Of a DNA stretch of 32,833 bases, positions 1 through 32,833 are shown piece after piece (the first letter of the stretch is position 1; each line of letters begins with the position of its first letter). Under the pieces are notes generated by a model. The model saw nothing but the letters and a program-made list of their open reading frames with translations, ran no database searches and had not been told where the DNA came from. The DNA is from Butyrivibrio sp. (GTDB lineage: Bacteria > Bacillota > Clostridia > Lachnospirales > Lachnospiraceae). The position numbers and the translations under genes were made by a program. The stretch covers positions 1 through 32,833 of the forward strand of contig JAFUYO010000006.1 in the NCBI GenBank assembly GCA_017470505.1, read 5' to 3'.

Positions 1-15
1 AACGGCAATAAAAAA

Positions 16-89
16 TCGGGGCGACAGGATTTGAACCTGCGACCTCGGCGTCCCGAACGCCGCGCTCTACCAAGCTGAGCCACGCCCCG
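16..89 (-). tRNA. tRNA-Pro (anticodon CGG)
   Basis: The minus strand folds as a complete cloverleaf. The 7-bp acceptor stem CGGGGCG/CGCCCCG is followed by discriminator A. The D stem is GCTC/GAGC, the anticodon stem is CGGCG/CGCCG around loop TTCGGGA (anticodon CGG, reading CCG), and the T arm is GCAGG-TTCAAAT-CCTGT. The 3' CCA is not encoded. A T-run follows the 3' end at the window edge. A truncated copy of its 5' half lies upstream, between the gene and its only recognisable promoter. Confidence 0.97.
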
Positions 90-130
90 ATGTTGAAAAT
101 ATGAAGTTGTAAAGTGCGCTCTTAGCGCAA

Positions 131-173
131 CGTCCCGAACGCCGCGCTCTACCAAGCTGAGCCACGCCCCGAT
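131..173 (-). pseudogene. Partial duplicate of tRNA-Pro (5' half)
   Basis: These 43 bases are identical to positions 49-91. They cover the tRNA-Pro 5' half from the acceptor stem through the anticodon loop, plus one flanking base. The 3' half is absent. A perfect 6-bp stem with a 3-nt loop (TGCGCT-CTT-AGCGCA, 115-129) lies directly 3' of the fragment on the minus strand. The fragment sits where the tRNA would be expected behind the promoter at 199-227, so the precursor transcript should carry the half-tRNA ahead of the intact tRNA. It cannot form a functional tRNA. Confidence 0.9.
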
Positions 174-198
174 AAGAAAAATTATTACTGACCAAAAT

Positions 199-227
199 AT
201 TATATTTGAAAATTGCGCGTTTTGCAA
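199..227 (-). promoter_or_regulatory. Promoter for tRNA-Pro
   Basis: On the minus strand, -35 TTGCAA (227-222) is followed by a 17-bp spacer and -10 TATAAT (204-199). It overlaps the divergent sigma-factor promoter at 213-242. Confidence 0.7.
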
Positions 228-242
228 GAGTTAGGGTATAAT
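213..242 (+). promoter_or_regulatory. Promoter for the sigma factor gene
   Basis: -35 TTGCGC (213-218), an 18-bp spacer and a perfect -10 TATAAT (237-242). The predicted transcript start near 249 leaves a leader of about 45 nt before the ATG at 294 and excludes upstream in-frame starts. Confidence 0.65.
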
Positions 243-293
243 AAAGAATGGCTCACACAAAAAGATTTTTTTCAAGAGAAAAGGTTGCGGTTT

Positions 294-767
294 ATGCTTA
301 CACAGGAAGAGATTTATTTGCAGTACAGAGACAAGGTTTTCGGCTATGTCAGGAACCACGTGAACAATACGGAGGATGCGGAGGATATCACAAGTGATAT
401 CTTTATAAAGATATACTCCAAGCTCGACACGTACGATGAGTCGAAGGCCAGCCTTTCCACCTGGATATACTCAATGACCAGCAATACGGTCATCGATTTC
501 TATAGAACAAACCACATACACTCGGAGATTCCCGAGGACCTCACGGATGACAGAAGCCTTATCGAGGACGAGGTTCTAAACAGCGAGTCTTTGGAGCTCC
601 TGGCCAAGGCGCTGGAACAGCTTCCGCAGGAGCTCAGGGATATAATAGTCCTCAGATATTACAAGGGGCTGACCCTCCAGCAGGTTGCAGAGGTCATGAA
701 ACTCTCCTATGGCGTCACCAAACTCAGGCACAGAGAGGCTATGGGAAAACTTAAAGATATGTTGTAA
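294..767 (+). CDS. ECF-type sigma-70 family RNA polymerase sigma factor
   Basis: A 157-residue protein, the usual size for group 4 (ECF) sigma factors, which carry only regions 2 and 4. Region 2 runs from about residue 10 to 75 and includes the acidic core DAEDITSDIFIKIY and a WIYSM segment. Region 4 is near residues 110-155 (LPQELRDIIVLRYYKGLTL, then a helix-turn-helix ending KLRHREAMGKLK). It should direct RNA polymerase to alternative promoters. The ATG at 294 was chosen because a purine-rich site (GAGAAAAGG) ends 9 nt upstream and because a TATAAT box overlaps the earlier in-frame start. No anti-sigma gene with a membrane segment follows; the next gene encodes a small soluble protein. The specific ECF group was not determined. 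Confidence 0.9.
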   Translation: MLTQEEIYLQYRDKVFGYVRNHVNNTEDAEDITSDIFIKIYSKLDTYDESKASLSTWIYSMTSNTVIDFYRTNHIHSEIPEDLTDDRSLIEDEVLNSESLELLAKALEQLPQELRDIIVLRYYKGLTLQQVAEVMKLSYGVTKLRHREAMGKLKDML

Positions 768-851
768 TTTTTTTTGCCACAAAAAGAAATGCTTCGTATA
801 AATAAGTGACGACAAAGATAACGAAAAGTTATGAGATATATGGAGGTTTTT

Positions 852-1154
852 ATGGAAGAGAAGATATCAAGGTTATTTGATTATCAGAAGTTTGCACCCA
901 ATGCAAGGCTCGATAGCATAATAAAGGACGTTGAGAGCAGGTATGAGCTTGACAAGTTTGAGCTCTCTGATGATGAGCTTGGGATGGTGAATGCAGCAGG
1001 CAGCGTAGACAGCATTATGGGCACCAATGAGAGTGACCTTACACAGACGTTACACGCCCGCAAAGACACCTTAACAGGTTCAGCAGCAGATGATATTCTT
1101 GCGAAAAGACCCCAAAATGGCACGGATAAGTACAGGAAAAGGCCTATACTTTGA
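852..1154 (+). CDS. Small hypothetical protein with RiPP-leader-like motif, next to the sigma factor
   Basis: A 100-residue protein with no recognised domain. The start at 852 is set by GGAGG at 842-846. The N-terminal half is charged and helical in character. At about residues 38-51 it reads ELSDDELGMVNAAG, which resembles the LS.EEL..V.GG end of double-glycine and nitrile-hydratase-type leader peptides. It is imperfect: AAG stands where GG is normal. The C-terminal half is polar and basic at the end (KYRKRPIL) and has no cysteine. It lies 84 nt after the sigma factor and before a strong terminator, so the two probably form one unit. A CGTATAAAT element at about 797-805 could be an internal, possibly ECF-dependent, promoter. 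A target or co-regulator of the sigma factor is possible, but nothing here proves it. Confidence 0.7.
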   Translation: MEEKISRLFDYQKFAPNARLDSIIKDVESRYELDKFELSDDELGMVNAAGSVDSIMGTNESDLTQTLHARKDTLTGSAADDILAKRPQNGTDKYRKRPIL

Positions 1155-1175
1155 GAATGACAAAAGACAAAAAAG

Positions 1176-1205
1176 AGACGTATCTTAGATGGATACGTCT
1201 TTTTT
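1176..1205 (+). terminator. Intrinsic terminator after the sigma/small-protein unit
   Basis: A perfect 9-bp stem AGACGTATC/GATACGTCT (1176-1184 and 1192-1200) with a 7-nt loop, followed by a T-run. Confidence 0.92.
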
Positions 1206-1230
1206 ATCGCCTGCGTAAGCTATATTCATA

Positions 1231-1259
1231 TTGACATGGTGGGAATTAGAGGGTAATAT
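1231..1259 (+). promoter_or_regulatory. Intact promoter ahead of the broken ABC transporter gene
   Basis: -35 TTGACA (1231-1236), a 17-bp spacer and -10 TAATAT (1254-1259). A strong ribosome binding site AAAGGAGG follows at 1293-1300. The promoter looks functional although the gene behind it is broken. Confidence 0.7.
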
Positions 1260-1306
1260 GCAAATGTATTTTACACAATTAATTGGCGGTATAAAGGAGG
1301 AATATT

Positions 1307-1572
1307 ATGAAAAAGAAAATTGAGCTACTTCGGAAATCTGCATGTGCTTGACAATATAAATCTCACTGTTGAAAAAGGCGAAGTTGTGGTTATAATAGGA
1401 CCATCGGGTTCAGGCAAATCGACGCTGTGCAGAACAGTGAACCGGCTTGAGACAATAGATGGCGGTGAGATAATAATAGACGGAGAGGCGATGCCAAAAG
1501 AGGGAAAAGACCTTGCACGGATCCGCTCGGAGGTTGGCCTGAAGGTTTTTAAATATTTCGTTGAACACTTCT
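1307..1572 (+). pseudogene. Remnant of a glutamine/polar amino acid ABC transporter operon (ATPase fragment)
   Basis: After a strong ribosome binding site, the ATG at 1307 opens a 14-codon frame ([10 protein letters not shown]...) typical of the start of a secreted binding protein. From 1320, in another frame, the sequence encodes part of a GlnQ-type ATPase: [18 protein letters not shown], then the Walker A motif GPSGSGKST, then [16 protein letters not shown] and LARIRSEVG. The homology stops near 1535, just before the Q-loop. The signature motif, Walker B and both ends of the protein are missing. The likely history is a deletion joining the start of a solute-binding protein gene to the ATPase gene, with permease and most of the ATPase lost. 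That history is an inference. Confidence 0.85.
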
Positions 1573-1642
1573 TATTACGCCCATCAGGTCCTCACCCAGA
1601 AAAAGGCCAAAGCCTATAAGGATGAAAACGACAGTTCCGATA
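1573..1642. repeat. 70-bp copy of an internal piece of the amt gene
   Basis: Positions 1573-1642 match 5293-5362, inside the amt coding region, with a single mismatch (C1591 against T5311). The orientation is the same as in the intact locus. The piece directly abuts the broken ATPase gene and is out of any functional context. Confidence 0.95.
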
Positions 1643-1920
1643 TGCTGATTTTTCTCCGGCTGCATACCTATCCAAGTAGTTTTGGCATTCTGTTGAGACT
1701 AATGAGAGATTCTATTCTCATATGAAGACAGAGTCATTTGTTGACCATACGGAAGATATGGCTTAGGCATAATAGAAACTTCCCAAAACAAAATTAAAGG
1801 AGGGCCCTCAGGTCCTCCCGCGGTCCCAGTCCTCACGAGTATCTGGAACTTAGTCACTACAGTCAGTTTAGTAGTTTTGAGGCTGATTGTAAAAAAGACC
1901 ACTTTTTTTGAGGCATAAAC
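1643..1920. other. Gene-less scrap region with a 30-bp repeat
   Basis: No credible gene is present. Positions 1715-1744 match 6198-6227 with one mismatch; read on the minus strand both encode MTLSSYE. A GC-rich dyad (AGGAGGGCCCTCAGGTCCTCC is imperfectly self-complementary, about 1799-1819) is also present. The rest shows no recognised element. Confidence 0.6.
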
Positions 1921-1950
1921 AACAAAAAACCCAGAAAACATCTGGGTTTT
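1921..1950 (-). terminator. Terminator of the first tRNA-Gly
   Basis: A 10-bp perfect stem AAAACCCAGA/TCTGGGTTTT (1926-1935 and 1941-1950) with loop AAACA, followed on the minus strand by a T-run. Confidence 0.9.
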
Positions 1951-1955
1951 AGAAG

Positions 1956-2028
1956 AGCGATAGACGGGGCTCGAACCCGCGGTCTCGACCTTGGCAAGGT
2001 CGCGCGTTACCAACTACGCCACTATCGC
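1956..2028 (-). tRNA. tRNA-Gly (anticodon GCC), copy 1
   Basis: 73 nt on the minus strand. Acceptor stem GCGATAG/CTATCGC with discriminator T, D stem GCGT/ACGC, anticodon stem CGACC/GGTCG around loop TTGCCAA (anticodon GCC), T arm GCGGG-TTCGAGC-CCCGT. CCA is not encoded. It is identical to the copy at 6387-6459. Confidence 0.97.
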
Positions 2029-2062
2029 ATATATATAAAGCCGCTCTCGCGACAGCAAATGT

Positions 2063-2092
2063 AGTATAGCTCTTTTGGTCCGGGGTTGTCAA
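2063..2092 (-). promoter_or_regulatory. Promoter of tRNA-Gly copy 1
   Basis: Minus strand: -35 TTGACA (2092-2087), an 18-bp spacer and -10 TATACT (2068-2063). Confidence 0.75.
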
Positions 2093-2162
2093 TACTTTTT
2101 TGAAAAATCATTTGGAACTACTGGAAGCAGGTGGAAACACCGGGAGTCAATGGGAATTCGAT

Positions 2163-2192
2163 TTGACAAAGCCTATCCGCCGATTGTAATAT
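2163..2192 (+). promoter_or_regulatory. Promoter of purF
   Basis: -35 TTGACA (2163-2168), an 18-bp spacer and -10 TAATAT (2187-2192). An overlapping TATAAT at 2190-2195 is spaced too far from this -35. The hairpin at 2210 lies just inside the predicted transcript. Confidence 0.65.
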
Positions 2193-2209
2193 AATTTCTT
2201 GTAGGGACA

Positions 2210-2241
2210 AAGGCGTCTTGGTTAAACCAGGGCGTCTTTTT
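2210..2241 (+). promoter_or_regulatory. Hairpin with T-run in the purF leader (candidate attenuator)
   Basis: As RNA, AAGGCGUCUUGGU pairs with ACCAGGGCGUCUU over 13 pairs, several of them G-U, followed by a U-run. It lies between promoter and start codon, where a terminator would act as an attenuator. The 5' arm GACAAAGGCGTCTTG differs by one base from the start of the amt leader (GACAAGGGCGTCTTG). No known riboswitch class was recognised. Confidence 0.6.
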
Positions 2242-2281
2242 GCTTTTTGAAAAAATATTCAAAGGATCGCAGAGGAAAAAT

Positions 2282-3664
2282 ATGAGAGAGCTGTATGATG
2301 ACAAGCTCCATGAGGAGTGCGGAGTTTTTGGAATGTATGCCCCGATGGGTACAAATGTCTCAAGAGATGTCTATATGGGACTTGTGGCGCTTCAGCACAG
2401 AGGGCAGGAGTCCGCAGGGATATCTGTGACTGATACCGCGGGCCACAAGGGAAATCTTGTGACCAAAAAGGGAATGGGACTTGTGAGCGAGGTTTTTTTT
2501 CCGGAGGATCTTGCAAAGGTCAGCGGAAATATCGGCGTGGGCCATGTAAGATATTCAACTACGGGAGGCAGCACCCTTGAAAACGCCCAGCCGATTGCAA
2601 TGAACTACATAAAGGGCGGTCTTGCCCTTGTCCACAACGGGAATCTGACCAATGCAATGGAACTGAAAAACGAGCAGATGTACAGGGGACAGGCCCATTA
2701 TACTACATCAGACTCGGAGGTTTTTGCTTATGAGATCGTGAGTGAGCGTGTAAAGACATCCTCCGTGGAAGAAGCGGTCAGAAATGCCGCCCGGAAGATG
2801 AAGGGGGCGTATGCCTGTCTTGTGATGAGTCCCAGAAAGCTCATAGGCATACGTGATCCCCTCGGGATAAAGCCCCTGGTACTCGGCAAAAAAGGAGACT
2901 CCTATATCCTCGCCTCCGAGAGCTCTGCAATAACCTCTGTCGGAGGTGAGCTCATCAGGGATATAAAGCCCGGCGAGCAGGTCATAGTCACGGATGATGG
3001 GGTAAGGTTTGATGAGTCCCTGTGCGGGAACAGGCATGCCCACTGCATCTTTGAGTATATATACTTTGCGAGGAGCGATTCTGTTATAGACGGGATCGAG
3101 GTACACGACGCCAGGTTCAGGGCCGGCCGGGCTCTTGCGAGGGCGTCAAAGACAGATGCTGACATAGTGGTGGGAGTCCCGGATTCCGGCCTTGTCACTG
3201 CGGAGGGTTATGCCCGTGAATCAGGCATCCCCTTTGCCCTTGCCTTTCACAAGAACAGTTATATAGGTAGGAGCTTCATAAAGCCCACCGACGAGGAGAG
3301 GCAGAGTGCGGTGAGCATGAAGCTGAATGTACTCAGGAGCGTTGTTAGCGGCAAGAGGATCATACTCATAGACGATTCCATAGTCAGAGGCACCACGATG
3401 CGCAGGATAATTGAGATGCTGCGCAGTGCCGGTGCCCTTGAGGTACACGTGAGAATAAGCTCTCCTCCTTTTTTGTACCCGTGCTATTATGGAACTGATG
3501 TGCCGAGCTCCAGTCAGCTCATCGCATCCCACCACTCGGATGAGGAGGTATGCAGGAGCATAGGCGCCGATTCCCTCATGTATCTGAGCCTGGAGGCGTT
3601 TAAGGATATGGTGGGCGACCTGCCCCTCTGTATGGCCTGCTTTAACAACGACTATCCGATATAA
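2282..3664 (+). CDS. purF: Amidophosphoribosyltransferase (glutamine PRPP amidotransferase)
   Basis: Catalyses the first step of de novo purine synthesis: PRPP plus glutamine gives 5-phosphoribosylamine. The 460-residue protein starts at 2282 (AGAGGA at 2271-2276). This start gives a 12-residue propeptide ending EE before Cys13 in ECGVFGMYAP, matching the self-cleaved propeptide of the Bacillus-type enzyme, whose exposed Cys is the glutaminase nucleophile. The N-terminal Ntn glutaminase domain covers roughly residues 13-245. The phosphoribosyltransferase domain carries the PRPP loop RIILIDDSIVRGTT near residue 359. Cysteines at about 254, 401, 451 and 454 (HAHCIFEY, YPCYYG, CMACFNN) match the ligands of the 4Fe-4S cluster of the oxygen-sensitive form. 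The gene is monocistronic and convergent with amt, sharing a bidirectional terminator. Confidence 0.97.
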   Translation: MRELYDDKLHEECGVFGMYAPMGTNVSRDVYMGLVALQHRGQESAGISVTDTAGHKGNLVTKKGMGLVSEVFFPEDLAKVSGNIGVGHVRYSTTGGSTLENAQPIAMNYIKGGLALVHNGNLTNAMELKNEQMYRGQAHYTTSDSEVFAYEIVSERVKTSSVEEAVRNAARKMKGAYACLVMSPRKLIGIRDPLGIKPLVLGKKGDSYILASESSAITSVGGELIRDIKPGEQVIVTDDGVRFDESLCGNRHAHCIFEYIYFARSDSVIDGIEVHDARFRAGRALARASKTDADIVVGVPDSGLVTAEGYARESGIPFALAFHKNSYIGRSFIKPTDEERQSAVSMKLNVLRSVVSGKRIILIDDSIVRGTTMRRIIEMLRSAGALEVHVRISSPPFLYPCYYGTDVPSSSQLIASHHSDEEVCRSIGADSLMYLSLEAFKDMVGDLPLCMACFNNDYPI

Positions 3665-3702
3665 AATCAGAATGCGGTTGCGTAAGCAACATGTTCCTGT
3701 TG

Positions 3703-3755
3703 AAAAAATACCTGCACAGCAATTCCCGATTGAGAACACTGTGCAGGTATTTTTT
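3703..3755. terminator. Bidirectional terminator between purF and amt
   Basis: A 17-bp perfect inverted repeat (3703-3719 and 3739-3755, core TACCTGCACAG/CTGTGCAGGTA) is flanked by an A-run on one side and a T-run on the other. It can end transcription of both convergent genes. Confidence 0.93.
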
Positions 3756-3762
3756 GTTTGTT

Positions 3763-5532
3763 TTATTCAACATCGGCAAGGGCTGCGGGGCCTTCCTCGC
3801 CGGTTCTTATCTTGACTACATTGTCGAGGCTGTATACGAAGATCTTTCCGTCGCCGATCTTTCCGGTGTAAAGAGTTCTTTTGGCGGCTTCTATAACATC
3901 TTCAACGGGAATCTTGCTCACAACCACTTCAAGCTTTATCTTGGGAAGGAGAGTCGCATCCATCTCAACTCCGCGGTACATGTCGCCTGAGCCCTTCTGA
4001 ACGCCGCAGCCCATTACCTGGGTGACCGTCATTCCGGTAACGCCGAGCTCGTTCATCGCTTTTCTCAGCTTGTCGTAGCGGGAGAGCTTTGCGATGATGA
4101 CAACCTTGTGGATCATGGAATCGCTGTGCACGGGAGAGCTCACAACCTTTACCGAGGCATCCCTCATCGTCTGGGACGCAGAGTCATAGTCGCTGATTCC
4201 AAGGTCGGTGTTGTCGTTTATGTCCATATTCAGGGTGTTTGAGATATCCATAATGGCAAATCCTGAATAGGCCGAGGCAAGACCGTGCTCTGTGGCGTCA
4301 AGACCTGTGATCTCCTCATCCTCTGTAACCCTGAGTCCAAGGATCGCCTTGATCGCATAGAAGGTTATAGTGATGGTGACAATTGTCCAGGCAGCTGTGG
4401 AGAGCATTCCCACGAGCTGGATCCCGAGGAGCTTAAGTCCTCCGCCATAGAAAAGACCTGTCATCTCATTTCCAAGGCTGTCTGCAATGGAGTAACCGGG
4501 GGCTGAGTTTGTGGCAAAGAGGCCAACCGCGATTGTACCCCAGATACCGTTGAGGCAGTGAACGGCAACTGCACCTACAGGATCGTCCACGTGGAGTTTG
4601 TAATCAAGGAACCACACACCAAAGCACACAAGGAGTCCTGCCACAATACCTATTATTATTGCGCCGAAAGCATCGGTCACATCGCAGGGAGCCGTGATAG
4701 CTACGAGGCCTGCAAGTGAAGCGTTGAGACACATTGAAACATCGGGCCTTTTGTACTTTATCCAGGTAAAGATCATGCAGGTCACAGTTGCCAGGGCGGG
4801 AGCAATTGTCGTTGTAACAAAGACGGATCCCAGCTGCTCAACAGAGGTGCAGGCTGCGCCGTTAAATCCGTACCAGCCGAGCCATAGGATAAAGACGCCG
4901 AGGGATGCTGCTACGAGGTTGTGCCCGGGAAAGGCGTTGACCTTGGTGACCTTTCCGCTCTTGTCCCTCTCAAACTTGCCGATCCTGGGTCCCAAAATCG
5001 CTGCGCCTATAAGTGCAGATATGCCGCCCACCATGTGAATACAGTTTGAGCCGGCAAAATCGTGAAAACCTATCCGGGACAGCCAGCCGCCGCCCCAGGT
5101 CCAGTGGGCTTCAATCGGGTAGATCACCGCTGAGATTACAGCCGAGTACACACAGTAAGATAAAAATTTTGTCCTCTCAGCCATGGAGCCTGACACGATG
5201 GTCGCGGTAGTCGCGCAGAATACCAGGTTAAACACGAAATTTGACCAGTCAAAGTTTGCGTAGTTTGTAAAAATATCAAATCCGGGCTTTCCTATTACGC
5301 CCATCAGGTCTTCACCCAGAAAAAGGCCAAAGCCTATAAGGATGAAAACGACAGTTCCGATACAGAAATCCATTAGGTTTTTCATAATGATGTTTCCGGT
5401 GTTCTTGGCTCTTGTAAAGCCTGCCTCGCACATTGCAAAGCCCGCCTGCATCCAGAAAACCAGGGCCGCACCCAAAAGAAACCATATTCCAAATACTTTT
5501 CCGTCAACCATGCTGATAATTTCTTCACTCAT
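3763..5532 (-). CDS. amt: Ammonium transporter fused to a C-terminal PII signalling domain
   Basis: A 589-residue membrane protein, against about 400-450 for ordinary Amt. Residues 1 to about 400 are the ammonium channel, with about 11 hydrophobic helices and the pore histidines in DFAGSNCIHMVGG and VAVHCLNGIWGT. After a polar linker, residues 473-589 form a complete PII (GlnB/GlnK) domain: MIHKVVIIAKL at its start, T-loop GCGVQKGSGDMYRGVEM, and the ATP-binding KIGDGKIFVYSLDNVVKIRT. In free PII proteins the T-loop binds Amt and blocks the pore according to 2-oxoglutarate and ATP/ADP; here the regulator is tethered. The uridylylated Tyr51 of the enteric T-loop is Met here. The start at 5532 is set by AGGAGGAG, 5 nt upstream. 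Confidence 0.95.
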   Translation of the reverse strand: MSEEIISMVDGKVFGIWFLLGAALVFWMQAGFAMCEAGFTRAKNTGNIIMKNLMDFCIGTVVFILIGFGLFLGEDLMGVIGKPGFDIFTNYANFDWSNFVFNLVFCATTATIVSGSMAERTKFLSYCVYSAVISAVIYPIEAHWTWGGGWLSRIGFHDFAGSNCIHMVGGISALIGAAILGPRIGKFERDKSGKVTKVNAFPGHNLVAASLGVFILWLGWYGFNGAACTSVEQLGSVFVTTTIAPALATVTCMIFTWIKYKRPDVSMCLNASLAGLVAITAPCDVTDAFGAIIIGIVAGLLVCFGVWFLDYKLHVDDPVGAVAVHCLNGIWGTIAVGLFATNSAPGYSIADSLGNEMTGLFYGGGLKLLGIQLVGMLSTAAWTIVTITITFYAIKAILGLRVTEDEEITGLDATEHGLASAYSGFAIMDISNTLNMDINDNTDLGISDYDSASQTMRDASVKVVSSPVHSDSMIHKVVIIAKLSRYDKLRKAMNELGVTGMTVTQVMGCGVQKGSGDMYRGVEMDATLLPKIKLEVVVSKIPVEDVIEAAKRTLYTGKIGDGKIFVYSLDNVVKIRTGEEGPAALADVE

Positions 5533-5554
5533 ATACACTCCTCCTGATCTTGGT

Positions 5555-5728
5555 CTTAAGGAGTACCGCTTGCGGCGGCAATCCTTAAAGAAGGGGCATC
5601 ATGCCGAATCCGACATGATGCCCCTTTGCATCCAATTATTTTTTGCTGCATGAGTATAAAACTTGTCCCGGGAAAAGAGAAAGCGCCTTGAAGATCAGAT
5701 GATCCTCAAGACGCCCTTGTCTTTATAG
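5555..5728 (-). promoter_or_regulatory. Structured leader of amt with three hairpins
   Basis: The transcript predicted to start near 5728 has a roughly 195-nt leader. Hairpin A (5714-5683) pairs GCGTCTTGAGGATC with GATCTTCAAGGCGC around ATCT and is followed by a pyrimidine-rich stretch. Hairpin B (5626-5591) has a perfect 13-bp stem AAGGGGCATCATG/CATGATGCCCCTT. Hairpin C (about 5588-5555) encloses CCGC-CGCAA-GCGG. Hairpins A or B could terminate transcription. The 5' arm of A matches the purF leader. No named RNA family was recognised. Confidence 0.6.
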
Positions 5729-5734
5729 ATTGAA

Positions 5735-5763
5735 ATTTTACTAGCAGGTTTTATTCTTGTCAA
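5735..5763 (-). promoter_or_regulatory. Promoter of amt
   Basis: Minus strand: -35 TTGACA (5763-5758), a 17-bp spacer and -10 TAAAAT (5740-5735). Confidence 0.8.
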
Positions 5764-5785
5764 GTACAAAAATAAAAATTCCACA

Positions 5786-6163
5786 TCACTTGTTCTGAGA
5801 CTTTTCTCTTTCTTTTTTCATAGCAAGGTATTTGGCCTTGATATCCTCGGGAACATCTAAATCAAGATCAATAAAATTCTCCATAATATAATCTTCAAGC
5901 TTTTGAAACTCATCATTCTGGTCTGGATCAGCGCCTAATACGTAAAGAGAGATTCCTAGTTCTTTGGCACGCTTTTCTCTGCGATCTGTGAATTCTCTGA
6001 GTTCATCAGTAATTTTAATGGGAGACTTATATGTACTTTTAGGTTTGGGCATAATATCATCGTCAGAGATGGTTTTAAAAGTCAGCGGCTTAAGCCTAAG
6101 GATAACTTCGTCTGTGATTTTCTGATCATCACTAAGACTATCGTTCAGTACTTCTTCTGTCAT
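5786..6163 (-). CDS. Hypothetical protein, 125 residues
   Basis: Function not recognised. The protein is hydrophilic and acidic, with no signal peptide, membrane segment or cysteine. It starts MTEEVLNDSLSDDQK, has a Lys/Pro-rich stretch in the middle (IMPKPKSTYKSPIK), a helical region with many Arg and Glu residues (ELREFTDRREKRAKELG), and a charged Lys/Glu tail. The start at 6163 was chosen because AAGGGAG lies just upstream and a TATAAT box lies about 20 nt further up. A longer in-frame reading from 6220 (MTLSSYE...) would require translation through that box. The 30-bp stretch encoding MTLSSYE recurs at 1715-1744, so it may be part of a shared upstream element instead of coding sequence. 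Confidence 0.65.
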   Translation of the reverse strand: MTEEVLNDSLSDDQKITDEVILRLKPLTFKTISDDDIMPKPKSTYKSPIKITDELREFTDRREKRAKELGISLYVLGADPDQNDEFQKLEDYIMENFIDLDLDVPEDIKAKYLAMKKEREKSQNK

Positions 6164-6197
6164 AAAGCTCCCTTCTTTGGCTTTATTATACCATTCT

Positions 6198-6227
6198 TTC
6201 TCATATGAAGACAGAGTCACTTGTTGA
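6198..6227. repeat. 30-bp repeat also present at 1715-1744
   Basis: The block TTCTCATATGAAGACAGAGT and the following ten bases recur at 1715-1744 with one mismatch. Here it lies immediately upstream of the hypothetical gene that starts at 6163. Confidence 0.9.
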
Positions 6228-6332
6228 TTTGAAGGATATCCTTAACAGAGCATGTCAGACAAATGCTGCGCCGGATGTACAAAACAAATCTATACACACA
6301 CATACACACAGAAATCTTGAATTTTGGACAAA

Positions 6333-6376
6333 TAAAAAACTCCGAAACGCCCATGAATACTAGGCATTTCGGAATT
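6333..6376 (-). terminator. Terminator of the second tRNA-Gly
   Basis: An imperfect stem of about 12 bp (TTCCGAAATGCC with GGCGTTTCGGAG on the minus strand) is followed by a T-run. Its sequence differs from the terminator of tRNA-Gly copy 1. Confidence 0.85.
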
Positions 6377-6386
6377 TAATTAGGCG

Positions 6387-6459
6387 AGCGATAGACGGGG
6401 CTCGAACCCGCGGTCTCGACCTTGGCAAGGTCGCGCGTTACCAACTACGCCACTATCGC
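6387..6459 (-). tRNA. tRNA-Gly (anticodon GCC), copy 2
   Basis: Identical over all 73 nt to the gene at 1956-2028, with loop TTGCCAA, discriminator T and no encoded CCA. Its promoter and terminator sequences differ from those of copy 1, so the identity is confined to the tRNA and one or two flanking bases. Confidence 0.97.
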
Positions 6460-6495
6460 ATTTATGTCACAACAATTAATTGCGACAACGAATTG

Positions 6496-6524
6496 ATTTT
6501 AGACTAAAAATGCGGTATTGTCAA
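6496..6524 (-). promoter_or_regulatory. Promoter of tRNA-Gly copy 2
   Basis: Minus strand: -35 TTGACA (6524-6519), a 17-bp spacer and -10 TAAAAT (6501-6496). Confidence 0.75.
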
Positions 6525-6551
6525 CATGTATTTAAAAAATGGTGAAAAAAT

Positions 6552-6672
6552 GCAGAATGATTTTTCAAAGGCAAGGAAGAAAACGTAGACAATGCGGGCA
6601 TTGTTAAGGCTCTTGACGCAGCATTTAGGAAATCAGGCAAGTAAAATGTTCAAGTTATTTCGCTACAGTTCC
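6552..6672 (+). repeat. ERIC-like inverted-repeat element, copy 1 (left end missing)
   Basis: These 121 bp match the reverse complement of the copy at the window end (32697-32833) with two differences. The right terminus GCTACAGTTCC is intact and the left terminal repeat is missing. The core contains the hairpin ACAATG-CGGG-CATTGT. The element ends 8 bp before the ribosome binding site of the methyltransferase gene, so it is probably transcribed as part of that leader. Confidence 0.9.
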
Positions 6673-6696
6673 TAACGGGTAGGAGAGGAAAGAAGA

Positions 6697-8094
6697 ATGG
6701 CAGCAGCAGTACTTAAAAGGGGCGCAGGCAGGGAGTTTAAGGCGGGCGGCCCGTGGATATATGACAATGAGGTGGACAGAGTAGAAGGCTCTTTTGAAAA
6801 CGGAGATGTGGTAGAGCTGCATGACTTTGACGGCTTTTTTCTGGGGTATGGGATTATCAACGTAAGGTCCAAAATCCGCGTCAGGATCATGTCGCGTAAA
6901 AGAGAGCACCCCATTACGGAAGAGCTGATAGGGCGCAGGGTGAAGGATGCCTGGGAGCACAGGAAGCAGATCATGGTCGGCTATGTGCACCAGTTTCTGC
7001 TCTCAGGCAGCACTATATTTGATGGCGGAGAACCGGATGCGAGCATAGATGAATCAGATGGCAGAGGATCAGATCAGGCCGTAGATATAAAAGCAGCTCC
7101 CGATATAAACGGAGAGGTGCTTAATAATACCGATTGCTCGGGAAGCAGGGGAGTAAGTTCAATGGCGGATGCCTACAAGAGGCTGTCGTGCCGCCTCATT
7201 TTCGGGGAGGCGGACTTTCTGCCGGGGATAACCATCGACAAGTTCTCAGACGTCCTTGTCATTGAATCACTGGCTCTTGGTACCGACAGGATGAAGGAGC
7301 TTATCATCGATAAGTGCAAAAAAGTTCTGGCAGAGGACGGCGTCATTATCCGCGGCGTCTACGAGAGGAGCGACGCCAAGGTGCGCGAGCTCGAGGGACT
7401 TGAGAGGACCAAGGGCTTTATCGGAGAGCCCTTCGACACAAAAGTATTAATAGAAGAGAACGGCGTGAAATACTTCGTCGATGTGGAGAACGGCCAGAAG
7501 ACGGGCTTTTTCCTGGACCAGAAGTTCAACAGGCAGGCCATCGGGCTTATCTGCAGGGGCAAAAAAGTTCTGGACTGCTTCACGCACACCGGCTCGTTTG
7601 CCCTGAATGCGGCAGCAGGAGGCGCGGTGTCGGTCCTCGGAGTTGACGCATCGGACCTTGGCTGTGAGCAGGCGCGTGAAAATGCCGCGCTCAACGGCTT
7701 TGAAAAGACAGTGACCTTTAAGTGCGCTGATGTGTTTGAGCTGCTTCCTGAGCTTGAAAGAAAGGGCGAGCAGTTCGACGTTGTCATCCTGGACCCACCG
7801 GCGTTTACCAAGTCGAGAGCTTCAATTAAGAAAGCGGTCACGGGCTACAAGGAGATCAACCTGCGCGGTATGCGTCTTGTGAAGGATGGTGGGTACCTTG
7901 CAACCTGCTCCTGCTCGCACTTCATGGACGAGGAGCTCTTTTTGAAGACGATAGCGGATGCTGCGAGGGACGCACACAAGCGCCTTAAGCAGGTCGAGTT
8001 CAGGCAGCAGGCCATGGATCATCCGATCCTCTGGGGCGGCTCATCATCATATTACCTGAAGTTCGTGATCTTCCAGGTATGCGACGAGATGTAA
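6697..8094 (+). CDS. Class I SAM-dependent rRNA methyltransferase, RlmI family
   Basis: Members of this family (RlmI/YccW) methylate C5 of a cytosine in 23S rRNA. The protein has 465 residues, against about 395 for typical members. Residues 1-80 look like the PUA RNA-binding domain (GRVF-type start: KRGAGREFKAGGPWIYDNEV). The catalytic half has the SAM-binding motif VLDCFTHTGSFALNAAAGG near residue 290, the DPPAFTKSR motif near 365 and CSCSHF near 405. The extra length is an acidic, low-complexity insert at about residues 104-154 (DGGEPDASIDESDGRG onward), between the PUA domain and the linker domain. The start is set by AGGAGAGG at 6681-6688. An ERIC-like repeat lies directly upstream. The rRNA target in this organism is inferred from family only. 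Confidence 0.88.
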   Translation: MAAAVLKRGAGREFKAGGPWIYDNEVDRVEGSFENGDVVELHDFDGFFLGYGIINVRSKIRVRIMSRKREHPITEELIGRRVKDAWEHRKQIMVGYVHQFLLSGSTIFDGGEPDASIDESDGRGSDQAVDIKAAPDINGEVLNNTDCSGSRGVSSMADAYKRLSCRLIFGEADFLPGITIDKFSDVLVIESLALGTDRMKELIIDKCKKVLAEDGVIIRGVYERSDAKVRELEGLERTKGFIGEPFDTKVLIEENGVKYFVDVENGQKTGFFLDQKFNRQAIGLICRGKKVLDCFTHTGSFALNAAAGGAVSVLGVDASDLGCEQARENAALNGFEKTVTFKCADVFELLPELERKGEQFDVVILDPPAFTKSRASIKKAVTGYKEINLRGMRLVKDGGYLATCSCSHFMDEELFLKTIADAARDAHKRLKQVEFRQQAMDHPILWGGSSSYYLKFVIFQVCDEM

Positions 8095-8131
8095 GAACCT
8101 GGAAAGGTTGAAAACACTGATGTGTATCATC

Positions 8132-8161
8132 TTGTAATAGGCCGACATGGTATTTTATAAT
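8132..8161 (+). promoter_or_regulatory. Promoter of the small gene at 8208
   Basis: -35 TTGTAA (8132-8137), an 18-bp spacer and -10 TATAAT (8156-8161). Confidence 0.6.
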
Positions 8162-8207
8162 ACGGTTAGAAGTAAAAACCGATATACTTACTGAGGAGGT
8201 GATATAT

Positions 8208-8383
8208 ATGACAGCTACAGCTGAAACACTCCGCAAATTAGATTCATTGAGTGAACAAGACTTTAACATGATAGTTAGCCTGACAGACTTAGCATATCAC
8301 AGGGAAAAGACAGTGATATTGAGGCATTCAGACAGATCAGAAAGCGTACATCTCAAAGTCCTATGACAGAAGATGTATTATGA
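8208..8383 (+). pseudogene. Small frameshifted gene, antitoxin-like in size and style
   Basis: A very strong ribosome binding site (GAGGAGGTGAT) precedes ATG 8208, which opens MTATAETLRKLDSLSEQDF and continues to about AYHREK near 8310. A one-base shift there restores a convincing second half, DIEAFRQIRKR then TSQSPMTEDVL, ending at TGA 8381-8383. Without the shift the frame ends in an implausible basic tail at 8364-8366. The intact form would be about 58 residues. Short helical proteins of this type next to their own promoter are often antitoxins, but no partner toxin is adjacent and the family was not identified. A sequencing error at the A-run is an alternative to real decay. Confidence 0.6.
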
Positions 8384-8391
8384 GGAGAGAT

Positions 8392-8856
8392 ATGACAGAC
8401 TACAGATTACTGGCGCAGCAATTAAGAGTACTTGCGGAGGATGAGCCGCATTTCTTGCCGGTCTTATCGAACGCATCGGCGCTCATAAATGAGAACATGG
8501 AGGACCTCAACTGGGCGGGTTTCTACCTTATGAATAAGGGCTCGCTCCTGTTGGGCCCCTTCCAGGGGAAGGTCGCCTGCATCAGGATTGAGCTCGGGAA
8601 GGGCGTCTGTGGAACAGCAGCAGAGCGGGACGAGACGCAGCTTGTTGCAAACGTCCACGAGTTTGCAGGCCACATCGCCTGCGACAGCGCATCCAACTCA
8701 GAGATCGTCGTCCCGATCCACTTTGGCGGCAAAGTAATCGGCGTCCTCGACATCGACAGCCCAAGCCTTGCCCGCTTTTCCGAGGAAGACCGGGATGGCC
8801 TCGAGCTCTTCGTGAGAACCCTCGAAGAAGTCACCGATTTCAGCGGATTTACCTGA
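8392..8856 (+). CDS. msrC: Free methionine-(R)-sulfoxide reductase, GAF domain
   Basis: Reduces free methionine-R-sulfoxide and so protects against oxidative damage in the cytoplasm. The 154-residue protein is a single GAF domain, the usual size for fRMsr (YebR/MsrC). The active-site signature is complete: VACIRIELGKGVCGTAA around residues 60-76 and HIACDSASNSEIVVPI around 93-108, giving the three cysteines used in catalysis and disulfide exchange. The start at 8392 is preferred because GAGGAGAG ends a few bases upstream; an earlier ATG at 8380 overlaps the stop of the preceding frameshifted gene and lacks its own site. The two genes are therefore in one unit under the promoter at 8132. A strong terminator follows. 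Confidence 0.92.
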   Translation: MTDYRLLAQQLRVLAEDEPHFLPVLSNASALINENMEDLNWAGFYLMNKGSLLLGPFQGKVACIRIELGKGVCGTAAERDETQLVANVHEFAGHIACDSASNSEIVVPIHFGGKVIGVLDIDSPSLARFSEEDRDGLELFVRTLEEVTDFSGFT

Positions 8857-8866
8857 TACATTTTCC

Positions 8867-8904
8867 ATCCCTCACTGTCAGGACAGTGAGGGATGTACTT
8901 TTTT
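8867..8904 (+). terminator. Terminator after msrC
   Basis: A perfect 13-bp stem ATCCCTCACTGTC/GACAGTGAGGGAT with a 2-nt spacer, then T6 at about 8898-8903. Confidence 0.93.
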
Positions 8905-9004
8905 ATACTAAATTTATAAAAAATAATTTCCAAAGTGTTAGAATTATCGTAACTATATATATGGAAAGATAGACTTGATTTTTTTCAGGAACGGAGTGTA
9001 CAGC

Positions 9005-12000
9005 ATGGATTCTAACGGCTTAAACAAAGAACTTCAAAAATTTGCTTCAAAGGACAGACAGGTATTGCCAAATCTGAACAATCCACTTGATATGGATTCG
9101 GTGAACAATATCTTAAGCCAGGAGCATTACGTCCCCAAAAAGAGGGATTCTTTTGGCGACAATGACATGAGAAGGCTGGAGGAAGAAAACCTGGCAATCG
9201 ACGGCCTCATTGGCAAGATTGAGACGGGGAGTCTTAAGTATAACGAGTCCGAACTCAAAAAAGAGCTGTTAGAGGCCAAAAAAGGGCGAAACATCTCTCA
9301 GATCCTGCTTAATTCCAAGAAGTTCTGGGGTGACAGCGAGAAGATGGACAATCTCAAAAATGCTCTGTCAAAGCTTGAGCGCTGGATGGGATATGAAAAC
9401 CATAGTGAGATCGATGAGAAGACCTATGACAAGCTGTGCAAATTATATACAGATGCGATAGGTGAGTGTGAGAAGTATATAAACGGCAAGAATCCCTGGC
9501 TTTCCACCGGCAAAAAGAGGATGGAGAGGGTTAAGGCTACTTATGCCAACCTCAAGAGGGAAATGGAGCAGCTCGACTACGCGTGGGAGGTCTACTCGGA
9601 AAACAAGGAGAGAAGGACCGATGACGAAAAGGAGCACCGGATAAACAGCGGAGTAGCTCTTTTGCAGTACGGCAGGCTCGCGAAGGTCGTAAATGATGAG
9701 ATGATAGGCACAACCCGGAGCGATATAAAGAGGACCGAGGAGGCTCTCAAAATTGCTCAGGATTATTTTGATGCGGCAAAGCTCTTCTGCGATACGGACT
9801 ACGAAAAATTAAGAGAGAGAAAGACGAAGGAGAAGGAAGAGCAGGAAAAGGCCAAGAAAGCCGAGAAGGAGAGAAAGAAGAAAGAAAGAGAAGAGGCGAG
9901 AAAGAACCTCCCGGAGGGAGGAGAGATAGAGGATGAAGACGACGAGGAAGAAGAGGAGGAGAGCACCTTCTCCTGGTTTTTGGGCTTTATCCAGGGGAGG
10001 GATGAACTCAAATACGACAAGGACGTTCAGGAGGCTGAGAAGGAGCGCGACCGAAGAAGGCAGCAGACTAATTATGATCAGAGAAAACAGAACGTAGAAA
10101 ACCTTCAGAAGAGGCTCGATGAGCTGAAGAAGCAGGAGTCTGAGCTCGACAAAAAGGCAGATGAGGAGGAAAAAAACGACAAGAGGCGTTCCGAGCTAAA
10201 GCGCCGTGAGAGCAGGGAGAATGCCGGAAGAAACCTGGAAAAGCTCCCTGACGCACTTAAGGAGCTGGTTGGTCTCATAAACGATAACACTGCGCTCTCA
10301 GACAAATTCAAAGATAAGAAAAAGCTTAATAACGAGGACAAAGAGTTTGTCAGGGACATGGTGGCGTTTAAGGATGCGCTCGCTGATTTTGCTGATGGAA
10401 AGGCCATGTCCAGGATCTTTAATATGGGCGGTAATACAGCCAGGATCTATCAGGACAGGTTTGGAAACCTTTCTCTTCGCTATGGCGATAACAGCGTCAG
10501 TCTCAAAGGAAACGGGCATGAGCTCTTTTCCTCGATATCGAGGGACATTGTCTTTAACGCGAAGCTGTACGGCGAGGATGCAGCTCTTAATGTGATGCAG
10601 CAGATGCCTGACAGGATCAGGGAAATGGACGCCTCGGACCTCATCAATATAAGGGAATTTGCAGCTGAAATCCTGCACAGGCATCTCGGAGTGCGAAAGG
10701 GGAACTTGGGCAACATCCCGGTAGAGGATCTTAAGCGCTTCGCAGAGCATAGCTATGATGTGATCGGCAATAAAACCGCGCTCGAGAATTTGCGCAGGGA
10801 AATAGACCAGAGGGGCAAACAGAAGAACGGGCAGATCAATTCTGTGCTCAATCAGGAGCTTCACAGGGTTATGGACTCATCTGACAACGTTGTGTTCCTT
10901 AAGCAGGATGAGCCTGACAAGGGCGGCTGGAGTGATGATGAGTACAAGGTCAGGGAGTTCCTCGCAGATCTTTTCTATTCAAGTGACACCTGGAGCACCG
11001 AGAACGAGAGTACATCAGCTGAGGACAAGCTGAAGGAGATAATCCGGAAGAATTCTGAAGCTGTCGCCATTATCTTAAGCGAGCAGTTTAAGAAAAACCC
11101 TCTCAGAAAGAAAGGCGCAAAAAAAGACAATACCCCCGGAATCCTCGACAACATGCTCGATTCCATGGGTCTTTTTGAAGAGCCCAAAAAAGAGGGCGAT
11201 TTGGATGTCAAAAAGCTTATAAGCACCAATATAAACAGCATCTGTGACACTGTCTACAAGACCGTTATGGGAGATGAGAAGGCAAGTGAGGACGACTTTA
11301 GGGTTCAGATGATGCAGACCCCGCAGATCCTTGGTAACATCATAAAGTCTAATTACAAAAAGATCCCCGGCGAGTCACTCACAGACCTGGCGACGACGAT
11401 CGATGAGACCGTTAAGAGGGCGATGGACGAGGTTCAGGGGAAGTTTGAGAAGTGCATTGACAAGATCTTTTCAGATGAGGGACAGGAAGGTGGTTCAAAG
11501 CGCCTTCAGAAGGGCGATAAGTGGGTTCCCACCGTGCTCTTTGAGATTGAAGAAGTTCAGAAACAGATAAATGAGTCCAGGGGCCTCAGTGAAGAACAGG
11601 CCAAAAAAGAACTTGAAGTCAAAAGGAAATACAACATCGCAAAAAATACGGTTGCCCGGCTCGATAATGAGTATTTTAAACCGGGTCTTACCAAAGATGA
11701 AAAGGACAAACTCGATAAAAAATATAAAGCGGCAGTAGAAAAAGAAACAGCTCTGAAAAAGCAGCTTGATGAATTTAAAAAGATTGATGCAGAGGAAAAT
11801 AAAGAGAAAAATAAAGTTAAGGTTGATACGTACAAGCTTGTCTCGAAGAAAAGCAAGTTGGTCGGAGAGACAACCAGGTGGGATGACAATGAAGATGGCG
11901 ATATAACGAAAAAATACGAATCGATCCTCAAGGAAAACAGAGCTAATGAGAAGAATCGGAAAAACGACCCCAAATATGCGGAGGCAGAGCAGTTTAAAAA

Positions 12001-15000
12001 GGACAAAAAGCGCTTTGATGAAGCTCTTTTGAAATACAACAAGACTCTGCCTGCTGAAATAGAGAAAGCTGAAAAAGAAAAGAATGCGAAGGAGGCAAGG
12101 AAACTTAAAAGGAAATACGACCAGCTCGGAGAGTGGATCAATTCGAACAGCGATGCGATAAAGGCGGGAATGAAGAAGCAGCGCATGGCTGAAATAGAAG
12201 AGCGCATAGATTACCGCAAGAAGAATATGTACAGCTCAAAGGAGCTGGATAATCTCATTCTGAAAAAGGCGCATCATGAAAATAAGCTGGCCAAGCTGAA
12301 GGATAGAATTGCAAAAAGAGATTATAAAACAGATAAAAAGCACACACCTGAGGGTGATAAGGCAAAGATTTCGGAATTTAACAAACAGATTACAACGGAT
12401 GAAAAGAACATAAAGCATAAGAAGCTTGAGCTTGAAAAGGCTGAGCTCAATAAGATCCTCGGCGATGCCGTAAAGGGCAAACAGGGACAGGGTCTTTTTA
12501 CAAAGAATGTACTTAGGACCTACTTTAAGAGCATGCCGATAACCGAGCAGCGCTCAATGGTCGCAGGAGCACTTCGCAACATGAAGAACGGCAAGGCTGT
12601 ACGTAAGGCGGGTGCCGACGATATGGATGAGATGAGTGACATCTTAGGCGGCATGTTCAAGGGGGCAGGACCTCTTTTCCAGAAGATGCTGCAGGGTATT
12701 CCGACGCAGGAGCTTCCCGAGGGGCTTAAGAAAGCAATTTCCGATACGCAGGATTCGCTCGCCCCGATCCCTGAGGAGGTTGTAAAGAACCACTTAAAGA
12801 GCATCATAAAGAGAAGCTCAAATAAGATCGAGAGGATAGAGGTTGTAAACTCACTCGGTGCTGCATCCGTCGGACAGGCATTTCTGTGCAGGGTTTACGG
12901 ACCTGCATTTGCTGAGGGCAAAAACGTCGTTGTGAAGCTCCTGCGTCCCGATGTCAGACAGAAGATGGAGCGCGAGAAACAGATAATGCTCAGTGCTGCG
13001 AAGATGACCGACAGGGATGGAATGACTCCCGCTGAGATCAGGGAGATGGAGGACAGCAAGAGGATAGGCGGCATGGAGGCCACTTACCTCGGGAACCTTA
13101 AGAGGATCGAGGAGGAGCTGGACCTCAATATAGAGGTTGAGAACTGCAAAAAGGGTGCGATATACGACAAGAAGATAGAAGGAAGCAAAGAGGAGAACCT
13201 CTGCACATCGATGAAGATGAGCGACCTCGCAGAGCCCACGAGCGACTCCTGCATCATGGAGATCGCCGGAAACAAGACCCTGAAGAGATATATCGCAGAA
13301 CTTAATGACAAGATGGCCTCTCTTGAGAAGTACTTTGAGACAGATACCGATGAAAAGGGGAAAAAGCTTCTCAGGACGACAGAAAAAGGCGAGCTTGTGC
13401 TGAAAAAGAATCTTGGAGCCGAAGCTTATTTAGAGATTGAGTCTATAAAAAAAGATCTTGAAAAGGGCCTTGCTGATGCTAAGGAGAGGCAGAAGGGGCT
13501 TTTGCAGCTCTCCGAGAAGTGGGTAACGGAAGGAATTTATGAGAAGGGCTATTACCACGGCGACCTTCACGCCGGTAATATCATGGTCGGCGAGAAGGGC
13601 ATTACCGTAATTGATTTTGGTAATGCGACAGAGCTCGATTCGACGCAGCAGAAGTATGTAATCAGGATGATGGCGGCAGCTGCCATGGGCGAAGTGGAGA
13701 TGTTCCGCTCAAGCTTCCATGCTCTTTTGCAGAACACGCCTGAGGAGGTCTATCAGTCAAAGAGGGATGAGCTGACCCTTGCACTCAAGGAAGTCCTCAA
13801 AATGGGCAACGCCTCATCCACGGGAGAGCGCATAGCCGTTGCGCTCACAAAGGCCCAGGAACTCGGACTCGAGCTGCCGCCTGTTGTTGCGAATTTCTCA
13901 TCGGGCCAGCTCCGGTTGCAGAACACGGTCACTGATATGAACAACATGCTAAAGAGCCTTCAGAATACCTGCAAGCTGCTCTCGCATACAGAGCTTCAAA
14001 GAGACAGGTACCAGGAAAAAATAGATCTTGTGTACAGCGGATTAGGGCATGCAAAGAAGTTAGATGACATTCTGCTCGCGAAGGCCAGAGTAGCCGGTAA
14101 TCTAAAGCGGTATGACCTTATTACAGAAGAGAGCTTTAAAAAGGAGCTCAATGAGGCTACCGATACAAAGGCTTTTTGCGAAAAGCACAGGATCGACCGG
14201 GGGCTGTCTGAGGAAAAGGAGAGACTGAACCGGATACTCAGGCATGAAGAGTATTTTACCTATGAAGAAGAGACTAATATACATATTAATGTCGACGGCG
14301 TCGGGTTAAAAAAGGCATTTCCAAAGTTGTACGAATTCGTACAGGGTACTTCTCTGGGTCAGGCCAGCCTGGTGGGGAGCGTATTTGACTACCTTGCCAT
14401 GATGGTAAGAGACCGCATGGAGTATAAAGCCGGCAGCGCGGGAGCGTACATACTTAACAGAAGCCGCGTCATGAAAGACCCTAAAGAAGATAAGGCGGCA
14501 GTGGGCACTGAGAGACTTGGCGCGCCGCTAAATGGCTTTAAAAACAAAGATCCCAAAGCCAAAAATGCCACAAAATGGGAGAAGAAGTATTTTAACTCGG
14601 TCGATGAGCTTATAGCGTATATCCGTGAAAATGACGAAAAAGCCGTAAAAGGGTGGAGAGATGCAAAGACGCTCATTCCTGAAAAAGAGGAAGATGGCGA
14701 CGGAATCTACAGTAAGATAGATAAGCTTATTGAGGATAAGAAAAATAAGAAGATCAGCAAAGAAGAGTATGATAAGAGCACAGGACAGATATGGGAGGAG
14801 TATAAAGTAAGCATTCTTGAGGAGGCCAATAGTGAGGCTCATTCGGTAAGAGAACAGTTTTTAAAGGATATGAAGAAAATATATCCTGTTGATACAAAAG
14901 GAAAAATAAGAGAAAATCTCCCCGAAAGGTTTAACAGATTTAAGCTCGCTCTTGAGAATATCTATACATACAATGACTCTGCGGAATTTAAGAAAAGAGG

Positions 15001-15331
15001 GCAGGAGATGCTCTCAGAATATGAAAAGTGCCTGAAAGATACTCATTATGCTGAAAGTAATGCGAAGGCGATCCGGAAGAAGTTTAATGAATTTTCAGTG
15101 CTGATGCTGGATAATGCAGTTATTGCGACCAAGAACCTGAGCGAAAAACTTACGAAGAATGATATTAAAAACGTAAATAAATATGACACCGCAGTAAAAC
15201 CCAAGGATTTCCTCGATGTCATGGGCGGTGTTATAGACAAGTACCTGACCAGAACCTTCTTCCAGCTCGGAATAAAGGGCAACTACAAGGCACGCAAAGC
15301 GCTTAAGAAAAGCGGGGTGGTCATCAAATGA
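9005..15331 (+). CDS. Giant coiled-coil protein with embedded UbiB/ABC1 kinase-like domain
   Basis: A 2108-residue protein, several times longer than normal UbiB/AarF proteins (about 500). Residues 1 to about 1200 are highly charged and mostly coiled-coil in character, with a run of acidic residues near 305-325 (EDEDDEEEEEE). The UbiB-like region spans about 1210-1600. It has GPLFQKMLQ near 1222, corresponding to the KxGQ motif but without its Gly. It also has the Ala-rich loop LGAASVGQAFLCRV near 1280, the lysine in VVVKLLRP near 1309, ELDLNIEVENC near 1372, the catalytic loop YYHGDLHAGNIMV near 1515 and the metal-binding VIDFGNA near 1535. Key kinase/ATPase residues are therefore present. 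About 500 further residues follow. No signal peptide or clear membrane span is visible. The start at 9005 uses GGAG at 8993-8996. The ATG of the next gene overlaps its stop. Substrate and role are unknown. Confidence 0.85.
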   Translation: MDSNGLNKELQKFASKDRQVLPNLNNPLDMDSVNNILSQEHYVPKKRDSFGDNDMRRLEEENLAIDGLIGKIETGSLKYNESELKKELLEAKKGRNISQILLNSKKFWGDSEKMDNLKNALSKLERWMGYENHSEIDEKTYDKLCKLYTDAIGECEKYINGKNPWLSTGKKRMERVKATYANLKREMEQLDYAWEVYSENKERRTDDEKEHRINSGVALLQYGRLAKVVNDEMIGTTRSDIKRTEEALKIAQDYFDAAKLFCDTDYEKLRERKTKEKEEQEKAKKAEKERKKKEREEARKNLPEGGEIEDEDDEEEEEESTFSWFLGFIQGRDELKYDKDVQEAEKERDRRRQQTNYDQRKQNVENLQKRLDELKKQESELDKKADEEEKNDKRRSELKRRESRENAGRNLEKLPDALKELVGLINDNTALSDKFKDKKKLNNEDKEFVRDMVAFKDALADFADGKAMSRIFNMGGNTARIYQDRFGNLSLRYGDNSVSLKGNGHELFSSISRDIVFNAKLYGEDAALNVMQQMPDRIREMDASDLINIREFAAEILHRHLGVRKGNLGNIPVEDLKRFAEHSYDVIGNKTALENLRREIDQRGKQKNGQINSVLNQELHRVMDSSDNVVFLKQDEPDKGGWSDDEYKVREFLADLFYSSDTWSTENESTSAEDKLKEIIRKNSEAVAIILSEQFKKNPLRKKGAKKDNTPGILDNMLDSMGLFEEPKKEGDLDVKKLISTNINSICDTVYKTVMGDEKASEDDFRVQMMQTPQILGNIIKSNYKKIPGESLTDLATTIDETVKRAMDEVQGKFEKCIDKIFSDEGQEGGSKRLQKGDKWVPTVLFEIEEVQKQINESRGLSEEQAKKELEVKRKYNIAKNTVARLDNEYFKPGLTKDEKDKLDKKYKAAVEKETALKKQLDEFKKIDAEENKEKNKVKVDTYKLVSKKSKLVGETTRWDDNEDGDITKKYESILKENRANEKNRKNDPKYAEAEQFKKDKKRFDEALLKYNKTLPAEIEKAEKEKNAKEARKLKRKYDQLGEWINSNSDAIKAGMKKQRMAEIEERIDYRKKNMYSSKELDNLILKKAHHENKLAKLKDRIAKRDYKTDKKHTPEGDKAKISEFNKQITTDEKNIKHKKLELEKAELNKILGDAVKGKQGQGLFTKNVLRTYFKSMPITEQRSMVAGALRNMKNGKAVRKAGADDMDEMSDILGGMFKGAGPLFQKMLQGIPTQELPEGLKKAISDTQDSLAPIPEEVVKNHLKSIIKRSSNKIERIEVVNSLGAASVGQAFLCRVYGPAFAEGKNVVVKLLRPDVRQKMEREKQIMLSAAKMTDRDGMTPAEIREMEDSKRIGGMEATYLGNLKRIEEELDLNIEVENCKKGAIYDKKIEGSKEENLCTSMKMSDLAEPTSDSCIMEIAGNKTLKRYIAELNDKMASLEKYFETDTDEKGKKLLRTTEKGELVLKKNLGAEAYLEIESIKKDLEKGLADAKERQKGLLQLSEKWVTEGIYEKGYYHGDLHAGNIMVGEKGITVIDFGNATELDSTQQKYVIRMMAAAAMGEVEMFRSSFHALLQNTPEEVYQSKRDELTLALKEVLKMGNASSTGERIAVALTKAQELGLELPPVVANFSSGQLRLQNTVTDMNNMLKSLQNTCKLLSHTELQRDRYQEKIDLVYSGLGHAKKLDDILLAKARVAGNLKRYDLITEESFKKELNEATDTKAFCEKHRIDRGLSEEKERLNRILRHEEYFTYEEETNIHINVDGVGLKKAFPKLYEFVQGTSLGQASLVGSVFDYLAMMVRDRMEYKAGSAGAYILNRSRVMKDPKEDKAAVGTERLGAPLNGFKNKDPKAKNATKWEKKYFNSVDELIAYIRENDEKAVKGWRDAKTLIPEKEEDGDGIYSKIDKLIEDKKNKKISKEEYDKSTGQIWEEYKVSILEEANSEAHSVREQFLKDMKKIYPVDTKGKIRENLPERFNRFKLALENIYTYNDSAEFKKRGQEMLSEYEKCLKDTHYAESNAKAIRKKFNEFSVLMLDNAVIATKNLSEKLTKNDIKNVNKYDTAVKPKDFLDVMGGVIDKYLTRTFFQLGIKGNYKARKALKKSGVVIK

Positions 15332-16632
15332 TGAAGCTGGTAAAGCTTGACAATAAAAGTGCAGAGCTGTTTCGGGAGCTGGATCCCTTTGACTATCTGC
15401 ACGGGCAGGGGGCATTTCCGACCTTTGCCCTTGGATGCGTCAACGAGAGCGATGTGATGGATGAACCTGCGGGGCTTGTTATCTGCTACCGCGACAGGTC
15501 TGTACTTGTTGTGAGGTGGATATTTGCAGAGCCCTGGTACAGGGGACGGGGCGTCAGTGATATGCTCCTCTCAGCGGTTTTTGAGATAGCACGAAATGAA
15601 GGCGCAGAGTACGTTGGAGCACTTCTCTCCAATGAGTACGGAAGGGAAGAAGTGTGTCCCGATGAGGAAGCTTTTTTCAGCTTCCTCGGGTTTGACAGGA
15701 TCATCTCGACAGGGGACGGAAGGGCGCGGCTCCTCCTTGCGCCGGTGACAGAGTCTGATGAAGATGACGATAGCACTCTGGATGACGGAGAGCAGTCGCT
15801 GTTTGATTTCAGCTTTGATGTGGTGGCAGCAGATGATGGCGACATTGATGAAGATGGTGTTTGGGACGAAGATGGAGACGCCGGTGAAGGTGGTGCTTTA
15901 GGAGAAGAGGGCGTTTTAGATAGTGATGGCGAAGATGTAGATAGTGACGCAGGCAGAGAAGGTTTCGGAGGAGCCGGCACAGATGGGCAGGACTTCGGAG
16001 GACGTGGCTTTGGCGGTGCCGGAGGCGACGGTGCATACAGAGAAGGCTTAGGCGGACATGACGCAGGCAGAGGAGACGGCCTTGCAAGAGCCGGGAAGTA
16101 TAGTGCAGGCATAGAAATTCGCAGAGCCGGAAAGTATCGCAGAGGCGGGAAGAGAGAGATTCAGGATTCGGACATCCATATAGTGGCGGGCGACGTCTTC
16201 GGGCGAGACCTTCTGATGAGGCAGGAGAGTGATGACAGGACGGAAATTGCCAGCATAGGCGATATCACCCTTCCGATGCTGGGCGATGGCTTAAAGCGCT
16301 GCAGCAAAGTGACTAAGGAGAGCGCCTATGGAGAGGTGGTCAGGGAAATCCCGGTCTCTTACTTTAACGAGAGGCTCTCTGCCTGCGCTATCTCAAATGG
16401 CGCAGTGACGGGCTTATTTCTGGTTCATGAGGAGGAAGGAAGGCTCTACCCTGAGTATCTGTGTGCCTGCGGCTCCGACTCCCGCACCCAGTGCAAGCTC
16501 ATGCTACGGCACGCCGCAAAAGTTCTCAGGGATAACTACCCCGAGGATACACAGATAATCGTCCGCTGCCGCGACGACGTCACAAGGGAGCAGGTGGAAA
16601 GGCTGTTTTCTATGGGGGAGACAGCTCATTAA
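15328..16632 (+). CDS. GNAT-like acetyltransferase with long Asp/Gly-rich linker
   Basis: A 434-residue protein starting at ATG 15328, overlapping the stop of the giant kinase-like gene (ATGA), so the two are very likely translationally coupled. Residues 1 to about 140 form a GNAT domain: WIFAEPWYRGRGVSDMLLSA contains the acetyl-CoA pyrophosphate-binding RGRGVS, followed by EIARNEGAEYVGALLS and FFSFLGFDRI. Residues about 150-265 are a low-complexity linker rich in Asp, Glu and Gly (repeats such as FGGAG and FGGRGFGGAGGDG). The C-terminal 160 residues look like a second, degenerate GNAT-like half (AVTGLFLVHEEEGRLYPEYL, then CKLMLRHAAKVL). The acceptor of the acetyl group is unknown; the giant protein is an obvious candidate partner by inference. 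No terminator was found directly after the gene; the dyad repeat at 16671 may serve. Confidence 0.75.
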   Translation: MMKLVKLDNKSAELFRELDPFDYLHGQGAFPTFALGCVNESDVMDEPAGLVICYRDRSVLVVRWIFAEPWYRGRGVSDMLLSAVFEIARNEGAEYVGALLSNEYGREEVCPDEEAFFSFLGFDRIISTGDGRARLLLAPVTESDEDDDSTLDDGEQSLFDFSFDVVAADDGDIDEDGVWDEDGDAGEGGALGEEGVLDSDGEDVDSDAGREGFGGAGTDGQDFGGRGFGGAGGDGAYREGLGGHDAGRGDGLARAGKYSAGIEIRRAGKYRRGGKREIQDSDIHIVAGDVFGRDLLMRQESDDRTEIASIGDITLPMLGDGLKRCSKVTKESAYGEVVREIPVSYFNERLSACAISNGAVTGLFLVHEEEGRLYPEYLCACGSDSRTQCKLMLRHAAKVLRDNYPEDTQIIVRCRDDVTREQVERLFSMGETAH

Positions 16633-16670
16633 ATTGGGGATTTGTCGTTATTTGCGGTGTTCATTAAAAT

Positions 16671-16845
16671 TTTGACCCTTTTGGGGCATTTTTGGATGGT
16701 TTTTTTACCCTGTTTTTCACTATTAGCGGTCTGATTTTATTTTTGACCCTTTATTTGGCCTTTTAGGGGTCAAATTTTTCCTGAATAGTCAAATAGTGAA
16801 AAAGTCACTTGAAAACAGGCTTTTTGTGAGGGCAAAAGGGTCAAA
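16671..16845. repeat. 175-bp AT-rich dyad repeat, copy A
   Basis: Nested inverted repeats: outer TTTGACCC (16671) with GGGTCAAA (16838), middle TCACTATT (16717) with AATAGTGA (16792), inner TTTGACCC (16742) with GGGTCAAA (16767). A second copy at 31184-31358 has every one of these words, or a near match, at the same offset. The two copies differ widely elsewhere. No ORF is present. Confidence 0.88.
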
Positions 16846-16864
16846 AATCAAACAGGCGCTTCAC

Positions 16865-16893
16865 TTGCATATTTTTGATGAAGGTAGTAGAAT
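16865..16893 (+). promoter_or_regulatory. Promoter of the ileS T-box transcript
   Basis: -35 TTGCAT (16865-16870), a 17-bp spacer and -10 TAGAAT (16888-16893), about 20 bp before the T-box begins. Confidence 0.7.
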
Positions 16894-16914
16894 CTCTTTT
16901 AAGTGAATAGAAAA

Positions 16915-17168
16915 AGCTATGACGGAGACAGTAGACAGTTTTCAAAAGCTTCAGAGAGCCGGCGGATGGTGCGAGCCGGTGCGAGTAGTTACTGATTGAA
17001 GATCACTCCTGAGCTGCAGGGTCGAAAGCAGGTGCGATTAGATTCTGACGTAGTTCCCGGCGTCAACGGGAAGCGTATTCAACCGCACGTGTGCGGCGCG
17101 TATGTGTAAACAGGTGGTACAGCGAGTATATTATGACCTCGTCCTTTTTACAGGGCGGGGTCTTTTTA
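16915..17168 (+). promoter_or_regulatory. T-box leader (specifier AUC, Ile)
   Basis: This leader senses uncharged tRNA-Ile and controls ileS by antitermination. The Stem I opening GACGGAGACAGTAGACAG is typical. The AGTA and GAA elements of the specifier domain flank the specifier codon ATC at 17002-17004. The T-box sequence GGTGGTACAGCGAG is at 17113-17126; its TGGT can pair with the tRNA end ACCA. The terminator stem is GACCTCGTCCT with AGGGCGGGGTC (17135-17162), followed by a T-run. The usual ACCGCG of the T-box reads ACAGCG here. After the terminator a further hairpin (AGAATGC/GCATTCT, about 17211-17232) lies before the start codon. Confidence 0.93.
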
Positions 17169-17271
17169 TAGGAAATTGCTTCGCAGCCGCGCTTATCGCG
17201 AGAATGCAGCGAGCGGCATTCTATTATATCGTGTGAAGCAGATCCATGCAGATAGTGAAAGGAGAAACCCA

Positions 17272-20200
17272 ATGTACAACAAAGTCGAAACCGACATGAA
17301 CTTCGTCGGGAGAGAGAAAAAGATTGAGGAGTTCTGGAAAAAGGAAGACATCTTCCGGAAGAGTGTGGACACCCGCTCAAAGGGCGAGATGTACATGTTC
17401 TACGACGGGCCGCCCACAGCTAACGGCAAGCCCCACATAGGTCACGTCTTGACACGTGCCATCAAGGATATGATCCCGAGATACCGCACCATGAAGGGGT
17501 ACACGGTTCCTCGTAAGGCCGGTTGGGATACCCACGGACTTCCCGTTGAGCTGGAAGTTGAGAAGATGCTCGGCCTCGACGGCAAGGAGCAGATAGAAGA
17601 GTACGGAATGGAGCCCTTCATCAAAAAATGTAAGGAATCCGTATGGAAATACAAGGGAATGTGGGAGGATTTCTCAGGAACGGTCGGTTTCTGGGCAGAC
17701 ATGGACCACCCCTACATCACCTACGAGGACAGCTTCATAGAGTCCGAGTGGTGGGCTCTTTCGGAGATCTGGAAAAAGGGACTTCTCTACAAGGGCTTTA
17801 AGGTTGTTCCCTACTGCCCGCGCTGCGGAACACCTCTTTCGTCACACGAGGTTGCGCAGGGCTACAAGACTTTAAAGGAGCGCACAGCGGTTGTCCGCTT
17901 CAAGGTGGCGGGCGAGGATGCATATTTCCTCGCATGGACTACAACACCCTGGACACTTCCGTCAAACATCGGTCTCTGCGTAAATCCCGACGAGAAGTAC
18001 GTGAAGGTCAAGGCAGCAGACGGCTACACATACTACCTCGCAGAGGCTCTCGCTGACAACGTGCTCGGCTCTTTAGCAAAAGAGGAGGGAGAAAAGGCGT
18101 ACGAAGTCCTTGAGACCTATGTCGGAACAGACCTTGAGCGCAAGGAGTACGAGCCTCTTTATCAGTGCGCCAAGGATGAGGCGGACAGGCAGCACAAAAA
18201 GGCGTTCTTTATATACTGCGACAATTACGTAACAATGTCAGACGGTACCGGTATCGTACACATCGCTCCCGCCTTCGGTGAAGACGACGCAAGAGTGGGA
18301 CGTAAGTATGACGCGCCCCTTGTGCAGATGGTTGACTCTGAGGGCCGCTTAAAGCCCGAGACTCCTTTTGCGGGAATGAGATGCAAGCCCACACAGAAGG
18401 AGATGGACGAGGGTGCGATAAGCGCAGACCCCGAGGTATTAAAGGACCTCGATAAGAGAGGACTTCTTTTCTCCGCGCCCAAGATGGAGCACGACTATCC
18501 TCACTGCTGGAGATGCTCGACGCCGCTTTTGTACTACGCGCGCTCGTCATGGTTCATCAAGGTCACAGAGGTAAAGGACGACCTCATCCGCAACAACAAG
18601 GAGATCAACTGGGTTCCCGAGTCCATCGGAAAGGGACGTTTCGGCGACTGGCTTGAGAACATCCAGGACTGGGGCATCTCCCGCGACAGATACTGGGGAA
18701 CACCACTTAACATCTGGGAGTGCGACGACTGTGGCCATCAGCTCTCGGTAGGCTCGAGGAAAGAGCTCGCTGACCTCTCAGGCGATCCTTCAGCTGAGAC
18801 CTGCGAGATGCACAGGCCCTACATCGACAAATATATCATCAAGTGCCCGAAGTGCGGCAAGGACATGCACAGGGTAAAAGAGGTTATAGACTGCTGGTTT
18901 GACTCGGGAGCAATGCCTTTTGCGCAGCTCCACTATCCTTTTGAGAACAAGGAGCTCTTCGAGAAGCAGTTCCCTGCAGAGTTCATCTCAGAGGCTGTCG
19001 ACCAGACACGAGGGTGGTTCTACTCACTCCACGCTGAGGCGACACTTCTTTTCAACAAGCCTGCATTCAAGAACGTAATAGTGCTCGGCCTCGTCCAGGA
19101 TGAGAACGGACAGAAGATGAGTAAGTCTAAGGGCAATGCGGTCGATCCTTTCGATGCCCTCGAGAAGTACGGCGCAGATGCGATCAGGTGGTACTTCTAC
19201 ACCAACTCTGCTCCATGGCTTCCTTCCCGCTTCTCAGGTGATGCGGTGATGGAGGGACAGAGAAAGTTCCTCGGAACTCTCTGGAACACCTACGCGTTTT
19301 TCGTGCTATACGCCAATATCGACGGCTTTGACGCCTCGAACTACAAGCTAGAAAAAGACAAGCTCACCGTAATGGACAAGTGGCTGTTATCAAAGTTAAA
19401 TACCTGCGTGAAGGCAGTTGATGATAACCTTAATGCATACAGGATTCCCGAGGCGGGCAAGGCTCTCGACAACTTTGTCGATGAGATGAGCAACTGGTAT
19501 GTCCGCCGCTCACGTGAGAGATTCTGGGCAAAGGGCATGGAGCAGGACAAAATCTCAGCTTACATGACTCTTTACACGGCTCTTGTAACCATAGCCAAGG
19601 CAGCAGCGCCCATGGTTCCCTTCATGACTGAGGAAATCTACCAGAACCTCGTGAGGAACAGCTTTAAGGATGCGCCTGAGTCAATCCACCTCTGCGACTT
19701 CCCTGAGGTTGATGAGAGCCTCATCGACAGCAAACTCGAGAAGGACATGGAGGAAGTCCTCGACATCGTTGTCCTTGGACGCGCAGCCAGAAATGCAGCA
19801 AATATCAAGAACCGCCAGCCGATCGGCCAGATGTACGTAAAGGCAAAGGAGACAGTTGGCGAGTTCTACACAGATATCATCAGGGAAGAGCTGAACGTAA
19901 AGAATGTTTCCTTTACGGACGACGTCAGAGACTTTACGAGCTACACGTTTAAGCCGCAGCTGAAGACACTTGGACCTAAGTACGGCAAGAACATCGGCGC
20001 GATCAAGTCATACCTCGAGGGGCTCGACGGAAATGCAACGATGGATGAGCTTAATGCAAACGGCTCAATTAAGTTCACTGTAAACGATGTGGATGTCGAG
20101 CTTGCAAAGGATGACCTTCTCATCGAGATGGCCCAGAAGGAGGGCTTCATCTCCCAGGAGAACTGGGGCATCACGGTTGTCCTCGACACCAACCTCTCTG

Positions 20201-20463
20201 AGGAGCTGATAAATGAGGGCTTTGTCCTTGAAGTCATCAGTAAGGTACAGACCATGCGTAAGGACTCCGGCTTCGAAGTTATGGACCACATCAAGGTGTC
20301 CTTAAACGGCAACGACAAGCTCACAGAGATTGTCAGGGCCAATGAAGGCAGCATCTCCACCAAGGTCCTTGCGAGCGAGATCATCTACGGGTCAGACGTC
20401 GCAAACACCAGGGAGTGGGATATCAACGGCGAGAAGGTGACTATCGGAGTTGAGAAGATCTGA
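17272..20463 (+). CDS. ileS: Isoleucyl-tRNA synthetase, type 2
   Basis: Charges tRNA-Ile with isoleucine and edits mischarged valine. The protein has 1063 residues. The start at 17272 is set by AAAGGAG, 7 nt upstream. The class I HIGH motif is in GPPTANGKPHIGHVL (about residues 46-60) and KMSKS is at about 615-619 (QKMSKSKGNAVDP). Between them lies the CP1 editing domain (AWTTTPWTLPSN, then DGTGIVHIAPAFGEDD). A CPKCGK zinc-type element precedes VIDCWFDSGAMPFAQ. The GPPTANGKPH form, the insert arrangement and the long C-terminal domain without a terminal zinc finger fit the eukaryote-like IleRS2 group. That group is known to be poorly inhibited by mupirocin, which is inferred, not shown, here. 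The gene is controlled by the T-box upstream and ends at its own terminator. Confidence 0.97.
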   Translation: MYNKVETDMNFVGREKKIEEFWKKEDIFRKSVDTRSKGEMYMFYDGPPTANGKPHIGHVLTRAIKDMIPRYRTMKGYTVPRKAGWDTHGLPVELEVEKMLGLDGKEQIEEYGMEPFIKKCKESVWKYKGMWEDFSGTVGFWADMDHPYITYEDSFIESEWWALSEIWKKGLLYKGFKVVPYCPRCGTPLSSHEVAQGYKTLKERTAVVRFKVAGEDAYFLAWTTTPWTLPSNIGLCVNPDEKYVKVKAADGYTYYLAEALADNVLGSLAKEEGEKAYEVLETYVGTDLERKEYEPLYQCAKDEADRQHKKAFFIYCDNYVTMSDGTGIVHIAPAFGEDDARVGRKYDAPLVQMVDSEGRLKPETPFAGMRCKPTQKEMDEGAISADPEVLKDLDKRGLLFSAPKMEHDYPHCWRCSTPLLYYARSSWFIKVTEVKDDLIRNNKEINWVPESIGKGRFGDWLENIQDWGISRDRYWGTPLNIWECDDCGHQLSVGSRKELADLSGDPSAETCEMHRPYIDKYIIKCPKCGKDMHRVKEVIDCWFDSGAMPFAQLHYPFENKELFEKQFPAEFISEAVDQTRGWFYSLHAEATLLFNKPAFKNVIVLGLVQDENGQKMSKSKGNAVDPFDALEKYGADAIRWYFYTNSAPWLPSRFSGDAVMEGQRKFLGTLWNTYAFFVLYANIDGFDASNYKLEKDKLTVMDKWLLSKLNTCVKAVDDNLNAYRIPEAGKALDNFVDEMSNWYVRRSRERFWAKGMEQDKISAYMTLYTALVTIAKAAAPMVPFMTEEIYQNLVRNSFKDAPESIHLCDFPEVDESLIDSKLEKDMEEVLDIVVLGRAARNAANIKNRQPIGQMYVKAKETVGEFYTDIIREELNVKNVSFTDDVRDFTSYTFKPQLKTLGPKYGKNIGAIKSYLEGLDGNATMDELNANGSIKFTVNDVDVELAKDDLLIEMAQKEGFISQENWGITVVLDTNLSEELINEGFVLEVISKVQTMRKDSGFEVMDHIKVSLNGNDKLTEIVRANEGSISTKVLASEIIYGSDVANTREWDINGEKVTIGVEKI

Positions 20464-20503
20464 GGACGGCTATTATACAGAGCCCCTGTACCACAACCAT
20501 ATA

Positions 20504-20557
20504 CATCCCCATTGAAAGGAGTATTCGTGCATAAAACCTTTCATGGGGATGTTTTTT
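20504..20557 (+). terminator. Terminator of ileS
   Basis: CATCCCCATTGAAAGG pairs with CCTTTCATGGGGATG with one bulge, followed by T6 at 20552-20557. Confidence 0.92.
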
Positions 20558-20564
20558 GTTGGGG

Positions 20565-20732
20565 GTGCACGAAGAATAGAAGAAGCTCGTCAAACCTCGT
20601 GTACCAAATAGCCGTGAAGCCGCGGTTGGTACACGAAGAGTAGAAGAAACCGGCCAAAGCTCGTGTACCAAATAGCCGGAAACCCCCAATTTGTACACGA
20701 AAAATGGCAAGAAAAAACCCTTCGTCGTGTCA
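20565..20732. repeat. 64-bp tandem repeat: six alternating octamers at exact 32-bp steps
   Basis: GTGCACGA (20565), TCGTGTAC (20597), GTACACGA (20629), TCGTGTAC (20661), GTACACGA (20693) and TCGTGTCA (20725) start exactly 32 bp apart and alternate in orientation. Units 20564-20627 and 20628-20691 are about 75 percent alike by eye, and a third unit is partial and merges with the flagellin terminator. A second inverted pair GTACCAA/TTGGTAC (20601 and 20624) joins units 1 and 2. No ORF is present. Confidence 0.9.
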
Positions 20733-20752
20733 AGGAACGCTAACCGAAGGGT
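20711..20752 (-). terminator. Terminator of flagellin 1
   Basis: On the minus strand, ACCCTTCG (20752-20745) pairs with CGAAGGGT (20724-20717), followed by a T-run. It overlaps the last unit of the octamer array. Confidence 0.85.
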
Positions 20753-20757
20753 GATAG

Positions 20758-22680
20758 TTACTGAAGGAGCGAGAGTACTCCCTGGTTTGTCTGATTCGCC
20801 TGTGCCAGCATCGACTGACCTGCCTGTGCGAGGATATTGTTGTTGGAGTACTTCACCATCTCTTTTGCCATGTCGGTGTCGCGTATGATTGATTCAGCCT
20901 GCTGCGTGTTCTCGACTACGTTGCCGAGATTATTGTAGGTGTGCTCCATCCTGTTCTGGTACGAACCAAAAACTGCTCTCTGCTCGTCAACTATGCGCTT
21001 TGCTTCTTTGGTCTGAACGATGCCCTTCTGGGCGTTTGTTGAAGTAAGTGTGTTGAGATCGTTGATCCCGAGCGAGTGGTTGTTGAGTACGTCGTAGATG
21101 ATCGGGATTATGTTGTCATTATTTCCCTCAGAACCCGCCTGGATGTTCAGCGCCATCGTCCCGCCGTAGACAGGGGCGTCGTAGGTGCTTGCATTGGAGT
21201 TATAGAGATACATGCTCCCTGCACTATTGGGAGAATTAAGTTCCACTCCTGTGATATTTGCTATTCGCTGTATCACCTGTTCGGTAGTCTCGTCCGCCCC
21301 GACATTCATATTTATATCAAAATATCCAATACTCGTAACTGCATCGCCTGTGGTACTTCCGTTTGTATAGTTAACAGCACTGTCTGCTGTCAGATTTAGT
21401 CTGATTGAAATGGTTCCGCCATTCGCGCTGAAATTAGTTAATGAATCATGGTAATTATGATCTGCTGTTCCATCCAGCTGGCTCTTTATGACTGCGGCCA
21501 GATCAGATGCATTCGAAGCTCCGTGCCCATGCTGATATGTATGCCCGTTAGAATCGGTGTTCCACCATATTCCCTTAGTCTCAGGCCTCTTGTCGCTTGA
21601 ATATGTAGCCACATATCCTGTTGATGAAGCTGTAACACCGAATGTAGAAGGCGTTGCAGGAGTGGTATTTGAATCCTTGGTGAAAGTGAAACTATACCCC
21701 ATTTTTGTTGTATCTGAACTATCCGAAGAATCTCTGTTGGAAGAACTGCCATCAATATGGTCTGTTGCCGGATTTTCAAGAGTTCCGCTTACCAGTGCTG
21801 CGTTGTAATGTAACACTCCTGAAATATATGAATTGCTGTCTCCTGCTACACTTCCAGATAGAGAATAGTCTTTGTAGAAGCTAACACCTGAGTTGTTTAT
21901 AGCGCTTATAAACTGTGACATGGTAGCATCTTCATCCAGCTTTACAGATAAATTCGGGTTAATGCCTACCGCATTGGGATACTGGTTATAATCCATATTG
22001 GAGCTGTTTAATGAAAAACTGAATCCGCTCGACTTAAGCTCTTCTTCACTCGGCCATGCATTTTTTTTGCTGGAATAATTGACTCCGTCAAAGCCTGTCC
22101 AGCTGACTGTCACACCATCACTGTCTGCAGAAAAATTGAACCGGCCGTTCTTGGGCCATGCACCCCTGTTAGTATCTGTAATTGTGTTAGAGTATCCGTA
22201 TCCATTGTTTCCCCAGGTAAAGATAGGTCTTTTCTCAGTCCCGATCTGTTTTCTGTCTGTTGTGTGCTCGTCCCAGATGAGCTTTTCGTTGAAAGAGGTT
22301 GTTCCAAAGGTTCTGTTGCTCTCTACCTTGAGCTGCTGGATTTCGGCGTCGATGGCTGCGCGGTCTTCGTCGGTGAGGGTCTCCGTTGCGGCCTTGATGC
22401 AGAGCTCATTCATGCGGTTGAGCATCTCATCGATCTCAGCAAGAGCTGCATCAGCAACCTGAACGTAGGAGATTCCGTCCTGAACGTTCTCGGAGGCCTG
22501 CGAGAGCCCTCTTATCTGTCTTCTCATTTTTTCGGAAATGGAAAGTCCTGCTGCGTCATCTGCAGCGCGATTTATCTTATATCCGGACGACAGCTTCTCT
22601 GATGACCTTGCCTGAAGGCCGGTCGTTATTCCAAGCTGCCTGTTAGAATTAAATGCCGTAAGGTTGTGCTGTATTATCAT
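20758..22680 (-). CDS. Flagellin 1
   Basis: Structural protein of the flagellar filament, exported by the flagellar type III apparatus without a cleaved signal. It has 640 residues, longer than simple flagellins (about 275-500). The conserved D0/D1 N-terminus (MIIQHNLTAFNSNRQLGI, SSEKLSSGYKINRAADDAAG) occupies residues 1-140. The D1/D0 C-terminus (RDTDMAKEMVKYSNNNILAQ, then GQSMLAQANQTNQGVLSLLQ) occupies about the last 75. The roughly 420-residue middle is Ser/Thr/Asn/Gly-rich and variable, as expected for the surface-exposed part. The start at 22680 is preceded by AGAAGG. A SigD-type promoter and two CsrA-type hairpins lie upstream. One Cys occurs in the conserved N-terminal domain (NELCIKAA), unusual for a filament protein. 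Confidence 0.96.
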   Translation of the reverse strand: MIIQHNLTAFNSNRQLGITTGLQARSSEKLSSGYKINRAADDAAGLSISEKMRRQIRGLSQASENVQDGISYVQVADAALAEIDEMLNRMNELCIKAATETLTDEDRAAIDAEIQQLKVESNRTFGTTSFNEKLIWDEHTTDRKQIGTEKRPIFTWGNNGYGYSNTITDTNRGAWPKNGRFNFSADSDGVTVSWTGFDGVNYSSKKNAWPSEEELKSSGFSFSLNSSNMDYNQYPNAVGINPNLSVKLDEDATMSQFISAINNSGVSFYKDYSLSGSVAGDSNSYISGVLHYNAALVSGTLENPATDHIDGSSSNRDSSDSSDTTKMGYSFTFTKDSNTTPATPSTFGVTASSTGYVATYSSDKRPETKGIWWNTDSNGHTYQHGHGASNASDLAAVIKSQLDGTADHNYHDSLTNFSANGGTISIRLNLTADSAVNYTNGSTTGDAVTSIGYFDINMNVGADETTEQVIQRIANITGVELNSPNSAGSMYLYNSNASTYDAPVYGGTMALNIQAGSEGNNDNIIPIIYDVLNNHSLGINDLNTLTSTNAQKGIVQTKEAKRIVDEQRAVFGSYQNRMEHTYNNLGNVVENTQQAESIIRDTDMAKEMVKYSNNNILAQAGQSMLAQANQTNQGVLSLLQ

Positions 22681-22685
22681 GCCTA

Positions 22686-22776
22686 GATCCTTCTAAAAAT
22701 ATCCCTAAAACCTCTTGTTTTCGGGGGGTGACGAATCATGTAATGCGTCCTTGCATGTAATACCGCATCCTTGCGG
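22686..22776 (-). promoter_or_regulatory. Candidate CsrA-binding hairpins in the flagellin 1 leader
   Basis: On the minus strand, CCGC-AAGGAT-GCGG (22776-22763) and ATGC-AAGGAC-GCAT (22756-22743) are two small hairpins. Their hexaloops both fit the CsrA consensus ANGGAN. The ribosome binding site AGAAGGATC (22694-22686) carries the same AAGGA word. In Bacillus, CsrA represses the flagellin mRNA through two leader sites, one over the ribosome binding site. The same control is inferred here. Confidence 0.65.
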
Positions 22777-22785
22777 TCAATAAGT

Positions 22786-22813
22786 ATATCGACATACTGC
22801 GTTTTTTTTCTTA
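22786..22813 (-). promoter_or_regulatory. Candidate SigD (sigma-28) promoter of flagellin 1
   Basis: Minus strand: TAAG (22813-22810), a 16-bp spacer and GTCGATAT (22793-22786). This resembles the flagellar TAAA-N15-GCCGATAT consensus and places the two hairpins inside the transcript. Confidence 0.6.
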
Positions 22814-22950
22814 GAACTACATGAAAAAAAGTTTCAATTTGCCCTGGAAATCTTTGATATATTTTTGCAAAACCGCTATTTGTCCGGAGTTACGCCGCTT
22901 TTTCTGCTTAAAAGTTCAACGCCCCAACAAAAAACAGCCAGATTAGAGGT

Positions 22951-22977
22951 TAATTATAGTAAAATTCATGCCGATAT
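22951..22977 (+). promoter_or_regulatory. SigD (sigma-28) promoter of flagellin 2
   Basis: TAAT (22951-22954), a 15-bp spacer and a perfect GCCGATAT (22970-22977), about 60 bp before the start codon. Confidence 0.8.
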
Positions 22978-23035
22978 CCCTATCAGACAACAGTGTTAAA
23001 GGGGAAACAATTCCTGAGATCAAAAGGACAAGTAC

Positions 23036-24469
23036 ATGGTAATTCAGCACAATCTTGCAGCAATGAATGCGGACAGACAATTTGGAATAACGAATCGCAG
23101 ACAGGCGAAAAGCTCTGAGAAGCTTTCGTCCGGCTACCGTATTAATCGTGCTGCCGATGATGCTGCAGGACTTGCTATCTCAGAGAAAATGAGAAGGCAG
23201 ATAAGAGGGCTCACACAGGCTTCTGAAAATGCACAGGACGGCGTATCGATGGTCCAGATTGCAGACGGTGCAATGGCTGAAGTACATGATATGCTCCAAA
23301 GAGGCAATGAGCTGGCAGTAAAAGCAGCTAACGATACTCTCACAAACGAAGACCGCAAATACATCCAGTCCGAAATTGACTCCCTGAAGTCAGAAATTGA
23401 TGCAATAAGAGAAAAGACGACTTTCAATGAGATATTTGTCCTCAAAGGACAAGAGCCGACAGAGAAGGAAGTTGCAGTTGAGATAACAGGCGGACTTCCC
23501 GGGTGGGTTGCGATAGATTCCTCTTCTGCGGCAGATAAACACTATGCGGCTGAGTATACGACGAATGTTCCCTATACTTTGAACGGGAATCCGGGAACTG
23601 CACAGATAAAGCACGCTGCATCTGAAATAGATTTTTCTGCCTTTACGGAAAATAATCGCTCTGAGCTGATAGATCAGGGCTTTTACTGCACCTGCTGCAC
23701 CTGCGACGATCACTACAGCATCAAGTTTACTGATGGGAAAAGCGGCGTTGAAACAAGTGGAAGGCATTATATCTACAATGTAGATATCAGCAGCGCGACG
23801 AGTGGAAAAGACGTCGTTGATGCCATACTTAACGTAACAGGCGGGCGCCCCAATAATCATTACACGATGTTTACCAACGACCCGTCATATGAATCCAAAC
23901 TGATAATCTATGATGGCAGAAGCAAGGAAGAAAATGCATATCCCGGAGCCACCTATGACACCACGGAATGGATCCCGTATATGCAGGCTTTTAATACAAA
24001 GCCCTCAGGCAATAAAGGTCAGCTCGCTCCGGGTGTTGCCACAGCAAAGACAGAGACAACCCCTGATACCAAGCACCTTATTTTACAGGTTGGATCAGAA
24101 AACAGCGTTGATGACGAGCTGCCTATCGAGCTTCCATATATTTCCGCAAAAACCTGCAGCGTGGATCTTGTCAGTGTTATGAGCCATAAGGCGGCAACAA
24201 GTGCAATCGACAGCTTTAAGGCAGGACTTGCGTATGTCAGTCATGAGAGAAGCAGGATGGGATCCTACCAGAACCGTCTTGAGCATATCATAAAGAATCT
24301 GGACAATGTGGTTGAGAATACTCAAAGTGCCGAGTCCCTGATCCGCGACACCGACATGGCAAAAGAGATGGTGAAGTACTCAAACAACAACATCCTCGCC
24401 CAGGCGGGGCAGTCGATGCTGGCGCAGGCGAACCAGACAAATCAGGGAGTTCTCTCGCTCCTTCAGTAA
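23036..24469 (+). CDS. Flagellin 2, with a cysteine cluster in its variable domain
   Basis: A 477-residue filament protein divergent from flagellin 1. The conserved N-terminus (MVIQHNLAAMNADRQFGI, SSEKLSSGYRINRAADDAAG) covers residues 1-140 and the conserved C-terminus about the last 75. The final 41 residues are identical to those of flagellin 1 (from RDTDMAKEM to SLLQ), and the DNA there is also very similar. The variable middle is shorter and contains C218, C220, C221, C223 and H226 in FYCTCCTCDDHY, plus another Cys in ISAKTCSVDL. Cysteines are rare in flagellins; the cluster could bind metal or form disulfides on the filament surface. The start at 23036 follows AAAGGA by 8 nt. An ERIC-like repeat begins one base after the stop codon, and a terminator follows that. 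Confidence 0.95.
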   Translation: MVIQHNLAAMNADRQFGITNRRQAKSSEKLSSGYRINRAADDAAGLAISEKMRRQIRGLTQASENAQDGVSMVQIADGAMAEVHDMLQRGNELAVKAANDTLTNEDRKYIQSEIDSLKSEIDAIREKTTFNEIFVLKGQEPTEKEVAVEITGGLPGWVAIDSSSAADKHYAAEYTTNVPYTLNGNPGTAQIKHAASEIDFSAFTENNRSELIDQGFYCTCCTCDDHYSIKFTDGKSGVETSGRHYIYNVDISSATSGKDVVDAILNVTGGRPNNHYTMFTNDPSYESKLIIYDGRSKEENAYPGATYDTTEWIPYMQAFNTKPSGNKGQLAPGVATAKTETTPDTKHLILQVGSENSVDDELPIELPYISAKTCSVDLVSVMSHKAATSAIDSFKAGLAYVSHERSRMGSYQNRLEHIIKNLDNVVENTQSAESLIRDTDMAKEMVKYSNNNILAQAGQSMLAQANQTNQGVLSLLQ

Positions 24470-24537
24470 GAAACTGTAGCGAAATAACCTGAAAAATCAC
24501 TCTGTGTAAGCCGTTCAGTTAATTCTGCTACAGTTTC
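24470..24537 (+). repeat. ERIC-like inverted-repeat element, copy 2 (short form)
   Basis: 68 bp: the terminal repeats GAAACTGTAGC and GCTACAGTTTC with their inner arms (AAATAACCTGAA and TTCAGTTAATTC), but no core. The termini read GAAAC/GTTTC where the other copies read GGAAC/GTTCC, so both arms changed together. The element abuts the flagellin 2 stop codon. Confidence 0.85.
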
Positions 24538-24544
24538 ATAATGT

Positions 24545-24576
24545 GGGCATGGCCGGGGCTGTGCTCCATTTTTTTG
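24545..24576 (+). terminator. Terminator of flagellin 2
   Basis: A GC-rich stem GGGCATGGCC/GGGCTGTGCTCC with G-U pairs is followed by ATTTTTTTG. Confidence 0.7.
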
Positions 24577-24708
24577 CCCATTTCTCATAAGTTTACGGAT
24601 ATTTTATGGAATTATATGAGGTTTTAGGGTAAAATAACTTTGTATGTACTATATTTAGGTTAAAAAGTATTTACACACACAACAATTTGTTTTCTTTGAG
24701 GAGGGTGT

Positions 24709-27180
24709 ATGAAGAAAAAGAAATTACCTTTTGATAAGGATCTGTTCAAGAGAAGCGTCCAGTACAATGTAAAGACTCTTTACAGAAAGACCATGGATGA
24801 GGCTACGGACCAGGAGCTGTACCAGGCAGCAGCCTACGCCATCAAGGACGCCATCGTTGACCACTGGATGACAACCCAGAAGGCAGCAGATGAGCAGGAT
24901 CCCAAGATCGTATATTATATGTCCATGGAGTTCCTCATGGGCAGAGCTTTCGGAAACAACCTTATAAACCTTCAGGCGTACAAGCCTGTAAAAGAGGCTC
25001 TCGACGAGCTCGGTATAGACGTTAACCTTGTTGAGGACCAGGAGCCCGACCCCGCGCTTGGAAACGGCGGTCTGGGAAGGCTTGCAGCCTGCTTTCTGGA
25101 TTCACTGTCAACACTCGGATACATGGCTTACGGCTGCGGTATCCGCTACAAATACGGAATGTTCCGCCAGAAGATCAAGGACGGCTATCAGGTAGAAGCG
25201 CCCGACAACTGGCTCGAGAACGGCAATCCCTTTGAACTCAGGAGAAATGAGTACGCCAAGGAGGTCAAGTTTGGCGGCTATGTAAATATGCACACCGACG
25301 AGCGCGGCAGAACCGTGTTCACACAGGAAGGGTACCAGGTTGTTAAGGCGGTTCCCTATGACCTTCCTGTAGTCGGCTACGGCAACGGCGTTGTAAACAC
25401 GCTCCGCATCTGGGACGCTGAGCCTGTCCAGTGCTTCCAGCTTGATTCCTTTGACAAGGGCGACTACCAGAAGGCTGTTGAGCAGGAGAACCTTGCCAGC
25501 CAGCTCTGCGAAGTCCTCTACCCCAACGACAATCACATCGCAGGAAAAGAGCTTAGATTAAAGCAGCAGTATTTCTTTATCTCTGCTTCGGTTCAGACTG
25601 CGCTCAAGAGATATTTAAAAAAGCACGAGGACATCAGAAAGTTCTACGAAAAGGCAGTGTTCCAGTTAAACGACACTCACCCGACCGTTGCGGTTGCAGA
25701 GCTCATGAGACTTCTCATGGACGAGTACTATCTCACATGGGACGAGGCGTGGGATGTAACAACAAGGACCTGCTGCTACACCAACCACACCATCATGGCA
25801 GAGGCTCTTGAGAAGTGGCCGGTAGATCTTTTCCAGAGGCTTCTTCCCAGAATTTATCAGATCGTTGACGAGATCAACAGAAGATTTGTAGACCAGATCA
25901 TGCGTCAGTACACAGGCAGCGCAGGAATAGATGTCCAGGCCAAGATCAGGAGCATGGCTATTCTCTATGACAACCAGGTCAAGATGGCGCACCTGGCAAT
26001 CGTCGGCGGGCACTCAGTAAACGGCGTTGCCAAGCTCCACACCGAGATCCTCAAGGAGAGAGAGCTTCGCGACTTCTACGAGATGATGCCCGAGAAGTTC
26101 AACAACAAGACAAACGGAATCACACAGAGAAGATTCCTTCTGCACGCCAACCCGCTTCTCGCAGACTGGGTAACAGACAAGATCGGCGACGGCTGGATCA
26201 CAGACCTCTCCGAGATGGGCAAGCTCAAGGAGTATGTAAACGACAAGAAGGCTCTCGAGGAGTTCATGGAGATCAAGTACAAGAACAAGAAGCGCCTTGC
26301 AGCTTACATCAAGGAGCACAACGGCGTCGAGGTCGATCCCAAGTCCATCTTCGATGTGCAGGTAAAGAGACTTCACGAGTACAAGAGACAGCTCCTCAAT
26401 ATCCTTCAGGTAATCCACAAGTACAAGGATATCAAGGCGCACCCCGGAAAAGATTTTTATCCCAAGACATACATTTTCGGAGCAAAGGCAGCAGCCGGCT
26501 ACCTTACAGCCAAGCTCACGATCAAGCTCATCAACTCTGTGGCTGAGGTTGTGAACAACGATCCCGATATCAAGGGAAGGCTCAAGGTTGTCTTCATCGA
26601 GGACTACAAGGTATCAAACGCTGAGCTCATCTTTGCTGCAGCTGATATCTCGGAGCAGATCTCGACAGCAAGTAAAGAGGCTTCCGGAACCGGCAACATG
26701 AAGATGATGTTAAATGGCGCAGTTACGCTCGGAACTCTTGACGGAGCAAACGTCGAGATCGTGAACGAAGTCGGCGAGGAGAACGCCTTCATCTTCGGAC
26801 TCACATCCCAGGAAGTCATGGAGTATGAGAAGCATGGCGGATACAATCCTATGGACATCTACAACAGCGATCCCAACGTCAAGCAGGTTCTCGACAGCCT
26901 TGTAGACGGAACCTTCTCACATGACAGAGAGCTGTTCAGACCGCTCTACAACTGCCTGCTCAACACCATTAATTCCAACAAGGCAGACCAGTACTTCATC
27001 CTCAAGGACTTCGAGGCATATCTCGAGGCTCAGAGGAGGATCTCAGACGCCTACGCTGACAAGAAGCGCTGGGCCAAGATGTCACTTTTGAACACGGCAT
27101 GCTGCGGCAAGTTCTCATCAGACAGAACCATCCAGGAGTATGTTGACGAGGTATGGCATCTGGATAAACTGACGGTATAA
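24709..27180 (+). CDS. glgP: Glycogen/starch/alpha-glucan phosphorylase
   Basis: Releases glucose 1-phosphate from alpha-1,4-glucans with phosphate, in the cytoplasm. It has 823 residues, the standard length for this PLP enzyme family. Family signatures in order are YYMSMEFLMGRAF near 64, DPALGNGGLGRLAACFLDSL near 108, QLNDTHPTVAV near 317, FDVQVKRLHEYKRQLLN near 545, and EASGTGNMKMMLNGAVTLGT with the PLP lysine at about residue 665. The start at 24709 is fixed by GAGGAGG. Codons are strongly biased to C and G at the third position, as expected for a highly expressed gene. It appears monocistronic, ending at its own terminator before a convergent AraC-type gene. Glycogen versus maltodextrin as main substrate cannot be told from sequence. 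Confidence 0.97.
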   Translation: MKKKKLPFDKDLFKRSVQYNVKTLYRKTMDEATDQELYQAAAYAIKDAIVDHWMTTQKAADEQDPKIVYYMSMEFLMGRAFGNNLINLQAYKPVKEALDELGIDVNLVEDQEPDPALGNGGLGRLAACFLDSLSTLGYMAYGCGIRYKYGMFRQKIKDGYQVEAPDNWLENGNPFELRRNEYAKEVKFGGYVNMHTDERGRTVFTQEGYQVVKAVPYDLPVVGYGNGVVNTLRIWDAEPVQCFQLDSFDKGDYQKAVEQENLASQLCEVLYPNDNHIAGKELRLKQQYFFISASVQTALKRYLKKHEDIRKFYEKAVFQLNDTHPTVAVAELMRLLMDEYYLTWDEAWDVTTRTCCYTNHTIMAEALEKWPVDLFQRLLPRIYQIVDEINRRFVDQIMRQYTGSAGIDVQAKIRSMAILYDNQVKMAHLAIVGGHSVNGVAKLHTEILKERELRDFYEMMPEKFNNKTNGITQRRFLLHANPLLADWVTDKIGDGWITDLSEMGKLKEYVNDKKALEEFMEIKYKNKKRLAAYIKEHNGVEVDPKSIFDVQVKRLHEYKRQLLNILQVIHKYKDIKAHPGKDFYPKTYIFGAKAAAGYLTAKLTIKLINSVAEVVNNDPDIKGRLKVVFIEDYKVSNAELIFAAADISEQISTASKEASGTGNMKMMLNGAVTLGTLDGANVEIVNEVGEENAFIFGLTSQEVMEYEKHGGYNPMDIYNSDPNVKQVLDSLVDGTFSHDRELFRPLYNCLLNTINSNKADQYFILKDFEAYLEAQRRISDAYADKKRWAKMSLLNTACCGKFSSDRTIQEYVDEVWHLDKLTV

Positions 27181-27190
27181 GGAAATAAGC

Positions 27191-27229
27191 AAAATGGCTA
27201 TCCGTGCTAGCACGTGATAGCCATTTTTT
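27191..27229 (+). terminator. Terminator of glgP (possibly bidirectional)
   Basis: AAAATGGCTATC (27191-27202) pairs with GATAGCCATTTT, followed by Ts. It lies between convergent glgP and the AraC-type gene. The minus-strand T-run is weaker. Confidence 0.9.
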
Positions 27230-27271
27230 GAAATGTATTTCAAGAATGTTCACTGTCATATAACCGTATCA

Positions 27272-28186
27272 TCAATTCGGGTCGTTGGAGCTTAAGTGCC
27301 GTTCCTCGATGAGCTGCTCCACCTGCTTTAACTGTTCTTTGCTGCCGGCTTTTGTGTCGCTCTTTGGCAGGGTTTTCCTGTATGCCGAGGGCGACATGTT
27401 TTTTTCCTGCTTGAAGGCCTTGGAAAATACTAGAGGGTCCGTGTAGCCGCAGGATATAGCGATGGACTCGATGGGGAGCTTTGTCAGCTGCAACAGTTCC
27501 GTCGCCTTGGCTATGCGGTAGCTGGTCAGGTACTGCTGCGGCGATATCCCAAGGGTCTTTTCAAAGAGGGTGTAGAGGTAGCTGCGGTTGATGCAGACGT
27601 AGTTCGCGATGTCGGTGACCTTGATGGGGTTGCAGTAATTGCTCCTGACAAAGGCCTGAGCCTTGGTGACGTAGTCGTTGCCGCTTCCCGAGTCGCTCCG
27701 TGCGGTTACGCTGATGCCCGATGCGATGACAGACAAAAACATTGACAGGAGCCCGTTTCTGCGCAGCACGTCCTCCACGCTAAAGGTGTTGTGGTCCATC
27801 ATGTCCTTGACGAGGTCATAGATTGTCTTTGATGCGTCGGACTTAAAGACGGGCTGCTGGAGTGAGAGGCCAAGCTGTGAGACTATCTGAGACGCCCTCC
27901 TTCCGCCAAAGCCGATCCAGGTGTAGGTCCAGGGGTCGTTTTCGTCGGAGACGTAGTAGGCGAGCTCGTCGGGGACGATGAGAAAGCCGTAGCCCTCTTT
28001 CAGCGGATAGTTCTTGCCGCCTATGGTAAAGAGCCCCTGGCCGCTCAAGCAGAAATGTATCATGTAGTGGGGCTTTAGAGCGGGTCCGAAGCTGTGCCCT
28101 GGCAGAGTCTGCGACAGACCGCAGCAGTACACATAGAGGTCATCTGATTCTTCTGTATTAAATAAGAGTTTGTACGCTTTTTCCAT
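27272..28186 (-). CDS. AraC-family transcriptional regulator
   Basis: A 304-residue regulator with an N-terminal cupin-like sensor domain (residues 1 to about 150, including HYMIHFCLSGQGLFTIGG and YPLKEGYGFLIVPDE) and a C-terminal pair of helix-turn-helix motifs at about 190-290. The first is TDIANYVCINRSYLYTLFEK; the second includes IESIAISCGYTDPLVFSKAF followed by SPSAYRK. The layout matches sugar-responsive MsmR-type regulators of raffinose or galactoside use; galK lies about 3 kb away, but no direct link is shown. The start at 28186 (ATG, MEKAYKLL) is chosen with no ribosome binding site visible, because -10 TATAAT at 28198-28193 predicts a transcript starting at this very codon. An in-frame TTG at 28192 would overlap the promoter. 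Confidence 0.88.
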   Translation of the reverse strand: MEKAYKLLFNTEESDDLYVYCCGLSQTLPGHSFGPALKPHYMIHFCLSGQGLFTIGGKNYPLKEGYGFLIVPDELAYYVSDENDPWTYTWIGFGGRRASQIVSQLGLSLQQPVFKSDASKTIYDLVKDMMDHNTFSVEDVLRRNGLLSMFLSVIASGISVTARSDSGSGNDYVTKAQAFVRSNYCNPIKVTDIANYVCINRSYLYTLFEKTLGISPQQYLTSYRIAKATELLQLTKLPIESIAISCGYTDPLVFSKAFKQEKNMSPSAYRKTLPKSDTKAGSKEQLKQVEQLIEERHLSSNDPN

Positions 28187-28192
28187 AAGCAA

Positions 28193-28221
28193 ATTATAAG
28201 GTTTATGAGCGCCTTGGGCAA
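28193..28221 (-). promoter_or_regulatory. Promoter of the AraC-type gene (predicted leaderless)
   Basis: Minus strand: -35 TTGCCC (28221-28216), a 17-bp spacer and a perfect -10 TATAAT (28198-28193). A start 7 bp downstream is 28186, the A of the ATG. Confidence 0.65.
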
Positions 28222-28250
28222 TTGTGTTTTGCGCGGAATTACTGTAAAAT
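28222..28250 (+). promoter_or_regulatory. Promoter of the xpaC-like gene
   Basis: -35 TTGTGT (28222-28227), a 17-bp spacer and -10 TAAAAT (28245-28250). Its -35 directly abuts the -35 of the divergent AraC-type promoter with no base between them. Confidence 0.65.
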
Positions 28251-28275
28251 TAATGATGGCGTTATCGGCTGGATT

Positions 28276-29544
28276 ATGGCCGGTGAAATATCGGGTTTAC
28301 GGGATTTGAAATCTCAAATATACCTGATTGAGAGGACAAGTGTTTTGCAGAAAGATATTCAGGATTTTTTAAAAGCGGGAAACGACATATTGAACAGCGT
28401 TTCCAGTGCCATAGACAGAAATGATTACTCGACGCTCCACTCAGATGTCGCAAGGGTAGTGAAGAGCGTGAGCGTTGAGAGAAAGACCACCTATTCGAGC
28501 CAGAGGCAGCAGCAGGGCAGGCAGGTAAACGCAGGTTCAAGGCAGCCTAAGTTCAGACCTTTTTTTCAGAAAAGAGTCAGCAAATATCTGGGCGTTCCTG
28601 AGATGACTTTTAGCGCGTGTATCGGTTTTTTTGACCTTGTGTTTCTTCTGGGGATTTCGGCGACAGGGAGTGTTCCGGGGATTGTCGTATCGGCGCTGAT
28701 ACTTGCGGGATGTGCAGCTCTTTTCGTAAGGGGGCTCAATAAGTTCAAGCTATCGAAGAGTTTTTACCAGTACGGCAATATCCTGAAGGATGCTGAGTAC
28801 TTCAACATCACGGACCTTGCCAAGGCTGCGCTCAAGACTGACAAAGAGGTGCTTAAGGATATCAAGAACATGATCAAAGAGGGGTTCCTTCCGAGGGCGA
28901 GGCTCGACAGGACAGAGAAGACCTGCATGATCACAGACAGGGCCTACGAGCAGTACCTTGGCGCCGAGCAGGACAGAGAGGCGAGGGAAGCCAGGGAGAA
29001 GGCGAGCGAGGAGGCCAGGATCGAGGAGGCGAAGAGGCAGAACGCCGAGTATGCGAATCTCCCAACTGGTGCTGTCAAGGTTCTTGAAGAGGGCAGGGAG
29101 TACGTCGATTTTGTGAGGGCCATAAACGACAGGATCCCCGATAAGGTGCTCTCGGACAAGCTGGACCGGCTTGAGAACATCATGAACAGGATTTTTGCCC
29201 AGGTTAAAAAAGATCCATCCAGCGCGGAAGACTTAAGAAAGCTGATGAACTACTATCTTCCCACCACTAAGAAGCTCTTAAATGCCTACGTGGAGCTGGA
29301 CAAAGAGCCTGAGGTCGGAGACAATATATTAAAGACCAAGAAGGAGATCGAGGGGGCGATGGATACCATCAATACAGCTTTTGAGAGCCTTCTCGACAGC
29401 CTGTTCCAGGATATGGCCTGGGATATCTCTTCGGACATCTCCGTCATGAAGACCATGATGGCGCAGGACGGACTCACCGTTGAGGGTCGGGGAATCTCAT
29501 CGCAGATGGCAAGCCAGTCGCAGACACAGGCTAAGGAACTGTAG
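28276..29544 (+). CDS. XpaC-family membrane protein (5-bromo-4-chloroindolyl phosphate hydrolysis protein)
   Basis: 422 residues. After a polar N-terminal part, a hydrophobic segment at about residues 107-150 can form a membrane hairpin (FSACIGFFDLVFLLGIS and GIVVSALILAGCAALFV). The remaining 270 residues are cytoplasmic and helical, with the family-typical core EYFNITDLAKAALKTDKEVL, a short Arg/Glu coiled coil (DREAREAREKASEEARIEEA) and LMNYYLPTTKKLLNAYVEL. XpaC genes commonly lie next to telA, as here; the biochemical role is unsettled despite the name. The start at 28276 fits the promoter at 28222; the ribosome binding site is weak. The last codons and the TAG stop lie in the end of an ERIC-like repeat, so insertion of the repeat probably reset the C-terminus. 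Confidence 0.85.
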   Translation: MAGEISGLRDLKSQIYLIERTSVLQKDIQDFLKAGNDILNSVSSAIDRNDYSTLHSDVARVVKSVSVERKTTYSSQRQQQGRQVNAGSRQPKFRPFFQKRVSKYLGVPEMTFSACIGFFDLVFLLGISATGSVPGIVVSALILAGCAALFVRGLNKFKLSKSFYQYGNILKDAEYFNITDLAKAALKTDKEVLKDIKNMIKEGFLPRARLDRTEKTCMITDRAYEQYLGAEQDREAREAREKASEEARIEEAKRQNAEYANLPTGAVKVLEEGREYVDFVRAINDRIPDKVLSDKLDRLENIMNRIFAQVKKDPSSAEDLRKLMNYYLPTTKKLLNAYVELDKEPEVGDNILKTKKEIEGAMDTINTAFESLLDSLFQDMAWDISSDISVMKTMMAQDGLTVEGRGISSQMASQSQTQAKEL

Positions 29545-29699
29545 CAGAATTACTTAGTTATTTGACGCAGGATGCTTTTCTGAGAGCAAGGAAGAAAACG
29601 TAGCCGTAGCGGGCTACGGCGAGGCTTTCTGACGCAGCTGTCGGGAAAGCAGACAAGTCAAATGACTAAGTTAATTCGCTACAGTTCCTAAGTGAGGCG
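29534..29699 (+). repeat. ERIC-like inverted-repeat element, copy 3 (complete)
   Basis: About 166 bp with both ends intact: AGGAACTGTAGC at the left and GCTACAGTTCCT at the right, flanked by TAA on both sides. Inner arms ACTTAGTTATTTGA and TCAAATGACTAAGT pair. The core aligns with copies 1 and 4, but its hairpin is CCGTAG-CGGG-CTACGG instead of ACAATG-CGGG-CATTGT. It lies between the xpaC-like gene and telA and supplies the stop codon of the former. Confidence 0.92.
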
Positions 29700-29791
29700 T
29701 TCCGGGTGGCGTGCCGATTGACGACAACGACGCAGATGACGGTAACAGTTTCTAAAGATTTTCACACATAGATAACAGGAGGATGGACAAT

Positions 29792-30949
29792 ATGGGAGCA
29801 GAATTAGAATTTGGTGCGGCACCGGCAGCACCCACACTTGAGTTTGGGGCTGAACAGGCGCAGGAGGCACCCGCAGCAGCAGAACCTGCCAAGGAGCAGA
29901 CAAACGGCAATCTTGCCATGGAGGCGCAGCTGTCGCCCGAAGAGCTCAAGCAGGTTGAAGAATTCAGCAAGCAGATAGACATCGCAAACAGCGCAGGCGT
30001 CATGAACTACGGTGTCGGAACACAAAAGAAACTGGCGGATTTCTCCGAGAAGGCCATTGAGAATGTCAGGACCAAGGACATGGGCGAAGTCGGAGATATG
30101 ATAACAAACCTCGTTGTAGAGCTCAAGAGCTTTGACGTTGAGGAGAACGAGAAGGGCTTCATGTCTTTCTTCAAGAAGAGTGCCAACAAACTCGAGGGGC
30201 TGAAGGCCAAATATGCCAAGGCAGAGACCAACGTGCAGACAATCGCGAATGAATTGGAGAGGCACCAGGTAACTCTTTTAAAGGATGTCGATACGCTCGA
30301 TAAGATGTACGAGCTCAACCTCAACTACTACAAGGAGCTCACAATGTACATCCTCGCCGGCAAGAAGAAGCTCGAGGAGGAGAGAAGCACGACCCTCGTA
30401 GAGCTCCAGAAGAAGGCGGAGGCATCGGGACTTCCTGAGGATGCAGAGGCAGCCAAGGATTTTGCCAACAAGTGCGACAGATTTGAGAAGAAGATATACG
30501 ACCTTGAGCTCACGAGGACTATCGCAATGCAGACCGGCCCTCAGATCCGTATGGTACAGAGCTCAGACACAGTGATGGCTGAGAAGATCCAGTCAACGAT
30601 TGTCAACACTATCCCTCTCTGGAAGAACCAGATGGTAATCGCCATGGGCATTGAGCACGCTACCCAGGCAGCCAAGGCAGAGCGCGAGGTCAACGACATG
30701 ACCAACCAGCTCCTTCGCAAGAACGCCGATGCGCTCAAGACAGCAACCATCGAGAGCGCCAAGGAGGCGGAGAGAGGCATCGTTGATATCGAGACATTAA
30801 AGCACACCAACGAGTCCCTAATCTCAACACTTGACGAGGTGCTCAAGATCCAGACCGAGGGCAAGCAGAAGCGCCACGAAGCTGAGGCAGAGCTCTCCCA
30901 GATTGAGAACCAGCTCCGCGACAAGCTCCTCGAGGCCGCCAAGAACTGA
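29792..30949 (+). CDS. telA: TelA/KlaA-family toxic anion resistance protein
   Basis: A 385-residue soluble protein of the TelA family, linked genetically to tellurite and other toxic-agent tolerance, with no agreed enzymatic role. After an Ala/Pro/Glu-rich N-terminus that repeats LEFGA twice, the rest is nearly all alpha-helical. Family-typical stretches are FMSFFKKSANKLEGLKAKYA (about residues 125-145), LDKMYELNLNYYKELTMYIL, GPQIRMVQSSDTVMAEKIQS and IPLWKNQMVIAMGIEHATQA. The start at 29792 is preferred: AGGAGG (29777-29782) directly abuts an earlier ATG at 29783, which leaves no spacing, while 29792 has 9 nt. It lies downstream of the xpaC-like gene with an ERIC-like repeat between, and no terminator other than the repeat itself is seen, so co-transcription is likely. 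Confidence 0.93.
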   Translation: MGAELEFGAAPAAPTLEFGAEQAQEAPAAAEPAKEQTNGNLAMEAQLSPEELKQVEEFSKQIDIANSAGVMNYGVGTQKKLADFSEKAIENVRTKDMGEVGDMITNLVVELKSFDVEENEKGFMSFFKKSANKLEGLKAKYAKAETNVQTIANELERHQVTLLKDVDTLDKMYELNLNYYKELTMYILAGKKKLEEERSTTLVELQKKAEASGLPEDAEAAKDFANKCDRFEKKIYDLELTRTIAMQTGPQIRMVQSSDTVMAEKIQSTIVNTIPLWKNQMVIAMGIEHATQAAKAEREVNDMTNQLLRKNADALKTATIESAKEAERGIVDIETLKHTNESLISTLDEVLKIQTEGKQKRHEAEAELSQIENQLRDKLLEAAKN

Positions 30950-30992
30950 CGAAAAAATCTTTGTTCTTAGGAACTGATGAATAAGGATGTAA

Positions 30993-31153
30993 TTTTCAAT
31001 ATAGTTGACTTTTTGAAAAATCTTTATTACTTTTCCCGTTTTTGAGGGCTGTTTTTGAGGGATGTTTTCAATATATTAGAGTTTTTGAAAATCTTTACTA
31101 CTAAAAAGGCGTTTTGGTAGTAAAGATTTTCTTATTTTCACATATATTGAAAA
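30993..31153. repeat. AT-rich dyad with partial direct duplication
   Basis: Outer TTTTCAATATAT (31065-31076) pairs with ATATATTGAAAA (31142-31153). Inside it a perfect 15-bp stem GAAAATCTTTACTAC (31087-31101) pairs with GTAGTAAAGATTTTC (31117-31131). The left arm is repeated in degraded form at 30993-31030. The central loop resembles those of the 175-bp dyads at 16671 and 31184. It may also terminate telA transcription. Confidence 0.85.
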
Positions 31154-31183
31154 AGTGAACTAAATGGGGCATTTCATTTTTTA

Positions 31184-31358
31184 TTTGACCCTTTTGAGGC
31201 AAATTTACATGTGTTTTTCGGGTGATATTTCAGTATATGGGATTCCGTAAAAAATTTGACCCCTGAAATGACGTTTTAGGGATCAAATATTTTTTGCAAG
31301 AGCAAATAGTGAAATTGGGCTTCTGAAAATGGGTCAAAAACAGAGAAAAAGGGTCAAA
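31184..31358. repeat. 175-bp AT-rich dyad repeat, copy B
   Basis: Same architecture as copy A: outer TTTGACCC (31184) and GGGTCAAA (31351), middle TCAGTATA (31230) and AATAGTGA (31305), inner TTTGACCC (31255) and GGATCAAA (31280). Offsets 0, 46, 71, 96, 121 and 167 are identical in the two copies. An additional GGGTCAAA occurs at 31331. No ORF is present. Confidence 0.88.
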
Positions 31359-31387
31359 ATTTCAACGAAGAGGTTCCCCTTAACATT

Positions 31388-31415
31388 TTGACAGCTATCA
31401 TAAACAAACTGATAT
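31388..31415 (+). promoter_or_regulatory. Candidate promoter of galK
   Basis: -35 TTGACA (31388-31393), a 16-bp spacer and -10 TGATAT (31410-31415). The -10 is weak, so the call is tentative. Confidence 0.45.
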
Positions 31416-31507
31416 GGAAAAAGAATGTGGCGGAGAGTATGATATAAGTAAATTTAAGAGAGATAAAACCAAGCCGGGCTTGGGAGCAAACATTTCAGGA
31501 GGGTTAT

Positions 31508-32686
31508 ATGATCGATCAGGAGATGAAGAAGGCGGTTCTCGAGGCATTCGAGAAGAATTATGGGAAAAATGACGGCGTGAAGGCGTACTTCGCACCGGGG
31601 CGTGTCAACCTCATTGGTGAACATACTGACTACAATGGCGGGCACGTTTTCCCGTGCGCACTCACCATTGGAACATACGGAGCAGCAGCCAAAAGAGATG
31701 ACAACAAGATCAGGTTCTTCTCGGTAAACCAGGACAGGCTCGGCATAGTTGAGTCGTCACTGGATGACTTAAAACCCAGCGACAAGGCAGGCTGGACCAA
31801 CTATCCCAAGGGAGTAGTGTGGGCATTTGAAAAGAGAGGAATGAAGCTTGATAAGGGCTTTGACATGGTCATCTACGGCAACATTCCGAATGGTTCAGGG
31901 CTTTCTTCGTCGGCTTCACTCGAGGTGCTTACAGGGTTTATCCTAAGGGACCTCTATGGGTTTGAGGTAACGAACCAGGATCTGGCGCTCATCGGTCAGT
32001 ACTCCGAGAACAATTTCAACGGCTGTAACTGCGGTATCATGGATCAGTTTGCAGTAGCCATGGGCAAGGACGACAACGCGATCTTCCTAGACACGGCGGA
32101 CCTCTCCTTTGAGTATGCGCCGATCAGCTTGAAGGGCTGCAAGATCATCATCGCCAACACCAACAAGAAGCACAAGCTCACGGATTCCCAGTACAACGCG
32201 CGCCGCAGTATGTGCGAGGAGGCACTTGCAATCTTCCAGAAGAGCCTTGATATCAAGGGACTCGGAGATCTCAGTATCGAGGAGTTCGAGGCAAACAAGC
32301 ACCTCCTCACAGACCCCGACATGCAGAAAAAGGCAAAGCACGCAGTATACGAGAACCAGCGCACGATCGAGGCTGTTAAGGCTCTTAAGGACGGCGACCT
32401 TGAGCACTTCGGAGAACTCATGAAACAGTCTCACGAGTCACTTCGCGATGACTACGATGTGACAGGAGAAGAGCTCGACACACTCGCCGAGGAGGCATGG
32501 AAGATTCCCGGAGTTATCGGATCGAGAATGACAGGCGGCGGCTTCGGCGGCTGCACAGTTTCTATCGTAAAGGACGAGGCAATCGATAACTTCAAGAAGA
32601 CGGTCGGCGAGAACTACAGGAAAAAGATCGGGTACGATGCAACCTTCTACACAGTTGAAATCGGCGGAGGCCCCGAGGTTATCTGA
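31508..32686 (+). CDS. galK: Galactokinase
   Basis: Phosphorylates alpha-D-galactose at C1 with ATP, the entry step of the Leloir pathway. It has 392 residues, the normal length, and is a GHMP-family kinase. The galactokinase signature GRVNLIGEHTDYNGGHVFP is at about residues 31-49, the ATP-binding loop PNGSGLSSSASLEV at about 127-140 and the third GHMP motif GSRMTGGGFGGCTVS at about 338-352. The start is fixed by AGGAGG at 31497-31502. No galT or galE is present in the window; an AraC-type regulator of the sugar-responsive kind lies upstream beyond xpaC and telA. An ERIC-like repeat begins 10 bp after the stop codon. Confidence 0.97.
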   Translation: MIDQEMKKAVLEAFEKNYGKNDGVKAYFAPGRVNLIGEHTDYNGGHVFPCALTIGTYGAAAKRDDNKIRFFSVNQDRLGIVESSLDDLKPSDKAGWTNYPKGVVWAFEKRGMKLDKGFDMVIYGNIPNGSGLSSSASLEVLTGFILRDLYGFEVTNQDLALIGQYSENNFNGCNCGIMDQFAVAMGKDDNAIFLDTADLSFEYAPISLKGCKIIIANTNKKHKLTDSQYNARRSMCEEALAIFQKSLDIKGLGDLSIEEFEANKHLLTDPDMQKKAKHAVYENQRTIEAVKALKDGDLEHFGELMKQSHESLRDDYDVTGEELDTLAEEAWKIPGVIGSRMTGGGFGGCTVSIVKDEAIDNFKKTVGENYRKKIGYDATFYTVEIGGGPEVI

Positions 32687-32696
32687 TCCAAAATAA

Positions 32697-32833
32697 GGAA
32701 CTGTAGCGAAATAACTTGAACATTTTACTTGCCTGATTTCCCAAATGCTGCGTCAAGAGCCTTAACAATGCCCGCATTGTCTGCGTTTTCTTCCTTGCCT
32801 TTGAAAAATCATTCTGCGTAAAATGTTCAGTTA
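32697..32833 (-). repeat. ERIC-like inverted-repeat element, copy 4 (cut by window end)
   Basis: It starts with GGAACTGTAGCGAAATAAC, and the rest is the reverse complement of copy 1 (6552-6672) with two differences over 121 bp. It extends further than copy 1, into the inner arm AAAATGTTCAGTTA of the second terminal repeat, before the window ends. It lies just downstream of galK. Confidence 0.92.

What the first reader, a model, noticed from the sequence alone, without database searches (positions are those of the whole stretch)
9005..16632. Giant UbiB-like kinase protein coupled to a two-domain GNAT protein
A 2108-residue, mostly coiled-coil protein contains one UbiB/ABC1 domain with the Ala-rich loop, ATP-binding lysine, HGDLHAGN catalytic loop and IDFG. 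The KxGQ-like motif has lost its Gly (KMLQ), which could change the ATPase or kinase balance known for UbiB. Its stop codon overlaps the start of a GNAT-like protein with an Asp/Gly-rich linker. Normal UbiB proteins act in quinone biosynthesis; the cytoplasmic, scaffold-like architecture here suggests another role. A phospho/acetyl modification pair acting on a shared target is one hypothesis. I know of no described system with this layout, but could not search.
Basis: partly seen in the sequence, partly recalled or inferred. Interest (0 to 1): 0.78.

Follow-up and report, generated by a model that had tools for sequence, protein, structure and literature searches.

The report
Giant kinase-like proteins paired with acetyltransferases
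Some gut bacteria, many from plant-eating animals, carry an apparently undescribed family of giant proteins with swappable enzyme parts, here a kinase of the coenzyme-Q helper type, usually encoded next to their own acetyltransferase, which points to an unknown two-part protein-modifying machine.

The parts
9005..15331 (+). Giant UbiB-kinase protein, 2108 aa
   Evidence: homologues
9179..9586 (+). N1 helical module, shared with giants that lack UbiB
10331..10840 (+). N2 conserved module
10688..11500 (+). N3 conserved module (overlaps N2 as the profiles define it)
11501..12457 (+). Variable insert between N3 and UbiB; clusters only with the closest relative L020
12458..13993 (+). UbiB/ABC1 kinase-like domain including the KxGQ-type N-terminal helices
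   Evidence: fold on relative L033
12659..12694 (+). KGAGPLFQKMLQ: KxGQ-equivalent with K and Q kept and Gly lost
12854..12877 (+). Ala-rich loop LGAASVGQ
13556..13579 (+). Catalytic loop HGDLHAGN
13610..13624 (+). Metal-binding IDFGN
13994..15328 (+). Variable C-terminal tail, subgroup-specific
15328..16632 (+). Tandem GNAT protein, 434 aa, 4-nt overlap with the giant
15328..15747 (+). GNAT domain 1 with acetyl-CoA-loop-like RGRGVS
15748..16167 (+). Asp/Gly-rich linker, mostly low model confidence
16174..16617 (+). GNAT-like domain 2, seen in the model only
8770..16908 (.). Variable slot: no blastn match at the syntenic place of the congener G207; holds the two genes, spacers and the 3' end of the GAF gene (whose protein is still 83% identical there)

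Best explanation
The pair is a two-component protein-modification unit belonging to a polymorphic system. SHOWN by sequence: a conserved platform (N1-N2-N3) carries an intact UbiB-type ATP site with no membrane anchor detected, followed by a subgroup-specific C-tail; a tandem GNAT of one family is encoded beside it; the same GNAT family, and in several cases the N1 module, accompany giants with other catalytic heads (HipA/Fam20C-type kinase, calpain). INFERRED: the giant is a soluble ATP-dependent phosphotransferase or AMP-transferase acting on a protein chosen by the variable inserts and tail; loss of the KxGQ glycine with K and Q kept changes how the inhibitory helices sit on the active site, favouring transfer over ATPase cycling; the GNAT acetylates its partner giant (lysine-rich) and so arms or restrains it. 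Patchiness, multiplication and interchangeable enzymes suggest that the arsenal serves biological conflict (phages, rivals or grazing protozoa) rather than metabolism.
Against: No activity, substrate or contact was measured or modelled. [quoted passage not shown] The acetyl-CoA loop is imperfect in many GNATs: of 44 downstream ones 35 keep R, 26 the middle G; upstream ones 14 and 15 of 22. The sample holds the best matches only; of the 16 UbiB-giant places, I count 5 without a GNAT within two genes (G160, G328, G351:C34, G129:C85, first copy of G129:C96; the last two lie at contig ends or masked stretches), and G160 and G328 have no GNAT-profile match at E 1e-5. 22 of 124 GNATs have no large neighbour and are not at a contig end. 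No export signal seen; EssB/YukC is over its cut-off in 0 of 11 genomes. No immunity gene identified. The distance correlation is confounded by ancestry, and the GNAT profile was iterated on giant neighbours. The relic could be an assembly artefact.
Confidence: 0.4

Rival explanations
1. The GNAT is not an enzyme on the giant but its chaperone, inhibitor or immunity partner: the giant is a harmful enzyme kept silent by a GNAT-fold binder.
For: One GNAT family accompanies giants with chemically different heads, as expected for a binder of a shared module; the acetyl-CoA loop is imperfect in many; distances co-vary.
Against: R of the loop kept in 35 of 44 and G/A at the last position in 42 of 44 downstream GNATs; N1 was not detected in every GNAT-linked giant, so a shared contact is unproven; some giants have no GNAT nearby.
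Confidence: 0.2
2. A chromosomal anti-phage or abortive-response system: the giant senses infection through its variable regions and modifies a host protein.
For: Patchy presence, three or four loci in several MAGs, slot-like replacement between housekeeping genes, mosaic identity, no anchor.
Against: No PADLOC match for 3 proteins; no nuclease, pore or known sensor domain in the Pfam scans.
Confidence: 0.17
3. Effectors acting on rumen protozoa or other eukaryotes after uptake or lysis.
For: 22 of 76 locus titles name a herbivore gut site and none names another host; eukaryote-like heads such as calpain and Fam20C/PI3-4K-like kinases; the tandem GNAT's Foldseek list includes Legionella VipF.
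Against: No export signal or secretion system identified (only one secretion marker tested); host association could be mere ecology; VipF is one of many GNAT matches, at low TM.
Confidence: 0.13
4. A large UbiB that still serves isoprenoid or quinone lipids, with the giant part as scaffold.
For: UbiB fold, Ala-rich loop and catalytic set.
Against: Hydrophobic C-terminal segments of ordinary UbiBs (16 of 16 checked) are missing in 88 of 89 giant frames; multiple divergent copies in several genomes; GNAT family shared with non-UbiB giants.
Confidence: 0.06

Closest known systems
UbiB/COQ8/ABC1 atypical kinases
   Same: Fold, Ala-rich loop, ATP lysine, ExD, catalytic loop, DFG, K and Q of KxGQ
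   Different: Gly of KxGQ lost in 84 of 84; no membrane anchor detected; embedded in giants of 1354-2740 aa (58 closed frames with N1); far below the UbiB equivalog cut-off; linked GNAT
Tandem GNAT proteins (clavulanate-cluster 2wpw, C. acetobutylicum glucosamine N-acetyltransferase 5kf1, Legionella VipF)
   Same: Two GNAT domains in one chain (low TM over the whole chain)
   Different: Long Asp/Gly-rich linker in the window protein, first domain closest to protein N-terminal acetyltransferases, giant neighbour
RTX toxins with their activating acyltransferase (HlyC type; recalled)
   Same: A giant protein encoded beside a dedicated acyltransferase
   Different: No RTX repeats in the Pfam scan; enzymatic heads; HlyC homology not tested
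Polymorphic toxin/effector systems (recalled)
   Same: Shared platform with interchangeable catalytic domains, fast divergence, patchy and multiplied
   Different: No export signal found, no classical immunity gene found, catalytic head internal

Membership tests
UbiB/ABC1 | Profile match over curated family cut-off | tested here: met
   PF03109 55.5 bits against 22.9
UbiB/ABC1 | UbiB equivalog (ubiquinone enzyme) cut-off | tested here: not met
   TIGR01982 88.8 bits against 487.55
UbiB/ABC1 | UbiB-specific fold including KxGQ helices | tested here: met
UbiB/ABC1 | KxGQ glycine | tested here: not met
   0 of 84 have Gly in the hhalign register; 16 of 16 ordinary UbiBs have it
UbiB/ABC1 | KxGQ lysine and glutamine | tested here: met
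   84 of 84 each, given the hhalign register
UbiB/ABC1 | Ala-rich loop, ATP lysine, ExD, catalytic loop, DFG | tested here: met
   A1287, K1311, E1371, H1518, D1520, N1525, D1537 84 of 84; D1373 81 of 84; F/Y at DFG 73/11
UbiB/ABC1 | Membrane anchor | tested here: not met
   No 19-residue segment over 1.6 in 88 of 89 giant frames; 16 of 16 ordinary UbiBs reach 1.98-2.94
UbiB/ABC1 | ATPase activity | not testable with these tools
   needs purified protein
GNAT acetyltransferases | Profile match over cut-off | tested here: met
   PF00583 26.6 bits against 20.7
GNAT acetyltransferases | Acetyl-CoA loop R/Q-x-x-G-x-G/A | tested here: inconclusive
   Window has RGRGVS; in 44 downstream GNATs R 35 (Q 2), G 26, last G/A 42
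GNAT acetyltransferases | GNAT fold of domain 1 | tested here: met
GNAT acetyltransferases | Second GNAT domain (tandem) | tested here: inconclusive
   Secondary structure of residues 283-426 fits; whole-chain Foldseek matches to tandem GNATs have TM 0.2-0.3
RTX toxin with acyltransferase | RTX repeats in the giant | tested here: not met
   No such Pfam match up to E 1
RTX toxin with acyltransferase | HlyC-type acyltransferase | not tested
   only Pfam GNAT models were hit
Type VIIb-secreted proteins | EssB/YukC in the genome | tested here: not met
   0 of 11 genomes over the cut-off, one weak match in G207 (2.9e-4), B. subtilis control positive
Known anti-phage systems | PADLOC model match | tested here: not met
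   0 families for 3 proteins at E 0.01

The most novel reading that the evidence does not exclude
Herbivore-gut Lachnospiraceae carry an undescribed polymorphic arsenal of giant cytosolic enzymes built on a common helical platform whose head is swapped among UbiB kinase, HipA/Fam20C/PI3K-like kinase and calpain protease, each switched on or off by a cognate tandem GNAT; UbiB has here been turned from a lipid-linked ATPase into a true protein-modifying enzyme used in conflict.
Probability: 0.33. Interest if true: 0.9.

Novelty: categorically new. Interest (0 to 1): 0.8.

Why it matters
It would be a system in which one acetyltransferase family partners several unrelated giant enzymes, and a natural experiment on the UbiB fold: a family that dropped the membrane anchor and the UbiB-specific glycine yet kept the catalytic residues checked. 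That makes the open question whether UbiB domains can act as protein kinases directly testable. It also exposes a large coding load (genes of 4-8 kb and more, several per genome in some MAGs) with no known function in gut bacteria of herbivores.

Tried and rejected
Phage or plasmid origin: no match of the window giant in 50,697 phage or 72,556 plasmid records at E 1e-5; two viral-contig matches were short kinase fragments. Other UbiB copies in the window's genome: none by profile A1; the three other ABC1-profile places read by eye as Ser/Thr-kinase-like proteins. The single-sequence collection scan confirmed no relative; the alignment scan worked. A different register for KxGQ (HMMER put KxGQ of one PDB chain on KGAGP) was set aside for the gap-free hhalign register; I had no model coordinates to superpose. 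Pfam on ten inserts and tails gave nothing over cut-off. The VIA-align list barely tests model residues 1-420, so I make no claim on the N1-N3 fold. T7SSb delivery not supported; other secretion systems not tested. Window C-tail segments match few relatives: two at first, up to 21 for the last segment after iteration.

Limits: the genome search scores only some candidates per genome, so counts there are lower bounds. The search for related loci kept 80 of 247 relatives. Of 35 GNAT places, the 20 regions cover 23; three regions (L133, L142, L143) duplicate earlier loci and were dropped. Loci L042, L058, L085 (same as L014-L016) were left out of the counts of 84 and, but are in the 89 frames. 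hhalign used 14 of 16 ordinary UbiBs: a motif filter of mine missed two, which on recheck also have KxGQ. Gene calls are my own greedy ORFs, starts unverified. The calpain and kinase profiles are local and iterated. PADLOC saw 3 proteins, NCBIfam 7. Paper searches aimed at the system; two searches were background.
Full report
WHAT IS THERE. Window 9005-15331 (+) is one open frame of 2108 aa and 15328-16632 (+) one of 434 aa; they overlap by four bases. The large protein matches Pfam ABC1 (55.5 bits, cut-off 22.9) and, well under its equivalog cut-off, NCBIfam UbiB (88.8 of 487.55 bits). The small one matches Pfam Acetyltransf_1 (26.6 bits, cut-off 20.7). The neighbours are ordinary: a GAF protein upstream, isoleucyl-tRNA synthetase downstream.

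FAMILY. The protein as query found relatives in 6 of 299 genomes of its family, its own included. A profile of the UbiB region (A1) found 247 relatives in the species-representative collection, of which the best 80 (76 loci) were kept. Most titles say Lachnospiraceae or Butyrivibrio, among them the isolates Butyrivibrio sp. FCS014 (69% identical over the domain) and Lachnospiraceae bacterium XBB2008; a few say only Clostridiales, Eubacterium or bacterium. 22 of the 76 titles name a herbivore gut site (21 ruminant, one horse) and none names another host; many others bear RUG-type names, which I recall as rumen genomes. Several MAGs contribute three or four loci (for example RUG12564: L042, L058, L067, L086). 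In a family-wide sample 10 of 397 genomes carry the profile, in a phylum-wide sample 2 of 398, both of the same family. The window's genome has one copy.

ARCHITECTURE. Over 89 UbiB-giant frames (duplicates and truncated frames included) the usual order is N1 (about 130 aa), N2, N3, UbiB (about 500 aa), C-tail, with subgroup-specific inserts. The 58 non-duplicate closed frames with N1 run from 1354 to 2740 aa, and one of the 89 frames has a 19-residue stretch of mean hydropathy over 1.6. N1 to N3 recur in most relatives, while window C-tail segments at first find only two; inserts and tails fall into subgroup clusters. One giant (L055) also carries a calpain domain ahead of N1 (E 1.5e-14).

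ACTIVE SITE. Over 84 non-duplicate domains, the window's included, K1311, E1371, E1377, H1518, D1520, H1522, G1524, N1525, D1537, G1539 and N1540 are invariant; the Ala-rich loop is GAAS with few exceptions. Sixteen ordinary UbiBs from other genomes of the phylum all read KxGQ and have hydrophobic peaks of 1.98-2.94. A profile of 14 of them aligns with the giant family (probability 99.7, E 2.9e-26), placing K1227 and Q1230 on the K and Q of KxGQ and L1229 on its Gly. K and Q are 84/84; the Gly position is L 57, M 26, V 1. HMMER on one PDB chain preferred another register, so the assignment is strong but not final. In print, the Ala-rich-loop mutation A339G of COQ8A is said to raise autophosphorylation, and protein kinase activity in trans not to have been shown for UbiB, Coq8 or COQ8A (PMC7263595, passages seen); KxGQ is called UbiB-specific (PMC7877690, passages seen).

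THE PAIR IS REAL. With an iterated GNAT profile, 66 adjacent same-strand GNAT/UbiB-giant pairs were found (44 with the GNAT downstream, 22 upstream); 62 of 66 are 60 nt apart or less. Of 50 giants that are complete with both neighbours complete, 43 have an adjacent GNAT, 46 one within two genes, and 4 none; all 84 giants, contig ends included, give 54 and 59. GNAT-profile hits at least four genes away: 12 of 230. Because keeps the best matches, I also counted by hand the 16 giant places: 11 have a GNAT within two genes; G160, G328, G351:C34, G129:C85 and the first copy in G129:C96 do not. G160 and G328 have no match to the GNAT profile at all at E 1e-5, so some divergent giants work without a GNAT of this profile. 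Over the same 397 genomes the GNAT profile (E 1e-10) occurs in 8 and coincides with the UbiB giant in 7. The eighth, G150, holds a 179-aa frame joining a GNAT start to a piece of N2 (E 6e-15) and, by eye, of the KGAGPLLQK helix: the pair seems to have decayed together, unless the assembly is at fault. At the syntenic place of a congener (G207) the GAF gene and the region before ileS match the window, but 8770-16908 does not, and other genes stand there. Distances of UbiB domains and downstream GNATs correlate in 39 pairs (Pearson 0.64; 0 of 999 permutations as high); shared ancestry inflates this.

UBIB IS ONE HEAD AMONG SEVERAL. The window's genome has six places matching the GNAT profile at E 1e-5, and 8 of 11 genomes searched have at least one. 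Twenty regions, covering 23 of the 35 places, were read. After dropping three duplicate regions, 20 of 27 GNATs in them lie beside a same-strand ORF of at least 700 aa, directly or through a run of GNATs, against 75 of 451 for other 150-550-aa genes in all loci. Most of these large ORFs lack UbiB. Of 17 large proteins from these regions scanned with Pfam, three have an enzyme domain over cut-off: calpain (L138, 2.8e-6), Fam20C (L136, 3.4e-6), PI3_PI4_kinase (L137, 2.9e-6); L141 matches HipA_C below its cut-off (1.7e-4); one (L148 12904-16536) is a surface-adhesin-like protein, not a member; 12 have nothing over cut-off. Local profiles started from the three kinase-type matches return largely the same 12-13 proteins, so they look like one kind; the calpain profile returns 7. 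Of 90 GNAT-adjacent large ORFs, 54 are UbiB giants; 19 of the other 36 join one single-linkage cluster that contains calpain, HipA/Fam20-type and unassigned giants, several with N1. One of the 36 is the window's own ileS, a chance neighbour, and five form a cluster with hydrophobic stretches in most, perhaps membrane proteins. So the GNAT and parts of the platform are the constant, and the enzyme head varies. Against this, 22 of 124 GNATs have no large neighbour and are not at a contig end.

SELECTION. In the five of seven pairs where it can be calculated UbiB has dN/dS 0.08-0.19; in all seven pairs the tail has a higher non-synonymous proportion than UbiB. L025 and L027 share a non-UbiB giant at 94% DNA identity while their UbiB giant and GNAT are at 73-78%, which suggests mosaic exchange.

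MECHANISM. Shown: intact ATP-site residues on a UbiB fold, no anchor detected, variable tails, a GNAT partner in most loci, other heads beside the same GNAT family. Inferred: the giant transfers phosphate or AMP to a protein; the GNAT acetylates the giant (or its target) and controls it; the system serves conflict. The GNAT's indifference to head chemistry argues that it acts on shared parts of the giants rather than on a kinase's substrate. Rivals and weights are listed separately.

KNOWN OR NEW. Five searches of the open PMC library aimed at the system (listings and starts of abstracts seen) showed no paper on it; two more gave background. Subscription papers and preprints are not held, so this is not proof. 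PADLOC and NCBIfam have no full-length family. I file the domain as a divergent UbiB-fold member lacking two features (Gly, anchor), and the system as new.

Noticed in passing
window 3763-5538 (-): Ammonium transporter fused to a C-terminal P-II regulator domain (PF00909 18-420, PF00543 477-581).
   Followed up: no
window 1955-2028 and 6386-6459 (-): Two tRNA-Gly(gcc) genes about 4.4 kb apart.
   Followed up: no
window 20758-22680 (-) and 23036-24469 (+): Two divergent flagellin genes of 640 and 477 aa, 60% alike over the first 149 aa and 57% over the last 133.
   Followed up: no
L169 1138-1677 (-): Frame joining a GNAT start to pieces of a UbiB giant: apparent relic of the pair.
   Followed up: partly
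L173 1136-11374 (-): 3412-aa giant with an N1-like match beside a 2113-aa UbiB giant, no GNAT next to either.
   Followed up: no
L136 6826-19993 (+): Four N1 giants of 793-991 aa with HipA/Fam20C-type kinase matches in a row with two GNATs.
   Followed up: partly
L130 10164-16604 (-), L131 3018-8468 (-), L129 9387-13274 (-): The window's own genome holds further giants of 2146, 1816 and 1295 aa without UbiB near GNATs of the family; for L131 a 105-aa ORF lies between.
   Followed up: partly
L025 10912-16952 and L027 10462-16502: A giant of unknown content is 94% identical in DNA between two loci whose other parts differ strongly: possible recent transfer.
   Followed up: partly
own genome G000: No match to ordinary UbiB (TIGR01982, E 1e-30) in this genome of 84% estimated completeness, although 76 of 119 genomes sampled in the phylum have one.
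   Followed up: no
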